From: Oceanivirga miroungae
GTDB taxonomy: Bacteria; Fusobacteriota; Fusobacteriia; Fusobacteriales; Leptotrichiaceae
Assembly: GCF_902505095.1 (NCBI RefSeq)
Contig: NZ_CABWIB010000001.1
Span: 820,688-884,687 of the forward strand
DNA length: 64,000 bases
Reading direction: 5' to 3'
Shown here: positions 1 through 64,000 of the stretch, in pieces
Layout of the letters: every line of letters begins with the position of its first letter
Position numbering within the stretch: the stretch's first letter is position 1
Notes under the pieces: generated by a model
Told to the model about the DNA's origin: nothing
The model's input: only the letters and a program-made list of their open reading frames with translations
Database searches by the model: none
Made by a program: the position numbers and the translations under genes

Positions 1-401
1 TTTCCACATATTTTTTTACCATTTATTTCTAAATCGTTTCTTCCAGTAAAATCTGCCTTTACTCCAAGATTAGCTAGAGTGTTTATAACAGGGTATGAAA
101 AAGCTTTAAAATCAAAAGCTTTTTCTTCCTTTTCATTAGATATTATTGTGTAATTTAAGTTATTCAAATCATGATAAACTGCTCCACCACCACTTATTCT
201 TCTAACTACTTTTATACCGTGTTTTCTAACATACTCTGTATTTATTTCTTCTATTGTATTTTGATGTCTTCCCACTACTATCGTAGGAGAATTTATCCAA
301 AGTATAAAAATACTATCAAATTGTTTTAATTTCTTAAAAGCATATTCTTCTAGTGCTATATTATACGCTGGATCATTTGAAATGTTTGTTATATATACCA
401 T
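1..401 (-). CDS. lplA: Lipoate-protein ligase A (C-terminus cut by window edge)
   Basis: The translation begins MVYITNISNDPAYNIALEEY and runs off the left edge after about 133 residues. It shows the family core: the RRISGGGAVYHD loop that binds lipoyl-AMP, and a TGRNDLEINGKK stretch leading to the catalytic lysine. LplA activates free lipoate with ATP and attaches it to the lysine of lipoyl domains. The gene starts 7 bases after the stop of the E3 gene (whose own product has a lipoyl domain), so it is the last visible gene of the dehydrogenase operon and probably modifies that complex. Two further LplA homologues lie at 60686-61654 and 62771-63700. The family assignment is firm; the C-terminal domain cannot be seen. 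Confidence 0.9.
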   Translation of the reverse strand, partial: MVYITNISNDPAYNIALEEYAFKKLKQFDSIFILWINSPTIVVGRHQNTIEEINTEYVRKHGIKVVRRISGGGAVYHDLNNLNYTIISNEKEEKAFDFKAFSYPVINTLANLGVKADFTGRNDLEINGKKICG

Positions 402-407
402 AATTAT

Positions 408-2141
408 CTACTTCTTCATAACATGAACAGATAATCCTAATACATCAGCAAATGCTTCATACATTGCTTCAGAATATGTAGGGTGACCATGTATTGATTT
501 TATAACTTCCTCAATAGTAACTTCTGCAGACATTAATGCAGCAGCTTCATTTATCATCTCTGCAGCATTAGGCCCTATTATATGAACACCTAATATTTCT
601 CCATATTTCTTATCAGCTATTACTTTAATAAATCCATAGTTATTTCCACTTGCTAGTGCTCTTCCGTTACCTGCAAAGTTAAATTTACCTATTTGTACAT
701 CATAATTTTGTCTAGCTTGTTCTTCAGTTAACCCAATTGCAGCAACTTCAGGTAAAGTATAAACAGCACTTGGTGTAGCATGTAGGTTAGCTTTAACATG
801 GTTACCTAGTATAGCATTTTCAGCAGCAACTTCTCCCATTCTATATGCAGCATGTGCTAACATCTTAACTCCGTTAACATCCCCTGGTGCATATATACCT
901 TTTATAGAAGTTTCCATATAGTCATCTACTTTAATCTTTCCTTTTTCCATTTGTAAGCTTATTCCTTGGATTCCTTCTAAATCAGGTACACGACCTATTG
1001 ATAATAAGGCTCTATCTACAACTAAATCAGGTTTACCATCAAGTATTAATCTTAATTTACCATTTTCTTCTTTAATTTCTTTTAATCCAGTTGAAGTATA
1101 GAATGTCATACCATTTTTAGCTAATTTAGCTTCTAATGCTTTTGAAACTTCTTTATCCATAGCAGGAACTATTCTGTCAGTCATTTCAACAAATGTAACT
1201 TTAGATCCATATGTACTAAATACTTCTCCTAACTCAACACCAACTACTCCTGCACCTATTACTGCTAAAGTTTCTGGTACTTCATTTAATTGTAATATAT
1301 CATCACTTGTCATAACTAATTTAGAATCTATTCCTGGTATATTTATCTTACTTACTTTAGATCCACCTGCAAATATTATTGTATTAGTAGTTAATACTTT
1401 TTCACTATTTACAACTACATCTTTATCTTTAGTTATTTTAGCTACACCTTTGAATACATCTACTTTATTACTCTTTAATAAGGCTGCTACTCCACCAACT
1501 AAAGTCTTAACTACTGTATTTTTCATAGCTAACACTTTTTCCATATCAATTTTAAAGTTAGAATCTATTAAGATACCACGACTATTTGCCATGTGTATTC
1601 CTTCAATTATTTCAGAATTATGTAAGTATGCTTTTGTAGGTATACATCCTCTATTTAAACATGTTCCACCTAATTCATCTTTTTCAACTATAGCAACTTT
1701 TCCACCAACTTGTGCAGCTCTTATAGCAGCTACATACCCTGCTGGTCCTCCACCAATTACTACTGTATCATATTCTTTATTATGTTTTGGTTTAGCTGGT
1801 TCTTCTTTTTTTACTTCCTCTGCTTTTTCTTCTTCTTTTTTAACTTCTACTGGTTTTTCTTCTTTTACTTCTGATTTTGTAGTTCCGTCTGGTATAGCTT
1901 CACCTTGTTCTCCTAAATATCCAATTACTTCAGCAACTGGTACAGTTTCACCATCACCTTTTAGTATAGCTAGTAGGTATCCACTTTCTTCAGCTTCAAG
2001 TTCCATACTTGTTTTATCTGTCATTATTTCTAATAGAACTTCTCCTTCTTTAACTTCGTCTCCTACTTTTTTATTCCATTTAACGATCTGCCCTTCTGTC
2101 ATGTCGACACCAGCTTTAGGCATAATTACTTCTAACGCCAT
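408..2141 (-). CDS. lpdA: Dihydrolipoyl dehydrogenase (E3) with N-terminal lipoyl domain
   Basis: 577 residues. Residues 1-80 are a lipoyl domain with the modifiable lysine at K43 in the motif MTDKTS. A charged Glu/Lys/Pro/Val-rich linker follows (about 90-120). The rest is a flavoprotein disulfide reductase: GGGPAGYVAA FAD-binding loop, redox pair in GGTCLNRGCIPTKA, NAD-binding GAGVVGVELGEVF, and C-terminal HGHPTYSE with the catalytic His-Glu. It reoxidises dihydrolipoamide with NAD+. E3 enzymes carrying a lipoyl domain are known in several bacteria, but here the partner E2 at 2155-3189 has none, so this domain is the only lipoyl carrier within the operon. E3 is the fourth gene in the operon and is followed at 7 bases by lplA. 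Confidence 0.95.
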   Translation of the reverse strand: MALEVIMPKAGVDMTEGQIVKWNKKVGDEVKEGEVLLEIMTDKTSMELEAEESGYLLAILKGDGETVPVAEVIGYLGEQGEAIPDGTTKSEVKEEKPVEVKKEEEKAEEVKKEEPAKPKHNKEYDTVVIGGGPAGYVAAIRAAQVGGKVAIVEKDELGGTCLNRGCIPTKAYLHNSEIIEGIHMANSRGILIDSNFKIDMEKVLAMKNTVVKTLVGGVAALLKSNKVDVFKGVAKITKDKDVVVNSEKVLTTNTIIFAGGSKVSKINIPGIDSKLVMTSDDILQLNEVPETLAVIGAGVVGVELGEVFSTYGSKVTFVEMTDRIVPAMDKEVSKALEAKLAKNGMTFYTSTGLKEIKEENGKLRLILDGKPDLVVDRALLSIGRVPDLEGIQGISLQMEKGKIKVDDYMETSIKGIYAPGDVNGVKMLAHAAYRMGEVAAENAILGNHVKANLHATPSAVYTLPEVAAIGLTEEQARQNYDVQIGKFNFAGNGRALASGNNYGFIKVIADKKYGEILGVHIIGPNAAEMINEAAALMSAEVTIEEVIKSIHGHPTYSEAMYEAFADVLGLSVHVMKK

Positions 2142-2154
2142 ATTTCTCTCCCCT

Positions 2155-3189
2155 TTATATTAACATTCCCATTGGATTTTCTATTAATTGTTTCAAGTCT
2201 TTCATAAATTTAGCACCTTCTAGTCCATCTACTACTCTGTGGTCTACTGTTAATGCTAAATTCATCATTGGTCTAATTACAACTTCTCCATTTAATGCAA
2301 CTGGTTTTTCTATAGTTGCACTTACAGCTAGTATTGCTGAGTTTGGTTGATTTATAATAGCGCCAAATGAGCTTACTCCAAACATACCTAAATTACTAAT
2401 TGTAAATGTAGAATTTTCTAATTCGTTAGCTTTTAACTTCATATTTAATGCTCTTTTTGTAACATCTTTAGATTTTTCTACAAATTCACTTATACTTAAT
2501 GAATCAGAATTGAATATTACTGGAGTTAATAATCCTCCATCAAATCCAACTGCTATTGCTAAGTTTACATAATCATGTAATTCAATTTCAGTCCCATTAT
2601 TAACTAAACTTGAATTTACATAAGGGTGTTTTTTTAGTGTTTTAATAACTGCTATTGAAATTAAATCTGTTACTGTTAATTTCATACCAGTTTTTTCCAT
2701 AATAGGATCTACTAAACTTTTTCTTAAAGCTAATAACTCTGTCATATCTACTTCATAGTTGATTATAAATGTTGGAGCACCTAAATAACTTTCAACCATT
2801 CTTTTAGCTATAACTTTTCTCATGCTAGACATTTTAACACGTTCAATATTACCAAATTGATTTTTATTAACTTCTTCTTGTATAGTTTCTTCTTTTTTAA
2901 CTTCAACTTCTTTTACAACTACTTCTGGTTCAATTAGTTTTAAAATGTCATCTTTAGTTATTTTACCTCTAACTCCAGTACCTATAACTTTAGTTAAATC
3001 TATATTGTTTACTAAAGCCATTTTCTTAGCTAGGGGTGTAACTTTAAAGCTATTATGACTAAATTCTATAACATCATCTTTATGAATTCTATTATTTATT
3101 CCAGTACCAATAACTTTTGATAAATCTATATTTAACACATCTGCTTCTTTTCTTGCAGCTGGTGTTGCTCTTAATTTTTCATTATTCAT
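2155..3189 (-). CDS. pdhC: Dehydrogenase complex E2 acyltransferase, no lipoyl domain, two subunit-binding domains
   Basis: 344 residues, short for an E2 (usually 400-550). There are two tandem peripheral subunit-binding domains: residues about 6-43 (ATPAARKEADVLNIDLSKV, GTG) and 49-86 (TPLAKKMALVNNIDLTKV, GTGVRGKI). A charged linker (about 87-112) is followed by the catalytic domain (about 115-344), which ends with the active-site DHRVVDG. No lipoyl domain precedes them, and the E1beta gene stops only 20 bases upstream, so a missed N-terminus is not possible. The acyl group must therefore be delivered by another lipoyl protein: the N-terminal domain of E3, or the free carrier at 62521-62760. 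The catalytic family is certain; substrate (acetyl from pyruvate or acetoin) is inferred. Confidence 0.9.
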   Translation of the reverse strand: MNNEKLRATPAARKEADVLNIDLSKVIGTGINNRIHKDDVIEFSHNSFKVTPLAKKMALVNNIDLTKVIGTGVRGKITKDDILKLIEPEVVVKEVEVKKEETIQEEVNKNQFGNIERVKMSSMRKVIAKRMVESYLGAPTFIINYEVDMTELLALRKSLVDPIMEKTGMKLTVTDLISIAVIKTLKKHPYVNSSLVNNGTEIELHDYVNLAIAVGFDGGLLTPVIFNSDSLSISEFVEKSKDVTKRALNMKLKANELENSTFTISNLGMFGVSSFGAIINQPNSAILAVSATIEKPVALNGEVVIRPMMNLALTVDHRVVDGLEGAKFMKDLKQLIENPMGMLI

Positions 3190-3209
3190 ATTTGTAACCT
3201 CTACTAATA

Positions 3210-4205
3210 TTATCTTTTATTTACTGTATCTCTTACTGCTTCTACTATATCTTCAACATTTGGGATCATTTTCATTTCAAGATTTTGTGCATATGGCATT
3301 GGAACATCATATCCAGCTAATCTTCTAATAGGTGCATCTAAGTAATCAAATACTTCTGATTCAGATATTAATGCTGATATTTCACCAATATATCCACTAG
3401 TTTTATGTGCATCATTTACTAATACAACTTTACCTGTCTTTTTAACTGATTCAAATATAGCTTCTTTATCTAAAGGAACTAATGTTCTTAAATCTACAAC
3501 TTCAGCGTCAATTCCTTCTTTTTCTAGTATACTAACTGCTTCCATTACTCTTCTTAACATTTTACCATAAGTTATTATACTTACATCTTTACCAGATCTT
3601 TTAATATCAGCTTTACCTAAAGGTATTATGAAATTATCATCTAAAGGTACTTCACCTTTTTGATTAAATTCTGATTTGTATTCTAATATTATAACTGGGT
3701 TATTATCTCTTATTGAAGCTTTTAATAAACCTTTCATATCTCTAGGTGTACCTGGTGCTACTACTTTTAATCCAGGAATATGAGTAAACCAGCTTTCTAA
3801 TGATTGTGAGTGTTGTGCAGCTGATCCTACACCGTTACCTGCAGCACATCTTATTGTCATTGGAACTTGAGCTTTACCACCAAACATATATCTTGTTTTA
3901 GCTGCTTGGTTTACTATAGCATCCATTGCTATAACTGAAAAGTCCATAAATGTCATATCAACTATAGGTCTTAATCCTGTCATAGCTGCCCCTGCTGCTG
4001 CTCCACTTATTGCAGCTTCTGATATTGGAGTATCTCTTACTCTTTTTTCTCCGAATTCTTCTAACATCCCTACAGATGTTCCAAAGTCTCCACCAAAAAT
4101 TCCTACATCTTCTCCCATTAAGAAAACATTTTCATCTCTTCTCATTTCTTCAGACATAGCTAATATTATTGTATCTCTAAAAGTCATTAATTTTGTTTCT
4201 TCCAT
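3210..4205 (-). CDS. pdhB: Pyruvate/acetoin dehydrogenase E1 component, beta subunit
   Basis: 331 residues, the normal length for an E1beta of the transketolase-like family. It begins with the typical TFRDTIILAMSEEMRRDENVF segment and contains GEDVGIFGG, the RPIVDMTFMDF region, and the C-terminal transketolase domain (KTGKVVLVNDAHKTSGYIGEI). With E1alpha it forms the thiamine-diphosphate heterotetramer that decarboxylates the 2-oxo substrate and acylates lipoyl groups. It sits 13 bases behind the E1alpha gene and 20 bases before E2, so all are co-transcribed. Acetoin dehydrogenase E1 is very similar, and the short subunits resemble AcoB; central-metabolic context favours pyruvate but sequence alone does not settle the substrate. 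Confidence 0.88.
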   Translation of the reverse strand: MEETKLMTFRDTIILAMSEEMRRDENVFLMGEDVGIFGGDFGTSVGMLEEFGEKRVRDTPISEAAISGAAAGAAMTGLRPIVDMTFMDFSVIAMDAIVNQAAKTRYMFGGKAQVPMTIRCAAGNGVGSAAQHSQSLESWFTHIPGLKVVAPGTPRDMKGLLKASIRDNNPVIILEYKSEFNQKGEVPLDDNFIIPLGKADIKRSGKDVSIITYGKMLRRVMEAVSILEKEGIDAEVVDLRTLVPLDKEAIFESVKKTGKVVLVNDAHKTSGYIGEISALISESEVFDYLDAPIRRLAGYDVPMPYAQNLEMKMIPNVEDIVEAVRDTVNKR

Positions 4206-4218
4206 TTAATTCATCTCC

Positions 4219-5187
4219 TTAATCTGCATAGATATCTTCAAATGCTTCAGAAAATTCAGGCTCTGGGCTATTTTCAGCAAATTTAGTTGCTTTTTCTACA
4301 TTTTCTTTAACACTAGCTTTAATATTATCTAATTCTTCTTCAGTAGCTATACCATTAGACATTAAATAATCTCTAAATTTAAGTATTGGATCTTTTTGTT
4401 TCCATGCATCTACTTCTTCTTTAGTTCTGTATTTTCCAGGATCTGATGATGAGTGTCCATACCATCTGTATGTTATACTTTCAATTAAAACTGGTCCTTT
4501 ACCACTTCTTACATGGTCAACAGCTTTTTTGAATTCATCATAAACTTTAATAACATCATTACCATCTTCTATAAACATACCTTTTATACCGTATGCAGAT
4601 GATCTTTTATATATATGATCTATATTTATCATTTTAGAAATGCTTGAACTTATTCCATATCCATTATTTATTGAATAAAAAATTACTGGTAAATTCCATA
4701 TAGAAGCCATATTTAATGCTTCGTGGAAACTTCCTTCATTAGTAGCACCATCACCAAAGAAACATACTACTATTTTATCTGTTCCTAAATATTGTTGTGT
4801 TAAAGCTGCTCCTACTGATAAACCATGTCCTCCACCAACAATACCGTTTGCTCCTAAGTTCCCATTTTCAAGTGTAGCTATGTGCATAGATCCACCTTTA
4901 CCTTTACAAACTCCTGTAGCTTTTCCAAGTATTTCAGCCATCATTTTATCTAAATCTATACCTTTTGCTATAGCTTGTCCATGACCACGGTGATTAGATG
5001 TAATTAAATCATCACTATTTAATGTAGCCATAGCTCCTACTGATGCTGCCTCTTCTCCTACTGAAAAGTGAGTCATTCCAGGAACTTTTCCTTTTTTTAC
5101 TAGTTGTGCAACCTTTTGATCAAACTGTCTAATTTCTTCCATTTTAGTTAACATATCTAACAGTTGCTCTTTACTTAATTTAGCCAT
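4219..5187 (-). CDS. pdhA: Pyruvate/acetoin dehydrogenase E1 component, alpha subunit
   Basis: 322 residues. The thiamine-diphosphate motif is present (GDGATNEGSFHEALNMAS ending in NN), as is the SNHRGHGQAIAKG segment near the N-terminus and the phosphorylation-loop region YRWYGHSSSDPGKYR. It is the first gene of the dehydrogenase operon, with a strong Shine-Dalgarno (AGGAGG) just before the ATG and a near-consensus promoter about 45 bases upstream. At 322 residues it is nearer in length to acetoin-type alpha subunits than to Gram-positive pyruvate-type ones (about 370), so the substrate remains open. Its role is the decarboxylating half-reaction of the complex in the cytoplasm. Confidence 0.88.
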   Translation of the reverse strand: MAKLSKEQLLDMLTKMEEIRQFDQKVAQLVKKGKVPGMTHFSVGEEAASVGAMATLNSDDLITSNHRGHGQAIAKGIDLDKMMAEILGKATGVCKGKGGSMHIATLENGNLGANGIVGGGHGLSVGAALTQQYLGTDKIVVCFFGDGATNEGSFHEALNMASIWNLPVIFYSINNGYGISSSISKMINIDHIYKRSSAYGIKGMFIEDGNDVIKVYDEFKKAVDHVRSGKGPVLIESITYRWYGHSSSDPGKYRTKEEVDAWKQKDPILKFRDYLMSNGIATEEELDNIKASVKENVEKATKFAENSPEPEFSEAFEDIYAD

Positions 5188-5227
5188 ACTATATCCTCCT
5201 TCTTGGACTTTTATTTCTTACACCTAT

Positions 5228-5256
5228 ATTATATTCCTACTTTTATTTAATTTCAA
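5228..5256 (-). promoter_or_regulatory. Promoter of the dehydrogenase operon
   Basis: On the minus strand the sequence reads TTGAAA, 17 bases, TATAAT: a near-perfect sigma-70 promoter. The -10 lies about 40 bases before the E1alpha start codon. Confidence 0.8.
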
Positions 5257-5323
5257 AGCTATTAGGAACTTTTAGATAGTTTTGGCTATTTTTTTAAATA
5301 AGATAAAAAAATAACTATTTGTT

Positions 5324-5340
5324 GTTTCATTTTGTGAAAC
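5324..5340. promoter_or_regulatory. Inverted repeat GTTTCA-N5-TGAAAC upstream of the dehydrogenase promoter
   Basis: A perfect 6+6 inverted repeat about 70 bases upstream of the -35 box. It contains TTTGTGAAA (5331-5339), and an inverted copy TTTCACAAA follows at 5389-5397. The same TTTGTGAAA word overlaps the adhE promoter. It resembles half-sites of the redox repressor Rex, but this is only a motif match. The rest of 5188-5676 holds no intact gene; a decayed fragment lies at 5501-5623. Confidence 0.35.
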
Positions 5341-5500
5341 ACGTTTAATAAAGATAAAAGCTGTATAAAAAAAAACATGCACCCAAGCTTTCACAAAATT
5401 TTTATCATTTTTATGTCTAGTTTATTGGTACATGTTCTCAATTTTTCATAATTTAACAGTGTCCGTTTTAGGATTTTTTTTTCATTTGCTTCTTTTGTTA

Positions 5501-5623
5501 TTACATATTTAATAAGCTTTCTGTATTTTCTTCACCTAATATTTTTGCTACAAATTCAGCATCAGAATAAGCTATAAACGTAAATTTTGATTCTCCATTA
5601 TTTATATTTATTTTTCTAAATCC
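5501..5623 (-). pseudogene. C-terminal remnant of an unidentified gene
   Basis: On the minus strand about 40 codons read GFRKININNGESKFTFIA and onward to ...FVAKILGEENTESLLNM followed by two TAA stops. An in-frame TAG lies just upstream and there is no start codon or ribosome-binding site, so this is a tail without a gene. A weakly similar tail (YSANARFVALNM) lies at 7064-7131. The parent family is not recognised. Confidence 0.4.
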
Positions 5624-5676
5624 GTGCTATATTGCTATTATTTTATTTTTCATTTCTATTCATTTCTATAACTAAT

Positions 5677-6582
5677 TTATTCTGGATCGCTTAAATCCCG
5701 TATTACAAATGTGAATGTAACTTTATTATAGAATTTTTCTACATCTTTATAGATTTTTTGTCTCGTATTTATTCTTCTTATTCCAATTTCAGAAAGTTTG
5801 CTACTACTACTAAGAATATTAAAATCACTTGAATATATATGATAATCTTCTTTATACATTTCATTTTCTTCTTCACTATGCAAAACTTTATACTCTATCT
5901 CCATAACTAATACAGGATAATCTTCCATGTATTCTATATATTTTCCCCAATCTATATCTTCATATTTGATTTTAGTTTTAAAGAATTCTTTTTCTTTTAA
6001 ATCTCTTTCTTTGTAAAATAAGTCAGAATCAAAATTTTCATTTTTAACTTCTCTTAAAATATTATCTTTAATTTCATGAATGTCATTGTACCAAACATAT
6101 TTATTATCATCTAATTTATGAAGAATTAAAGTATAAAATCTAATATTTATTCCATTTTCCCAAGTCTCTCCTAACATACCTTTAAAAATTTCTTCCTTAT
6201 GCTTTTCTATATATTCTTCTATTTTTTCAAAATGATTTCCTTTACTTTTATCATATATTAATTTTTCTCCTACATAATTATTTTCTCCTAGAAGATGAAT
6301 ATTTAAAGGAATTTCATTCTCATACCATGTATCATATTCTTCTGGTTTTACAATATCATTTTCAAACTTTTTAGTTCTAATCCATTCTATGTCATATCCT
6401 GTATTTCCACCAGTATCATAATGGCGTGTTATTTTTATATTTCTTACATTCATCATTATATTTAATTCTTTATTATATCTATTTACATAAGCTAATTTCC
6501 ATTGATACGGCTTTATATATACACATGAAGCTATTTTAAACATTATAATTAATAATATTCCTAGTAATATTTTTCTTATCAT
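5677..6582 (-). CDS. Putative lipoprotein of unknown function
   Basis: 301 residues. The N-terminus is a short hydrophobic stretch ending in IASC (C20), a good lipobox, although a lysine (K16) sits inside the hydrophobic run, which is unusual. The mature part is hydrophilic and rich in Lys, Glu, Tyr and Asp with no motif I can place; it ends VTFTFVIRDLSDPE. Directly upstream in transcription order (6613-6850) lies a decayed relative whose tail reads LPTFVI-stop-DLRIPE, so this gene was once part of a tandem family. It lies in a patch of fragments between the dehydrogenase operon and an ORF6N gene. Function unknown; expression and export are inferred from the signal sequence. Confidence 0.7.
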   Translation of the reverse strand: MIRKILLGILLIIMFKIASCVYIKPYQWKLAYVNRYNKELNIMMNVRNIKITRHYDTGGNTGYDIEWIRTKKFENDIVKPEEYDTWYENEIPLNIHLLGENNYVGEKLIYDKSKGNHFEKIEEYIEKHKEEIFKGMLGETWENGINIRFYTLILHKLDDNKYVWYNDIHEIKDNILREVKNENFDSDLFYKERDLKEKEFFKTKIKYEDIDWGKYIEYMEDYPVLVMEIEYKVLHSEEENEMYKEDYHIYSSDFNILSSSSKLSEIGIRRINTRQKIYKDVEKFYNKVTFTFVIRDLSDPE

Positions 6583-6612
6583 AATTACTTTTCCTTTTCT
6601 CTAAACATTAAT

Positions 6613-6850
6613 TTATTCAGGTATTCTTAAATCTCATATTACAAATGTTGGTAATTTTGTTGGTTTTAATACTTCTATTTTATTTTTATATTATTATTTT
6701 TTGCAAACTTAAAATTATCTACCAATGCATCTATTTTAGATACCTCTAGTAAATTATTCTTTTTAATAGTATAGTAGAGTTTATATTTATTTCATTACTA
6801 CCTTCTTTCCCAATTTTTTTATAAATTATTCTCCTTTGTAATAGTTTTAT
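6613..6850 (-). pseudogene. Decayed paralogue of the neighbouring lipoprotein gene
   Basis: The minus strand carries pieces in shifted frames: IYKKIGKEGSNEININSTIL, then KNNLLEVSKIDALVDNFKFA, then KIEVLKPTKLPTFVI-stop-DLRIPE-stop. The last piece matches the end of the intact lipoprotein at 5677-6582 (VTFTFVIRDLSDPE). At least one frameshift and two internal stops separate the pieces. The remainder of 6583-7134 is AT-rich and shows only this, a terminator at 7022-7050 and a short tail fragment at 7064-7131. Confidence 0.5.
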
Positions 6851-7021
6851 TATTTATACATTAATATTCTACATTGAAATTTATTAAAGGGCAAAAAAGT
6901 ATTAGGAGTTTAAAAAACTTAAAATTACATGTACACCATTAAAATATTAGTTTTTTAGTCAAGTTTTTTGTAAGTGTAAATTAGAAATATACAAAACAAC
7001 TTTATCTAAACTACACCTAAA

Positions 7022-7050
7022 ACAAAAGCCCTATAAACTTTTATAAGGCT
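7022..7050 (-). terminator. Terminator hairpin, copy 1 of a duplicated element
   Basis: AGCCCTATAAA and TTTATAAGGCT flank a tiny loop (7027-7050), with one C-A mismatch. On the minus strand it is followed by a T-rich tail. The same hairpin recurs at 8197-8224 with similar flanks. Confidence 0.6.
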
Positions 7051-7063
7051 AATTCTTATTCTA

Positions 7064-7131
7064 TTACTTCATTTGTTTTTCGTATCCTGTCATATTTAAA
7101 GCTACAAATCGAGCGTTAGCTGAATATTTAA
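7064..7131 (-). pseudogene. Short C-terminal gene fragment
   Basis: Minus-strand codons read KIKYSANARFVALNMTGYEK and end QMK-stop, with no start codon or ribosome-binding site. It begins just after the ORF6N gene stop in another frame. It shares a YS-A-FVA pattern with the fragment at 5501-5623, so both may be tails of one lost family. Weak evidence. Confidence 0.25.
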
Positions 7132-7134
7132 TTT

Positions 7135-7623
7135 TTATTTTAATTTATTTATTAATGTATCTATTATATCCTTATCTTCCCATTTAGATATAGCAAATGT
7201 TTTTCTTCCTGCATCTTTAACTGATGCTCCTATATGGTATACAATTTCATCGTCTATAACTAAAAATCTATCATGGAAATCATCTGTTAATCTTAACTCT
7301 AATTTTGGATACTGTTTATTAAATTTATTTATATCTATTTTACTTAATTTTAATTTATTTGATCCAAATATAATAACTTCTACATTAATATTTTTCTTAC
7401 ATAGTATATTAAGAGTTTCTATATCTATATAATTATCAACTAATACTATTTTATCTTTAGCATCTTTTATTAATTCAACTAATAACTTAAACGCATCATA
7501 TATCTGTCCTTTATAGAAAATATATTTATTTTTAGATTCTTCTGGTTTAAATATTTCAAATATTTCTTCTATTCTTTCTTTATTTTCTTTTAATTTTTCT
7601 GTATCTTTAGACGTAGATTCCAA
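7135..7623 (-). pseudogene. C-terminal phospholipase D-like half of a broken ORF6N gene
   Basis: About 162 residues when read from a TTG at 7623. The sequence contains YFYKGQIYDAF-like and LVDNYIDIETLNIL segments and ends with FHDRFLVIDDEIVYHIGAS, the single HxD-type phospholipase-D-like motif seen in the C-terminal half of many ORF6N proteins. It is in the same frame as 7651-8070, separated only by one TAA stop and nine codons (positions 7624-7653), and has no Shine-Dalgarno of its own. The most likely history is a nonsense mutation in one roughly 311-residue gene. Expression as a separate protein by reinitiation at TTG, or by stop readthrough, cannot be excluded. Confidence 0.65.
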
Positions 7624-7650
7624 TAGTTCCCTAGTTATTTTAGTTTCTTT

Positions 7651-8070
7651 TTATAATAAATTAATTTTTTCAAACATCAATATATTTGAGCTTATAAATT
7701 TCCACATTTCAACAAAAGTTCTCATTATGGTTACGCTTACTTTTGTAGCTACCTCACTTTTTAAAACCGATGCTAACATTGCCACACCTTGTTCTGTATA
7801 TACTTTTGGCATTTTTCTTCTTCCACCATAGTTTTTTTCTAAACTTGATATTCCATTTTGGAACATCAAGTTATCATATTCTGCTTTTGTTAATTCAAAA
7901 CAAAAATCATCAGGAAATCTCCCTTCATTTCTCTTAACTGCTTTATTTAAGTTTCCTGTTGTAACATTATATAAATTAGCTAAATCACTATCTAACATTA
8001 CTTGTTTTCCTCTAATTTCATATATTAAGTTTTTTATATTTTCAGTTTGTATTTCTAGATTTTTTCCCAT
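7651..8070 (-). CDS. ORF6N domain protein, truncated by an in-frame stop
   Basis: 139 residues. Residues about 12-95 are the ORF6N DNA-binding domain: YEIRGKQVMLDSDLANLYNV, then NLNKAVKRNEGRFPDDFCFEL, then RRKMPKVYTEQGVAMLASVL, ending with a helical stretch MRTFVEMWKFISSN. ORF6N proteins occur in phages and mobile islands and are thought to act as antirepressor-like regulators. The gene has a GGAG ribosome site and its own promoter (8156-8184). Translation should stop at TAA (7651-7653), but the same frame continues into the usual phospholipase-D-like C-terminal half (7135-7623). The DNA-binding half could still function alone. No other phage genes are nearby. Confidence 0.8.
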   Translation of the reverse strand: MGKNLEIQTENIKNLIYEIRGKQVMLDSDLANLYNVTTGNLNKAVKRNEGRFPDDFCFELTKAEYDNLMFQNGISSLEKNYGGRRKMPKVYTEQGVAMLASVLKSEVATKVSVTIMRTFVEMWKFISSNILMFEKINLL

Positions 8071-8155
8071 ATTTTCTCCATCATACTTTTATTAATCTAT
8101 TAAATATTAATAAGTAGAAATTTTTAATTTTCTAGATTTTAATCATTATATAAAT

Positions 8156-8184
8156 ATTATAACACTTAAAAATTTTATTTCCAA
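8156..8184 (-). promoter_or_regulatory. Promoter of the ORF6N gene
   Basis: Minus strand TTGGAA, 17 bases, TATAAT, about 85 bases before the ATG at 8070. Confidence 0.6.
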
Positions 8185-8196
8185 AAAACTTTATCT

Positions 8197-8224
8197 AAAA
8201 AGCCCTATAAACTTTTATAAGGCT
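8197..8224 (-). terminator. Terminator hairpin, copy 2 of a duplicated element
   Basis: Identical 24-base hairpin core to 7027-7050, with a T-run on the minus strand; both copies lie near the word ACTTTATCTAAA and before TATTCTTATT-like sequence on the plus strand. It sits between the metal operon and the ORF6N promoter. Confidence 0.6.
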
Positions 8225-8282
8225 TATTCTTATTATAACTTCTGACTTTTAAAATAAATTAACTTATGCATTTATACAAGCT

Positions 8283-8307
8283 AAAAAGAGTGAGTTGTAT
8301 AACTCAC
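8283..8307 (-). terminator. Terminator of the metal-uptake operon
   Basis: GTGAGTT-GTAT-AACTCAC (8290-8307) directly behind the stop codon of the last gene, followed on the minus strand by CTTTTT. Confidence 0.85.
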
Positions 8308-8308
8308 C

Positions 8309-8734
8309 CTATTTAACTTTACCTGTGTATATATCTTTCCATTCGCCTAATATTTCGTCTTCTTTTATTGCTTTTTCCCAAGCATCTTTTTCTTCTTTTT
8401 TTAATGGTATTCCTTTTTTCTCAGTAACATGTCCAACCCCACCATTAAATATTACTGTATATTTTTTAGTTTTTGGTTTTGGCAATACTATTGAACCATC
8501 TTCATCAAAAACACCTTCAAAAAGAATTAGTTTTCCTTCCCATGTCTTATATGCCCCGTTATAGTTTTTGTCTTGTACAACTATAACTGGTAAGTTATAT
8601 GCACTTTCTCCATTTGAAAATCCAGCTTGTACAAATATATATCCTGGTTCATCTTCTTCTATTTCTATTGTTGGTGCATGAGAAAAAGTTATAAAAGATA
8701 GTGTTGTTATAAGTAATAATAATAGTCTTTTCAT
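8309..8734 (-). CDS. Small secreted protein of the metal operon, DUF4198-like
   Basis: 141 residues. A clear signal peptide (MKRLLLLLITTLSFITFSHA, cleavage near residue 20) is followed by an acidic beta-rich domain with PGYIFVQAGFSNGESAYNLPV and FDEDGSIVLPK segments, which suggest an immunoglobulin-like or transthyretin-like fold comparable to part of DUF4198 proteins. The family label is tentative. It is the last gene of the metal operon and overlaps the stop of the preceding substrate-binding-like gene at 8734, so it is translationally coupled to it. A periplasmic role in metal capture or delivery is inferred from context only. It contains no cysteine and few histidines. Confidence 0.65.
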   Translation of the reverse strand: MKRLLLLLITTLSFITFSHAPTIEIEEDEPGYIFVQAGFSNGESAYNLPVIVVQDKNYNGAYKTWEGKLILFEGVFDEDGSIVLPKPKTKKYTVIFNGGVGHVTEKKGIPLKKEEKDAWEKAIKEDEILGEWKDIYTGKVK

Positions 8735-9600
8735 TATTCCCCCTTTAAGTTTTTTAAGTTATCTAATAAATAAATATCAAGCCCATCTTCTTTCATTAAA
8801 TCTTCATCGTCATCATCTTCTAATGGATAAGCTCCTGTATTTATTAGTATATATTTTTTATTGTTTTTATTTAATATTTTAACTATATCACGTTTTAGTG
8901 GTTTAGATGTCATTATTACATCTATTTGCTCATCATTTAATATATTTAAAATATTATCTTTTGTTATATCATCATAGTCTTTATTAATAGAGTAAATATT
9001 TAAAAAGCCTGCTAAATACTCTATATCTTCTGTTAATAGTATAGCACTATCTAATTCTATACTACTGTATTCTTTAATTAAATTATCGATTTTTTTAAGA
9101 TTTTTATCTAAATTTTCTAGTATTTTATCTTTATCACTTTCAAATATTTTTGCTAAGTCCATAGCTACTATTTTATACATTTTTTGTAAATTATATAGAT
9201 TTAACCAAACATATGGGTTTATTTTAGCTAAATTAGAGTTATATTTTTTAGTTGATATTACTAAACTTGTATTATCACTATATGAATAAGTAGCATCTAT
9301 ATTTATTATTCTAATATTTTCTCTTCTTATATGTTCAAATAGACTATCTTCATCCCAAACCTTATCTAAAGTGATTACAGCTATAGCTTCTTTAAACTCG
9401 CTTAAATCCATTTTAGATAATTCTTTGTATTGGTTTGCTCTCATATTAGAACCTGTATTAAATACGTCTTTTACTTCAATATTTGTATCTTTAGTTAGAT
9501 TTTTAGTAATTGTGTAATTTACTTGATTATTTGTTAATACTAAATTAGATGAATAAGAAAATATTGGCAATATTAAAAGACTTATTAGTAATTTTTTCAT
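8734..9600 (-). CDS. ZnuA-like substrate-binding protein lacking metal ligands
   Basis: 288 residues with a signal peptide (first about 17 residues). The overall order of elements follows the cluster A-I metal-binding proteins, and an NPYVWLNLYNLQKM segment matches the family's NPHVWLDP... stretch, but the ligand histidine is tyrosine. The other ligand positions also appear lost: no H-x-Y-x-P near residue 50, TEDIEYLAGF where T-H-x-A-F/Y-x-Y-L is expected, and MTSKPLK in place of the acidic ligand segment. The C-terminus is acidic (EDDDDED). It follows the permease gene with a shared base. It may be an accessory subunit, a sensor or a metal-independent binding protein. Family membership is moderately sure; loss of ligands is seen directly. 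Confidence 0.7.
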   Translation of the reverse strand: MKKLLISLLILPIFSYSSNLVLTNNQVNYTITKNLTKDTNIEVKDVFNTGSNMRANQYKELSKMDLSEFKEAIAVITLDKVWDEDSLFEHIRRENIRIINIDATYSYSDNTSLVISTKKYNSNLAKINPYVWLNLYNLQKMYKIVAMDLAKIFESDKDKILENLDKNLKKIDNLIKEYSSIELDSAILLTEDIEYLAGFLNIYSINKDYDDITKDNILNILNDEQIDVIMTSKPLKRDIVKILNKNNKKYILINTGAYPLEDDDDEDLMKEDGLDIYLLDNLKNLKGE

Positions 9601-10493
9601 TAGTTCTCCTTTTTTATTCTAATATTTATAGATTTTATTATTACAGTTAATATAAATATAACTGAAGATACTAGTATAATACTTCCACCTGATGGTATGT
9701 TTAGATCTAAATATAAGGGGAGAAGTATTCCTATTATACAGCTTAAAAGAGCAAAGAATATACTATAATAGACAAAACTCTTAAGCGAATTTGATATATT
9801 CTTACTACTTGCTGCTGGGATTAAAAATAAGGCTTCTACTAGAGCTGCTCCTATTATTTTTATAGATGATACCGTAACTATTGTTATTAGGATTATAAAT
9901 AGATACTCTATTAAAACTGTATTTACACCTTTAATTTGAGATATACTTTTATTAAAACTAGACAGTAGCATATGATTATATTTATATAAAACAACTAGAA
10001 GTATAAGAATCGTTGAGATTAGTAATATGTATATATCTTTATCTGAAACTGTTAATATAGATCCAAATAAAACACTTTCTAATATATGTGCATTTACCTT
10101 ATCTGATACTAATATAATTAAAGTTCCTCCTAATGCTATTGATATTGATAAAAATATACCAATTAGGGTATCTTGACCCATTTTTGTTCTATTTCTTGTA
10201 AAATTTATTAAAATAGCAAACATCAAACAATAAGTATATAGTAAAATGTATGGACTCTCATAACTCTCACCTAATAAAACTGCTAGTGCTATTCCAGTAA
10301 GTGCTGCATGTCCTATAGCTTCACTAAAAAAAGCCATTTTCTTTATTACTACCATAGTACCAAGTCCTCCTAATAAAGGGCCTATTAAAATAGACGATAT
10401 TAGAGCATTTACTACAAATGAATATTTGAAGTAATTTGGTAATATGTTACTATCTGCTAATTTAAAAAAATACATCCTAATAATTTCAAGCAT
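9600..10493 (-). CDS. Metal ABC transporter permease (ABC-3 family)
   Basis: 297 residues, about eight hydrophobic segments. The diagnostic ABC-3 stretch is present near residues 37-70: GPLLGGLGTMVVIKKMAFFSEAIGHAALTG split over the first two loops, and later KIIGAALVEALFLIPAA. This family (ZnuB/MntB/TroC) carries Zn2+ or Mn2+ through the inner membrane. The gene lies 1 base after the solute-binding protein gene and overlaps the degenerate homologue. Unusually, no ATP-binding subunit is encoded anywhere in the operon, so the ATPase must be supplied from another locus. The metal cannot be told from the sequence. Confidence 0.9.
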   Translation of the reverse strand: MLEIIRMYFFKLADSNILPNYFKYSFVVNALISSILIGPLLGGLGTMVVIKKMAFFSEAIGHAALTGIALAVLLGESYESPYILLYTYCLMFAILINFTRNRTKMGQDTLIGIFLSISIALGGTLIILVSDKVNAHILESVLFGSILTVSDKDIYILLISTILILLVVLYKYNHMLLSSFNKSISQIKGVNTVLIEYLFIILITIVTVSSIKIIGAALVEALFLIPAASSKNISNSLKSFVYYSIFFALLSCIIGILLPLYLDLNIPSGGSIILVSSVIFILTVIIKSINIRIKKEN

Positions 10494-10494
10494 A

Positions 10495-11388
10495 TTATTT
10501 ATTCCCGTCTAAACTTTTAATTGCATCAACTATATATGAAAAATCTTCTTTTATAAACTTTTCAAAGGCATCTTTTTCATATTTACCAGTAGTTAAATGT
10601 GATAGATGCGCAATTTTAATACCAGTTTCTTTATTTAAAATATTTGCATTCTTAGGATTTGCTCCTAATTCATCAAATAAAATTTGAATATTTTCTTCTT
10701 TAATTTTTTCTATAGTATTTTTTAAATCCTTTGTATTTGGATTTTGAGCATGACTTGGTTCTACTACTAATGAAACAGTCATTCCAAACTCATTTAATAA
10801 GTAGTCATAACCTGCATGTGTTGTTGCTACTTTTAAGTTAGATAGGTTAATTCCATCTAATTTTTTCAATTCTTCTCTTTTTATTTTTCTTAATTTTCTA
10901 CTATAGTTTATTGCATTTTTTACATATGTTTTCTTATTTTTGCTATCATACTCAGATAATTTTTTTGCAATATAGTTTACTTGTTCAATAGACTTTTGAA
11001 TAGATATAAAAGTATGTGGATTTTTTATACCATTTCTTCTTTGCCCTTTAGTATCAAGTAATGCAGTTTCTGTATTTGCATATATTACTTTTAAATTCTT
11101 ATTATCTTTTTTTATAGCTTCTATCATAGGATAAACAAAATCGTCATGTCCTATTCCGTTTACAACTATATAGTCTAAGTCTAATAGTTTTTGCATATCT
11201 TTTGTACTTGGTGAATATGAGTGAACATCTACATTTTCAGGTATTATAGTAACAACTTCCATTTTATCATCTACTATATTTGAAACATAACTATAGTATG
11301 GCAGTAATGTTACCCCTATTTTAGCTTTTGCAATACCCATTATACTTAATGTTAAAAAACTAAGTATTAGAGTTATAAGTTTTTTCAT
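10495..11388 (-). CDS. Metal ABC transporter substrate-binding protein
   Basis: 297 residues with a signal peptide (cleavage near residue 22, after IAKA). All ligand regions of the cluster A-I (ZnuA/TroA/MntC) family are visible: NVDVHSYSPS (first His), IKNPHTFISI (second His), ATTHAGYDYLLNEFG (third His) and LFDELGANPKNA (acidic ligand). Three histidines plus one acid favours zinc or a similar metal, but there is no long His-rich loop. It captures metal in the periplasm for the permease at 9600-10493. Its start codon overlaps the stop of the upstream membrane gene at 11388. Confidence 0.9.
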   Translation of the reverse strand: MKKLITLILSFLTLSIMGIAKAKIGVTLLPYYSYVSNIVDDKMEVVTIIPENVDVHSYSPSTKDMQKLLDLDYIVVNGIGHDDFVYPMIEAIKKDNKNLKVIYANTETALLDTKGQRRNGIKNPHTFISIQKSIEQVNYIAKKLSEYDSKNKKTYVKNAINYSRKLRKIKREELKKLDGINLSNLKVATTHAGYDYLLNEFGMTVSLVVEPSHAQNPNTKDLKNTIEKIKEENIQILFDELGANPKNANILNKETGIKIAHLSHLTTGKYEKDAFEKFIKEDFSYIVDAIKSLDGNK

Positions 11389-11912
11389 TATTTTCCCTTT
11401 CCTCTTTCAATATACTCTTTACCTGTATAAGAAATAACTTTTTTATATCTATGAAAATCATTTAGCTTGGTAATATTTTTTTCATAATATATATTGTATT
11501 CATTAGTGTCATTTTCAAATACTAATAAAAAATCTGAATTCTTTTTACTTCTTCCTATGTATATTACATGATCTTTATCTTTTTTTAATTCCCAAGAATA
11601 ACTTTTTTCTACTTCATTTTGAGAATAAAAAGGCTCTATAAATTCATCTTTTAAATCATCTATACTTAAACTGCTAGTATCTTTTAAAAATTCATACGAA
11701 AATGCAAAATTTTTAAGTTCAGAGTATATTAAATTTTCATCATTTGTTAAACTAGTATTTAGTATCTCATTTTTTAATATATGATTTTTTTTACTGACGC
11801 TATGATTTAACCTAAGTAATATTGTAGCAAATAAAATAAGAGATACTAAAGTTAAAAACACATAGATATACTCATATTTATAGTTGCTACAACTTATTTT
11901 TTTTATTTTCAT
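11388..11912 (-). CDS. Single-pass membrane protein of the metal operon
   Basis: 174 residues. A basic N-terminus (KIKKISCSNYKYEY) precedes one transmembrane helix at about residues 15-35, then a hydrophilic domain with no cysteine. Its place between a DUF4198-type protein and a ZnuA-type protein resembles small membrane proteins (such as DUF6162) found in metal-uptake operons of other diderms, but I cannot confirm that family by eye. It is tightly coupled: 1 base after the upstream gene's stop and overlapping the downstream start. A role in assembling or energising the uptake system is plausible inference only. Confidence 0.6.
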   Translation of the reverse strand: MKIKKISCSNYKYEYIYVFLTLVSLILFATILLRLNHSVSKKNHILKNEILNTSLTNDENLIYSELKNFAFSYEFLKDTSSLSIDDLKDEFIEPFYSQNEVEKSYSWELKKDKDHVIYIGRSKKNSDFLLVFENDTNEYNIYYEKNITKLNDFHRYKKVISYTGKEYIERGKGK

Positions 11913-11913
11913 C

Positions 11914-12714
11914 TTATTTTTCTACTTGTATCCATAAAACAGCATCTAATGATAATTCTTTACCGTCAACTGTTTTTTCACCACCTGCACCAAGAGCTGC
12001 AAATCCCCATTGTCCTTCTTTTGTTGGGATAAATGTAAACATTCCATTATCATCTGCGTATATTTTAGCACTACTATGATTAGTTTTTTCTACATCTGAA
12101 AAATCTCCATCTTTTATATCATAGTTTCTAAATTCTATTTCTATTTCTGCATTTTTTACTGGTTTATTATCTCCATCTACTACTTGTCCTACAAAAGCTT
12201 GATTTACCCAAATATTTGTTGGATCTATATATGAAATTATATCTGGATAACCTTTTTTAGTTTGTTTAGTATGCCACATATCATCATCTACTAATTCACC
12301 TTTATGTAAAAATACTTTTGTAACCTGTTGTATATATATATCTTCTGATGCTTCATAGTATGGACTTGGAACCATTATTAATGACCATATACCACTACCA
12401 CGAAGTCCTAATTTTCTATCTAATGTAAACTTATATGACAAAGCATCTCTAAATTTAGATTTAACTAGCTTAGATTTTGCTTCTATTTCTTTATCACCTT
12501 TTTTAACTACAAATGATACTACATCTTTAATATTACCATTCATATCTTTTCCTATATCCATAGAGTGTCCACGTTCTGCTGGATGAGTGAATACTATATC
12601 AAAATCAACACTTCTTGTGTCGTTTTCTACATTTAAATTATCTGTATTTATCATTTGAAAATGTGCTAATGACATTGTACTTAATAAACAAAATATTGAA
12701 ATTAATTTTTTCAT
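11914..12714 (-). CDS. DUF4198-type periplasmic protein, first gene of metal operon
   Basis: About 266 residues from the ATG at 12714, chosen because GGAGGT lies 9 bases upstream and a signal peptide (MKKLISIFCLLSTMSLA) begins there; an upstream ATG in the same frame would start inside the promoter -10 region. The mature protein starts HFQMINTDN, keeps the FTHPAERGHSMDIGKD region and ends LSLDAVLWIQVEK, typical of DUF4198 proteins of metal loci (nickel/cobalt/zinc uptake). An N-terminal histidine after cleavage and the HPAERGH segment could bind metal. It leads a five- or six-gene operon with the substrate-binding protein and permease. Family call is good; metal is unknown. Confidence 0.8.
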   Translation of the reverse strand: MKKLISIFCLLSTMSLAHFQMINTDNLNVENDTRSVDFDIVFTHPAERGHSMDIGKDMNGNIKDVVSFVVKKGDKEIEAKSKLVKSKFRDALSYKFTLDRKLGLRGSGIWSLIMVPSPYYEASEDIYIQQVTKVFLHKGELVDDDMWHTKQTKKGYPDIISYIDPTNIWVNQAFVGQVVDGDNKPVKNAEIEIEFRNYDIKDGDFSDVEKTNHSSAKIYADDNGMFTFIPTKEGQWGFAALGAGGEKTVDGKELSLDAVLWIQVEK

Positions 12715-12730
12715 TTTTATTTTACCTCCA

Positions 12731-12774
12731 TAATAATATAGTTTTATTATCAAACTTTTTTTTTATTTTGTCAA
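12731..12774 (-). promoter_or_regulatory. Promoter and possible operator of the metal operon
   Basis: Minus strand TTGACA (12769-12774), 17 bases, GATAAT (12746-12751). A TAATAA-N7-TTATTA inverted repeat (12731-12749) overlaps the -10 and could be a binding site for a metal repressor of the Fur/Zur type; the promoter is well supported, the operator is speculation. Confidence 0.7.
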
Positions 12775-12795
12775 GTAAAATGTTTTAGAGGGTAT

Positions 12796-12823
12796 ATAAA
12801 AAGCAAGCTTTACACTTGCTTTA
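12796..12823 (-). terminator. Terminator of the dap/nucleoside transporter operon
   Basis: AAGCAAG-CTTTACA-CTTGCTT hairpin right after the last permease gene, with a T-run on the minus strand. Confidence 0.8.
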
Positions 12824-12829
12824 AATCAA

Positions 12830-13690
12830 TTATTTTTCATATGGTTTACCACTTGCTTTAGGTGGTATTGCTTTTCCTATAAATCCTACTAATACTATTA
12901 ATGTTAGTATATATGGAATCATTGTTAAAAATTGTTGTGGTACAGCTAATGCGTTTGATTTTGAATAATCACTAAATGCTTGTCCAAAGGCAAATAGTAA
13001 TGAAGCAAGTATTGCTCCTAACGGATTCCATTTACCAAATATCATAGCTGCTAGTGCTATAAATCCTCTTCCTGCTGACATGTTTGTTATAAATTGTTGT
13101 AAAACAACTGTTGACATATATGCTCCACCAAGTCCTGCAAACATTCCTGATAGTATAACTCCCATATATCTATATTTATATACGCTGATTCCTACTGTAT
13201 CTGCTGCTAGAGGGTGTTCTCCAATAGATCTTAGTCTTAATCCAAATACTGTCTTATACACTACAAAGTATGTAAGTATTGCTAATGAATATATGATTAT
13301 TAATACTAATAATTTATTAGCTGTATTTGGTGCACTTGGAGTTGAACCTGCAGAATTAAAGATTGCTTTTATTAAAAATCCTGTTATTGATACAGCAAAT
13401 AAGTTAATTGCTACCCCTGATACTATTTGATTTCCTTTTAAATTTATACTAATCACTGCATGAATTACTGATATTAATCCTCCAATTATTATACCAAATA
13501 ATATTCCTAAATACGGATTACCTGTATATATATTTACAACAGCTGCAGCAAACGCACCACTTAACATCATACCTTCAAGTCCAATATTTACAACTCCTGA
13601 TAGTTCACAAAGACAAGCTCCTACTGCTGTTATTAAAATAGGCGGAGCTAAAATTATAGTTTGTTGCAGTAAAATTTTTATTGTTTCCAT
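12830..13690 (-). CDS. ABC nucleoside importer permease 2 (BmpA-type system)
   Basis: 286 residues, about eight to nine membrane segments, family BPD_transp_2. The N-terminal half has the conserved GACLCELSGVVNIGLEGMML segment, and KGNQIVSGVAIN and GRGFIALAAMIFGKWNP follow; these are typical of the second permease of purine-nucleoside importers (YufQ/NupC type). It pairs with the permease at 13692-14768 and the ATPase at 14761-16281. The lipoprotein that should bind the nucleoside (BmpA-type) is not in this window. It ends the long operon that starts with dapA. Confidence 0.88.
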   Translation of the reverse strand: METIKILLQQTIILAPPILITAVGACLCELSGVVNIGLEGMMLSGAFAAAVVNIYTGNPYLGILFGIIIGGLISVIHAVISINLKGNQIVSGVAINLFAVSITGFLIKAIFNSAGSTPSAPNTANKLLVLIIIYSLAILTYFVVYKTVFGLRLRSIGEHPLAADTVGISVYKYRYMGVILSGMFAGLGGAYMSTVVLQQFITNMSAGRGFIALAAMIFGKWNPLGAILASLLFAFGQAFSDYSKSNALAVPQQFLTMIPYILTLIVLVGFIGKAIPPKASGKPYEK

Positions 13691-13691
13691 A

Positions 13692-14768
13692 CTATTTTTT
13701 CCCCTTTCTATTCATTAGATACTTAAATATATTACCCCCTGCTACTAATATGATAATTAGTGCTTGTATGATATATACAATTTCTTTATCTAATTTATAG
13801 TCAATTTGTAAGCTTTGACCACCAATTTCTAATGCTGCATAAAATATTGAAGCCACTATTATACCAAATGGATTATTATTTCCAAGTAATGAAACTGCTA
13901 TTGCTGTAAATCCAAAGTCTCCCATAATAGCATCTGTATAAACATAACTTGTAGATCCTCCTAATATACGCTCAGCTCCTGCAAGCCCTGAAACAGCTCC
14001 TGCTATACCCATAGATATAAAGGCAATCCATTTAGAATTTATTCCAGCATTTTCTGCTGATGTTACATTATATCCAACCGCTTTTATCTTATACCCTAAT
14101 GTTGTATATTTAAAGAAGAAATATATTAGTATACATACTACTATTGCTATTATTAATCCAATATTTAAACTTTGTTTTGTTATACTTTGAAATAGTGTTG
14201 GCATTCTAACACCTTCACTGATAGGTACTGTTTGTACATTTGAAGATGCTTGGTCTCTCATCGGACCTGATATTAGGTAGTTTTGAAATGGTGATATAAT
14301 ATAGTTTAGCATTATTGTACTTATTACTTCATTTATACTAAATACTGATTTTAATACTCCTGCTATACCAGCCCATATAAATCCAAATAACATAGCTACA
14401 AAAATTGCAACATACATATTTGAGAAATAATCATTAAAATATAAACCAACTATTGCTGCACCGATTCCTCCAGCCATCATTTGACCTTGTACACCAATGT
14501 TAAACATACCTGCTTTAAATGCTATCATAACCCCCATAGATGCAAATATTAATGGTGTTGCATATACTAGAGTCTTTGCTAATCCATTAAATGGATATCT
14601 TGTTGATGTTTGATAAAATGCTGCTTTTATCATACTTCCATATGCATTAAATGGATTTACTCCTTTTATTGTAATTATTATTCCACCTATTACTAGAGCA
14701 ACAAATACAGCTAAGATTGAAGGTAGAATAGCTTTTATCCATAAATTTAATTTCTTGTGCTTAATCAT
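13692..14768 (-). CDS. ABC nucleoside importer permease 1 (BmpA-type system)
   Basis: 358 residues, about ten membrane segments, family BPD_transp_2. Conserved stretches include ATPLIFASMGVMIAFKAGMFNIGVQGQMM, split as LIFASMGVMIAFKAGMFNIG and GQMMAGGIGAA, and later INEVISTIMLNYI and GDFGFTAIAVSLLGNNNP, as in YufP/NupB-type permeases. The start codon overlaps the end of the ATPase gene and the stop is 1 base before the second permease. Nucleosides are the usual cargo of this family (established for related systems); cargo here is inferred. Confidence 0.88.
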   Translation of the reverse strand: MIKHKKLNLWIKAILPSILAVFVALVIGGIIITIKGVNPFNAYGSMIKAAFYQTSTRYPFNGLAKTLVYATPLIFASMGVMIAFKAGMFNIGVQGQMMAGGIGAAIVGLYFNDYFSNMYVAIFVAMLFGFIWAGIAGVLKSVFSINEVISTIMLNYIISPFQNYLISGPMRDQASSNVQTVPISEGVRMPTLFQSITKQSLNIGLIIAIVVCILIYFFFKYTTLGYKIKAVGYNVTSAENAGINSKWIAFISMGIAGAVSGLAGAERILGGSTSYVYTDAIMGDFGFTAIAVSLLGNNNPFGIIVASIFYAALEIGGQSLQIDYKLDKEIVYIIQALIIILVAGGNIFKYLMNRKGKK

Positions 14769-16281
14769 GTAATTTACCTCCTGCCATAAGTATTCCTAAT
14801 TTTTCAGTAGTTGCATCTTTTCTATCTAAAATATCAACTATTTTTCCTGAATACATTACTGCAATTCTATCACTTAAAGACATTATTTCTGATAATTCCG
14901 CTGATACTACTAATATTGCCTTCTTTTTAGTTCTTTCATGAAGTATTGTATTATGTATCATTTCAATTGCCCCTATGTCAACCCCTCTTGTAGGTTGAGC
15001 TGCAATTATAAATTTATTTTCTTTTTCAAGCTCTCTTGCAACAACAACTTTTTGTTGGTTACCACCTGATAATCCAGAGAATACTACATTTGGATTTGTA
15101 GGTCTTATATCATACTTCACTATCATGTCATCAACACATTTATTTATCTTATTATAGTTTAATATACCCTTATTTTTATAAGGATCTAATACACCTAAGA
15201 TTAAATTTTCTTTTATAGTAAATTCATTTATTGTAGCTCTTTTATGTCTATTTTCTGGTATGTGTGATAATCCATTGTCTCTAATGTATTTAGCTGACTT
15301 ATTAAATAAATCAATTCCATTTAAAGTATATGAACCACTATTTGCATCTCTTAATCCTGCTAATACTTCTATTAACTCAGTTTGTCCATTACCTTCAACA
15401 CCAGCTATCCCTAGAACTTCTCCTTCTCTTATACTAAAGCTAACATCTTTTACTTTATCAAAGCCTAGATCATTTTTAGCATTTACATTTTTAAGCTCAA
15501 CAACTACATTACCAATTTCAACTTCTTCTTTTTTTACATTAAATAAAACTTCACGTCCAACCATTAAATTAGCAATTTGTTGTTTTGTAGCATTTTGAGT
15601 AACTAAATTACCTACATCTTTACCACGACGTATTACTGTTATGTTATCAGATAAGTCTAAAACCTCTTGTAATTTATGTGTTATAAATATAATTGTTTTA
15701 CCTTCTTTAACTAGATTTCTCATTATAACATAAAGTTCTTTTACTTCTTGTGGTGTTAAAACTGCACTTGGTTCATCAAATATTAATAGTTCTGCACCCT
15801 TAAATAGTATTTTTAAAATTTCTATTCTTTGTTGTATTCCAACCGATAAATCTTCTACCTTTGAATCTGGCTCAATATTTAATCCATATTTTTTAGATAC
15901 TTCTATAACATCTTCTCTTGCTAATTGCTTATCAAATAAGAAACCATTTTTTTTAGGTTCAAATCCTAAAACCATATTTTCTGCTACAGTTAAAGTGTCT
16001 ATTAACATAAAATGTTGATACACCATTCCAATCCCTAATCTTGCTGCAACAGTTGGACTTGCTATATCAACTTTTTCACCTTTATAAAAAATTTCACCAC
16101 TTGTCATATCATAAAGTCCGTTTAATATTTTCATAAGAGTAGACTTACCTGCACCATTTTCACCTACTATCGCATGGATTTCACCTTTTTTGACTTTTAG
16201 GTTGATATTGTCATTGGCAATAATTTTACCATTTAAAAATGTCTTCCTAACATTTTTCATTTCTAAAATATATTCACTCAT
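14761..16281 (-). CDS. ABC nucleoside importer ATP-binding protein (two ATPase domains)
   Basis: 506 residues from the ATG at 16281, chosen for GGGGAG five bases upstream; a GTG two codons earlier lacks spacing. There are two ABC domains in one chain. The first has GENGAGKST (Walker A), a Q-loop at MVYQHF, signature LSVGIQQRIEI and LLIFDEPSAVL. The second has GVEGNGQTEL in place of a canonical Walker A, LSGGNQQKVVVARE and FIIAAQPTRGVDIG, as usual for sugar/nucleoside-type (YufO/RbsA-like) ATPases with a degenerate second site. It powers the two permeases behind it. It follows asd at 10 bases, linking nucleoside uptake with the DAP genes. Confidence 0.92.
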   Translation of the reverse strand: MSEYILEMKNVRKTFLNGKIIANDNINLKVKKGEIHAIVGENGAGKSTLMKILNGLYDMTSGEIFYKGEKVDIASPTVAARLGIGMVYQHFMLIDTLTVAENMVLGFEPKKNGFLFDKQLAREDVIEVSKKYGLNIEPDSKVEDLSVGIQQRIEILKILFKGAELLIFDEPSAVLTPQEVKELYVIMRNLVKEGKTIIFITHKLQEVLDLSDNITVIRRGKDVGNLVTQNATKQQIANLMVGREVLFNVKKEEVEIGNVVVELKNVNAKNDLGFDKVKDVSFSIREGEVLGIAGVEGNGQTELIEVLAGLRDANSGSYTLNGIDLFNKSAKYIRDNGLSHIPENRHKRATINEFTIKENLILGVLDPYKNKGILNYNKINKCVDDMIVKYDIRPTNPNVVFSGLSGGNQQKVVVARELEKENKFIIAAQPTRGVDIGAIEMIHNTILHERTKKKAILVVSAELSEIMSLSDRIAVMYSGKIVDILDRKDATTEKLGILMAGGKLHD

Positions 16282-16291
16282 ATACACTCCC

Positions 16292-17275
16292 CTAATAATT
16301 TAGTAATTTTTCAGCTATTTGTATTGCGTTAGTTGCAGCACCTTTTCTTATATTATCTGCAACTATCCATAAGTTTAAACCATTTTCAACTGACTCATCT
16401 TTTCTTATTCTACCCACATAAGTTTCATCTTTTCCTTCTATAAATAAAGGCATCGGATACATATTATCTTTATTTTCATTTAATACTACGACTCCTTCTT
16501 TTTCACTAAGTCCTTTTATTAGTTCATCTAGGTCAAACTCATTTTCAAGTTCAACATTACAACTTACAGAATGTGCATACCTAACTGGTACTCTAACACA
16601 AGTAGCTGTTACTTTTAAGTTTTCCTTGCCTAAAATTTTTCTTGTTTCATTAATCATTTTAAGCTCCTCTTTAGTATACCCCGTAATATCGAATTTGTCT
16701 ATGTGTGGTATCAAATTAAAAGCAATTTGAGTTGAAAATTTAGTTGATTTCTCACCTACTAAATTTCTCTCTAGGTCGTTTAAAGCCTCATTTCCAGCAC
16801 CTGATACTGATTGATATGTTGAATATACCACTCTTTTTATCTTATACTTATCATCTAAATATTTTAATGCTGGCATAACTGTTATTGTTGAACAGTTAGG
16901 ATTAGCTATTATCATACTATCTGAAATTTTTTCAGGATTTACTTCCGGTACTACTAAAGGTATATCTTCTCTCATTCTAAAATTACTACTGTTATCTATT
17001 ACAATTGCGCCTTTTTTATTAAATAAAGGAGCATAAACTTCAGAAATACTAGCTCCTGCAGAAAATAGTGCTATATCTATATCATCTTTTATATTTTCTT
17101 CAGTTAACTCTATTACTTGATATTTTTTTGATAAAAACTCTAATTCTTTTCCAGCTGATCTTTTAGATGCGTATAAATACAGCTTATTTACTGGAAAATT
17201 TCTTTCTTCTAAAACTTTTAAAAACGTTCTCCCTACTAAACCTGTAGCTCCAACTATTGCAATATTTTTTTTCAT
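16292..17275 (-). CDS. asd: Aspartate-semialdehyde dehydrogenase
   Basis: 327 residues. NADP-binding loop GATGLVGRTF at the start, catalytic cysteine in ANPNCSTI, the SVSGAGNEAL segment, and the catalytic histidine in VRYAHSVS. It reduces aspartyl phosphate to aspartate semialdehyde, the substrate of DapA at 18019-18891, with which it shares an operon. It stops 1 base from dapF. The product also feeds threonine and methionine, but here the context is meso-diaminopimelate for peptidoglycan. Length and motifs are ordinary. Confidence 0.95.
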   Translation of the reverse strand: MKKNIAIVGATGLVGRTFLKVLEERNFPVNKLYLYASKRSAGKELEFLSKKYQVIELTEENIKDDIDIALFSAGASISEVYAPLFNKKGAIVIDNSSNFRMREDIPLVVPEVNPEKISDSMIIANPNCSTITVMPALKYLDDKYKIKRVVYSTYQSVSGAGNEALNDLERNLVGEKSTKFSTQIAFNLIPHIDKFDITGYTKEELKMINETRKILGKENLKVTATCVRVPVRYAHSVSCNVELENEFDLDELIKGLSEKEGVVVLNENKDNMYPMPLFIEGKDETYVGRIRKDESVENGLNLWIVADNIRKGAATNAIQIAEKLLNY

Positions 17276-18022
17276 TTAGATTTCTCCTTTATATACAAAT
17301 TTTGCTGGTCCTGTCATATATATTTTATTATCTTCTGATATTTCTATTTCTAGCTCTCCACCTAGTAATTTCACATTTACTATATTGTCTACTAGTCCCT
17401 TTTTATATGACATATATGCACTAGCACTTGCTCCTGTACCACATGCTAGAGTTATTCCAACTCCTCTTTCATGAGTCATTATTTCTATATTTTTTCTATC
17501 TTTCACTCTAACTAAATTAACATTTGTTCCATTTGGAAATAGCTTATTATCTTCTTCTAATTCATGACTATTTTCATTTAAAAAATCTTTTCCATATTTT
17601 TTTTCATCATCATAAATTAGTAAATGATGACATCCTGTAAAAACTGCATCAAAATTAATGTTTTCTAATAGAGGTTTATCAGTAAAATCTACTGTTGGCT
17701 CTCCCATATCTACTCTAAATTTATCTCCAACTTTTTTTATGTGCTTTATTCCAGATAATGTATCTATTTTAGAGAAATCTTCGCCTTTACTTTCTAAATA
17801 TGAGGCATAACATCTAATTCCATTACCACACATAGTAGCAATACTTCCGTCTTGGTTATAAAAATGCATATATGGTAATCCATTTTTTTTGCTATTAACT
17901 ATAATTCCATCAGCTCCAATTCCATAATGTCTATCACACAATAATCTTACTTCTTCTTTTGTTATATCTTTTTCTAGTATTATAAAGTCATTTCCTATTC
18001 CTTGATATTTTTCAAATTTCAC
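17276..18022 (-). CDS. dapF: Diaminopimelate epimerase
   Basis: 248 residues. It starts with the family signature FEKYQGIGNDFIIL and carries the two catalytic cysteines, in TMCGNGIRC and LACGTGASAS. The N- and C-terminal halves are the expected mirrored folds. It converts LL- to meso-diaminopimelate, the third residue of the stem peptide in diderms. It overlaps dapA by 4 bases (18019-18022) and is followed at once by asd. MurE at 25754-27175 carries the meso-DAP-specific DNPR motif, so the product is used in this same region. Confidence 0.95.
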   Translation of the reverse strand: MKFEKYQGIGNDFIILEKDITKEEVRLLCDRHYGIGADGIIVNSKKNGLPYMHFYNQDGSIATMCGNGIRCYASYLESKGEDFSKIDTLSGIKHIKKVGDKFRVDMGEPTVDFTDKPLLENINFDAVFTGCHHLLIYDDEKKYGKDFLNENSHELEEDNKLFPNGTNVNLVRVKDRKNIEIMTHERGVGITLACGTGASASAYMSYKKGLVDNIVNVKLLGGELEIEISEDNKIYMTGPAKFVYKGEI

Positions 18023-18891
18023 TGTATTAACCCCTTTTTTCTGAATAATTCTTTTAATGTATTAGTTGTATTCTCACTTGCATTTGCTAATGGTAATCTT
18101 ACATAGTTTTCACATAAGTCAAGTATACTCATTGCTTCTTTTACTGTTACTGGATTTCCTTCTATAAACATACTTCTACTTATTTCATATAAAAACTCAT
18201 GAATTTCATATTTTTTTTCATCATAAATGTAAAAGTCCGATAATATTTTTGGTAGTATATTAGATACAACTGATATTACTCCATCACACCCAATAACACT
18301 CATTGGCATTATTAAATGATCTTCTCCAGATAATATACTAATACTATCTTTACACTTTAGTTTTATATCTATCATTTGCTCTATTATTCCACTTGCTTCT
18401 TTTATAGCTACAATATTTTCTAACTTAGATAATGTGTAAGTTGTGTCAGCTAATATATTAACACCTGTTCTACTAGGTACATTATATATAACAATAGGTA
18501 TCCCTATTTCATTGATTTTTTCAAAATGCATAATTATACCTTTTTGTGTTGGCTTATTATAATATGGTGCGGAAACTAATATGGCATCTACTCCTAAACT
18601 TTTACATAATTTAGCATTTTCTAGAGCTTTTAGTGTTGAATTTGAGCTAGCTCCTGCTATTACTAAAACTCTTTTATTTACTTTTTTTACTACAAATTCA
18701 ATAACACTTTTATACTCATCGTTTGATAAGGTTGGAGTTTCTCCTGTTGTTCCACATACGACTATACCACTTACCTTATTTTCTATTTGAAATTCTATTA
18801 ATTTTTCTAATGCAATATAATCTATTTCATAATCCTTATTAAATGGCGTTACTATTGCTGTAAAAACCCCTTTTAATTTTAATTTAGTCAT
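18019..18891 (-). CDS. dapA: 4-hydroxy-tetrahydrodipicolinate synthase
   Basis: 290 residues from the ATG at 18891, preceded by GGGAG at 8 bases; a GTG three codons earlier has no ribosome site. Class I aldolase family: GTTGETPTL, the YNVPSRTG loop with the catalytic tyrosine, and the Schiff-base lysine in VAIKEASG. It condenses pyruvate and aspartate semialdehyde, the first step of the DAP branch. It heads the dapA-dapF-asd-ABC importer operon and is divergent from glmU. A palindrome overlaps its -10 box. No lysine-riboswitch-like structure is visible in the short leader. Confidence 0.95.
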   Translation of the reverse strand: MTKLKLKGVFTAIVTPFNKDYEIDYIALEKLIEFQIENKVSGIVVCGTTGETPTLSNDEYKSVIEFVVKKVNKRVLVIAGASSNSTLKALENAKLCKSLGVDAILVSAPYYNKPTQKGIIMHFEKINEIGIPIVIYNVPSRTGVNILADTTYTLSKLENIVAIKEASGIIEQMIDIKLKCKDSISILSGEDHLIMPMSVIGCDGVISVVSNILPKILSDFYIYDEKKYEIHEFLYEISRSMFIEGNPVTVKEAMSILDLCENYVRLPLANASENTTNTLKELFRKKGLIQ

Positions 18892-18920
18892 CCTGCTCAC
18901 TCCCTAAATATATATAGACT

Positions 18921-18939
18921 ATTATACCATATTTGGTAT
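18921..18939 (-). promoter_or_regulatory. dapA -10 box overlapped by a 16-base palindrome
   Basis: Minus strand TATAAT at 18921-18926; the -35 is weak. ATACCA-TATT-TGGTAT (18924-18939) is a perfect inverted repeat overlapping it, a plausible repressor site. Which regulator binds is unknown. Confidence 0.5.
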
Positions 18940-18983
18940 CAATTTCATATAAAAAAAGAGTACAAAAAAAAAATGAAAAATGA

Positions 18984-18989
18984 TATAAT
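18984..18989 (+). promoter_or_regulatory. Extended -10 promoter of glmU
   Basis: TGATATAAT gives an extended -10 (TG-N-TATAAT) with no good -35; the ATG is 27 bases further on, behind AGGAGG. Confidence 0.6.
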
Positions 18990-19015
18990 AAGAAAAACGA
19001 TTTATAGGAGGCAAA

Positions 19016-20344
19016 ATGTTATCACTTATACTAGCAGCAGGCAAAGGAACTCGTATGAAATCTAATTTGCCAAAAGTACTGCATTTAGTTAATGGTAAAA
19101 CTATGCTTGAAGTTGTTATGGACAATACAAAAGTATTTGGAGATAATCTAGTAATTCTAGGGCATAAAAAGGAACTTATACTAGAAAAATATCCTGATAT
19201 TAACTATGTTGTACAAGAACAGCAACTTGGAACAGGGCATGCAATACTAATTGCTAAAGAAAAAATAAAAAATTATAGTGAAGTATTAATTACTTATGCA
19301 GATGGGCCTTTACTAAAGAAAGATACTATTTCTCAAATGATAGCTAAATTTAACAATGAATCATTAGATTCAGTTATGTTAAGCTCAGTTGTAGATGATC
19401 CTACTAACTATGGTAGACTTATTAAAGACGGAGAAAATGTATTAGAAATAAAAGAAGAAATTGATGCTACTTTAGAAGAAAAAAAGATAAACGAAATAAA
19501 TGTTGGTGTTTATTTATTTAAAACTTCTGCTTTACTATCTGTTATTGACAAGTTAGATAATAATAACAAAAAAAATGAATATTATTTAACTGATGTTATA
19601 AAACTATTAAATCAAAATAACTATAAGACAAAATCAATTATTTTAAATGATAAAAATGAAATGCTAGGCGTTAATTCTAAAAAGGAATTGTCTTATGCAT
19701 CTTCTATTTTAAGACAAAGAAAATTAGATAAACTAATGTCTGATGGAGTAATAATTATAGACCCTATGTCTACATATATTGAAGAAGATGTAGAAATAGG
19801 AATGGATACTACGATATATCCACAAACAATAATACAAGGTAAAACAAAAATTGGTTCTAACTCTACAATATACTCTTCTAGGATAATAGAAAGTAATATT
19901 GGAAATAATGTAGTTATTGATAACTCTGTTATTGAATATTCAAATATAGAATCAAATGTAACAATTGGGCCTTATGCTCATTTAAGACCAAATGCTAATT
20001 TAAAAGAAAATGTACATATTGGAAATTTTGTGGAAATTAAAAATTCTACTATAGAAAATTCTACAAAGATTGGTCATTTAAGCTATATAGGAGATAGTAT
20101 TGTTGGATATAATACAAATATAGGGGCTGGAACTATTACTTGTAACTATGATGGACATAAGAAAAATAAGACATTTATAGGAAATAATTCATTTATTGGT
20201 AGTAATTCTATACTAGTTGCTCCAGTAACACTTGGAAATCAAGTTTTAACTGCTGCTGGTTCTGTAATAACTAAAGATGTTGATGATAAAAAACTTGCCT
20301 TTGGTAGATCAAGACAAGTCGTATTAAATAGAAAAGATATATAA
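19016..20344 (+). CDS. glmU: Bifunctional UDP-GlcNAc pyrophosphorylase / glucosamine-1-P acetyltransferase
   Basis: 442 residues (usual about 455). The N-terminal uridylyltransferase half shows LAAGKGTRMKSNLPKVLH, the QLGTGHA and TYADGPLL motifs. From about residue 250 there is a left-handed beta-helix of hexapeptide repeats, with RPNANLKENVHIGNFVEIKN and NYDGHKKNKT near the acetyl-CoA site. It makes UDP-GlcNAc for peptidoglycan and lipopolysaccharide. AGGAGG lies 5 bases before the ATG. First gene of the plus-strand operon glmU-prs-tsaC; glmU-prs adjacency is common in bacteria. Confidence 0.95.
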   Translation: MLSLILAAGKGTRMKSNLPKVLHLVNGKTMLEVVMDNTKVFGDNLVILGHKKELILEKYPDINYVVQEQQLGTGHAILIAKEKIKNYSEVLITYADGPLLKKDTISQMIAKFNNESLDSVMLSSVVDDPTNYGRLIKDGENVLEIKEEIDATLEEKKINEINVGVYLFKTSALLSVIDKLDNNNKKNEYYLTDVIKLLNQNNYKTKSIILNDKNEMLGVNSKKELSYASSILRQRKLDKLMSDGVIIIDPMSTYIEEDVEIGMDTTIYPQTIIQGKTKIGSNSTIYSSRIIESNIGNNVVIDNSVIEYSNIESNVTIGPYAHLRPNANLKENVHIGNFVEIKNSTIENSTKIGHLSYIGDSIVGYNTNIGAGTITCNYDGHKKNKTFIGNNSFIGSNSILVAPVTLGNQVLTAAGSVITKDVDDKKLAFGRSRQVVLNRKDI

Positions 20345-20359
20345 GAAAGTGAGTTGGGT

Positions 20360-21343
20360 ATGAAAGAAGAAAACAACATTAAAATTTTTTCTGGTTCAGC
20401 AAGTACTGAACTAGCTAAAAAAATAGCTAAGAATTTAGGTATTCCATTATCAAAAAGTGAGATTATTCATTTTGCTGATGGTGAAACTTTTGCGAAATCA
20501 GATACTACTGTTAGAGGGGATAAAGTATTTATTATTCAATCTACTTCTACTCCAGTAAATGAAAATATAATGGAGCTACTAGTTTTCATAGACTCTTTAA
20601 AAAGAGCTTCTGCTAAAGAAATAGTTGCAGTTGTTCCTTATTATGGTTATGCAAGACAAGATAGAAAAGCTCATCCGCGTGAGCCAATTACAGCTAAATT
20701 AGTAGCAGATTTACTAACAACAGCAGGTGCTACAAGAGTTGTAACAATGGATCTACACGCAAGACAAATACAAGGTTTTTTCAACATCCCAGTTGATCAC
20801 ATGGAAGCATTACCTATATTTGCAGAATACTTCTTAACTGCTGGATTCTCACCTGAAGATACAGTTGTAGTATCGCCTGATATTGGTGGAGTTAAAAGAG
20901 CAAGAGCATTAGCTACTTGGTTACACTCTCCACTTGCAATTATAGATAAAAGAAGGCCTAAACCAAATGTATCTGAGGTTATGAATTTAATTGGAGATGT
21001 AAAAGGTAAAAAAGCAATAATTATAGACGATTTAATAGATACTGCTGGTACTATTTGTAATGCAGCTGATGCCTTAAAAAAATTTGGCGCTAAAGAAGTT
21101 TACGTATGTGCTACTCACCCAGTTTTTTCAGGGCCTGCAAAAGAAAGATTACAAAATTCTGTTGCTAAAAAAGTAATAGTTTCTGATTCTATTGAATTAC
21201 CTGAAGATAAGAAATTTGAAAAATTAGAAATAGTTTCTTGTGCTGATATACTATCAGAAACAATAGAAAGAATATATAAAGATATTGCTATTAGTGGATT
21301 ATTTGAAATACCAAAAGAAATTGAGGTAAAACTAAATGACTAA
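20360..21343 (+). CDS. prs: Ribose-phosphate pyrophosphokinase
   Basis: About 327 residues from the ATG at 20360; a TTG two codons earlier is less likely. Motifs: FADGETFAKS, the catalytic flexible loop YGYARQDRKAHPREPIT, and the PRPP-binding IIIDDLIDTAGTI. It makes phosphoribosyl pyrophosphate from ribose-5-phosphate and ATP, for nucleotide synthesis and salvage. It follows glmU by 15 bases and overlaps tsaC by 8. RpiB, which supplies ribose-5-phosphate, is encoded at 46665-47099. Length and motifs are ordinary. Confidence 0.96.
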   Translation: MKEENNIKIFSGSASTELAKKIAKNLGIPLSKSEIIHFADGETFAKSDTTVRGDKVFIIQSTSTPVNENIMELLVFIDSLKRASAKEIVAVVPYYGYARQDRKAHPREPITAKLVADLLTTAGATRVVTMDLHARQIQGFFNIPVDHMEALPIFAEYFLTAGFSPEDTVVVSPDIGGVKRARALATWLHSPLAIIDKRRPKPNVSEVMNLIGDVKGKKAIIIDDLIDTAGTICNAADALKKFGAKEVYVCATHPVFSGPAKERLQNSVAKKVIVSDSIELPEDKKFEKLEIVSCADILSETIERIYKDIAISGLFEIPKEIEVKLND

Positions 21344-21920
21344 TTCTAAGATTGAAAGTATTTTAAATGGGGAGCTTGTAATTTTTCCCACTGATACTGT
21401 TTATGGTCTTGGAGCTATTGCTGAAAAAAAGGCAATAGAAAAGATTTATGCTATAAAAAAAAGAGATAAATCAAAAAAAATAATAGCGCTAATATCTAAT
21501 ATAGATAAAATAAAAGAAATAACAGATGAGAAAATTGATGAAAATATTTTAAAGACATTTTTTCCAGGTCCACTTACTATTATTACCAAATCTAATGATA
21601 AATTTAAAGATTTAGTAGGTGATACTGTTGGTATTAGAATGCCTAATTCTAAAATTAGTTTAGAAATTATTGAAGCTTGTGGTGGAATACTAATGACTAC
21701 TAGCGCTAATATTTCTGGTGAGCCTTCTGCTTCTACTAAGGAAGAATTATCTAAAACTTTACTTGAAAATGTTAAAAATATATTCTATACTAATAATGTC
21801 CTATCTGGGATTCCTTCTACTATAGTATCGTATATTGATAAAAATTATGAACTTATAAGAGAAGGTGAAATAAAATATATAGACATACTAAAAGTTGGAG
21901 GAAAAATAAATGAAATCTAA
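21336..21920 (+). CDS. tsaC: L-threonylcarbamoyladenylate synthase (Sua5/YrdC family)
   Basis: 194 residues, the short YrdC-only form without the Sua5 extension. Motifs: VIFPTDTVYGLGAIA, KKRDKSKKI, GPLTIITK and the SANISGEPS loop near the active site. It makes threonylcarbamoyl-AMP, the donor for the t6A37 modification of ANN-reading tRNAs. Its partner TsaD is encoded at 44521-45522. The start overlaps prs by 8 bases and the end overlaps the next gene by 11, so translation is coupled. Confidence 0.93.
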   Translation: MTNSKIESILNGELVIFPTDTVYGLGAIAEKKAIEKIYAIKKRDKSKKIIALISNIDKIKEITDEKIDENILKTFFPGPLTIITKSNDKFKDLVGDTVGIRMPNSKISLEIIEACGGILMTTSANISGEPSASTKEELSKTLLENVKNIFYTNNVLSGIPSTIVSYIDKNYELIREGEIKYIDILKVGGKINEI

Positions 21921-22380
21921 AATGGTAAATCCTAATTCCGTAACTGATATGGAAATTATGAATATTAAAAATCAAGCTAAAATGACTCAAGTTCTACAAA
22001 AAGTAGGGCGTGGACGTAGAAAAGTTGAAGTTTACTTATCAAAAACTTCTCAAAAATTTATAGAACAATTAGCAACTGAGCTAAAAAAACAAATGGCAAT
22101 TTATGACAAAAAAATGCCTAATATATTTGATTTTTTTGATTATATTATCAAATGTGTTCATGTTGAAAAAAGACAAAAAAGAGAAAAATATAAAAAGATA
22201 ATGTTATCTTATGATGAAAAAGATTTCCTAGATATGCAAATAAAAGGTACTTTAGAAGAATTAGAAAGACAGAAAAAAGCTCTTAAATGGTATAACATAA
22301 TTAAAAAAATTGCTTTTTCTTCTGTAAAAAAACAAAACGAATTCTTATTAAACGAAATTAGAGGAAATATAAAGAAATAG
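21910..22380 (+). CDS. Conserved small basic protein of unknown function
   Basis: 156 residues, rich in lysine and arginine, predicted mostly helical with no signal peptide or membrane segment. A GRGRRKVEVYLSKTSQKFIEQL stretch (split at residues about 34-55) and a C-terminal helix KKQNEFLLNEIRG stand out. Overlap with tsaC and the tight operon mean it is real and co-expressed. The charge suggests contact with RNA or DNA, but I recognise no family. It ends at a strong terminator shared with the convergent hydrolase gene. Confidence 0.75.
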   Translation: MKSKMVNPNSVTDMEIMNIKNQAKMTQVLQKVGRGRRKVEVYLSKTSQKFIEQLATELKKQMAIYDKKMPNIFDFFDYIIKCVHVEKRQKREKYKKIMLSYDEKDFLDMQIKGTLEELERQKKALKWYNIIKKIAFSSVKKQNEFLLNEIRGNIKK

Positions 22381-22405
22381 GTGGAGATTACTCCACCTTT
22401 TTTAA
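22380..22405. terminator. Bidirectional terminator between convergent operons
   Basis: GGTGGAG-ATTA-CTCCACC followed by T6 on the plus strand. The stem overlaps the last codons and stop of the minus-strand hydrolase gene. Confidence 0.85.
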
Positions 22406-23317
22406 AAACTTACTTATAATATCCCAATATTCTTTTTCATATACAAAATATGCCTTAACATGTTTTACATCTTTGAATGTATGTACTTCTTTTTTAAAGT
22501 TACCATATTTTATCATTTCATTTAAGTTATCTATTGGTACAAATGTATCTTTTTCGCCATGTAAAAATAGTCCTGGTATTTTATTATCTTCTAGTGCTTT
22601 TTTAGCATCTACATCTTTAAAATAAAAGCCTGCCCTTATTTTTGTAATAGTTGACGCTAAATTTAGTAATGGGAATTTACTTAGCTTATAGTTTTTCTTT
22701 AATTGATAAGTGTATAATTTATCTAATGATATATACCCACTATCTTCTATAAATGCTACTACATTTTTAGTTAAATTCTCATCTAGTGAATTTAATACAG
22801 TTGCTGCTCCCATACTAACACCAAATAAAATTATTTTAGACTCCTTATTTTCGCTACTTATTAACTTTACCCACTTAGCTAGATCTTTTGAATCATATGA
22901 TCCCATAGTATAAAAATCATTTTTACTCTTACCGTGTCCTAATAAATCAGGAAATAGTACATTATATCCTAAATCATAAAAATGTCTTATAAATGTTGCC
23001 ATTGCATGTCCATTTCTACTATAACCATGCACAGTTATAATCCATTTATTAGCTTCCTTATTTCTTAACTCATAAGCATATATGTCTTTATTTAATACTG
23101 ATTTTATTTTTCTTTCTTTAACATTTTGTTTTTTTAACCATTCATAATTTTCTTCATACTTAGTATCTTCTATATCTTTTTCTACATCTTGCTCTCTAAC
23201 ACTTGTTTTAGTATTAACATTAAGTGCAACATTATATAAATGATTTGCTGCAAATACTGAGCCTAGTAAAATTATAGTAATGGTAGTTAAAAGGATTTTT
23301 AATTTTTTGTTTTTCAT
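22388..23317 (-). CDS. Membrane-anchored alpha/beta hydrolase
   Basis: 309 residues. One N-terminal hydrophobic helix (about residues 8-24) acts as signal anchor. The hydrolase fold shows the oxyanion-region HGYSRNGHA, LFPDLLGHGKS, nucleophile elbow GVSMGAA, the acid in FLHGEKDTFVP and a histidine in KHVKAY, so the Ser-Asp-His triad is complete. The closest general type is the YqkD/extracytoplasmic esterase group; substrate unknown. Last gene of the proS-murE-S66-dapH-ylmH run, 9 bases behind ylmH. Envelope location fits the wall-related neighbours. Confidence 0.85.
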   Translation of the reverse strand: MKNKKLKILLTTITIILLGSVFAANHLYNVALNVNTKTSVREQDVEKDIEDTKYEENYEWLKKQNVKERKIKSVLNKDIYAYELRNKEANKWIITVHGYSRNGHAMATFIRHFYDLGYNVLFPDLLGHGKSKNDFYTMGSYDSKDLAKWVKLISSENKESKIILFGVSMGAATVLNSLDENLTKNVVAFIEDSGYISLDKLYTYQLKKNYKLSKFPLLNLASTITKIRAGFYFKDVDAKKALEDNKIPGLFLHGEKDTFVPIDNLNEMIKYGNFKKEVHTFKDVKHVKAYFVYEKEYWDIISKFLKKVE

Positions 23318-23326
23318 TTGCCTCCT

Positions 23327-24031
23327 TTAAATAAACTGCTTTACTCTTATTACAAACTTCCCTTTTTTACTTTGTTTTATAACTGATTCATATATATATC
23401 TACCATATTTTTTTATTGAGATAATGCTATTTTCTTTCACTTCTTTTGAATAGTCTAATACTTCTTCATAATCAAGGCTTACTCCACCTAAAAGTATATA
23501 TTCTTTAGTTTTTTCACGACTTAGATTAGTTATTTTAGCCACAATACTATCTAACCTAATAGAAGATACTGTATATTCTTTTATTTCATATTTAAAGTCT
23601 AATTCAAGTTCTTCTTCTATTACTGATATATAGGCTGTATTTTTAGAAACCTTGTCAAGATTTAAAACTATATCTAAAACCTTATTTGAAACATATACAT
23701 AAGCTATATTATCTTCTACAAATATATCTCCTATATATTTTCTATCTATATTAAGTGACATTATAGAGCCTAGAAAATCTTTATTACTAAGCTCTTTAAA
23801 TTTATTACTAACTTCTATTTTAACTAAACTAATTGGGAATGCAACTAAATCCTCTTGATATTCTGGTACAAAGGCTAACATTTTTCTAAGCCTTCCTTTT
23901 TTGAATATTTTTATTTCCTTATACTTTTCACCTAATTTTTTATACTCATTAGGTGTTAAAAAATCCGTGTAGTTTATATATGAATAATTAATTGTATCAT
24001 TTAATAGTTCTTTTACTCTATCAGATAACAT
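23327..24031 (-). CDS. ylmH: YlmH-type S4 RNA-binding protein
   Basis: 234 residues. The N-terminal half has YTDFLTPNEYKKLGEKY and a YlmH-like domain; the C-terminal S4 domain (about 165-230) reads SSIRLDSIVAKITNLSREKT, then VSLDYEEVLDYSKEVKE. In Gram-positive bacteria YlmH lies in the division/cell-wall cluster, and it has been linked to rescue of stalled ribosomes. Here it overlaps dapH by 1 base in a wall-precursor operon. The family call is good; exact role in this organism is inference. Confidence 0.85.
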   Translation of the reverse strand: MLSDRVKELLNDTINYSYINYTDFLTPNEYKKLGEKYKEIKIFKKGRLRKMLAFVPEYQEDLVAFPISLVKIEVSNKFKELSNKDFLGSIMSLNIDRKYIGDIFVEDNIAYVYVSNKVLDIVLNLDKVSKNTAYISVIEEELELDFKYEIKEYTVSSIRLDSIVAKITNLSREKTKEYILLGGVSLDYEEVLDYSKEVKENSIISIKKYGRYIYESVIKQSKKGKFVIRVKQFI

Positions 24032-24720
24032 TATCTTAACTCATCTAATATCTCTGTTTTACTTAAAGTTTTACCGTCAACTTTTTTTATTATTCTAGCT
24101 GGTGTTCCTGCTACAACAACAGACTCTGGTACATCTTTTGTAACTATACTTCCTGCTGCTACTACTGAATTTTTACCAACTCTAACTCCTTCTAATACAA
24201 CAGCATTAGCTCCAATTACAACATTATCTTCTATTACTACTGGATTAGCACTAGGCGGCTCTATAACTCCTGCTAGGACTGTTCCTGCTCCTATGTGGCA
24301 ATTTTTACCAACTACAGCACGTCCTCCCATTACAACACCCATATCTATCATAGATTTTTCTCCAATTTTAGCACCAATGTTAATGATAGCACCCATCATT
24401 ATTACTGCACTTTTACCAATTTCTACCTTATCTCTTATTATTGCACCTGGTTCTATTCTAGCATCTATTTCTTTAATATCTAACATAGGAACTCCAGAAT
24501 TTCTTCTGTCATTTTCTAGTTTATAGTTTTTTAAATTATTTTCTTTAATTATTTTTTTAATATCTTCATAATCACCAATTATATACTTTAAATCTTTTCC
24601 AATTACTTGTAAATTATATGTATTTTTAACATTTTCATCTGTTATTAAAGTACAAGGTGTAACTTTTTTAGCATTTGCTATAAAAGATATAATCTCTTTT
24701 GATTTTTCTAATTCTGTCAT
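24031..24720 (-). CDS. dapH: Tetrahydrodipicolinate N-acetyltransferase
   Basis: 229 residues. An N-terminal helical domain is followed by a left-handed beta-helix of hexapeptide repeats (about 85-215) with [36 protein letters not shown] and [20 protein letters not shown]; the last is diagnostic for DapH. It acetylates tetrahydrodipicolinate, so this organism uses the acetylase branch to meso-DAP. The other DAP genes dapA and dapF are in the 17276-18891 operon; this one sits with murE, the enzyme that consumes meso-DAP. Coupled by 1-base overlaps to both neighbours. Confidence 0.93.
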
Positions 24721-25766
24721 TATATTCTCCCTATTTTTATTTTATTGTTTTCTAAATCAACATGACACATCGCATCATACTGCATTATCATATGAGGATA
24801 ACTATGCCCAAAATTTAAGTTATACGCTATATTTATATCTCTATCTTTAAATACTTCTAAATATACCTTTTTATATTCCTCATAATACATCTCATCTTGC
24901 GGTTTACCTATTAAAAGTCCATTTATATTATCAAAAAATCCGTATTCTTTTAATAATTCTAAATTAAATTTAAGCTGTTCTTTAGATATTTTATTCTCAC
25001 TAGTTTCTAAAAATACAATTTTTTCTTTATTATCCTTTGGAATAATTCCATACTTACTATTAACTAAATATACATCACTAAAATTCTTTTCATCTAAATA
25101 TCTACATATCGATTCTATACAGCCTCCAATTAATCTACCACTAAAGACTTTATTCCCTTTTAACAACTCATAGCCTCTTAGCTCTTTGTGTTTTACTCTA
25201 GGAATATTTAGCTGTTTTTTAGAAAAATCTTTTCTTTCTTCATACCAATATTTAGATGGGCTATATATAAATTCATTTTCAGTAAAAAGATTATATAAGG
25301 CATTTTTACTGTACTCTAGCATATCTAAATCTAATTCAGAAATATCTGTTAGTATTGACTGACCATAAAAGCTACTAAGACCTAATTTATTTAACATTAG
25401 ATGATTGGTTGTTGTATCAGAATATCCCATGAAAAACTTTTTATTATTTTTTATTATATCTACATATTCCTTATTTTCTAATATATACTCTACTGTTTTA
25501 TATGTATCAACTCCACCAATGGCAGTTATTATTCCTTTTATAGTTTTATCAGAAAAAGCTTTAATTAAATCTTCTACTTTTAAAATGGGATTTGCTTCTA
25601 ATTCTTTTATACCTTTTAAACTATTTGGCATAAATACTGGTATTAAACCTAATTCTTCTAATCTTTTTTTAGCTAAGTCTACTTGATGAGAACAAAAGCT
25701 CTCACCTAATATCCCGCTTGATAAACTAACTATTGCTATTTTATCCCCTTTATTTAACTTAAACAC
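24720..25766 (-). CDS. Peptidase S66 (LD-carboxypeptidase / MccF-like)
   Basis: 348 residues. Peptidase S66 features are visible: AIVSLSSG near the N-terminus, [12 protein letters not shown], the nucleophile serine in GYSDTT, GGCIES, the glutamate in FLETSE and the histidine in FGHSYPH. Members either cleave the D-Ala from muropeptide tetrapeptides (LdcA, wall recycling) or destroy microcin C-type nucleotide peptides (MccF). Its place between murE (13-base overlap) and dapH favours muropeptide recycling, feeding tripeptide back to wall synthesis. No signal peptide, so it is cytoplasmic. Confidence 0.88.
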
Positions 25767-27175
25767 TTTAATACCTCCTCTTTATCAGAAAAATGAGTCT
25801 TTACCTTCCCTATAATTTGATAATCTTCATGACCTTTTCCTGCAATCATTAAAGAATCATCTTTATTTAACATAGAAATTGCTTTTTTTATAGCTTCTTT
25901 TCTATTTTCTATTATTTCATAGTCTTTAAAATTAGATTGAATAAGTCCAAGCTCTATATCTTTTAAAATTTGATATGGATCTTCTTCTCTTGGATTATCA
26001 CTAGTTAAAATTATGTAATCAGAGTATAAACTAGCCTTATTTGCCATCTTAGACCGTTTGGTCTTATCCCTATTTCCACCAGCTCCAAACAAAGTAATTA
26101 CCCTTTTTTTTGTTATTTTTCTTAAGGTTTTTAATACATTATCTAGTCCATCTGGTGTATGAGCATAGTCCACTACTATTTTGGCATCTAAGTTGTTTTT
26201 AATAAGTTCAAATCTACCAGGAACTGCTTTAATTTCTTCTATACTCTCTATTATTTTTTCTATATCAATCCCTAAATTAGTTAACATTGATATAACCCCT
26301 AGTATGTTATATAGGTTATGTTCTCCTATCAATCTAGTTTTTAACTTATACTCACGATTATCATATTCTACTACTGCGTACATATACTCATTACCTGTTT
26401 CTATTATACGTCCGATAATATTTCCGTTTCTTATTCCAAAACTAATTGTTTTATCACCATCTAGTCTTTTTACAGTTTTGTCATCTATATTTATACTTAG
26501 TTTTGCATCTTTTTTTAGTAAATCCACAATTCTAGCCTTAGCTAAAAAATACTCTTCCATTGTTTTATGGTAGTCTAGGTGATCTTGAGTTAAATTAGTA
26601 AAAATTGCTCCACTAAATTCTAACATGTCACATCTACCCATAGATAGCGCATGACTACTTACTTCCATAATAAAGTATTCTACATTTTTTCTAACGCTTT
26701 CATCTATTAGCTTTATTAAATCTAATGATTCTGGAGTTGTATTAACTGCTTCATATATTTTATCTAATATTCTATAATTAGTTGTTCCTATTCTACTTGA
26801 ATTTTTTAGAACATTTTCTAATATATATGTGCTTGTAGTTTTACCGTTTGTACCAGTAACTGCTAATATTTTTATTCTATTTTGTGGGTGCTTATATAGA
26901 TTAGATGCAATTTCTCCTAATCTATATCTTAAATTTTTTACATAATAAAAATTAGTATTAGGGTAACTTGATATATCTAAATCAATTTTATCTGTTATTA
27001 CAGTTTTAGCACCGTTATTTATAGCAAAACTAATGTAGTCGTTTGCGTCTACATTAGTTCCTTTCATTGCTATAAATATATTTCCCTCTTTTATTTTTCT
27101 TGAATCGTATTCTATTCCGTTAAATTCTACATTAGCTACAAATTGTAATGTAGTGTATTCTATACCTTCAAACAT
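25754..27175 (-). CDS. murE: UDP-MurNAc-L-Ala-D-Glu:meso-DAP ligase
   Basis: 473 residues. Mur-ligase features: ATP loop VTGTNGKTTSTYIL, the SSHALSMGRCD region, FTNLTQDHLDYHKTMEEY, and LFGAGGNRDKTKR. The substrate motif is DNPREEDP; DNPR is the signature for meso-diaminopimelate rather than lysine. The C-terminal MIAGKGHEDYQ is also present. It adds the third stem-peptide residue in the cytoplasm. It lies 1 base behind proS and overlaps the S66 peptidase. Fusobacteria can use the sulfur analogue lanthionine at this position, which this motif would not exclude. Confidence 0.95.
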   Translation of the reverse strand: MFEGIEYTTLQFVANVEFNGIEYDSRKIKEGNIFIAMKGTNVDANDYISFAINNGAKTVITDKIDLDISSYPNTNFYYVKNLRYRLGEIASNLYKHPQNRIKILAVTGTNGKTTSTYILENVLKNSSRIGTTNYRILDKIYEAVNTTPESLDLIKLIDESVRKNVEYFIMEVSSHALSMGRCDMLEFSGAIFTNLTQDHLDYHKTMEEYFLAKARIVDLLKKDAKLSINIDDKTVKRLDGDKTISFGIRNGNIIGRIIETGNEYMYAVVEYDNREYKLKTRLIGEHNLYNILGVISMLTNLGIDIEKIIESIEEIKAVPGRFELIKNNLDAKIVVDYAHTPDGLDNVLKTLRKITKKRVITLFGAGGNRDKTKRSKMANKASLYSDYIILTSDNPREEDPYQILKDIELGLIQSNFKDYEIIENRKEAIKKAISMLNKDDSLMIAGKGHEDYQIIGKVKTHFSDKEEVLKCLS

Positions 27176-27176
27176 A

Positions 27177-28895
27177 TTAGTAACTTTCTAACATTTTTGA
27201 AACTTCATCAAATACATTTTCAACTTTTACTTCTAATACTTCATTAGATTTTCTAGATTTTAATTCTACTAAACCATCTTTAATATTCTTACCAACTATT
27301 ACTTTAATTGGTATTCCTATTAAATCAGCATCTTTAAACTTAAATCCTGCTTTTTCTTTTCTATCATCAAATATTACATCTACATTTTCTTTTAGTAATT
27401 CTTCATATATTTTTTCTGAAGCTTTATATATTTTATCATCATTAATATTTGTAGCTATTACATCTACTGTAAATGGTGCAATATTTTTAGGCCATATCAT
27501 TCCATTTTCATCATTATTTTGTTCAATAGCTGCTGCTGCAATTCTACTAACTCCTATCCCATAACAACCCATTATTACAGTTTGAAGTCGTCCATTTTCA
27601 TCTAACACTTTTGCATTCATTGCTTCACTATACTTATATCCAAGTTTAAATATATGTCCTACTTCTATACCTCTAGCTATTTCTAGTGTCCCTTTATTAT
27701 CAGGTGATATATCGCCTTCTTTTGCCACTCTAATATCAGCTACTTCGTCATATCTGATATCTTCTAGATTAGTGTTAATATAGTGGTAATCTTTTTTATT
27801 AGCACCTATTACAAAGTTATATAAGTATTTTACGCTCTCATCTATAACAACTTTTACATCCTTATTTAAATCTTTTACAGGTCCCATAAATCCTTTTTCT
27901 ATACCTAAGCCTTCTAATTCATGTGATTCAACCATTTCTAATTCTACACTTAGTTTAAAAGCATTTTTAACCTTAATTTCATTAACATCTAAATCCCCTC
28001 TTACAACAGCCATAAAGTATTTAGTTTCGTTTTTTATGTTAGCTTTTAATAAGACAGATTTAACTAATTTTTTCTTATCTATATTTAAGAATTTTGATAA
28101 TTCATCAATTGTTTTAATATCTGGTGTATTAACTAATTCAATAGTTTTTTTATCTTCTATAGCTTGTTCTAAATCAATTATACTCTTAGCTTTTTCTACA
28201 TTTGCTGCATAGTCACTTACATTTGAATAAAGTATATCATCTTCACCAGCACTCGCTAAAACCATAAATTCATGACTTTCAGCTCCACCAATTGACCCTG
28301 TATCTGCTTCTACTGGTCTAAAATTAAGTCCACATCTATTAAATATTCTAATATATGTGTTTTTCATATTTTCATATTCTTCATCCAAACTTTCTTTAGT
28401 TAAATGATAACTGTATGCATCTTTCATTATAAATTCTCTACCACGCATAAGTCCAAATCTAGGTCTCATTTCATCTCTAAACTTAGTTTGTATTTGATAC
28501 ATATTTAAAGGTAAATCTTTGTATGAAGTTATCATATCTCTAAATACAGAAACACTTACTTCTTCATGAGTTGGTCCTAATACAAAATCTCTACTATTTC
28601 TATCTTTAAATCTCATTAACTCTGGACCATAATCATTAAATCTACCTGATTCTATCCATAAATCACTTGGCTGCATTATAGGCATTAAAATTTCATTAGC
28701 TCCTGCATTATTCATCTCTTCTCTTATAATATTTTCTATTTTTTTAATTACTTTTAATCCTAAAGGTAAATATGTATAATTACCTCTTGAAATTTGCTTT
28801 ATCATTGAAGCTCTTAACATTAACTTATGATTAATTGCTTCTGCTTCTTTTGGACTTTCTTTATATGTCTTTACCATTAATTTTGAAAATCTCAT
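27177..28895 (-). CDS. proS: Prolyl-tRNA synthetase
   Basis: 572 residues, the bacterial type. Class II motifs: motif 1 around LGLKVIKKIENIIREEMN, motif 2 FRDEMRPRFGLMRGREFIMKD, motif 3 CYGIGVSRIAAAA. Between them (about 225-385) is the inserted editing domain, with YFMAVVRGD, that clears mischarged Ala-tRNA. A C-terminal anticodon-binding domain follows (DVIFDDRKEKAGFKFKDADLI). First gene of the operon leading into murE, with GGAGG before the ATG. Confidence 0.96.
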   Translation of the reverse strand: MRFSKLMVKTYKESPKEAEAINHKLMLRASMIKQISRGNYTYLPLGLKVIKKIENIIREEMNNAGANEILMPIMQPSDLWIESGRFNDYGPELMRFKDRNSRDFVLGPTHEEVSVSVFRDMITSYKDLPLNMYQIQTKFRDEMRPRFGLMRGREFIMKDAYSYHLTKESLDEEYENMKNTYIRIFNRCGLNFRPVEADTGSIGGAESHEFMVLASAGEDDILYSNVSDYAANVEKAKSIIDLEQAIEDKKTIELVNTPDIKTIDELSKFLNIDKKKLVKSVLLKANIKNETKYFMAVVRGDLDVNEIKVKNAFKLSVELEMVESHELEGLGIEKGFMGPVKDLNKDVKVVIDESVKYLYNFVIGANKKDYHYINTNLEDIRYDEVADIRVAKEGDISPDNKGTLEIARGIEVGHIFKLGYKYSEAMNAKVLDENGRLQTVIMGCYGIGVSRIAAAAIEQNNDENGMIWPKNIAPFTVDVIATNINDDKIYKASEKIYEELLKENVDVIFDDRKEKAGFKFKDADLIGIPIKVIVGKNIKDGLVELKSRKSNEVLEVKVENVFDEVSKMLESY

Positions 28896-28926
28896 AGTTT
28901 CCTCCTACTTATTATAAATAATACTT

Positions 28927-28955
28927 ATTCTATCATTTTGATAAGCTTAATACAA
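28927..28955 (-). promoter_or_regulatory. Promoter of the proS-murE operon
   Basis: Minus strand TTGTAT, 17 bases, TAGAAT. It lies back to back with the promoter of the large surface-protein gene. Confidence 0.5.
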
Positions 28956-28973
28956 GGTTTTATAAATATATAT

Positions 28974-29001
28974 TTGACTTTTCTCATTTTCAAGTTAAAA
29001 T
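28974..29001 (+). promoter_or_regulatory. Promoter of the large surface-protein gene
   Basis: TTGACT, 16 bases, TAAAAT, giving a leader of about 95 bases before the TTG start at 29103. Confidence 0.6.
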
Positions 29002-29020
29002 ACATATTGAGAACGGTTAC

Positions 29021-29095
29021 AAAAGAGGAAATAAATAAATACAGACCTCTTTTTTGCTTAAAATTTAAAAATGAAAACGATTTCAAAAAAGGAGG
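29021..29095 (+). promoter_or_regulatory. Leader with competing hairpins: terminator-like versus SD-masking
   Basis: AAAAGAGG (29021-29028) can pair with CCTCTTTT (29046-29053), which is followed by more T: an intrinsic-terminator shape with a 17-base loop. The same segment CCTCTTTTTTG (29046-29056) is also complementary, with one bulge, to CAAAAAAGGAGG (29084-29095), which holds the Shine-Dalgarno. The two pairings exclude each other. A regulatory switch is inferred, not shown. Confidence 0.4.
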
Positions 29096-29102
29096 AGTAA
29101 AT

Positions 29103-32100
29103 TTGAATATACGAAAACTAATTATACCTATGTCATTTGTAAGCTTAATTTCATTTGCTGATAGAGTAGACATTGGTACTAATCCAAATTCTGTTTTTAT
29201 TGAAAAAACAGGTAATACTATAGATGTTACAGGTAGTGGTGAAATAAATAAAGAGAAGTTTAGAAATTTTATGAAAAGACACCTTAGTAAAAATGAAACT
29301 ACATTAAATTTAAAAAGCCCAGATCTTAGATTTCCAAATGATTCTAGTCGATTTTTTTACGAATATATTGGTCAAATAGAAATTGATAGGGAAATTGATA
29401 CCTCTAATGTTACTAATATGGAGTCAATGTTTGAGCATACTATAAATGCAAACCCAGATGTTTCTAATTGGAATACTTCTAATGTTACTAATATGAAAAA
29501 CTTATTTAATTATGCTCGTAATTCCAATCCTGATGTAACTAACTGGGATACTTCTAATGTTACTGATATGAGCTACTTATTCTATTATGCTGAAGAAGCG
29601 ACTCCTAATGTATCTAATTGGAATACTTCTAGTGTTACTACTATGAAAGAAATGTTTACAAATGCTGTAAAAGCTGATCCTAATGTAACAAACTGGGATA
29701 CTTCTAATGTTACTGACATGTCTGGAATGTTCTGGGCTGCAAGAGCTTCTAATCCTAATGTTTCTAAGTGGGATACTTCTAATGTTACTAATATGAGTAA
29801 GATGTTTTATGGTGCAAGTATTGCTAATCCTGATGTTTCTAATTGGGATACTTCTAATGTCATTAATATGAGTGGAATGTTTAGTACATATAACGCTAAT
29901 CCTGATGTTTCTAAATGGGATACTTCTAAAGTTAAAACTATGGACTGGATGTTCTATAATAACTATGTAGCTAATCCTGATGTTTCTAAATGGGATACTT
30001 CTAGTGTTGTTGATATGGACCATATGTTCTCTAGTACTAAAAAGGCAAATCCTGATGTTTCTAATTGGAATACTTCTAATGTTACTAATATGGCCGCTAT
30101 GTTCTCATCAACTGATGTTGCTAATCCTGATATCTCTAAGTGGGATACTTCTAAAGTACGTGATATTTCGTTTATGTTTAATGGTTCAAATTCAGCATAC
30201 CCTGACATAACTGAGCTAAATTTTGATAGTATTAAAAATTCTAATTCCATGTTCAGTAACTCTGCGTTTGAGAAAGAAATACAAAAAACAAAACCATATA
30301 TATCTAAAGATGACCTTAATGCCTCACATATGAATGAATTAAAAGCTTTACAAAAAAAGCTAAAAAATGAAGCTCCTGAATACACTAAGGTTATTATTCA
30401 CTATAAGGAAAAAGATAATAAAAATAGAAAAGTTCATGTGTGGGATAATAATTATCACGATAACAATGAAAACTTCTCATCAAGTGGTACTGATGATTAT
30501 GGTAAGATTTTTGAAGTTGTGCTAAAAGGTAATATTACTAAAATGGGCTATATATTTGCTAATACAGATAATTGGTATGATAAAGATTGTTTAGGAGATA
30601 GTAGTTGTAATGCAGATAGAATAATAGACACGACTAAAACTAAAGAAATTTGGGTAGAACAAAATAATAGAGACAGAGATGTAACGAAAGAAACTGATGC
30701 AAAACAAAGTAAGGAAGAAAATATACAAAAAATCAATGACTTAACTAACCTAAATGAGAAACAAAAAGAATATTTACTTAATTTAGCTAATAATTCTAGT
30801 GATAGTGAATTAAAAGAGTTAGTAAAAACTGCTACTTATTTAGATACTGAAATGAGTAAGTTTAATAATGCTAACGAAACATTTTCAAATAAAACAAGTG
30901 AATCAACAGATGATAAAATTATTAGACTTAAAGAATATATCAAGATGCAAAAAATAAAAAATCTAAAATTAAATGATGTATCAGATTTAATAAACAAAAT
31001 AAAATCTATGGATATTAGACTTCTACAAAATTTAAATAAAAAACAAAAAGATGCGTTAGTAAATAAAGCTAATTCTTCTGATAATTTAGATGATTTATTA
31101 AATAAAGCTAAAAAATTAGATGAAGAAATGCTTAAATTAAATAATACTATAGATGCATTTTTAGAAGAAATAAAAAATATACAAAATGATAAGGCTGAAA
31201 TATTTAAAAATAATATTAATACTGACAAAGAAAGTAATTTAGATATTGATAAAATATCAGACTTAATAAATGAAATAAATGCTTTTAAGTCTAATATTTT
31301 AAAGATTGAAGAAATTAAAAAGTTAGAAAATCTAAACGATTCACAAAGAAATGCTTTAATTAGTGAAGCTGATACTTCTGATGACTTAGATGCCTTACTA
31401 GAAAAAGCTAGTACTTTAGATGAACAAATGAAAGTATTAAAAGATTTTTTAGTTAATACAGAAAATTCAACTGCTGCAGATGTAAGCAAACTTAGAACTG
31501 AAATTAATAGTGTAAAAGAAACTAATTTATCTATTGAAAAAGTAAATGACCTAATAAAGAAAATAAATGAGTTAAATAATTCTAAAAATGATACTATTAC
31601 CAAAATACAAAACTTAGCAAACTTAAATGCCTTACAAAAAGAAAAACTAATTGAGGTAGTTAATTCTTCTAATGATACTTTTGATATCATATTAGAAAAA
31701 GCTACTGCTTTAGATACTAAAATGGGTGAATTAAGACAAAAATTAAAAGATTTAGAAAATATCTCTAATGAAAAAATTACCGAGTTTATAGCTTCTACTA
31801 CTAAGGAAATAGAAAAAATTACTGTTGAAAATGCTAGAACTTCCATAACTAAATTAAAAAATGATATTACTACATTTGAAACTAAAGTACTTAAGATTGA
31901 AGAAATTAAAAAGTTAGAAAATCTAAACGATTCACAAAGAAATGCTTTAATTAGTGAAGCTGATACTTCTAATGACTTAGATGCCTTACTAGAAAAAGCT
32001 AGTACTTTAGATGAACAAATGAAAGTATTAAAAGATTTTTTAGTTAATACAGAAAATTCAACTGCTGCAGATGTAAGCAAACTTAGAACTGAAATTAATA

Positions 32101-33551
32101 GTGTAAAAGAAACTAATTTATCTATTGAAAAAGTAAATGACCTAATAAAGAAAATAAATGAGTTAAATAATTCTAAAAATGATACTATTACCAAAATACA
32201 AAACTTAGCAAACTTAAATGCCTTACAAAAAGAAAAACTAATTGAGGTAGTTAATTCTTCTAATGATACTTTTGATATCATATTAGAAAAAGCTACTGCT
32301 TTAGATACTAAAATGGGTGAATTAAGACAAAAATTAAAAGATTTAGAAAATATCTCTAATGAAAAAATTACCGAGTTTATAGCTTCAATAGAAAAAATTA
32401 CAGTTGAAAATGCTAAAACTTCTATAGACACATTAACACAAGAAATTACTGACTTTAAAACTAAAGTTCTTAAGATTCAAAAAATTAGAAAGTTAGAAAA
32501 TCTAAACGAATCACAAAGAAATGCTTTAATTAGTGAAGCTGATACTTCTAATGACTTAGATGCCTTACTAGAAAAAGCTAGTACTTTAGATGCACAAATG
32601 AAAGTATTAAATGACAAATTAAATGACTTCTTAGAAAAAGCAGAAAATCTAGGTGATGAAAATGCTAAAAAAATTGGTAATAATATTAAAGCTAAAATAG
32701 TTAAAGAAAATTTAACCATTGATGATATAAATAATCTAAAAAATGAGATTAATAAATTCAAGTTTGAAAACAAGAAAATAGATCTTACTAAGTACAAAAA
32801 ATACGCTGATGCATTTTACTATACAGATAATAGTATAACTAATAAATTCGATGAAAACTTATACTTTGATGTTAATTTATCTAAATCTTTAGTTACTGTG
32901 CTAGATGATTTGGTAAATAAGAAAAAAGTTGATATTAATATTATATCTGGAGTTCAATTAGGTGCTAATTTTAAAGTAAAAAATGATTTAGATTTAAAAT
33001 TAGGTGGATTTATAGAATATCAAAATGGTTTATCACGTAATATCTCAATTGGTACTAGTATAACATATAAAGAGTTTTTAAGCTTTTTAAGATATAGACG
33101 TGCAAGCAAAGATAAATTAGTAAATGATAATATAGATATTTATGCAAGATACTCTAAATCATTTAAATTTAATAATATTAATCTGCAACCCAAATTTGGT
33201 CTATATTTAACTTATTCAAGTAAGGTTAAATTAGATAAAAATGTACTGCTAAATTCAAGAATTGGATCTATAGCTGATTTTGCACTTCTAATGTCATATG
33301 ATATAAATAGATATAGCATATATTTAGAACCTAAATTAGCATTTTCTCAAAATACTCAAAAAATAGTACAAACTAACTATAAATCTAATGAACTTTTAAT
33401 TAATAGAGCCTATCTAAATTATAGTTTAAGACTAGGAGCTAAATATAGATTTATAAATAATATAACTCTTGATGGAAGCTTTAATTTTAGTAATGATATT
33501 AATAAGAATAGTAAGATTGGTGCAAATTTAGGAGTTTCATATAAATGGTAA
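29103..33551 (+). CDS. Large BspA-repeat / GA-module surface protein with autotransporter-like barrel
   Basis: 1482 residues from the TTG at 29103: GGAGG lies just upstream and a signal peptide (NIRKLIIPMSFVSLISFA) follows at once; the frame is open further up, but that part precedes the promoter. Domains: about 11 DUF285/BspA repeats of about 25 residues (residues 99-389, pattern NPDVSNWDTSNVTNM); a pullulanase-associated carbohydrate-binding domain (about 425-521, KVIIHYKEKDNKN, KVHVWDN); seven GA-like three-helix modules (about 543-1173, LENLNDSQRNAL, LDEQM); and a C-terminal barrel (about 1230-1482, alternating strands ending GVSYKW). It should be exported and fixed in the outer membrane. 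GA modules bind albumin in Gram-positive cocci; an adhesin role is inferred. Within the GA part a 591-base unit is duplicated. Confidence 0.9.
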   Translation: MNIRKLIIPMSFVSLISFADRVDIGTNPNSVFIEKTGNTIDVTGSGEINKEKFRNFMKRHLSKNETTLNLKSPDLRFPNDSSRFFYEYIGQIEIDREIDTSNVTNMESMFEHTINANPDVSNWNTSNVTNMKNLFNYARNSNPDVTNWDTSNVTDMSYLFYYAEEATPNVSNWNTSSVTTMKEMFTNAVKADPNVTNWDTSNVTDMSGMFWAARASNPNVSKWDTSNVTNMSKMFYGASIANPDVSNWDTSNVINMSGMFSTYNANPDVSKWDTSKVKTMDWMFYNNYVANPDVSKWDTSSVVDMDHMFSSTKKANPDVSNWNTSNVTNMAAMFSSTDVANPDISKWDTSKVRDISFMFNGSNSAYPDITELNFDSIKNSNSMFSNSAFEKEIQKTKPYISKDDLNASHMNELKALQKKLKNEAPEYTKVIIHYKEKDNKNRKVHVWDNNYHDNNENFSSSGTDDYGKIFEVVLKGNITKMGYIFANTDNWYDKDCLGDSSCNADRIIDTTKTKEIWVEQNNRDRDVTKETDAKQSKEENIQKINDLTNLNEKQKEYLLNLANNSSDSELKELVKTATYLDTEMSKFNNANETFSNKTSESTDDKIIRLKEYIKMQKIKNLKLNDVSDLINKIKSMDIRLLQNLNKKQKDALVNKANSSDNLDDLLNKAKKLDEEMLKLNNTIDAFLEEIKNIQNDKAEIFKNNINTDKESNLDIDKISDLINEINAFKSNILKIEEIKKLENLNDSQRNALISEADTSDDLDALLEKASTLDEQMKVLKDFLVNTENSTAADVSKLRTEINSVKETNLSIEKVNDLIKKINELNNSKNDTITKIQNLANLNALQKEKLIEVVNSSNDTFDIILEKATALDTKMGELRQKLKDLENISNEKITEFIASTTKEIEKITVENARTSITKLKNDITTFETKVLKIEEIKKLENLNDSQRNALISEADTSNDLDALLEKASTLDEQMKVLKDFLVNTENSTAADVSKLRTEINSVKETNLSIEKVNDLIKKINELNNSKNDTITKIQNLANLNALQKEKLIEVVNSSNDTFDIILEKATALDTKMGELRQKLKDLENISNEKITEFIASIEKITVENAKTSIDTLTQEITDFKTKVLKIQKIRKLENLNESQRNALISEADTSNDLDALLEKASTLDAQMKVLNDKLNDFLEKAENLGDENAKKIGNNIKAKIVKENLTIDDINNLKNEINKFKFENKKIDLTKYKKYADAFYYTDNSITNKFDENLYFDVNLSKSLVTVLDDLVNKKKVDINIISGVQLGANFKVKNDLDLKLGGFIEYQNGLSRNISIGTSITYKEFLSFLRYRRASKDKLVNDNIDIYARYSKSFKFNNINLQPKFGLYLTYSSKVKLDKNVLLNSRIGSIADFALLMSYDINRYSIYLEPKLAFSQNTQKIVQTNYKSNELLINRAYLNYSLRLGAKYRFINNITLDGSFNFSNDINKNSKIGANLGVSYKW
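31302..32603 (+). repeat. 591-base tandem duplication inside the surface-protein gene
   Basis: 31302-31892 and the segment from 31893 are almost identical for about 490 bases (one visible Asp/Asn change). The second unit lacks 12 bases present in the first (near 31796). A third partial copy begins at 32472 and covers one GA-like module. The reading frame is kept throughout, so module number can change by recombination. Confidence 0.9.
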
Positions 33552-33553
33552 GT

Positions 33554-33577
33554 AAAAAGCAGCTAAAGCTGCTTTTT
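33554..33577. terminator. Bidirectional terminator between surface-protein gene and polC
   Basis: AAAAAGCAGC-TAAA-GCTGCTTTTT, a perfect hairpin with T-runs on both strands, between two convergent stop codons. Confidence 0.9.
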
Positions 33578-33584
33578 CACTTAT

Positions 33585-36500
33585 TTAAAATAGACTTTGT
33601 TGGTCTGTTTCATCCATCCCTTTTATTATTTCGTATTCCTCCATAGTTTTTAAAACTGTACTATTAAGTCCTGTTCTTTTAACTAAATCTTCTTTTGAGC
33701 TAAAGCTTTTTTCTTTTCTTTTTTCTTCTATATTTTTTGCTACTACTTCTCCTAGTCCATCAACAACTAAAAATGGTAATCTTATTTTTCCATCTTCTAT
33801 TATGAATTTATCTGCTTTTGACTTATATAAATCAACATTTATAAGTTCTATATTTCTATAGTGCATTTCTATTAAAATTTCTAATAAAATAACTTCATTT
33901 TTATCATTTACATTTTTACTATTTAAATCTCTTAATTCATAATAACGTTTTTTAAGTTTATCTATACTAGCAAAATTTTTACTTAAAGTAAATGAAGAAA
34001 TTTTTCTGTTTAAGTAAGCTGTATAAAATTCTAATGGATAGTAGACTTTAAAGTAAGCTATTCTTATTGCCATCATAACATATGCTACAGCATGTCCTTT
34101 AGGGAACATATATTTAATTTTCTCACACGAGTCAATATACCAACTAGGAACTTTATATTCTTGCATAACTTTTTTATATTCTTCCCATTTTTCTTTATCT
34201 TTATTTGGTCTTCCTTTTCTAATGAATTCCATAATAGTAAAGCTTAATCCCTTATCTATACCTTGTAATATTAGATAGTTCATAATGTCATCTCTTACTG
34301 TTATTATTTCATTTAAGCTAGCAATTCCCTCATTAACATAATACTGAGCATTATTTAACCAAACATCTGTACCATGTGATAATCCTGATATTCTAACTAG
34401 TTCTGTAAATGATGTTGGTCTTGTATCTTTTAACATTCCTTTAACAAATGCTGTACCAAATTCTGGTATACCATTTGTCCCTAAATCTGTTTCAATATCT
34501 TCTGGCTTTACATTTAAAGCACTTGTATTTGAAAATAGACTTATAACCTTTTCATCAGTTAATGGTATATCATATGGACTAAGTCCTGTTAAATCTTCTA
34601 ATAGTTTTAATGTAGTTGGATCATCATGTCCTAGTATATCAAGTTTTACAAGCTGTGCATCCATTACGTGATAATCAAAGTGTGTAGTAGTACTTTGACT
34701 TGTCATATCATTTGCTGGTTTTTGAATAGGACTAAATTCATATATAGACTTATCTCTTGGTACTATTACCATACCTCCAGGATGTTGTCCTGTAGTTTTT
34801 CTTGCACCTTCTATCATTCTAGCAAGTCTTTCAATTTCTGCCTTATTTTTTCTTATATCTTCTTGAATATACTCTTTTTCAAACTCTTTATTTACTTTGT
34901 CTTTACCAAATATTTTTTCACTTTCTTCACGAGCTTTTGCTTGTGAATTTATTTCAAAATATTTTTTAACATAACCCATTGCATTATTATATGCAGTAGT
35001 TGATATGGTTCCTGCTCTAAATGTATTTTCTGCACCGAATAATTCTTCAGTGTACTTATGAATATTAGATTGAAATTCTCCAGAAAAATTCAAGTCTATA
35101 TCCGGTACTTTATCTCCGTTAAATCCCATAAAGACTTCAAATGGTATTGCATGTCCATCACGAATTAGCTCTATATTACATTTTTCACAGTATTTTACTG
35201 GAAGGTCTACTCCACTTTTTTCTAACTCAAATATTTCAAAATATTTACATTTAGAACATCTATAATGTGGATATAGCCCATTAACTTCCGTTATACCCAT
35301 TAAATATGCAACCAAGCTACTACCAACAGATCCTCTTGACCCTACTAAATAACCACTTTCTACTGATTTTTTAACTAACTTTTGGGCTATTAGATATAGA
35401 ACTGAGAAGTTGTTTCCTATAATTGAATTTAACTCTCTTTCTATTCTATCTTGAACTACCTTAGGTAAATTCTCTCCATATAGCTCATGTGCTTTTTCAT
35501 ATGTTAGTCTTTTAACTTCTTCTTTATCTCCATCTATTTTAGGTGGATAAAATCCATCAGGTATTGGTCTTACCTTTTCTATCATATCTGCTACAATATT
35601 GGTATTTTCAACAACTACTTCATAGGCTATTTTTTCTCCTAAATATGAAAACTCCTCTAACATTTCTTTTGTTGTTCTAAAATGCGAATTAGATTCATAC
35701 TTAGATTCTCTAAATTCATTATTAGCTACCTGTAATACTTTTTTAGCAGGTGCTTCTTCTTTTGTCATGTAAGAAACATCTGATATAGCTACCACAATTT
35801 TCCCTAATTTTTTACCTAGATTATAGAAATATTTATTCATTTCTCTTACATATTCAAAATCTGTTATCTCACCTGTTTTAACTTCTTTTTCATATTTTGA
35901 TTCTGGATAAATTTCTATTAGATCATAAAAATTAGCAGCTTTTTCTATTTCTTCTTTATCTATCCCTCTTATATATAGTTTTACTAGCTCTCCACTTTTG
36001 TTGTAACCCATTGAAGGATTTGAAGCTATTAAAAGCTCTTCTCTATTTTTTTCTAAATCACTTTTTTTAATTCTTGGTAACTTATTCCCATAGTTATATA
36101 TTAATGAATCACTTACAAGTTTATATAAGGTAGGTAGACCTTTTTGACTTTTAAGCAGTATATTAGTTACATTTACCTCTGCAACTTCAATATCTAATTG
36201 TAATTTTTCATTAACATCTTTTAAAGTTTTAACATTTTCAGTTAGTACTCTTTTTATTAACTCTATAAATAGTTTTGTAGTAACTTCTGCGTCATTTACT
36301 GCTCTATGGTGATTTTCATTGTCTATATTAAATCTTTTACATAAAGCATCTAAATTAAATCTTTTTTGATCTTTTAAAGTTAATTTAGCCCATTCTATTG
36401 TATCAATATAGCTAAAATTAGTAGATATATTTAATTGATTTGATTTTTCACTAATAAATCCAACGTCAAATTTGGCATTATGAGCTACTAATGTAGAGTT

Positions 36501-37856
36501 TTTACAAAATTCTAAGAATCTAGGTAGTACAATATCTACTGTATCAGCATCTTTAACATCATCATCACTAATACTAGTTAAATCTTTAATAACTTTAGGT
36601 ATGGGTATTTCGGGATTTATAAACTCTGAAAATCTATCTACAATTTCTAATTTCTTTATTTTTACAGCTCCAATTTCTATTATTTTATCATTATATGGAT
36701 CAAATCCTGTTGTTTCAATATCGAATACTACATATTCTTCTTCTAAAATATCCACATCTTTAGGGTTTATAACTAGCATTTTATTATCATCTACTACATA
36801 AGAGCTAAGTCCCAATATTGCTTTTACATCAGAGTCTTTTTTATATACAAAAGGAAATGCATGTACTACTCCTAAGTCAGTTATTGCATATGCACTATGC
36901 CCCATTTTAGACATTATTTCATTTAAATCTTTTGCATTTATATTTGAACTCATTTCGCTCATATTAGTTCTAATGCCTAGTTCTACTCTTTTAACATCGC
37001 TATCGTCTATTATACTATGATCTACACTTGCTATTTTTTTAATAAACTTAATTTTTATATAGTAATCTTTTTCAAAACTAATATCTTTTGTAAATGTTCC
37101 TGTAATTTCTACTACATCATTTACCTTTAGTTCATGGTCATTATCATCATTGTAGAATTTTTTACAAACAAATGATCTTTTATTATTAGTTACATAAAAA
37201 GAAACTAGTTTTAATTTTCCACCATCTTTTTTTGTGATTTCCTTTTCATCAATATAGAAAATCTCTGCTTCTATTGTAATAGTTTTCCCTAATTCAAAGT
37301 CAACTATTAAAGGTTTTATAGTAAAATTACTGTCTTGTTTTTTAGATTTTTCTTTAGTCTTTTCCAAAACATTAAAATTTAATTCATTTAAAGAAATTTC
37401 TAATGCTATATCTTGTTTTAATGATTTTATAAGCTCTTTTTTTAATTCATGGTCTAATTTATTATGAGTAATAAAAGTTTTTTGAATTTCATCACTTATT
37501 TTTATATATACAATATTATCATTAGCTAATATTTCTAAGTCTTTTGTAAAAGCAGGATTATTATATGTATAATTTACGTAGTCCCATAAGTATTTTGCCA
37601 CTTCTTGTAAATTTTCATTTTCAAATCTAAAATGGTATTCTATTCTGTACTTTTTTACATCCTTTGATATCTTATTTCTAATATTAGTATCTAATTTAGT
37701 AAAACTTTCAAAATCATTATTATCTAAAACGTTTATATAGCAGGTAATTGTTATTGTATTGTTAGAAATTATTTCTAATTCTTTTAACTCTATACTATTT
37801 ATACCAAAAGCTAAATCTAAATCTAGTTTTGGTTTTAGTTTTATTATTTCTTTCAT
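33585..37856 (-). CDS. polC: DNA polymerase III alpha subunit, PolC type
   Basis: 1423 residues, the usual PolC length. Order: N-terminal domain, OB fold (about 190-290), PHP domain start (about 300-340), the inserted 3'-5' exonuclease (about 372-545) with YVVFDIETTGFDPYND, VAHNAKFDVGF and HRAVNDAEVT, then the rest of PHP and the polymerase core with the zinc cysteines CSKCKYFEIF and CEKCN, and VPDIDLNFSG holding catalytic aspartates. The C-terminus QQSLF is a sliding-clamp-binding motif. It is the main replicative polymerase with built-in proofreading. PolC is typical of Firmicutes and Fusobacteria, which supports the taxonomic call. It starts at the last base of the upstream kinase gene. 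Confidence 0.97.
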   Translation of the reverse strand: MKEIIKLKPKLDLDLAFGINSIELKELEIISNNTITITCYINVLDNNDFESFTKLDTNIRNKISKDVKKYRIEYHFRFENENLQEVAKYLWDYVNYTYNNPAFTKDLEILANDNIVYIKISDEIQKTFITHNKLDHELKKELIKSLKQDIALEISLNELNFNVLEKTKEKSKKQDSNFTIKPLIVDFELGKTITIEAEIFYIDEKEITKKDGGKLKLVSFYVTNNKRSFVCKKFYNDDNDHELKVNDVVEITGTFTKDISFEKDYYIKIKFIKKIASVDHSIIDDSDVKRVELGIRTNMSEMSSNINAKDLNEIMSKMGHSAYAITDLGVVHAFPFVYKKDSDVKAILGLSSYVVDDNKMLVINPKDVDILEEEYVVFDIETTGFDPYNDKIIEIGAVKIKKLEIVDRFSEFINPEIPIPKVIKDLTSISDDDVKDADTVDIVLPRFLEFCKNSTLVAHNAKFDVGFISEKSNQLNISTNFSYIDTIEWAKLTLKDQKRFNLDALCKRFNIDNENHHRAVNDAEVTTKLFIELIKRVLTENVKTLKDVNEKLQLDIEVAEVNVTNILLKSQKGLPTLYKLVSDSLIYNYGNKLPRIKKSDLEKNREELLIASNPSMGYNKSGELVKLYIRGIDKEEIEKAANFYDLIEIYPESKYEKEVKTGEITDFEYVREMNKYFYNLGKKLGKIVVAISDVSYMTKEEAPAKKVLQVANNEFRESKYESNSHFRTTKEMLEEFSYLGEKIAYEVVVENTNIVADMIEKVRPIPDGFYPPKIDGDKEEVKRLTYEKAHELYGENLPKVVQDRIERELNSIIGNNFSVLYLIAQKLVKKSVESGYLVGSRGSVGSSLVAYLMGITEVNGLYPHYRCSKCKYFEIFELEKSGVDLPVKYCEKCNIELIRDGHAIPFEVFMGFNGDKVPDIDLNFSGEFQSNIHKYTEELFGAENTFRAGTISTTAYNNAMGYVKKYFEINSQAKAREESEKIFGKDKVNKEFEKEYIQEDIRKNKAEIERLARMIEGARKTTGQHPGGMVIVPRDKSIYEFSPIQKPANDMTSQSTTTHFDYHVMDAQLVKLDILGHDDPTTLKLLEDLTGLSPYDIPLTDEKVISLFSNTSALNVKPEDIETDLGTNGIPEFGTAFVKGMLKDTRPTSFTELVRISGLSHGTDVWLNNAQYYVNEGIASLNEIITVRDDIMNYLILQGIDKGLSFTIMEFIRKGRPNKDKEKWEEYKKVMQEYKVPSWYIDSCEKIKYMFPKGHAVAYVMMAIRIAYFKVYYPLEFYTAYLNRKISSFTLSKNFASIDKLKKRYYELRDLNSKNVNDKNEVILLEILIEMHYRNIELINVDLYKSKADKFIIEDGKIRLPFLVVDGLGEVVAKNIEEKRKEKSFSSKEDLVKRTGLNSTVLKTMEEYEIIKGMDETDQQSLF

Positions 37857-38467
37857 TATTTTAATCCTAGTTTTCTATCTATTATATCAAATATGTATTC
37901 CCTATCTTCTAAATTATTAACAAAATCTATGTCATCAACATTTATTTTTAAAAAGTCTGATAAATTATAGTTATCAAAATATTCTCTATAATTTTTATCG
38001 AGATTAGTCCAATATTCAATTGGAACTATTTGTTCGTATTCTCTTGCTCTTTTTTTGATTTTTTTCACTGCATTTTCTACGCTTGTTTCTAGATATATCA
38101 TAAGTGCTGGTTTTTTTACATTTTCTAACATGTTATATAGAAGCTCTTCGTATAACTCGAATTCTTCTTTTGTCATATCACCATCGTCTGCTAACATTTT
38201 AGAAAAAATCACATCTCCGTATATACTTCTGTCCATAACACAAGCCCCTAAATTTTCAGCTTCTTTTATCATTTTAAATCTTTTATTTAAGAAAAATATT
38301 TGTAAAGGAAAACTCCATCTTTTTTTGTTATAGTAAAATTTATCTAATATTGGATTATCTAAAACAGGTTCTTCATATAACTTTATATTGTATCTTTCTG
38401 CAATTAGCCTCCCTAATGAACTTTTACCTACTCCTACTACTCCATCAACACAAATTGTTCCCTTCAT
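37856..38467 (-). CDS. Deoxynucleoside kinase (dGK/dAK family)
   Basis: 203 residues from the ATG at 38467, preceded by AAGGAGG; an in-frame ATG at 38521 with AAGGAGA would add 18 residues (MQSYYKDFFKKAKIKEEV). Both starts have good ribosome sites; the shorter form matches the family. Motifs: P-loop VDGVVGVGKSS, EEPVLDNPIL, the DRSIYGDVIF signature and the arginine-rich lid KKIKKRAREYE. It phosphorylates salvaged deoxynucleosides (dG/dA type by resemblance). It immediately precedes polC, so dNTP supply and replication are co-expressed. Confidence 0.88.
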   Translation of the reverse strand: MKGTICVDGVVGVGKSSLGRLIAERYNIKLYEEPVLDNPILDKFYYNKKRWSFPLQIFFLNKRFKMIKEAENLGACVMDRSIYGDVIFSKMLADDGDMTKEEFELYEELLYNMLENVKKPALMIYLETSVENAVKKIKKRAREYEQIVPIEYWTNLDKNYREYFDNYNLSDFLKINVDDIDFVNNLEDREYIFDIIDRKLGLK

Positions 38468-38573
38468 TACTTCCTCCTTAATCTTTGCTTTTTTAAAAAA
38501 GTCTTTATAATAGCTCTGCATTTTTATCTCCTTATGTTCTTAACTAAATATATTTTAACATTATTCTTAAGAT

Positions 38574-38607
38574 AAAAAAAGGAAAAAACTATAAAAATTT
38601 TCCCTTT
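38574..38607 (-). terminator. Terminator behind the PurA-like gene
   Basis: GGAAAA / TTTTCC hairpin (38581-38603) with a T7 run on the minus strand. Confidence 0.6.
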
Positions 38608-38622
38608 CAATATTCTATTTAA

Positions 38623-39888
38623 TTATCTATCAATATAACTATTTTCGTTCTCTGCCACTGCAATTTTATCAAATTTTATACCTAAATAACCTTCAATATA
38701 TTCTACATATCTTTTACAATTTTTTGGTAATTTTTCATATTCTTTTATATTTGAAATATCTTCTTGCCAACCATCAAATTCTTTGTATAACACACTAAAC
38801 TCATTTAAGTTAGATACATTTAAAGGAAATGTTTGATAAACTATTTTATCTATTTCATATGCTACACCTAATTTAATTTTATCCAAACCACTTAGTACAT
38901 CTAGTTTTGTAAGGTAAAGCTTATTTACTCCATTTAATAATAGACTATATTTTAAAATACCTAAATCAAGCCATGCACATCTTAATGAGCTTTTATTATC
39001 TTCTCCTTTTGATATTAAATGTTCTTTTATGTCATAGAACACTTCTGTTGGTAAAAATCCCTCATCTTTTCTAGTTGTATAGGCTTTTAATACTCCTATT
39101 TTATTTTCTATTTTATTTGTACTAACACCTACATTATAGCAAATACCTGAAATTGTAGCATTTGTAATATTTACATCTGGATATGTTCCATAATTAATGT
39201 CTAGCATTGTAGATGTATTAGTTTTAAATAGTATCTTTTTACCTTCTAATATTCTATTATTTATATCTATCATGGTATCAGTAATATTAAATTTTAAAAT
39301 ATTAGCATACTCTTTATATTTTTCTATAATATACTCAAACTCTATCTCATTTTCTCCTAATTTAGATAATATGGTATTCTTTTCCTTTAATGTATTTCTC
39401 AATTTTAATGAAAAATTCTCCATATTTAGTAAATCACAAAATCTTATCGCATTTTTTTGGATTTTATCTAAATACGCATATGATAATCCTGTCATTACAT
39501 TCTTTATATTATTTTTCCCAAATAATTTTTGTCTAGATTTTTCAATTAAAATATGATAAGACATTATTATATTCGCTCTATAATCAATCCATATCTTAGC
39601 AATTTCTAAATTATGTTTTTCTAAAACACGAATATCTTCTAATAATAAATTTATATCTATAAAAGTGCTAGCAGCAAATATTATATTTAAATTTTTATTT
39701 ATAACCTCAACAGGTAAAACTGAAAGAGAAATTTCTACATCATTTATTTTAACTGTATTTTTTATATTATCACAATTCGCTATAACAATATAGTCACTAT
39801 CATTTGAAAGTTCTTTTAAAATTCTAGTCTTACCTTCTTCTCCAAATTGTAATCCTACAACTACACTTGTATTAAATTTTTTTTCCAT
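38623..39888 (-). CDS. Degenerate adenylosuccinate synthetase (PurA) paralogue
   Basis: 421 residues from the ATG at 39888 (AAAGG upstream); an ATG nine codons earlier is possible. The whole PurA fold can be followed: VVVGLQFGEEGK, GLSYAYLDKIQKNAIRFCDLL, LDINYGTYPDVN, KAYTTRKDEGFLPTE, RCAWLDLGILKYSLLLNG, LTKLDVLSGLDKIK. However, the active site is altered. The normal GDEGKGK loop reads GEEGKTR, and NNAGHT, holding the catalytic histidine, reads NIKNTV. Both the Asp and His needed for catalysis are therefore replaced, while the frame is intact. It is probably not a working synthetase and may have a new binding or regulatory role. It is monocistronic and divergent from eno. Confidence 0.85.
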   Translation of the reverse strand: MEKKFNTSVVVGLQFGEEGKTRILKELSNDSDYIVIANCDNIKNTVKINDVEISLSVLPVEVINKNLNIIFAASTFIDINLLLEDIRVLEKHNLEIAKIWIDYRANIIMSYHILIEKSRQKLFGKNNIKNVMTGLSYAYLDKIQKNAIRFCDLLNMENFSLKLRNTLKEKNTILSKLGENEIEFEYIIEKYKEYANILKFNITDTMIDINNRILEGKKILFKTNTSTMLDINYGTYPDVNITNATISGICYNVGVSTNKIENKIGVLKAYTTRKDEGFLPTEVFYDIKEHLISKGEDNKSSLRCAWLDLGILKYSLLLNGVNKLYLTKLDVLSGLDKIKLGVAYEIDKIVYQTFPLNVSNLNEFSVLYKEFDGWQEDISNIKEYEKLPKNCKRYVEYIEGYLGIKFDKIAVAENENSYIDR

Positions 39889-39921
39889 AATATGCCTTTC
39901 TTTATTTTTACTCACACATCT

Positions 39922-39949
39922 ATTATACTATTATTTTTATTATTTACAA
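39922..39949 (-). promoter_or_regulatory. Promoter of the PurA-like gene
   Basis: Minus strand TTGTAA, 16 bases, TATAAT. Its -35 box overlaps that of the eno promoter. Confidence 0.6.
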
Positions 39950-39971
39950 GTATATAAACTTGTGATATAAT
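39943..39971 (+). promoter_or_regulatory. Promoter of eno with internal palindrome
   Basis: TTTACA, 17 bases, TATAAT. ACAAGT-ATATAA-ACTTGT (39946-39963) is a perfect inverted repeat that fills the spacer, touching the -35 of both divergent promoters. Confidence 0.75.
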
Positions 39972-39974
39972 TAA

Positions 39975-41321
<1,347 letters not shown>

Positions 41322-41332
41322 TAAATTAATAT

Positions 41333-41360
41333 AGCGAGTAAGTAATTACTCGCTTTTTAT
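41333..41360 (+). terminator. Terminator of eno
   Basis: AGCGAGTAA-GTAA-TTACTCGCT followed by TTTTTA. Confidence 0.9.
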
Positions 41361-41367
41361 ATATATA

Positions 41368-41397
41368 TAAAAATCTCATCTATTTTATTAGATGAGA
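41368..41397 (-). terminator. Terminator of the MarR/TMEM175/nitroreductase operon
   Basis: TCTCATCTA-TTTTAT-TAGATGAGA with a T5 tail on the minus strand. Confidence 0.9.
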
Positions 41398-41405
41398 CTT
41401 TATAA

Positions 41406-41975
41406 CTATTTAACGAATTCTACTCTTTTGTGTTCGTCTTTTAATTTATCAGAAGGTTCTTCTACTATTCCACCAAATGGCATTTGAGCTAATAATTTGT
41501 AGCTTTCAGGTAAGTCAAACATTTCTTTTACTTTTGCGTCTATTACTGGGTTATAGTGTTGTAGAGAAGCACCTATATTTAATTCTCTTAACATACTCCA
41601 TATAGATAATTGTAACATACCGTTAGTTTGGTTTGCCCATATTGGGAAGTTTTCTGCATATAAGCTGAATTTTTCTTGTAATCCTTTTACAACGTTTTCA
41701 TCATAGAAGTATAAAACTGTACCTGCTCCAGCTTTGAATGAATCTAATTTTTCCTTTGGTACTTGTCCACCAAATACATTATAGATTTCATCCCATAATT
41801 TATCATGTTTTTCACCAAATACTACTAATACTCTTGTACTTTTCATATTAAATGCGTCTGGTACTAATTCTGTTATTTCAGATACCTTTTCTATAATTGT
41901 TTCTTCTGAAACATCTATTTTTTTGTTAATGTTGTAATAAGATCTTCTATTTCTTAATGATTGTATTATACTCAT
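41406..41975 (-). CDS. Nitroreductase family flavoprotein
   Basis: 189 residues. It starts with SIIQSLRNRRSYYNI, the FMN-phosphate-binding arginine segment of the family, and contains PDAFNMKSTRVLVVFGE, the NGMLQLSIWSMLRELNIGASLQHYNP core and PFGGIVEEP near the C-terminus, as in the group of small nitroreductases annotated as YdfN/Frm2-like. FMN-dependent reduction of nitro or quinone compounds with NAD(P)H is the family activity; the natural substrate is unknown. Last gene of a MarR-led operon, which suggests induction by a toxic or aromatic compound. Confidence 0.85.
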   Translation of the reverse strand: MSIIQSLRNRRSYYNINKKIDVSEETIIEKVSEITELVPDAFNMKSTRVLVVFGEKHDKLWDEIYNVFGGQVPKEKLDSFKAGAGTVLYFYDENVVKGLQEKFSLYAENFPIWANQTNGMLQLSIWSMLRELNIGASLQHYNPVIDAKVKEMFDLPESYKLLAQMPFGGIVEEPSDKLKDEHKRVEFVK

Positions 41976-41997
41976 TGTAAATTTCCTCCTAATTTTT

Positions 41998-42585
41998 TTA
42001 TTCTTCTTTTATACTTTTTTCTAATCTTTTATCTGGTACTATCCATATTAAAGCTATAATAATAAATATTATATATGATACTATTGGATAAAAAATCGAA
42101 AAAATAACTGCTAATCCATAAGCTAGTATTGAAATTTTACCTTTCATATCTTTTCCAATATTTTTTGATACCTTTGACTCCTCACCATTTATTTTCACAA
42201 CTTCTTTTTGGACTATATTATATGATATAGCACACATAAAAAGACTTATTGCGTAAAATAAAGTGGGCAACTTCTCTTTTGGGTTTAAACCCATCCACTC
42301 TGTCGCAACAGGAATTAAAGACATCCAAAATATCCAGAATAGATTTCTCCAAAGTAAACTCGCTGAAACTGATTTAACCATATTAATTAAATGGTGATGA
42401 TTTGCCCAATATATAGCTATGTATATGTAACTTAAAACATAGGCTAAAAATGTTGGGTAAACTGCAATTAAAGCATTAAGTGAAAGCTCATCTGGTGGAC
42501 TTAGCTTCAATATCATAACAGTTATAATAATTGCTAATATTCCATCGCTAAAAGCTTCCATTCTTCCTCTTGACATTGTAGTCAT
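41998..42585 (-). CDS. TMEM175-type (DUF1211) membrane channel
   Basis: 195 residues, about six hydrophobic helices. The diagnostic RMEAFSDGILAIIITVM motif (RxxxFSDG) is near the N-terminus, followed by YIAIYWANHHHLI and LFWIFWMSLIPVATEWMG, all typical of DUF1211 proteins. Bacterial members act as potassium-conducting channels. It lies 2 bases behind the MarR gene and 22 before the nitroreductase, so all three respond to one regulator. The link between ion flow and nitroreductase is not clear. Confidence 0.88.
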   Translation of the reverse strand: MTTMSRGRMEAFSDGILAIIITVMILKLSPPDELSLNALIAVYPTFLAYVLSYIYIAIYWANHHHLINMVKSVSASLLWRNLFWIFWMSLIPVATEWMGLNPKEKLPTLFYAISLFMCAISYNIVQKEVVKINGEESKVSKNIGKDMKGKISILAYGLAVIFSIFYPIVSYIIFIIIALIWIVPDKRLEKSIKEE

Positions 42586-42587
42586 AA

Positions 42588-43016
42588 TTATTCTTCTTTC
42601 CTATTATTGTATATTTTTTTTAAAAGCATAACTAAGTTTTCTTTTTCAGAATCACTTAAAACACTCATAATATCTATAATATTCTTTTCATTCTCAGGAG
42701 CGATTTTACTTATGACTTCATAACCTTTGTCCGTTAATTCTAAAATACAAATTCTTTTATCATTTGAATCAGATAACCTTCTTACATAACCCATTTTAAC
42801 AAGGTTATTTATTATTACAGGTATTGTTCCAACGCTACTTAGTATTCTATCTCTAACTTCTCCAACTGTCATTTTCCCTTTGCTGTATAGTGCTTCCAAG
42901 ACCATAAACTGACTGAATGTCAAGTTATACTCACTTGCAATTTTTGATGTTTTTTTATCTAATACACTTACATTCCTATGTAAACCAATTAGTATTTTCA
43001 TTTCAGATTTAATCAA
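42588..43016 (-). CDS. MarR family transcriptional regulator
   Basis: About 142 residues if started at the TTG at 43016, which has AAGGAG 8-9 bases upstream; a second candidate is the ATG at 43001. Longer in-frame starts read through the promoter and are unlikely. Winged-helix features: LTFSQFMVLEALYSKGKMTVGEV, VGTIPVIINNLVKMGYVRR (recognition helix) and DSNDKRICILELTDKG (wing). MarR proteins repress their own operon and release DNA on binding small aromatic ligands. An 18-base palindrome at 43037-43054 lies between the -10 box and the start codon, as expected for autorepression. Confidence 0.9.
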   Translation of the reverse strand: MIKSEMKILIGLHRNVSVLDKKTSKIASEYNLTFSQFMVLEALYSKGKMTVGEVRDRILSSVGTIPVIINNLVKMGYVRRLSDSNDKRICILELTDKGYEVISKIAPENEKNIIDIMSVLSDSEKENLVMLLKKIYNNRKEE

Positions 43017-43036
43017 AATAAAATCTCCTTCCAACT

Positions 43037-43086
43037 TATATCTAATTAGATATAAATATACTATCATAAATATTTTTTTTTGTAAA
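43037..43086 (-). promoter_or_regulatory. MarR operon promoter and palindromic operator
   Basis: Minus strand TTTACA (43081-43086), 17 bases, TAGTAT (43058-43063). Just downstream is the perfect palindrome TATATCTAATTAGATATA (43037-43054), the likely MarR site covering the transcription start. Confidence 0.75.
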
Positions 43087-43087
43087 G

Positions 43088-43119
43088 TAAAAAACAAAAG
43101 TTAAAAAACTAACTTTTGT
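43088..43119 (-). terminator. Terminator of the tsaD-DUF4912-thiN operon
   Basis: ACAAAAGTT / AACTTTTGT hairpin overlapping the last codons of thiN, with a T6 run on the minus strand. Confidence 0.75.
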
Positions 43120-43786
43120 CTTCTTCTCTATATATTATATACATACTTCCTTTTTTAAATTCGACTACACACTCATTTCCTGTTACAATATTGCTAACTA
43201 GACCAATATCAAGTGATATATCTTTATTTATTAAAGGATATTTAAAACCTTTTAAACTTAGTTTTTCTATATTTTCTATTGGAATTATTGAAAATGTATA
43301 TGAATTTATTCCCTTATACACCTTAGATTTATTAGTATACTCTATTATTTCAAAATTATGACTTAAAAATCTAATATTCTTAATACCATGCATTTTTTTT
43401 AAGTTTGATAGTGTCATATCAACTCTATTACCTGTTGCACCTAAAACTAAAATGTCTGTATCATCTAGATGACTAAAATCCTCCTGTAAATTATCTTTTT
43501 TAAATCTTCCACTTTTATTCGGTGTATAATTAAGTAGAGCCACCTCAAAATCTGTATGATCTTTTTCTTTTTCTAGGTACACTTTTTCTATATTTTCATA
43601 TTTTTTCAAAATATTTTTATCTACAGAGTCCATATCTCCTACTATTTTTTTTGGAATTAAATTCAATTTATATACTTCATTTAATCCACCATCTACAGCT
43701 ATAATTTCTCTATCTTTTACATACTCTTTCATTTTATCTAGATCTTTGCTGTACTCCCCATTTAAAAATATAGCTAGCTTTTTCAT
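43109..43786 (-). CDS. thiN: Thiamine pyrophosphokinase
   Basis: 225 residues, slightly longer than usual. AVDGGLNEVYKL and KKIVGDMDSVDK form the ATP/Mg site, EKDHTDFEVAL follows, and GATGNRVDMTLSNL replaces the common GGRxDHxLAN motif. A short insert (residues about 90-108) explains the length. It converts thiamine to thiamine diphosphate, the cofactor of the E1 enzyme at 3210-5187. It is the third gene after tsaD and the DUF4912 gene and overlaps the latter by 1 base. Confidence 0.88.
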   Translation of the reverse strand: MKKLAIFLNGEYSKDLDKMKEYVKDREIIAVDGGLNEVYKLNLIPKKIVGDMDSVDKNILKKYENIEKVYLEKEKDHTDFEVALLNYTPNKSGRFKKDNLQEDFSHLDDTDILVLGATGNRVDMTLSNLKKMHGIKNIRFLSHNFEIIEYTNKSKVYKGINSYTFSIIPIENIEKLSLKGFKYPLINKDISLDIGLVSNIVTGNECVVEFKKGSMYIIYREEDKS

Positions 43787-44517
43787 TACATTTTACTCGA
43801 ACAAGGTTTAACTCTACGCATTAACTTATCAGAAGCACCAATATATATTAAATTACCTTCTTCATCATAAATGTAGTGAGTAAACATTTCACCTAAAACT
43901 AATTCAGCATCAGTTATTTCCATAGCTAAAATTCTATCTTCTGGAAGATTGTCTTTAGTATAAAAATCTACCGCTATTTTACCCTCTACAAATTTAGGTA
44001 TTGCCCATTTAGTAGCTCTATTTTTTGAAACTTTTCCACTTGGTGTTACAACTTCACTAGATTCACTTAGTTCATAGAAATTATTGTTGCTATCCATAAA
44101 CCCTATCTTTGCAACATAGTTTTTATCTCCCTCAACATTATTTATATAGTATGAACCAAATCTACTTAAGCCTGATATTTTTCTATATAATTTTTCATTT
44201 TTATATAGCATTATTACTGCATCATCTGATACATTATGTTTTTCCTTTAATAAATTAAAGCTATCTTCTCTTATTTCCCAAAAAGCAAATACTGTTGTAA
44301 TGTTTTTAGGTAATAAAGTTATTTCATTTACATAGTATAAATCAGGTAAAGGCGCTCTATCAAAATAGATATCTTCTCCCATATCATACTTTCTATATTC
44401 TCTTACAGAATTTTTAATTGCATTTCTATATTTTAAATACGGCTTTCTTCTTCTTACTCTTTCTTCAAATCTTGTATTTATTTTTCTATTTCTAAAATTT
44501 CTAAAAAACATAAACAC
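43786..44517 (-). CDS. DUF4912 domain protein
   Basis: 243 residues. The N-terminal 50 residues are very basic (FRNRKINTRFEERVRRRKPY). Then comes a DUF4912 domain with LPDLYYVNEITLLPKNITTVFAFWEI, split at residues 56-81, and RFGSYYINNVEGDKNYVAKIGF. The function of DUF4912 is unknown; a carbohydrate- or partner-binding immunoglobulin-like fold is often assumed. No signal peptide. It sits 3 bases after tsaD and overlaps thiN by 1 base. The basic tail could contact nucleic acid or membrane. Confidence 0.8.
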   Translation of the reverse strand: MFMFFRNFRNRKINTRFEERVRRRKPYLKYRNAIKNSVREYRKYDMGEDIYFDRAPLPDLYYVNEITLLPKNITTVFAFWEIREDSFNLLKEKHNVSDDAVIMLYKNEKLYRKISGLSRFGSYYINNVEGDKNYVAKIGFMDSNNNFYELSESSEVVTPSGKVSKNRATKWAIPKFVEGKIAVDFYTKDNLPEDRILAMEITDAELVLGEMFTHYIYDEEGNLIYIGASDKLMRRVKPCSSKM

Positions 44518-44520
44518 CTC

Positions 44521-45522
44521 CTACTTTCTATGAAATTCCTTTGTTGATGTAGCATCAAAAGTCTTTTCAATATCACTTTTATATTCTAGATTATAGTATG
44601 CTGCAGCTGCTATCATAGCACCATTATCTGTACAATATTCCATTTTTATAGGAAACTTAATTTCAACATCTTTTAATTCTAAAGAGGTATATAACTCATT
44701 TCTTAAGTGCTTATTTGCTGAAACTCCTCCTGCTATAGCTAATGTTTTTGAATTTGTATCAAGACAAGCTTTTACTATTTTTCTTTTTAAATTTTCAACT
44801 GCTGCTATTTCAAAAGATTTACATATATCATTTATTCTATATTCTTCATTTTTCATATTACATTTATTTATATAGTTTGTGACAAAGGTTTTTATACCAC
44901 TAAAACTTAAATCATAGCCGCTAACATTTGGTATTGGTATATTTAAAGTATTTTCACCACCTACACTATTTTTTTCAATAGATGGTCCTCCTGGATAACT
45001 AAGTCCAACCATTCTAGCAACCTTATCATAAGCTTCTCCTATTGCATCATCTTGTGTTTCACCAAGTAGATTTAATTCGTGATTCTCACTCATGTTATAA
45101 ATACTTGTATGCCCTCCTGAAGCTACTACAACAGTTGCAGGCATTTTTACATCTTGATGTAAGAAAGTTGAATATATATGTCCTTCTAAGTGATTTACTG
45201 GTATTAAAGGTATGTTATATCTAAAACTTAAACCTTTTGCAAACATAATACCCACTAATAAAGAACCTATAAGACCTGGTTTATTAGTTACTGCTATATA
45301 ATCTATATCTGTAATTTTTTTATTTGCTTTTTCTAGTGCTTCTTGTAAAACATAAGAAATATCCTCTATATGATGTCTTGATGCAATTTCTGGAACAACT
45401 CCTCCATATTTTTTATGTATTTCTATTTGAGTAGCTATTACATTACTCAAAACATTTTTTCCATCTTCTACTATTGCTATACTTGTTTCATCACAAGAAC
45501 TTTCTATACCTAATATAAGCAT
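44521..45522 (-). CDS. tsaD: tRNA threonylcarbamoyladenosine transferase TsaD
   Basis: 333 residues. Kae1/TsaD motifs: LGIESSCDETSIAIVE, the metal-binding IASRHHIE, VNHLEGHIYST, VASGGHTSIYN, DDAIGEAYDKVARM and AIAGGVSANKHLR. It transfers the threonylcarbamoyl group made by TsaC (21336-21920) to A37 of ANN-decoding tRNAs. The usual partners TsaB and TsaE are not in the window. It has its own strong promoter, which overlaps the end of the upstream RNA methyltransferase gene. Confidence 0.96.
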   Translation of the reverse strand: MLILGIESSCDETSIAIVEDGKNVLSNVIATQIEIHKKYGGVVPEIASRHHIEDISYVLQEALEKANKKITDIDYIAVTNKPGLIGSLLVGIMFAKGLSFRYNIPLIPVNHLEGHIYSTFLHQDVKMPATVVVASGGHTSIYNMSENHELNLLGETQDDAIGEAYDKVARMVGLSYPGGPSIEKNSVGGENTLNIPIPNVSGYDLSFSGIKTFVTNYINKCNMKNEEYRINDICKSFEIAAVENLKRKIVKACLDTNSKTLAIAGGVSANKHLRNELYTSLELKDVEIKFPIKMEYCTDNGAMIAAAAYYNLEYKSDIEKTFDATSTKEFHRK

Positions 45523-45539
45523 ATCTTCTCCTATTATTT

Positions 45540-45567
45540 ATTATATCTTCTATTTTATTTTTGTCAA
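45540..45567 (-). promoter_or_regulatory. Promoter of tsaD
   Basis: Minus strand TTGACA, 16 bases, TATAAT; the -35 overlaps the stop codon of the upstream gene. Confidence 0.75.
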
Positions 45568-46355
45568 TTTTCTAATTCTCTCATTTTATATAAAAACACA
45601 GCTAATGAAACACTTACATTTAGTGAATTTACCTTATTTGATATTGGTATAATTAGCTTATTACTAATATCTAATAGCTCTTTACTAACTCCTCCACCTT
45701 CGTGTCCAAAGATATATGCATTTTTATTTTTTGTAAGCTTTGCCTGTCTATAATCCTTAGAATCACTTGCTAAGGCCGTTGCGTATATATTGTATCCATT
45801 TTCATTTAAGAAATTTATAATATTCTCTCTTTCTTCGTATATTATATTTAACTTAAATATAGAGCCCATAGAGGCTCTTACAGCTTTTGGATTATATACA
45901 TCAACAGAGCCTTTAGTTAGCACTAAATTTTCATAGTCTAACGCAACCATAGTTCTTATTATTGTTCCAATATTACCTGGATCTTGAATATCGTCTAGTA
46001 TTACTATATCACCTTTTATACTATCTATATTGCTTACTTCTTTTGAATATATGAATATAACTCCTTGACTATTCTCCTGAGTTGATATTTCATTAAATAA
46101 ATTATCTTTTAATACTACTATTTTATTATATTTATTTAAATCATATTTTTTCATATAATATTCATAAGAACTACTGGAAATTATAATTTTATTAAAGTTA
46201 TTTGATTCATAAAAAAACTTTTCGCCCTCTGCTATGAATATATTATTTTCATCTCTATATTTTTTTTTAGTTAATTTTTTCAATAATTTATATTTTTTAT
46301 TGTCTTTACTTTCAATAAAGTCAACATTACATGTCAAATCCAAGTTTTCTCCCAC
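45564..46355 (-). CDS. SpoU/TrmH family RNA 2'-O-ribose methyltransferase
   Basis: 263 residues. An N-terminal RNA-recognition domain (IFIAEGEKFFYES) is followed by the SPOUT knot: IQDPGNIGTIIRT (motif 1), AYIFGHEGGGVSKELL (motif 2) and NSLNVSVSLAVFLYKM (motif 3). SAM-dependent methylation of a ribose in rRNA or tRNA is the family reaction; the target nucleotide cannot be read from sequence. Its start lies inside the HIT gene (29-base overlap), a tight operon with rpiB. Confidence 0.92.
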   Translation of the reverse strand: MGENLDLTCNVDFIESKDNKKYKLLKKLTKKKYRDENNIFIAEGEKFFYESNNFNKIIISSSSYEYYMKKYDLNKYNKIVVLKDNLFNEISTQENSQGVIFIYSKEVSNIDSIKGDIVILDDIQDPGNIGTIIRTMVALDYENLVLTKGSVDVYNPKAVRASMGSIFKLNIIYEERENIINFLNENGYNIYATALASDSKDYRQAKLTKNKNAYIFGHEGGGVSKELLDISNKLIIPISNKVNSLNVSVSLAVFLYKMRELEN

Positions 46356-46671
46356 CTACTAAATGATAGTGAATGTGTTTAACACTTTGCCCACCATCTT
46401 CTCCTATATTTGTAACTACTCTATAACCACTTTTATCTATTTTAAACTCTTTAGCTAATTTAGCTATTACTAATTGAATTTTACCTAATAATTCTATGTC
46501 TTCTATAGACACCTTATCTAAACTTTCTATTTCTTTTTTTGGTATTATTATTATATGTACTGGTGCTATTGGACTTATATCATGAAAAGCCATTATTAAG
46601 TCATCTTCATACACTATATTAGCTGGAATTTCTTTATCAATTATTTTTTTAAATATTGTACTCATTAACAT
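46327..46671 (-). CDS. HIT family nucleotide hydrolase
   Basis: About 114 residues from the ATG at 46671 (GGAG upstream); the ATG two codons later is nearly as good. It shows CIFCKII-like start without cysteines (STIFKKIIDKEIPANIVYED), FHDISPIAPVHIIIIPK, and the histidine triad HIHYH in VKHIHYHLVGG. HINT-type enzymes hydrolyse adenosine phosphoramidates. It overlaps rpiB upstream and the RNA methyltransferase downstream, so all three are coupled. Confidence 0.93.
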   Translation of the reverse strand: MLMSTIFKKIIDKEIPANIVYEDDLIMAFHDISPIAPVHIIIIPKKEIESLDKVSIEDIELLGKIQLVIAKLAKEFKIDKSGYRVVTNIGEDGGQSVKHIHYHLVGGRKLGFDM

Positions 46672-47099
46672 CCACACTCCATCTTATCTACTCTTCTTTG
46701 ATGTCTACCACCTTCAAATTCTGTTTCTAAAAAGGCTTTTAATGTTGATTTTGCAACTTCAATCCCTAATACTCTAGCTCCAAATGCTATTACATTACTA
46801 TCATTATGAGCTCTTGTAATACTTCCCATATATTCGTTATAACAAAGTGCAGCTCTAATACCTGGTATTTTATTTGCTGTTATTGATATTCCAATACCTG
46901 TACCACAAATTAAAACACCATAATCTACTTCTTTATTTAAAATTGCATTACATACCATTTTTGCATAATCTGGATAATCAACTGAATCTAATGTATCAGT
47001 ACCAAAATTTACAACTTCTACTCCTAGTTCTTTCATATATTTTACTAATTCATTTTTATACTCTACTCCTGAGTGATCATTACCTATTGCTACTCTCAT
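46665..47099 (-). CDS. rpiB: Ribose-5-phosphate isomerase B
   Basis: 144 residues. RpiB/LacAB family: VAIGNDHSGVEYKNEL, the DYPDYAKMVCNAI stretch, the catalytic-cysteine loop ICGTGIGISITANK and ARAALCYNE-like segment with TRAHNDSNVIAFGAR. It interconverts ribulose- and ribose-5-phosphate, feeding Prs. It is the first gene of the rpiB-HIT-RNA methyltransferase operon and has a near-consensus promoter. Confidence 0.95.
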   Translation of the reverse strand: MRVAIGNDHSGVEYKNELVKYMKELGVEVVNFGTDTLDSVDYPDYAKMVCNAILNKEVDYGVLICGTGIGISITANKIPGIRAALCYNEYMGSITRAHNDSNVIAFGARVLGIEVAKSTLKAFLETEFEGGRHQRRVDKMECGC

Positions 47100-47127
47100 T
47101 GTTTTTTCTCCTTTTTTTTCTACATTT

Positions 47128-47156
47128 ATTATACAATTTTATTAAGTTAATTACAA
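47128..47156 (-). promoter_or_regulatory. Promoter of rpiB operon
   Basis: Minus strand TTGTAA, 17 bases, TATAAT, about 30 bases before the ATG. Confidence 0.7.
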
Positions 47157-47188
47157 ATAAAAAAATAATAGCTTTTACACTATTATTT
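47157..47188 (-). terminator. Terminator of the MATE gene
   Basis: AAATAATAG / CTATTATTT hairpin overlapping the last codons of the MATE gene, with a T-rich minus-strand tail. Confidence 0.65.
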
Positions 47189-48524
47189 GTTTTTTCTCTA
47201 TGAATTTATTCCATGATTTTATATACCATACATAACTTACAACACCTTTTAATAGCATGCTCATTGATATTATTATCCAAATTGCATTTAATCCAAATAT
47301 TGGAGCAAATATGAATACAAATGGTATTCTAAGACCTGTACCAACTGCACCTATTATTGTAGGTTCACTTACTCTACCCATACCATTAAATGCACCAGCT
47401 GTTATAATTTCAATACATTGGAATACCTGTGATAGTCCTATTATTCTTAAATAACTAACTCCGTATCTTATATATACTTCTTCTTCAAAGAATGTTGAGA
47501 ATAAAGGCCTAGCAAATATTACAAACACTGCTGTTATTAAAAGACCAAATACCGTCATCGAAATTAATGCTATCTTGTATGTTTCATTAACTCTATCATA
47601 CTTTTTAGCTCCATAATTTTGAGCTACATATGTTGATACCGCACTTGATACCCCCATAGAAATATTCCAAGATAAGGCTTCAAATTGAACTCCAAGTCTT
47701 TGAACACCTAGTGCATTTACATCTATTTTTGATATTTGTGTTGCAATTATTATACTTATTATTGTAAATAATGCTTGACTTATTCCTGCAGGTAAGCCTA
47801 TTCTTATTAAATTTATATACCTTTCCAAAGGATCTAATTTAAATATTTTCATATTTCTAAATTTAGATTTTGGTGTACGAATATATATTACTAACATTAT
47901 AAACGAGATAAATTGAGATATAATAGTTGCTAGGGCTGCACCTGATATACCAAAATGAAGTGGTCCTAAAAATATATAATCTAAAATAACATTTGTAAGT
48001 ATTCCTGTTGACGTGCATACAAATGGTATAAATGTATTACCATCTGCACTGATTATCGCTGATAATGTAAACATCATAAATAAAAATGGAAATCCAAGTG
48101 CTGATATTCTTAAAAATATTGAAGCCATTTTTAGTATATTTAAATCTGTTACCCCAACCATTTTTATTAAACCTTCTGTAAATATAGTAGCTACTAATAA
48201 ACAGAAAATCGAAGCTAAAAATGTTAATATTATACTTATTCTTGCATAACTTCTTGCATTTTTATATATCTTAGCACCTATACTTTGAGCAACTAAAATT
48301 TGTGCTCCATTTTTAGGAACGATTAAAAAAGCAGCAGAAAATACAATGAAAAAAGTAGCAGCTGCAGCGCTTGATACTGCGTTATCTCCTAAAAAGCTAC
48401 TTATAAATTTAATATCAGTTAAATTATATAAAATAGATATTAAAGATGTAAGTATAATAGGTAAAGACAATCTAAATAAATTTTTAGCAATTTTTCCTTC
48501 TATTATATCTATTTTTTTATTCAT
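47175..48524 (-). CDS. MATE family efflux transporter
   Basis: 449 residues, twelve hydrophobic segments in two similar halves, the standard MATE size. Family stretches: FRLSLPIILTSLISILYNLTD, FLIVPKNGAQILVAQSIGA, and in the second half RIGLPAGISQALFT and VSTYVAQNYGAKKYDRV. These are cation-coupled antiporters for drugs and cationic toxins; substrate here unknown. It appears to be a single-gene transcript between rpsO and rpiB. Confidence 0.92.
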   Translation of the reverse strand: MNKKIDIIEGKIAKNLFRLSLPIILTSLISILYNLTDIKFISSFLGDNAVSSAAAATFFIVFSAAFLIVPKNGAQILVAQSIGAKIYKNARSYARISIILTFLASIFCLLVATIFTEGLIKMVGVTDLNILKMASIFLRISALGFPFLFMMFTLSAIISADGNTFIPFVCTSTGILTNVILDYIFLGPLHFGISGAALATIISQFISFIMLVIYIRTPKSKFRNMKIFKLDPLERYINLIRIGLPAGISQALFTIISIIIATQISKIDVNALGVQRLGVQFEALSWNISMGVSSAVSTYVAQNYGAKKYDRVNETYKIALISMTVFGLLITAVFVIFARPLFSTFFEEEVYIRYGVSYLRIIGLSQVFQCIEIITAGAFNGMGRVSEPTIIGAVGTGLRIPFVFIFAPIFGLNAIWIIISMSMLLKGVVSYVWYIKSWNKFIEKKQIIV

Positions 48525-48543
48525 TAAATCCCCTTTTTATTAA

Positions 48544-48580
48544 ATAAAAAACTTTTATAAGCAAACACTTATAAAAGTTT
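48544..48580 (-). terminator. Terminator of rpsO
   Basis: AAACTTTTATAAG-CAAACA-CTTATAAAAGTTT with a T-run on the minus strand. Confidence 0.9.
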
Positions 48581-48585
48581 AGACT

Positions 48586-48843
48586 TTATTTTCTTAATCC
48601 TAATTTTTCAATTAAATCTCTATAATCATTAAGTCTTCTGTCCTTGATGTAGTTTAACATTCTTCTTCTTTTACCAACCATTTTTAATAGTCCTACTCTT
48701 GAATGTACATCTTTTGGATGAGTTTTTAAGTGTTCAGTTAAGTGATTAATCTTTTCTGTTAAGATTGCTATTTGCACTTCTGAAGACCCTGTATCTTGTG
48801 GGTTTTTCCCAAATAATTCAATAATTTCTTTTGCTGATTTCAT
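48586..48843 (-). CDS. rpsO: 30S ribosomal protein S15
   Basis: 85 residues, the usual length (89 in E. coli). It contains [27 protein letters not shown] (split) and [15 protein letters not shown], the 16S rRNA-contacting segments. It joins the central domain of the 30S subunit. AGGAGG lies before the ATG. S15 often represses its own mRNA through a leader structure; a hairpin at 48874-48897 is a candidate for that here. Confidence 0.97.
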
Positions 48844-48873
48844 GCCTTTTCCTCCTTATATTTATTTCACCTA

Positions 48874-48897
48874 AGAATATATCGGCTCATATATTCT
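48874..48897 (-). promoter_or_regulatory. Leader hairpin of rpsO mRNA
   Basis: Minus strand AGAATATAT-GAGCCG-ATATATTCT, a perfect nine-base stem with a six-base loop, 30 bases before the start codon. CTCA/TGAG pairing offers an alternative fold. Likely site of S15 autoregulation by analogy. Confidence 0.5.
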
Positions 48898-48915
48898 GAG
48901 AATGAATACTTAAGT

Positions 48916-48945
48916 ATAGTAGCACGTTTTAGGTAAAGATGTCAA
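48916..48945 (-). promoter_or_regulatory. Promoter of rpsO
   Basis: Minus strand TTGACA, 18 bases, TACTAT. Confidence 0.7.
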
Positions 48946-48987
48946 TAGTATATCGAAAACTATAATTTTCTTTGTTCCCTAATTGAT

Positions 48988-50139
48988 TTATTCCTTAAAC
49001 AATTTTAGTTTATCAAATACATTTTCAATAACAAGATTAAAGGCAGCTTTTTTCTCAATATTTTTGCCTAGTTTTGAGTATTCTATTTTAGCTATATCAT
49101 TTATATAGTTTTCCTTTATCCCTTTATTAAATCCATCTAAAAAAATATCACCAGAGTATGTAATATCACCAGCTATTATTATATTCTCTATATCTAAAAT
49201 ATTCAAAATATTCCCTACTACTTGTCCTACTTCAATAGATATATCACTAATAATTTTTTTTGCAATTTCACTTTTTTTTGAAATTTTTTCATATAGATCA
49301 TACATATTATTAATTTCTAATTTTTTGTTATACTTATCATATTCTTCTTCCAATTTTAGTAGAATTGAATTTTCTGAATACATAGAATTTATACAACCTC
49401 TTTTACCACACTCACAACTTTTATTATCTGTATTTACTGGCTTATAGTGTGCAATTTGACCAGAGTGCATATTTTTACCTACTAATATTTTATTATTTAT
49501 CATTATTGATGAGTATATTCCGTCATTAATGTATATATATAAAATATCTTTATATTTTTTTAATTGAGTGAAATGTATTTCAGCCTTTAAAATTGATCTT
49601 ACATTATTGTCTATAACTACCGGTATTTTATATCTGCTTTCAATAATTTCTACTAAATTTAAATTTTCCCATCTAAAATATGGATGATTTATTATTATTC
49701 CCTTTTTACTATCAACTATAGCATTTATACATATGCCTACTCCTATAATTTCAAAGTCTTTAACTTCTTCTAAAAAAAGAGTTAGTTCTTCTAACAAGAT
49801 ATTTACAATTGACATACTTTTTTTTAAGAAAAACTTTTTTAGTCTGGTTTTTAATAATTCACCCTTTATATTCCCTAAACTTATTTCAAAATAATCTTTT
49901 CCAAAATTAATACCTATTATTTTTTTATCTAGCTTATTTATAACTAGATACTGCTTCGGCCTTCCTTTTTTCTTTATTTCATTTACTAAAATTTCTGAAA
50001 CTATATTTTGTTCTTTCAATTTATTTACTATTTTACTAATAGCAGCTTTACTTATCCCTATATTTTTTGAAAGTTCTACCTGTGACATTTTACTGTTTTT
50101 CAAAATTAAATCTAAAACCTTATACTCATTATCACTCAT
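48988..50139 (-). CDS. ROK family transcriptional regulator
   Basis: About 383 residues from the ATG at 50139; an ATG four codons earlier directly abuts the purine-rich GGGG and so is less likely. N-terminal winged helix (residues about 10-65: SQVELSKNIGISKAAISKIVNKLKE), then a sugar-kinase-like ROK fold with GVGICINAIVD, IDNNVRSILKAE, and the zinc motif CECGKRGCINS. The ATP-phosphate motif of true kinases is weak, as is usual for ROK repressors of the XylR/NagC/Mlc group, which sense sugars. It is divergent from the alcohol dehydrogenase at 50451 and several ATTAACTA-type sites lie between them, so it probably controls that gene and itself. Confidence 0.88.
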   Translation of the reverse strand: MSDNEYKVLDLILKNSKMSQVELSKNIGISKAAISKIVNKLKEQNIVSEILVNEIKKKGRPKQYLVINKLDKKIIGINFGKDYFEISLGNIKGELLKTRLKKFFLKKSMSIVNILLEELTLFLEEVKDFEIIGVGICINAIVDSKKGIIINHPYFRWENLNLVEIIESRYKIPVVIDNNVRSILKAEIHFTQLKKYKDILYIYINDGIYSSIMINNKILVGKNMHSGQIAHYKPVNTDNKSCECGKRGCINSMYSENSILLKLEEEYDKYNKKLEINNMYDLYEKISKKSEIAKKIISDISIEVGQVVGNILNILDIENIIIAGDITYSGDIFLDGFNKGIKENYINDIAKIEYSKLGKNIEKKAAFNLVIENVFDKLKLFKE

Positions 50140-50222
50140 AATACCTATCATCCCCTTTTATACTAGTATACCTTAAATCTATAAATATTCAGCTAAATTT
50201 TATTTTTTTAATAAGTTATTTT

Positions 50223-50416
50223 ATTAACTAATCAAAAAAATAAGTGAAAAAATACGCTAAAATATAACTTAAGTTAAGAATTTCACTAAATCTTATGTGT
50301 TTGGGTATTAACTATTATAACTTAGTTAATAATTGTATATAAATAGCTCTAGGTGTGTGCCACTTGTTCAGCTATTGACATGATTTCAAAATATGGTAAA
50401 CTAAATTACAAACTAA
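50223..50416. promoter_or_regulatory. Cluster of ROK-type operator sites between regulator and dehydrogenase
   Basis: ATTAACTAAT at 50223-50232; ATTAACTA-N8-TAGTTAAT inverted repeat at 50307-50330; AAACTAA direct repeats at 50398-50404 and 50410-50416. TTAGTT/AACTAA words are typical of XylR-type ROK operators. The last pair overlaps the dehydrogenase -10 box. Nothing else is seen in 50152-50450 apart from the promoter. Confidence 0.55.
50375..50402 (+). promoter_or_regulatory. Promoter of the alcohol dehydrogenase gene
   Basis: TTGACA, 16 bases, TAAACT; an AAACTAA operator-like word overlaps the -10. Confidence 0.6.
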
Positions 50417-50450
50417 TTAAAGAAATTTTAAAAAGGAGGATTGAAATTTT

Positions 50451-51503
50451 ATGAAAATGAAAGCTCTAGTTTATCACGGAGAACATAATATTGCATTAGA
50501 AGAAGTTGAAAAACCAGTATTAAAAAGACCTGGAGATGCAATCGTAAAAATCACTAAAACTACAATTTGTGGAACGGATTTAGGAATTTACAAAGGTAAA
50601 AATCCTGAAGTAGCAGATGGTAGAATTTTAGGACATGAAGGAATAGGTATAGTAGAATCTGTTGGAGAAGGTGTAACAAACTTTAAACCAGGAGATAAGG
50701 TTCTAATTTCTTGTGTAACTCCATGTGGAACTTGTGATAACTGTAGAAAACAACTATATTCTCACTGTAGAGATGAAGAAGGTGGATGGAAATTTGGTTA
50801 TATGATAAACGGTACACAAGCTGAATATGTAAGAGTACCTTTTGCTGATAACAGTCTATATAAATATCCTGAAACAATATCTGACGAAGTAGCAGTTATG
50901 CTAAGTGATGCATTACCTACTGGACATGAAATAGGTGTGCAATATGGAAAAGTTAAAGTAGGAGATACTATAGCTATAGTTGGTGCTGGTCCAGTTGGAA
51001 TGGGAGTTTTACTAACATCTCAATTATACTCACCATCTAATATAATAGTTATAGATTTTGACAAAAACAGATTAGAATTAGCTAAAGAATTAGGTGCAAC
51101 TCACACAATAGTACCTTCTGAAAATTTAGTAGAAGATGTTAAAAAAATTGCTGGTCCAGACGGTGTAGATGTTGCTATAGAAGCAGTTGGAATGCCTGCA
51201 ACTTGGGATACTTGTCAAAAAATAGTTAAAGCTGGTGGAAACATAGCTGTAGTAGGAGTTCATGGTAAGAAAGTTGATTTTGATGTTCAAAACTTATGGA
51301 TAAAGAATTTAACTATAACTACTGGATTAGTAAATACTAATACTACACCATTATTAATAAATGGAGTTTCAACAGGAAAATTACCAGTTTCTAAATTAAT
51401 AACTCATAAATTTGATTTAAGCGACATAATGAATGCATACGATACATTCTTAAACGCTTCAGATACTAAAGCAATGAAGTTATTAATAGATGCAGAAAAA
51501 TAG
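50451..51503 (+). CDS. Zinc-dependent alcohol dehydrogenase
   Basis: 350 residues, MDR superfamily. Catalytic zinc ligands in TICGTDLG and LGHEGIGIV; the structural zinc lobe is intact as CGTCDNCRKQLYSHC. Cofactor loop GAGPVGMGVLLTSQ followed by IDFDKNRLELA, an acidic residue after the second strand that suggests NAD(H). Similar enzymes act on secondary alcohols, butanediol or formaldehyde; the substrate is not clear. Sugar-type ROK control would fit a fermentative or polyol role. GGAGG lies 11 bases before the ATG. Single-gene transcript. Confidence 0.9.
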   Translation: MKMKALVYHGEHNIALEEVEKPVLKRPGDAIVKITKTTICGTDLGIYKGKNPEVADGRILGHEGIGIVESVGEGVTNFKPGDKVLISCVTPCGTCDNCRKQLYSHCRDEEGGWKFGYMINGTQAEYVRVPFADNSLYKYPETISDEVAVMLSDALPTGHEIGVQYGKVKVGDTIAIVGAGPVGMGVLLTSQLYSPSNIIVIDFDKNRLELAKELGATHTIVPSENLVEDVKKIAGPDGVDVAIEAVGMPATWDTCQKIVKAGGNIAVVGVHGKKVDFDVQNLWIKNLTITTGLVNTNTTPLLINGVSTGKLPVSKLITHKFDLSDIMNAYDTFLNASDTKAMKLLIDAEK

Positions 51504-51519
51504 TTTATAATTTAAAAAA

Positions 51520-51550
51520 AGTATGTACTTTTATGTGCATATTTTTTTAT
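51520..51550 (+). terminator. Terminator of the alcohol dehydrogenase gene
   Basis: GTATGTAC and GTGCATAT arms around TTTTAT, followed by a T7 run. Confidence 0.65.
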
Positions 51551-51555
51551 ACAAA

Positions 51556-51594
51556 GAAAAAAGAACTACTCCTAATTTTATTAGAAATAGCTCC
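51556..51594 (-). terminator. Terminator of the adhE-EIIA operon
   Basis: Imperfect arms GAACTACTCCTAAT and ATTAGAAATAGCTC with a T6 run on the minus strand. Confidence 0.6.
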
Positions 51595-51602
51595 TTTATA
51601 TA

Positions 51603-52028
51603 TTATTTGTTTATAATTTCAACAATTTTTTTGACATCTTTGGATTTTTTTAATACATCTAGATATTCTTTGCGCATTATTTTTTTAGATACATTCATAA
51701 GCATATCAATGTGATAGTCAGCTTCATCATCTTTTGCAAGTATTGCAAATATTTCTTGAGCTTTTGCCTCATCAGACCATTTAATAGGTTTTTTTAATCT
51801 AATAAAGAATATACAACTTTCTAAAACATTTTCTGTTCTAACATGAGGTACTGCACATTCATTGTCTAAGTATGTTTCAAAAGATTTTTCTCTATCATAA
51901 AAATCTTCTATTAGTTTTGCTTCATTTGAAACTAATTTAAGTTCATATGCTTTTTTAGAAACTTTTTCAAATAAATGAAGCTTATCTTTAACATCTATAT
52001 CTAATATAATTAATTCTTCTCTTGTCAT
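51603..52028 (-). CDS. PTS EIIA domain protein (fructose/PtsN type)
   Basis: 141 residues, one PTS_EIIA type-2 domain. The phosphorylated histidine lies in CAVPHVRTENV, and IFFIRLKKPIKW and FAILAKDDEADYHIDML match the domain's later strands. No EIIB or EIIC is fused or adjacent; only adhE precedes it, at 2 bases. A lone EIIA co-transcribed with adhE suggests a regulatory phosphocarrier that links sugar flux to ethanol fermentation, or it serves a permease encoded elsewhere. Family is sure; role is inference. Confidence 0.85.
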   Translation of the reverse strand: MTREELIILDIDVKDKLHLFEKVSKKAYELKLVSNEAKLIEDFYDREKSFETYLDNECAVPHVRTENVLESCIFFIRLKKPIKWSDEAKAQEIFAILAKDDEADYHIDMLMNVSKKIMRKEYLDVLKKSKDVKKIVEIINK

Positions 52029-52030
52029 TT

Positions 52031-54655
52031 TTATTCTCCCTTTTTATTGAATTTTTTTTCATACTCATCTGCACCGTAGTAGCATTTTAAGTATATTTCT
52101 TTTAATTCTGATATTAATGGATATCTAGGGTTTGCTGGAGTACATTGATCGTCAAATGCTTCTAGAGCCATTTCATCAACTGCTGCTAAGAAGTCTTCTT
52201 CTTTAACTCCTGCTTCTCTAATTGTTTTTGGTACACCTATTCTTGCCTTTAATTCTTCTACTGTTTCACATAATTTTTCAATTTTTTCATCAACTGTGTT
52301 TCCACCTAGATTTAAGAAGTCAGCAATTTTAGCATATCTATTTCTTGCATCTGGATATTTATATTGTGGGAATACCCCCATTTTAAACGGTGCATCTGTA
52401 GCATTATATTTAATAACCTCTGTTAATAACATAGCATTACACATACCGTGAGCTAAATGGAATTGGTTTCCTAATTTGTGTGAAAGTGAGTGAACTATAC
52501 CTAGGAATGCATTTGAGAACGCAATACCTGCTATACATGATGCATTAGACATCTTTTCTTTAGCTTTTATAGCTTTTGGTCCTAATGCTACTGATTCTGG
52601 TAAGTAATCAAATACTATTTTCATTGCTTCTAATGAATAAGGTTTAGTATATTCAGTAGCCATTATTGAAACATATGATTCTATAGCATGTGTTAATACG
52701 TCCATACCAGATGCTACAGTTAATCCTTTAGGCATTGATAACATTAATTCTGGATCATTTATTGCCATATCAGGTGTTAATTCATAGTCAGCTAATGGAT
52801 ACTTAACACTTTGTTCACTTGTATCATCAGTTATAACAGAGAATGGTGTTACTTCTGAACCTGTACCAGCACTTGTTGCAACTGCTACAAAGTATGCTTT
52901 TTTACCCATTTTAGGGAATTTAACTATTCTCTTTCTAATATCCATGAATCTCATTGCTATGTCTTTAAATCTAATTTCTGGATGTTCATATAGAACCCAC
53001 ATAATTTTAGCAGCATCCATAGCACTTCCTCCACCAATAGCTATTATTAAATCTGGTTGATATTCTTGCATTGCACGAGCACCTGCTTGAGTTGCAGATA
53101 ATGTAGGATCTACTCCAACTTCACTGAATATTCTATAATCTATACCAACTTTTTCTAAAACTTGCGTAACATGATTTGCATAACCTAATTCAGCTAATGT
53201 TCTATCTGTAACTATCATTGCCTTTTTATATGAACCTTTTAGTTCTTCTAAGGCTTCTGGTAAACATCCAAATTTGAAATATATTTTTTCAGGCACTTTA
53301 AACCAAAGCATATTTTCCCTTCTTTCTGCTATTGTTTTAACATTTAATAAGTGTTTAACTCCTACGTTTTCTGAAACTGAGTTTCCTCCCCAAGATCCAC
53401 AACCTAGTGTTAATGAAGGTGCTAATTTAAAGTTAAATACATCTCCTATTGCTCCTAAAGCAGCTGGCATGTTTATTAAAGTTCTTCCTGTTTTCATTGC
53501 TTCTCCGAAAATATCTATTTTAGCTTTTTCAGATAAATCAATGTATAAACTTGAAGTATGTCCTAATCCTCCTAATTCAACTAAAGTTTTTGCTTTTTCT
53601 AATGAATCATTAAAGTCTTTTGATTTATACATAGCTAAAATTGGAGATAATTTTTCATGAGCTAATGGTTCACTAACATCTGTACTATCTATTTCAGCTA
53701 TAATAACTCTTTTATCTTTAGGTATTTCAAATCCAGCTATTTGAGCTATTTTATATGCACTTTGTCCAACTATATCTGCATTTATACTTGTAGTTCCTTC
53801 TTTAAATAGAACTTTTCTTATTTTATCTGTTTCTTCCGCATTTAATATATATGCACCTCTTTTTTGAAATTCTTCTTTAACTCTTTCATATATTCTTCTT
53901 GGAACTATTACAGATTGTTCTGAAGCACATATAACACCATTATCAAAAGATTTACTCATTAAAATGTAGTTTACTGTCATTTTAATATGCGCACTTTCAT
54001 CAATTATAACTGGAGTATTCCCTGATCCTACCCCAATTGCTGGTGTCCCACTTGAATAAGCACTTTTAACCATACCTGGACCACCTGTTGCTAATATTAA
54101 ATCAGATTCTGCCATCAATTCTCTTGATATATCTAAACTTGGTTCATCTATCCAACCAATTATATTTTCTGGAGCTCCATATTTTATAGCTTCTTCTAAA
54201 GCTATTTTTGCTGTATAAATTGTTGATTTTTTAGCTCTTGGGTGTGGTGATATTATTATCGCATTTCTAGTTTTTAATGCTAATAAGATTTTAAATGCAG
54301 CTGTTGATGTAGGGTTTGTTGTAGGTATAACTCCTGCTACTATCCCTATTGGTGTTGCTATTTTCTTAATTCCATATGCTCTATCATCTTCTAGTACACC
54401 ACAAGTCTTTTCATCTTTATATTTATTATAAATATATTCACTAGCAAAGTGGTTTTTTATAACCTTATCTTCTAAAACTCCCATACCTGTTTCTTCTACT
54501 GCTAACTTAGATAAAGTTATACGTTCGTTGTTAATTCTTTGCGCAACTTTTCTGAAAATTTTGTCTACTTGTTCTTGATTAAACTTAGAATACTCTTCTT
54601 GAGATTTTCTAACTTTTTTCATCAATTCGTTTAATGTTTTTATGTCTTTTACCAT
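52031..54655 (-). CDS. adhE: Bifunctional acetaldehyde-CoA/alcohol dehydrogenase
   Basis: 874 residues, standard AdhE length. N-terminal aldehyde dehydrogenase half (about 1-440) with NPTSTAAFKILLALKTRNAI, the catalytic cysteine in FDNGVICASEQS and LGCGSWGGN; C-terminal iron alcohol dehydrogenase half (about 450-874) with AIGGGSAMDAAKIMWVLYEHP, VATSAGTGSEVTPF, and iron ligands in HSLSHKLGNQFHLAHGMCNA. It reduces acetyl-CoA to ethanol, recycling two NADH, and forms spirosome filaments in other bacteria. It draws on the same acetyl-CoA pool as the complex at 408-5187. A strong promoter with TTTGTGAAA words suggests redox control. Confidence 0.97.
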   Translation of the reverse strand: MVKDIKTLNELMKKVRKSQEEYSKFNQEQVDKIFRKVAQRINNERITLSKLAVEETGMGVLEDKVIKNHFASEYIYNKYKDEKTCGVLEDDRAYGIKKIATPIGIVAGVIPTTNPTSTAAFKILLALKTRNAIIISPHPRAKKSTIYTAKIALEEAIKYGAPENIIGWIDEPSLDISRELMAESDLILATGGPGMVKSAYSSGTPAIGVGSGNTPVIIDESAHIKMTVNYILMSKSFDNGVICASEQSVIVPRRIYERVKEEFQKRGAYILNAEETDKIRKVLFKEGTTSINADIVGQSAYKIAQIAGFEIPKDKRVIIAEIDSTDVSEPLAHEKLSPILAMYKSKDFNDSLEKAKTLVELGGLGHTSSLYIDLSEKAKIDIFGEAMKTGRTLINMPAALGAIGDVFNFKLAPSLTLGCGSWGGNSVSENVGVKHLLNVKTIAERRENMLWFKVPEKIYFKFGCLPEALEELKGSYKKAMIVTDRTLAELGYANHVTQVLEKVGIDYRIFSEVGVDPTLSATQAGARAMQEYQPDLIIAIGGGSAMDAAKIMWVLYEHPEIRFKDIAMRFMDIRKRIVKFPKMGKKAYFVAVATSAGTGSEVTPFSVITDDTSEQSVKYPLADYELTPDMAINDPELMLSMPKGLTVASGMDVLTHAIESYVSIMATEYTKPYSLEAMKIVFDYLPESVALGPKAIKAKEKMSNASCIAGIAFSNAFLGIVHSLSHKLGNQFHLAHGMCNAMLLTEVIKYNATDAPFKMGVFPQYKYPDARNRYAKIADFLNLGGNTVDEKIEKLCETVEELKARIGVPKTIREAGVKEEDFLAAVDEMALEAFDDQCTPANPRYPLISELKEIYLKCYYGADEYEKKFNKKGE

Positions 54656-54676
54656 AACCTACTCCTTTGTGATTTA

Positions 54677-54715
54677 TTTCACATTTATTATATTACTTTG
54701 TGAAATTTTTGTCAA
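54677..54715 (-). promoter_or_regulatory. adhE promoter with Rex-like inverted repeat
   Basis: Minus strand TTGACA (54710-54715), 17 bases, TATAAT (54687-54692). TTTCACA (54677-54683) and TTTGTGAAA (54697-54705) form an inverted pair around the -10. Rex boxes use TTGTGAA half-sites and Rex controls adhE in Firmicutes; the link here is inferred. Confidence 0.65.
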
Positions 54716-54735
54716 TACCTTTTTTTTTATTTTAT

Positions 54736-54790
54736 ATAAAAACACATATTTTACTCTCTAAATACTTTTTAGCTTTCTTATATATGTGTT
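54736..54790 (-). terminator. Possible terminator of the patatin gene
   Basis: AACACATAT / ATATGTGTT arms with an inner CTAAA/TTTAG hairpin and a T5 tail on the minus strand; long loop, so only moderate support. Confidence 0.45.
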
Positions 54791-54821
54791 AATTTAATAA
54801 ATTTGATACCTTAAATAGCTT

Positions 54822-55799
54822 TTATATCCATTTTTTTATTTTACCTACTAGATTTTCATCTTTTTTTACAATCTCACTAAATTCAAAAAGATATTTTAAA
54901 GCATTTGTTTTATTTTCTACAATATGATTTATTCTTAAGTAATTATCATTTGAATTAGTCAAAGAATATATTGTATTTAATATGTCTAGATGACCATTAT
55001 TTGTTGCATTAAAAAATGATGTAGCATAATTATATGAATAAGAAGCTGGACTTCCAACACTTACAAAGTTTATAAATTCTATACTGTTTGATTTTGTTGT
55101 TAAATATTTTAAAAATTTACTTTCCTTTGATACATAATCCGAAATTTTTTCTTTTGTTTCTTTATATATATCTTCACTATTAACCACTTCATCTAATGTC
55201 CCTATTGAGATTATTTTTATTTTACTAATGTCTTTTTCTATTTTTAATGCTTCACTTAATGCCAGCAATGATGGGTCATTATATAAAACACCACCATCTG
55301 AATAAAATTTACCATCTATTTCATGTGGTTTAAATAAACCTGGTAGAGCAGTAGTTGACATTATTCCGTCTACATAGTCCTTAATTTCACTGTTTCCGTC
55401 TAATTTAAATATCTTTAGTTTTCTATCAGATATATTTATGCTAACAGTTAAAAGTGTTTTAGTTATTTTTTTATCTAGAAACTCTTTTTTTATGTTTTCC
55501 CTATATTTTTTTAGTGTTGCATCATTAAATTTAAATAATCTTATAGTTTCTTGTATTTCTATACCTTTTTCATCTTTTTGTATTTTAAATGTTTCATTTA
55601 AATTTTTCAAGTAGTTATTTTCTACATCGTCCATTTTAAGCCCCATTCTAATATACGCACCTAACATAGCTCCAACACTTGTCCCAATAATTAAATCAAA
55701 ATAATCATTTAAATTACCTACTTCTTTTTCTAAAACTTTTAAAACTTCTATTTGATAAAGACCTCTAATTCCTCCACCATCTAAACTAAGTACCCTCAT
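54822..55799 (-). CDS. Patatin-like phospholipase
   Basis: 325 residues from the ATG at 55799, which has AGGAG five bases upstream; an earlier in-frame ATG lies in a hairpin stem. Motifs: oxyanion loop LDGGGIRGLYQ, nucleophile elbow IIGTSVGAML and the aspartate in YSDGGVLYND, giving the Ser-Asp dyad. No signal peptide. Patatins release fatty acids from membrane lipids; the compact CapV-like form also serves as effector in CBASS anti-phage systems, but no nucleotide cyclase is encoded nearby. A strong hairpin lies just upstream, between glgP and this gene. Confidence 0.9.
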   Translation of the reverse strand: MRVLSLDGGGIRGLYQIEVLKVLEKEVGNLNDYFDLIIGTSVGAMLGAYIRMGLKMDDVENNYLKNLNETFKIQKDEKGIEIQETIRLFKFNDATLKKYRENIKKEFLDKKITKTLLTVSINISDRKLKIFKLDGNSEIKDYVDGIMSTTALPGLFKPHEIDGKFYSDGGVLYNDPSLLALSEALKIEKDISKIKIISIGTLDEVVNSEDIYKETKEKISDYVSKESKFLKYLTTKSNSIEFINFVSVGSPASYSYNYATSFFNATNNGHLDILNTIYSLTNSNDNYLRINHIVENKTNALKYLFEFSEIVKKDENLVGKIKKWI

Positions 55800-55820
55800 A
55801 TTAACTCCTAAATTCAACGT

Positions 55821-55848
55821 AAAAAGCATAACGCCATTGTTATGCTTT
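55821..55848 (-). terminator. Terminator between glgP and the patatin gene
   Basis: AAAGCATAAC-GCCATT-GTTATGCTTT with a T-run on the minus strand, only about 20 bases upstream of the patatin ribosome site. Patatin expression must come from readthrough or a promoter inside this element. Confidence 0.8.
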
Positions 55849-55857
55849 ATACTTTTT

Positions 55858-58323
55858 TTAATCTATATAATTTTTTACTGCAATTTTTTTAATATTCCAG
55901 ATTTCATCTGCATATTCTTGTATAGTTCTATCTGATGAGAACTTACCTGCATTTGCAATATTTTTCAACATCATATGTGACCATTTATCTTTATTTCTAT
56001 ATGCTTTTGTTACTTTTAATTGAGCATCTCTATATGAAGCAAAATCTTTTAGAACAAAGTATACATCTGGTCTATTCCCATCTACTCCATAAAGTAGTGA
56101 ATTGTATAAATCTTTAAACATTCCTGTTCTATTATCATCATATGTTCCATCTACTAATTGTTCTAATACTTTATTTAATCCATCTACAACATGATATTCT
56201 TCAAATGGATTGTATTTACCGTATTCAACAAGTTTTTTAACTTCATTAGCTTTAAGACCGAATATAAATGCATTTTCTTCTCCAGCCTCTTCTACTATTT
56301 CTATATTAGCTCCATCTAATGTTCCTACTGTCATTGCACCATTTACCATGAATTTCATATTACCAGTTCCACTAGCTTCTTTTCCTGCTGTTGATATTTG
56401 TTCAGATATATCTGCTGCTGGGAATATTATTTCAGCAAGTGACACTCTATAGTTTTCTAAGAATATTACTTTAATCTTACCATTTATGCTTTCGTCATTG
56501 TTTATAACCTCAGCAATCGAATTAATTAATTTAATAATTGATTTTGCTCTTCTATAACCTGGAGCTGCTTTAGCTGCAAATATAAATGTTCTTGATTCTA
56601 TATCTAATAATGGATTTTCTTTTAATTTATTATATAAATCCATAATATGTAATATATTTAATAATTGACGTTTATATTCGTGTAATCTTTTAACTTGTAC
56701 ATCAAATATTGAATTAGTATCTACCTCTATACCAGTTGTTTCTAATATGTATTTAGCTAATCTTTCTTTATTTTCTTTTTTAATTTTCATTAAGTTATTA
56801 CGAACTTCTAAGTCATCTTCAAATTTTTCTAACTTTTTAAGTTCCTCTAGATTTGTAATCCATTTATCTCCAATTAAGCTTGTTATATAGTCTGATAATT
56901 TTGGATTTGCTTCTAGTAACCATCTTCTTTGAGTAATTCCATTTGTCTTATTTTGGAATTTTTCAGGATATAGTTCATACCAATCCTTTAATTCTTCATT
57001 TTTTAATATTTCAGTATGTAATCTTGCAACACCATTAACAGCGTGTGATCCTACTATTGCAAGCCATGCCATTTTAACTTTTCCATCACCTATAACACTC
57101 AACTTATTTATTTTTTCATAGTTATTTGGATATTTTTCTCTTAATTCTAATATAAATCTTCTATTTATTTCTTCAATAATTTGATAAATTCTTGGTAATA
57201 ATGGTTGTATTAATGTTATATCCCATTTTTCAAGTGCTTCACTTAAAATTGTATGGTTTGTATAAGCAAATACTTCTGTACATATTGACCATGCTTCATC
57301 CCAACTTAATTTTTCATAATCTAAGAAAATTCTCATAAGTTCTGGTATTGCTACAACTGGGTGAGTATCATTTAATTGGATTGCAATTTTAGATGCAAAT
57401 TTATCAAAATTATTTCCATACACAGATTTATATCTTCTTATAATATCTTGTAAACTAGCTGATGTGAAGAAATATTGTTGTTTTAATCTTAACCATTTAC
57501 CACTTCTTTCAGTATCATTAGGGTATAGTACTCTTGATATATCTTCTGCTTCTACACCTTTTTCACTTGCTTTTTCGTATCTTTGTTCATTAAATAATTT
57601 TAAGCTAAATCCAGATTCACTTGTAGCTTCCCATAATCTTAATGTATTTACAGTACCATTACCATAACCAATTATAGGTACATCATATGCAGTTGCTATA
57701 ACATTTTCTGTTTCAACTCTTTTATAGTATTCTTTTCCTATTTCATCTTTGTGAATTTCAACTCTTCCACCAAATTTTACTTCATAAGATCTATCTAATC
57801 TCTTTATTTCCCATGGAGTTCCATTTTTTGTCCAGTTATCAGGATATTCTACTTGGAATCCATCTTCTATTTTTTGTTCAAACATTCCATATTTATATCT
57901 TAATCCATATCCATGACCTGGTAAACCTAAAGTTGCTAATGAATCCAGAAAACATGCAGCTAGTCTTCCTAATCCACCATTTCCTAATCCTTTATCCATT
58001 TCAGCATCTTCTATATCGTTTAAGTTGAATCCTAATTCTTCTAGTGTTTCTTTTACAACTTTTTGATACCCTAAATTTATTATATTATTTCCCATGTATC
58101 TACCCATTAAAAATTCTGCAGATAGATAGTATGCTTGTTTTTCACCGCTCTTTTGATAAGTTTTTTTAGTGTTGTACCATTTTTCTGTAACTTCGTCCAT
58201 TACAGCTCTACTTACAGCGTAGTATATTTCATATTTCTTAGCATCTTCTAAACTTTTCCCGTACTGTCTTCTTAAATTTAGTTCTATTTTATTCTTAAAT
58301 TCTTCTTTTGTAATCGGTTTCAT
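55858..58323 (-). CDS. glgP: Glycogen/starch phosphorylase
   Basis: 821 residues from the ATG at 58323; GAGGAG lies six bases upstream, while the first in-frame ATG, 14 codons earlier, has no such site. Motifs: AYYLSAEFLMGRYMGNN, DKGLGNGGLGRLAACFLDS, TNHTILSEALEKW, VKRLHEYKRQLLN, and the pyridoxal-phosphate lysine site EASGTGNMKFMVNGA. It releases glucose-1-phosphate from glycogen or maltodextrin. A probable glycogen synthase ends at the right edge of the window. It has its own promoter and terminator. Confidence 0.96.
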   Translation of the reverse strand: MKPITKEEFKNKIELNLRRQYGKSLEDAKKYEIYYAVSRAVMDEVTEKWYNTKKTYQKSGEKQAYYLSAEFLMGRYMGNNIINLGYQKVVKETLEELGFNLNDIEDAEMDKGLGNGGLGRLAACFLDSLATLGLPGHGYGLRYKYGMFEQKIEDGFQVEYPDNWTKNGTPWEIKRLDRSYEVKFGGRVEIHKDEIGKEYYKRVETENVIATAYDVPIIGYGNGTVNTLRLWEATSESGFSLKLFNEQRYEKASEKGVEAEDISRVLYPNDTERSGKWLRLKQQYFFTSASLQDIIRRYKSVYGNNFDKFASKIAIQLNDTHPVVAIPELMRIFLDYEKLSWDEAWSICTEVFAYTNHTILSEALEKWDITLIQPLLPRIYQIIEEINRRFILELREKYPNNYEKINKLSVIGDGKVKMAWLAIVGSHAVNGVARLHTEILKNEELKDWYELYPEKFQNKTNGITQRRWLLEANPKLSDYITSLIGDKWITNLEELKKLEKFEDDLEVRNNLMKIKKENKERLAKYILETTGIEVDTNSIFDVQVKRLHEYKRQLLNILHIMDLYNKLKENPLLDIESRTFIFAAKAAPGYRRAKSIIKLINSIAEVINNDESINGKIKVIFLENYRVSLAEIIFPAADISEQISTAGKEASGTGNMKFMVNGAMTVGTLDGANIEIVEEAGEENAFIFGLKANEVKKLVEYGKYNPFEEYHVVDGLNKVLEQLVDGTYDDNRTGMFKDLYNSLLYGVDGNRPDVYFVLKDFASYRDAQLKVTKAYRNKDKWSHMMLKNIANAGKFSSDRTIQEYADEIWNIKKIAVKNYID

Positions 58324-58355
58324 CATTCTCTCCTCAAATTTTTCTTCGTTTCTTA

Positions 58356-58384
58356 ATTTTAGCACTTGATATATAAATTGTCAA
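58356..58384 (-). promoter_or_regulatory. Promoter of glgP
   Basis: Minus strand TTGACA, 17 bases, TAAAAT. Confidence 0.7.
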
Positions 58385-58457
58385 ATAATTGTTCGGATTT
58401 TCACTTACAATGTGCCATAGTCCTCTATATAAATGTCAATTTATAATTTCCTTAAGA

Positions 58458-58492
58458 ATAAAAAACACCTACTATAATGAGCAGATGTTATT
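58458..58492 (-). terminator. Terminator of the RNA methyltransferase operon
   Basis: AACACCTACT and AGCAGATGTT arms (with G-T pairs) around ATAATG, followed by T6 on the minus strand. Confidence 0.6.
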
Positions 58493-58503
58493 TTATAAAA
58501 TGA

Positions 58504-59913
58504 TTATTTCGCTTTTTGTATCAATGCCACAGTCTCCATATGATTTGTGTAAGAAAACATATCAACAGGCGTTATTTTAATTAGTTTATATCCATATTTA
58601 TTAAAGTCTTTTAAATCATTTGCAAGTGTTACTGGATTACATGATATATATACAAAATTATCTACATCATATTTAACTAATTTTTCTATAGTTTTAGTTA
58701 GTACTCCCATTCTTGGAGGATCTAGTATTATTATATTAGGTTTTTCACTAACTTCATCTAAAACTTTAAATACATCTCCAACTAAAAACTCTATATTATC
58801 TATATTATTTAATTTTGCATTTTCTTTTGATTTTTGTACTGCTTCTTCTACAATTTCTACTGCATAAACTTTTTTAAACTTTCTTGATACAATCTGAGCT
58901 ATTGTACCAGTTCCAGAAAATAAATCATATACTACTTTTTCTTTTTCATTTTCTAGTTTTACTTCATCTAAATAGTCTATTGCTTTTTTATATAAAGACT
59001 CTACTGTATATGGGTTAACTTGAAAAAAACTATATGGACTAATGTTAAATTTTAAATCAAATATTTTTTCAACAATATCTTTTTTTCCATACAATAATCT
59101 TTCATAATCAGCACTTACTGCATCTGCTAGTTTATCACTAGTACTATGTAATATTCCAGATATATGATAATTACCTAAATCTAATTCTAATAATTTTTTA
59201 ACATAATCATTTAATATTTTTTCTTCTAATTCTTTATCAATATATGACGTAGTAACAAGATTAATTAATACCTCTTTACTATATCTAGATTTTCTTAAAA
59301 CTAGATATCTAAAATACCCAAGCTTAGTCATTTTATGATAAAAACTAATATTTAACTTTTTTTCTACCGATTTAAAATATTCATTAGAAAATTTATATAT
59401 TCTATTAAATTCTTCCCCCATTAAATTATTATCACTAACATCTACAATATCATACATGGAATTTTTTTTATGAAGGCCTAATAACATTTCTCCATCTTTT
59501 GTTTCATTTCCAAAACTAAATTCCATTTTATTTCTATATCTAATTGGCCTACTATTTTTTATAGCTTTTTCAAATATATATTCATAGTTACATACATCAT
59601 CTATTAATTTTTTTATATGACCTGATTTAATTTCTAATTGAGTATCATAGTCATAATACTGATAATTAGCACCACTTAATTGTTTATCAAGTATATTATC
59701 ATACATACTATTTAATTTGTTGTTATAGTCTACTATTACACAATTTTTTAGTTCTAACTTATTTTTTCTTAATTTAGATAAAAGCCCTTCTACTACTTGA
59801 CCCTTAGATGCATTAATATTAACATAAATCTTTTTATCATCAACTATAGAATAACTTTTACCTCTAATATCAGTACCACTTATTGTCACTCTTATTACGT
59901 CATTTTTTTTCAA
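58504..59913 (-). CDS. RumA/TrmA-type RNA (uracil-5) methyltransferase without Fe-S cysteines
   Basis: 469 residues. N-terminal TRAM domain (about 1-60: VRVTISGTDIRGKSYSI-like, GQVVEGLLSKLRKN), then the methyltransferase: FFQVNPYTVESLY, VYDLFSGTGTIAQIVS (SAM site), ILDPPRMGV and the catalytic cysteine in YISCNPVTLANDL, with the general-base glutamate in HMETVALI. In most RumA/RlmD/RlmCD enzymes a CGGCxxQH segment holds a 4Fe-4S cluster; here the matching stretch reads LSGANYQYYDYDTQLE, without cysteines. It methylates uridine in 23S rRNA (U747/U1939 type) or tRNA; the exact site is not inferable. Follows the N6-methyltransferase gene at 9 bases. Confidence 0.9.
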   Translation of the reverse strand: MKKNDVIRVTISGTDIRGKSYSIVDDKKIYVNINASKGQVVEGLLSKLRKNKLELKNCVIVDYNNKLNSMYDNILDKQLSGANYQYYDYDTQLEIKSGHIKKLIDDVCNYEYIFEKAIKNSRPIRYRNKMEFSFGNETKDGEMLLGLHKKNSMYDIVDVSDNNLMGEEFNRIYKFSNEYFKSVEKKLNISFYHKMTKLGYFRYLVLRKSRYSKEVLINLVTTSYIDKELEEKILNDYVKKLLELDLGNYHISGILHSTSDKLADAVSADYERLLYGKKDIVEKIFDLKFNISPYSFFQVNPYTVESLYKKAIDYLDEVKLENEKEKVVYDLFSGTGTIAQIVSRKFKKVYAVEIVEEAVQKSKENAKLNNIDNIEFLVGDVFKVLDEVSEKPNIIILDPPRMGVLTKTIEKLVKYDVDNFVYISCNPVTLANDLKDFNKYGYKLIKITPVDMFSYTNHMETVALIQKAK

Positions 59914-59922
59914 AATTTCCTC

Positions 59923-60627
59923 CTATTTCCCATATAGCTGTTCTATATATTTACTTTTTTTACCATTTTCATATACATATATTGGACTTAGTACATGAGT
60001 TTCACTTGTTGTATTTTTAACAATATCTAATAAAGATATAATACTCTCTTTTTCATTACTTGTATATACAAATTTTAAATGTTTACTACTCATTTTATAT
60101 TTTTTTACATAAGTTAAAATATCTATAAGTCTACTCGTTCTAAAAACAAGATATAGATGTCCATTATTTTTAAGTAGTCTAGATGATATTTTAATAAGTT
60201 CTTCTAGACTTAATAAAACCTCATTTCTTGCTATTATTTTTTCTTCACCATTTCTCATTTGACTTAAATTTTTCTCATTTTTAAAATATGGAGGGTTAGA
60301 AAATATTATGTCATATACTTGCATTTCATCTTTTTTATATTTTTTAATATCTTCACACACTAAATTTATATTTTCTATCTCATTATTTTCAACATTAATT
60401 TTAGCTATATCACAGGCTTTTTCTTGTATTTCAACAGCATCTATAAAAGCTTTAGTTCGTTTACTTAAAAGCATTGAAATATTTGCATTACCACTTCCAA
60501 TTTCTAGAATCTTTTTGCTGTTTCTATTTATTTTTATAAAATCTTCTAACAATACTCCATCTAAACTCATGCCTTGCATAGAAGGGTCTTGTAATATTTT
60601 TAAACCTCTAATTTCAACTTCGTGCAT
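59923..60627 (-). CDS. tRNA1(Val) adenine-37 N6-methyltransferase-like protein (YfiC family)
   Basis: 234 residues. Class I SAM-dependent fold: ILEIGSGNANISMLLSK (SAM loop), VEIQEKACDIAKINVENN, and the amino-methyltransferase motif IIFSNPPYFKNE. The N-terminal PSMQGMSLDGVLLEDFI is typical of the YfiC/TrmN6 group. It probably methylates adenine in tRNA; the target is by family resemblance. First gene of a two-gene operon with the RumA-type enzyme. Confidence 0.9.
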   Translation of the reverse strand: MHEVEIRGLKILQDPSMQGMSLDGVLLEDFIKINRNSKKILEIGSGNANISMLLSKRTKAFIDAVEIQEKACDIAKINVENNEIENINLVCEDIKKYKKDEMQVYDIIFSNPPYFKNEKNLSQMRNGEEKIIARNEVLLSLEELIKISSRLLKNNGHLYLVFRTSRLIDILTYVKKYKMSSKHLKFVYTSNEKESIISLLDIVKNTTSETHVLSPIYVYENGKKSKYIEQLYGK

Positions 60628-60638
60628 TTTTCTCCTTT

Positions 60639-60682
60639 ACTAAAAAATTCTTTTATCTAGCCTTAACTAGTTAAAAGAATTT
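60639..60682 (-). terminator. Terminator of the lipoate operon
   Basis: AAATTCTTTTATCTAG and CTAGTTAAAAGAATTT, 16-base arms with one mismatch, followed by a T6 run on the minus strand. Confidence 0.85.
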
Positions 60683-60685
60683 CTT

Positions 60686-61654
60686 TTATTCTAATATTAA
60701 TTGAATTATTTCTTCATTACTAATATTATATATATATTTTTTTGTTAATCTTTTTTTTAAATCTTCTTTTTCTAATTTTGAGCCTATTAGATCAGCTACT
60801 AAAAAATCAAAATCTGCATTTGCAAAAAAATCTCCATTGACTAGTACATTATCAATAATCCCTTTTTTAATAGAAAGATTTATTGTAAGTAAGCCCCCTT
60901 TTAGTTTTTTCTTTTTTTTCATAAGAAAATCAGGATTCTTTTTATATAAATAATCCATATTATCAAAGTACTCTTTTTCTATTTCTAATATTCTTTTTTC
61001 ATCTTCTTTTGTTAATATGTATTCTCTAGAATCTTTAGACATGACAGCTTTTATTAATTTTTTTTTAAATTCTTCTATCGAAATATTAAAACTTAAATGT
61101 TCTTTAATATTTGTAACTCTATCTCTTACTGATTTTATTGATTTTGATTCATATTTTAATGGATCCACTGTAGTAGATTTTATCATTTCATCTATATTAG
61201 TGTCAAATAAAATAGAACCATGATGTACTGTTGAATTTTTTGTTTTATACTGAGCATTACCTGAAATTTTTTTATTTTCAACTTGCAAATCATTTCTACC
61301 AGTAAACTTAACATCTATATTAAGTTCTTTTAAAAATGATATTATAGGCTCTACATAGCTAGAAAAGTCTATATTATTATCTTTTTTATACTCAATAAAA
61401 CTAAACTGATAACCACCTAAATCTGTATAAATAGTTCCTCCACCACTCATACGTCTTACTATATTTATATTGTTTTTTATAGCATAATTATGATCAATTT
61501 CTTCTAGTATATTTTGAAATTTACCAACTAATAAAGTTGGGCTTGTTCTCCAAAGTAAAAAAACAGTGTCATCTAGTTTTTTTTCTGTTGCAAAATAGTA
61601 TTCTATTGCAAAATTCCTATATACAGATACTGAATTTGTTTCTACATATATCAT
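60686..61654 (-). CDS. lplA: Lipoate-protein ligase A, full length
   Basis: 322 residues, the normal two-domain size. RRMSGGGTIYTDLGG (lipoyl-AMP loop), TGRNDLQVENKKISGNAQ with the catalytic lysine, VHHGSILFDTN, and SVRDRVTNIKEHL all match E. coli-type LplA; a C-terminal accessory domain follows (about 240-322, ending in NVLVNGDFF and beyond). It should activate lipoate with ATP and load it onto lipoyl domains. Last gene of the lipoate operon: its ATG overlaps the lipA stop by 4 bases. Of the two ligases in this cluster, this is the canonical one. Confidence 0.93.
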   Translation of the reverse strand: MIYVETNSVSVYRNFAIEYYFATEKKLDDTVFLLWRTSPTLLVGKFQNILEEIDHNYAIKNNINIVRRMSGGGTIYTDLGGYQFSFIEYKKDNNIDFSSYVEPIISFLKELNIDVKFTGRNDLQVENKKISGNAQYKTKNSTVHHGSILFDTNIDEMIKSTTVDPLKYESKSIKSVRDRVTNIKEHLSFNISIEEFKKKLIKAVMSKDSREYILTKEDEKRILEIEKEYFDNMDYLYKKNPDFLMKKKKKLKGGLLTINLSIKKGIIDNVLVNGDFFANADFDFLVADLIGSKLEKEDLKKRLTKKYIYNISNEEIIQLILE

Positions 61655-62517
61655 TTATATTCCTTCTTTTTAGCTTGTTCAAATGCTTCTGCTGCTTGAT
61701 ATGATGAACGAACTAAAGGTCCACTTGCAACAAACTTAAATCCTTTTTCCATTGCAATTCTTTTATATTCATCAAATTGATTTAATCTAACATATCTTGA
61801 AACCTTTTTATGTTTTGGACTAGGTCTTAAATATTGACTTATTGTTAGTATATCACAGTTAGTTTTTAAAACATCATCCATTAATTCATAAACTTCTTCA
61901 TCAGTTTCTCCTAAACCTAACATAAATCCTGTTTTTGTTAATATATTAGGATCAATTTTTTTAGACTCTTCCAATATTTTTAAAGATCTTTCATATCTTG
62001 CTTGTGGTCTTGATTCTTTATATAAGCTTTTAACCATTTCTACATTATGATTTAACACATCTGGTTTTGCTTCTAGAATTACACGCAGAGCATCAATATT
62101 CCCTCTTAAATCTGATATTAGTACTTCAACTGTAACATCTTTACAAATTCTTTTTATTTCTTTTATTGTCTGTGCCATATGGCTAGCTCCACCATCTTTT
62201 AAATCATCTCTTGTAACTTGGGTTACAACAACATGTTTTAATTTAAGATATTTTGTAGCTATAGCTATATTACGTGGTTCATTTGAGTCTAGTGTTTCTG
62301 TTCTTCCACAAGGTATATTACAAAATCCACAAGTTCTAGTACAAGTTTTCCCCATAACCATAAATGTAGCTGTTTTTTTCTTATAGCACTCCCCTAAATT
62401 AGGGCAGTTTGCTGATTGACAAACTGTATTTAAACCAAGTTGTGCTAAAACTCCATCTACTGGTTGTACTGCTAATGAATTGTATTTAACCTTTAACCAC
62501 TCTGGTTTTTTCTCCAT
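61651..62517 (-). CDS. lipA: Lipoyl synthase
   Basis: 288 residues, radical SAM enzyme. The auxiliary cluster cysteines are in CQSANCPNLGEC (CX4CX5C), the radical SAM cluster in CTRTCGFC (CX3CX2C), and the C-terminal serine ligand in the RSSY motif. It inserts two sulfurs into a protein-bound octanoyl chain. No lipB is seen beside it, so the octanoyl substrate must come from an LplA-type ligase acting on octanoate or from a gene elsewhere. It sits 3 bases after the free lipoyl carrier gene, which suggests that the carrier is its substrate. Confidence 0.96.
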   Translation of the reverse strand: MEKKPEWLKVKYNSLAVQPVDGVLAQLGLNTVCQSANCPNLGECYKKKTATFMVMGKTCTRTCGFCNIPCGRTETLDSNEPRNIAIATKYLKLKHVVVTQVTRDDLKDGGASHMAQTIKEIKRICKDVTVEVLISDLRGNIDALRVILEAKPDVLNHNVEMVKSLYKESRPQARYERSLKILEESKKIDPNILTKTGFMLGLGETDEEVYELMDDVLKTNCDILTISQYLRPSPKHKKVSRYVRLNQFDEYKRIAMEKGFKFVASGPLVRSSYQAAEAFEQAKKKEYK

Positions 62518-62520
62518 TTT

Positions 62521-62760
62521 TTATTTCTCCTCTACGTATGCAATAAGTTGTTCTGATTTAACTACATCTCCTACTTCAATTAGTTTTTCTAATAATACTC
62601 CGTCAAATTCTGCTTCAATTTGGTTTATAACCTTTTCTGTTTCTACTTCAAACAAAGGATCTCCTGCTTTAAATTCTTGGTTTTCTTCTACTAACCATTC
62701 TACAAAAACAGCCTCTCTAGTTTCATGTCTTAAAACTGGCATTATAAGTTCTTTTTTCAT
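62521..62760 (-). CDS. Free-standing lipoyl-domain carrier protein
   Basis: 79 residues and nothing but a lipoyl domain of the E2 type: MPVLRHETREAVFVEWLVEE, AGDPLFEVETEKVINQIEAE, then GVLLEKLIEVGDVV. The modifiable lysine is K43 in ETEKV, exactly at the hairpin position where E2 and E3 lipoyl domains carry it. It is shorter than GcvH (about 125) and lacks GcvH features; a biotin carrier would have AMKM instead. GGGGG precedes the ATG. Its place between an LplA homologue and lipA suggests it carries octanoyl/lipoyl during assembly, or supplies the missing lipoyl arm of the E2 at 2155-3189. Confidence 0.9.
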   Translation of the reverse strand: MKKELIMPVLRHETREAVFVEWLVEENQEFKAGDPLFEVETEKVINQIEAEFDGVLLEKLIEVGDVVKSEQLIAYVEEK

Positions 62761-62770
62761 TGTATTCCCC

Positions 62771-63700
62771 CTAAAAAATGTATTTATAAAATTTGTTATA
62801 TTTTTTTGCTAGTGTTTCTTTTATTTTCTTATAATCTAAGATATGTCCATTTAATACTTCATCTAAGCCTGCTATATTAGGCTCTACTTTAAAATTATTT
62901 ATAATGCCACCTACCGCATCATATTCTATACTATACTTTATGCCATTATCTGAAATATCTCTTTTAAAATGAAAATTAGGTGACTTTGAAAAAGTCCATT
63001 CCCAACTCTTATATTTTTCATCAGCAATTTTTTGTATTTTCTCTTTAGTTTCATCATCTAATTTTATCACACTAATATCTATTTCTTCTTTAATTTTAGA
63101 TAATAGTAAGTCCTTAAACTCAAATGATGATATATTTTTATTTTCATAAAAATCTTTAATATTACCAACCTTATATGGATTTGAATTAGGTGCTTTACTT
63201 ATATACGACATATTTTTACCATTTGCCATTATATATATATCTTCAAGATTAGTATTATATAATAAGGTTCCATGGTGCATTATTCTACCTTTTGCTATTT
63301 TTTGCGCTCCACCTGATATTTTATAATCCTCTATCTCTATACCACTTTTTTGTAAAATAGAACTATTTATACCTAATTTTTTTAGTGCTTTTATTATTAT
63401 ATTTAAAAAATATTCATAATTAGTTTTATCGCTTACATTTTTTATAAAGCTATAATTAATATTTCCTAAATCATGATATACTGTACCACCACCCGATGTT
63501 CTTCTTATTATTGCAACATCATTTTCAATGGCGTATATTAAATTAGCCTCTTCAAAAATATTTTGATATTTTCCACATACAATAACTGGTTTATTTATAT
63601 AAAAAAGTAAAATTTCATCTTCTTTATAATTTTCAAAAATATAATCTTCAAATGCTAGGTTATAATAAGGATCATTTGAATCATTTTCTATATAAATCAA
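62771..63700 (-). CDS. Divergent lipoate-protein ligase homologue
   Basis: About 309 residues from the TTG at 63700: GAGG lies 8 bases upstream, and starting there gives MIYIENDSNDPYYN, aligning with both other ligases; the ATG 6 bases earlier is too close to GAGG. Core motifs: RRTSGGGTVYHDLGN, DYKISGGAQK with the lysine, HHGTLLYNTN and a C-terminal domain (WEWTFSKSPNFHF). It departs from the canonical enzymes at two places: the GRNDL segment is QKSGIEI, and SVRSRVTN is replaced by NPYKVGNI. It may prefer octanoate or the free carrier encoded 10 bases downstream. First gene of the lipoate operon. Confidence 0.87.
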   Translation of the reverse strand: MIYIENDSNDPYYNLAFEDYIFENYKEDEILLFYINKPVIVCGKYQNIFEEANLIYAIENDVAIIRRTSGGGTVYHDLGNINYSFIKNVSDKTNYEYFLNIIIKALKKLGINSSILQKSGIEIEDYKISGGAQKIAKGRIMHHGTLLYNTNLEDIYIMANGKNMSYISKAPNSNPYKVGNIKDFYENKNISSFEFKDLLLSKIKEEIDISVIKLDDETKEKIQKIADEKYKSWEWTFSKSPNFHFKRDISDNGIKYSIEYDAVGGIINNFKVEPNIAGLDEVLNGHILDYKKIKETLAKKYNKFYKYIF

Positions 63701-63720
63701 TATCATCACCTCTTATTTAA

Positions 63721-63749
63721 ATTATATAATACTGATTTTTAAAAATCAA
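63721..63749 (-). promoter_or_regulatory. Promoter of the lipoate operon
   Basis: Minus strand TTGATT, 17 bases, TATAAT, 20 bases before the TTG start. Confidence 0.75.
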
Positions 63750-63817
63750 TTTTTATGCTTTTTTTACTAATAATTTTACTTTTTTTTCGCTTTTTTTTTA
63801 TTTTTTACCGTTATATG

Positions 63818-63855
63818 AAAAAGGTATATAAGTTTTTAGCTTATATACCCTTTTT
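63818..63855. terminator. Terminator behind the probable glgA gene
   Basis: AAAAAGGTATATAAG and CTTATATACCCTTTTT arms around TTTTTAG; T-runs on both strands. Confidence 0.85.
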
Positions 63856-63857
63856 AT

Positions 63858-64000
63858 CTATGGTGTTGTTTTAGCAAACATGTATAAATTATAATATTCT
63901 TTAGCTGACCTTGTCCAAGAATTATCTATATTAAAATTCTTCTCAACTAATTTATTCCAAATATCTTTTCTATCAAAGAATATATGTTCTGAATATCTAA
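63858..64000 (-). CDS. glgA: C-terminal end of a probable glycogen synthase (partial)
   Basis: Only the last 46 codons are in the window, reading RYSEHIFFDRKDIWNKLVEK, then NFNIDNSWTRSAKEYYNLYM and FAKTTP-stop. The pattern W-x(2)-SA-x-EY-x(2)-LY preceded by a W-N-K-L-V-E helix matches the C-terminus of bacterial GlgA (ADP-glucose glycosyltransferase). A short fragment, so another glycosyltransferase of the same family is possible. Glycogen phosphorylase is encoded about 5.5 kb away (55858-58323). Confidence 0.6.
   Translation of the reverse strand, partial: RYSEHIFFDRKDIWNKLVEKNFNIDNSWTRSAKEYYNLYMFAKTTP

Follow-up and report, generated by a model that had tools for sequence, protein, structure and literature searches.

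PurA (adenylosuccinate synthetase, EC 6.3.4.4) is a near-universal enzyme under strong constraint; in bacteria that depend on salvage it is a drug target. Its active form is a dimer, each site of which is completed by an arginine from the partner (PMC11571797, PMC6136348). In the H. pylori enzyme the IMP phosphate is bound by Arg135* of the partner subunit, Thr230 and Thr121, while O2' is bound by Arg294 (PMC11571797); in E. coli PurA, R303 contacts both O2' and the aspartate (PMC8342488). The catalytic Asp13 is 99% conserved among prokaryotic PurA, and a serine takes its place in all phage PurZ (PMC12884076). Residue numbers used below are those of E. coli PurA including Met1, so that Asp14 and His42 correspond to Asp13 and His41 of the mature-enzyme literature.

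Two kinds of described systems come closest to the gene reported here, which we term PurA2. The first is PurZ/DgsS, the phage 2-aminoadenylosuccinate synthetase, which like PurA2 is derived from PurA, is devoid of an R303-type contact and has a changed catalytic aspartate; PurZ, however, carries a serine at that position and forms a clade of its own, whereas PurA2 of Oceanivirga miroungae carries a glutamate and sits within the Leptotrichiaceae PurA. The second comprises dead regulatory paralogues, namely the trypanosome AdoMetDC prozyme (PMC6221367), a deoxyhypusine synthase paralogue (PMC3663545) and plant PDX1.2 (PMC6829848). Each is a dead duplicate kept alongside an active, oligomeric member of its own family, as is the case here; for these paralogues a regulatory role is reported from experiment, whereas for PurA2 a partner is only proposed. 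No report of a PurA pseudoenzyme was found in the literature searched.

The window analysed is a 64,000-nucleotide stretch of the O. miroungae genome. PurA2 occupies positions 38623-39888 on its minus strand and encodes 421 amino acids in a frame that is open throughout; the plus strand displays many stops over the same interval. The mechanical ORF begins at a GTG at 39915, in frame with the ATG at 39888. The ATG is the likelier start, since it is aligned with the starts of the other PurA2 sequences and a ribosome-binding-like GAAAGG (39895-39900, minus strand) is located 6 bases upstream of it. Further upstream, a promoter-like TTGTAA-16-TATAAT (39922-39949, minus strand) scored 10/12 in a consensus scan, a weak candidate in view of the fact that shuffled sequences matched about equally often. 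The PF00709 profile (Adenylsucc_synt) spans the whole protein (profile positions 1-415 of 416; 343 bits, E 2.5e-102), and its homology to PurA is therefore not a matter of chance. The original prediction, of a PurA sequence kept over 420 residues in an open frame, was borne out in this respect, although it had not specified the strand.

AlphaFold2 modelling of the O. miroungae PurA2 from 28 sequences (pLDDT 86, pTM 0.84) replaced an earlier model from 5 sequences with a pLDDT of 71.5. A Foldseek search with the newer model returned PurA structures first, with a TM of 0.92 to E. coli PurA (1ade) and of 0.59-0.63 to PurZ; as the alignment behind the model includes true PurA sequences, it favours the PurA fold. 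The fold is thus predicted to be intact. Full-length homology, predicted fold and an identity of approximately 41% to the PurA of the same genome all liken PurA2 to PurA. On the other hand, its catalytic aspartate and histidine are replaced, its IMP-phosphate and aspartate sites are changed, and it falls below the cut-offs of both curated purA equivalog models (322 vs 402 for NF002223, 302 vs 395.6 for TIGR00184), both of which are exceeded by the PurA2 of four relatives.

The replacements were examined in an alignment with 29 Fusobacteriota PurA and that of E. coli, all of which read GDEGKGK in the P-loop. In O. miroungae PurA2 the canonical GDEGKG has become GEEGKT (39826-39843, minus strand), as originally predicted, with catalytic Asp14 changed to Glu and Gly18 to Thr. 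In the IMP loop, DNIKNT (39754-39771, minus strand) aligns with the canonical NNAGHT, so that catalytic His42 is replaced by Asn; the loss of the histidine had been correctly anticipated, but the motif had been read as NIKNTV, one residue out of register. A lysine, Lys145 (39454-39456, minus strand), stands at the position of R144, which reaches the IMP phosphate from the partner subunit, a role assigned via H. pylori Arg135 (PMC11571797). The aspartate/2'-OH loop GATTGRPR is reduced to a shorter NKSSL (38977-39003, minus strand) with four residues deleted and R304 gone, the alignment of the PurA2 loops being uncertain; the roles of R303 and R304 are described in PMC8342488 and PMC11571797. 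Additional changes are Q225 to T, T240 to N, V274 to K and S415 to A; R306 is also changed or missing, and the GTT motif, including T130, is lost. As regards the nucleotide sensor suggested earlier, which would need a binding site, K17, K332 and D334 of the GTP site were kept, while G18, K19, S415 and G417 were changed. Overall, of the 88 sites at which every other Fusobacteriota PurA and PurA2 in the comparison agreed, 24 were altered. Among the residues expected of a PurA, those absent here are the catalytic Asp14 and His42 and the IMP-phosphate and 2'-OH ligands T130, R144, T240 and R304. Without the catalytic Asp and His, and with little of the aspartate loop left, the protein is unlikely to ligate by the PurA mechanism, and we infer from the sequence that O. 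miroungae PurA2 does not make adenylosuccinate. For the same reason, the earlier suggestion that it may be a new ligase appears unlikely.

The conversion of IMP to AMP does not require PurA2. The O. miroungae genome (1.36 Mb in 3 contigs, assembly 92% complete) contains an intact purA in which every canonical motif is present (G000:C1:777749-778996) in an hpt-purA-purB operon, with hpt upstream and the only purB-type lyase of the genome downstream. A search for a second, intact purA and for purB had been proposed as a check, and both were found; their presence elsewhere renders PurA2 redundant for the synthesis of AMP from IMP.

Directly downstream of PurA2 lies a deoxynucleoside kinase gene (dNK; 37856-38521, minus strand; PF01712, 177.7 bits), the nearest solved relatives of which are 8puu and the deoxyguanosine kinases 2jaq/2jas. 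Its stop is overlapped by a gene for a PolC-type DNA polymerase III alpha subunit with exonuclease, PHP and polymerase domains (33585-37856, minus strand), and the same order is found in the four relatives' loci (L032-L035). Upstream of PurA2 is a divergent enolase gene. The intergenic gap between PurA2 and dNK (38522-38622) measures 101 nt in O. miroungae vs 12-38 nt in the relatives. A search of this gap for a terminator yielded only a weak A/T-rich hairpin before a T run, the folding of which was no better than that of many shuffles. On the plus strand, beyond polC, positions 28938-33551 encode a surface-type protein of 1537 aa, in which a PUD domain and GA modules accompany DUF285 repeats (DTSNVTNM) and internal repeats are nearly identical; by eye, its C-terminus resembles an outer-membrane barrel.

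PurA2 was found in only five genomes (G000, which is O. miroungae, G001, G004, G007 and G013), out of 33 Leptotrichiaceae and 98 Fusobacteriota genomes. A PurA2 profile separated the five proteins (710-778 bits) from canonical PurA (at most 609). The order PurA2, dNK, polC on the same strand is present in all five, and in three of them (G004, G007 and G013) PurA2 is preceded by hpt2-rsmA, a pair that lies apart from dNK in G001, G002 and G014. The dNK and polC genes are not neighbours in Streptobacillus-like and Sebaldella-like genomes. The O. miroungae assembly contains neither the second hpt (hpt2) nor rsmA/ksgA, which are adjacent to each other in the relatives examined (cf. L032 6809-8136); a true deletion and an assembly gap are equally likely. 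A joint loss of hpt2 and of PurA2 activity was considered as a functional link and set aside, since hpt2 and ksgA are neighbours, both are absent from a 92%-complete assembly, and a gap would explain this equally well.

In the tree the five PurA2 are monophyletic (100/100) and nested within the Leptotrichiaceae PurA, which indicates an origin by duplication and not from phage. Horizontal acquisition was rejected on the same grounds, PurA2 residing inside the family's own PurA at full support; searches of phages, plasmids and viral contigs revealed nothing closer than approximately 38%. Several changes are common to all five members: Lys stands at R144 and Asn, Val or Ser at T240, the phosphate-binding GTT motif has disappeared (with Ser at T130 in two members), and R304 is missing. 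The other four nevertheless keep Asp14, His42, Lys17, Lys332 and Asp334, and their GTP site is almost complete, whereas O. miroungae alone has lost Asp14, His42 and Gly18, together with the aspartate loop and Ser415. Judged from these alignments, the clade arose before the catalytic residues were lost, and that loss is lineage-specific. The remaining members also display erosion (NNASHT in G001; changes at D22 and Q225 in G004 and G013), so that the clade is eroding rather than fixed, a point against a retained function. The four relatives' PurA2 (L032-L035) pass the curated purA cut-offs despite their changed IMP-phosphate and 2'-OH ligands, and are likely over-annotated as adenylosuccinate synthase. 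Two further observations were made during the survey. The sole purA match is interrupted by an in-frame TGA in G020 (G020:C161:2505-3770) and split between two frames in G074 (G074:C1:314343-315598), due either to sequencing error or to a broken gene; and three metagenome bins (L046-L048) displayed matches of 27-31% identity in the contig scan, which are probably ordinary purA.

The O. miroungae copy has diverged much further than its surroundings. Its identity to the G001 protein is 47%, compared with 81.5% for PurA, 82% for dNK and 70% for PolC, and its terminal branch in the tree is 1.43 vs 0.12 for the PurA of the same genome, approximately 12 times faster. One explanation of such divergence is that PurA2 was an accessory gene which ceased to be useful in this lineage and is becoming a pseudogene, its frame remaining open either owing to the recency of the decay or because the expression of dNK-polC would suffer from nonsense mutations. 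The long branch, the lineage-specific loss of catalytic residues that other PurA2 keep, the widened gap to dNK, the small genome and an assembly lacking hpt2 and ksgA all agree with this explanation.

A selection analysis among relatives had been proposed as a check and was carried out with PurA and PurA2 sequences. Synonymous sites are saturated; the terminal neutral branch lengths of PurA2 were therefore tied to those of purA in the same genome, and the omega values depend on this assumption. The dead kind is represented by one sequence, the nearest homologue of which is about 49% identical. Under tied lengths omega was 0.028 for PurA, 0.056 for the other PurA2 and approximately 0.16 for O. 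miroungae PurA2. For the latter omega=1 was rejected (2dlnL 72.6, a fit worse by 36.3 lnL units), and it remained worse by 9.6 lnL units even without tied lengths, where branch lengths are unidentifiable. A model of a functional period followed by a neutral tail (lnL -11293.2) was inferior to one of uniformly weaker selection (-11289.0), and its best neutral tail, of 0.58 substitutions per codon, leads to an expectation of about 17 stops, while none was seen. The marks of a pseudogene (stops, frameshifts) were absent over all 421 codons, and all indels were in frame. O. miroungae PurA2 is thus under weakened but real purifying selection on average, and neutrality over the branch is rejected.

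The zero stop count limits a neutral tail, at 95%, to at most about 0.105 substitutions per codon. Decay that started within that limit would leave no stop, and the raised omega and the single sequence of this kind leave room for it; a tail of up to this length, however, accounts for the divergence less well, by 12 lnL units. The distribution of the changes also argues against it. With a list of active-site residues drawn up in advance, in part from annotation, O. miroungae PurA2 kept 7 of 27 active-site positions vs 60 of 95 others among those invariant in PurA and E. coli (p 0.0009), and 8 of 17 vs 56 of 71 when invariance was required of the other PurA2 as well (p 0.014). The other PurA2 displayed little such contrast (18-20 of 27 vs 65-75 of 95). 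All 11 invariant sites at positions 351-400 were kept, as were 8 of the 13 PurA2-specific residues. Polarity on dNK-polC, moreover, would guard against stops but not against missense changes. We therefore regard decay as rather unlikely, although it is the strongest of the alternatives. Losses concentrated at catalytic positions, with fold positions kept, are better accounted for by a selected non-canonical role. That part of the original prediction stands as far as average purifying selection and the pattern of losses are concerned; it is qualified by the ability of a very recent decay to leave no stop.

A second alternative would make PurA2 an enzyme whose acceptor has changed (e.g. to a deoxynucleotide or to a nucleoside without phosphate) and which works together with dNK, the O. 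miroungae copy being active by a divergent mechanism. The gene is tied to dNK, all five members have replaced R144, T240, the GTT motif and R304, whose roles lie in acceptor binding (PMC11571797, PMC8342488), and four of the five retain D14, H42, K17, K332 and D334. The replacements of T130 by Ser (in two members) and of R144 by Lys are conservative, however, and phosphate binding may persist. In O. miroungae itself neither Asp14 nor His42 remains, most of the aspartate loop is missing and the P-loop is partly lost, so that both activation of the 6-oxygen and attack by aspartate are unlikely, and we give this alternative a small chance. An ordinary adenylosuccinate synthetase isozyme tolerating such changes would agree with the end-to-end PF00709 match and with the conservative nature of D14E; but D14, H42, R144, Q225, T240, R304 and R306 are all changed or missing, the first of these at a position 99% conserved in prokaryotic PurA (PMC12884076), and its scores lie below both equivalog cut-offs while those of the four relatives lie above, so that we consider it very improbable. 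A chromosomal PurZ-type enzyme of the phage Z-DNA pathway is the least probable of all, as the PHROG 1211 annotation, the dNTP-related neighbourhood and the shared absence of the R303 contact (PMC8342488) are outweighed by a score of 50 bits vs a cut-off of 300 in the NCBIfam PurZ model, by the tree, by the fold, and by the serine rule, the Asp13 position being Glu in O. miroungae and Asp in the relatives, which together refute PurZ membership.

Taken together, catalytic residues lost, a predicted fold retained and retention under selection lead us to favour, on balance, the interpretation that O. miroungae PurA2 is a pseudoenzyme with a retained, non-catalytic function. Its history began with a duplication of purA in an ancestor of a small-genome Leptotrichiaceae subclade; in all five holders the copy lies upstream of dNK-polC. 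The acceptor pocket would have been remodelled early, in a step common to all five; the O. miroungae lineage would then have lost the catalytic Asp and His and the aspartate loop, with the fold kept under weakened purifying selection. As each site of the PurA dimer is completed by an arginine of the partner, a dead paralogue could act by hetero-dimerising with PurA, a mode of action reported for dead paralogues of other enzymes (e.g. PMC3663545, PMC6221367). The simplest route would be for PurA2 to pair in this way with the intact PurA, or to bind dNK, by which the flow from IMP to AMP would be tuned against dNTP supply; this partner model is the least certain element of the pseudoenzyme interpretation, and we offer it tentatively. 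A broader proposal, which we hold to be more doubtful still, casts PurA2 as a new regulatory subunit: a PurA without activity of its own, it would associate with active PurA or the neighbouring dNK and link adenine-nucleotide supply to DNA precursors and replication through the dNK-polC operon, the PurA2 of other Leptotrichiaceae being bifunctional or still catalytic forerunners.

For annotation, the finding means that curated NCBIfam models would name the four relatives' proteins "adenylosuccinate synthase" despite their changed IMP site. For the family, it presents within one clade and one conserved neighbourhood a series that extends from catalysis-competent-looking PurA2 to a dead copy, and the gain or retention of a role by a dead paralogue thereby becomes directly testable.
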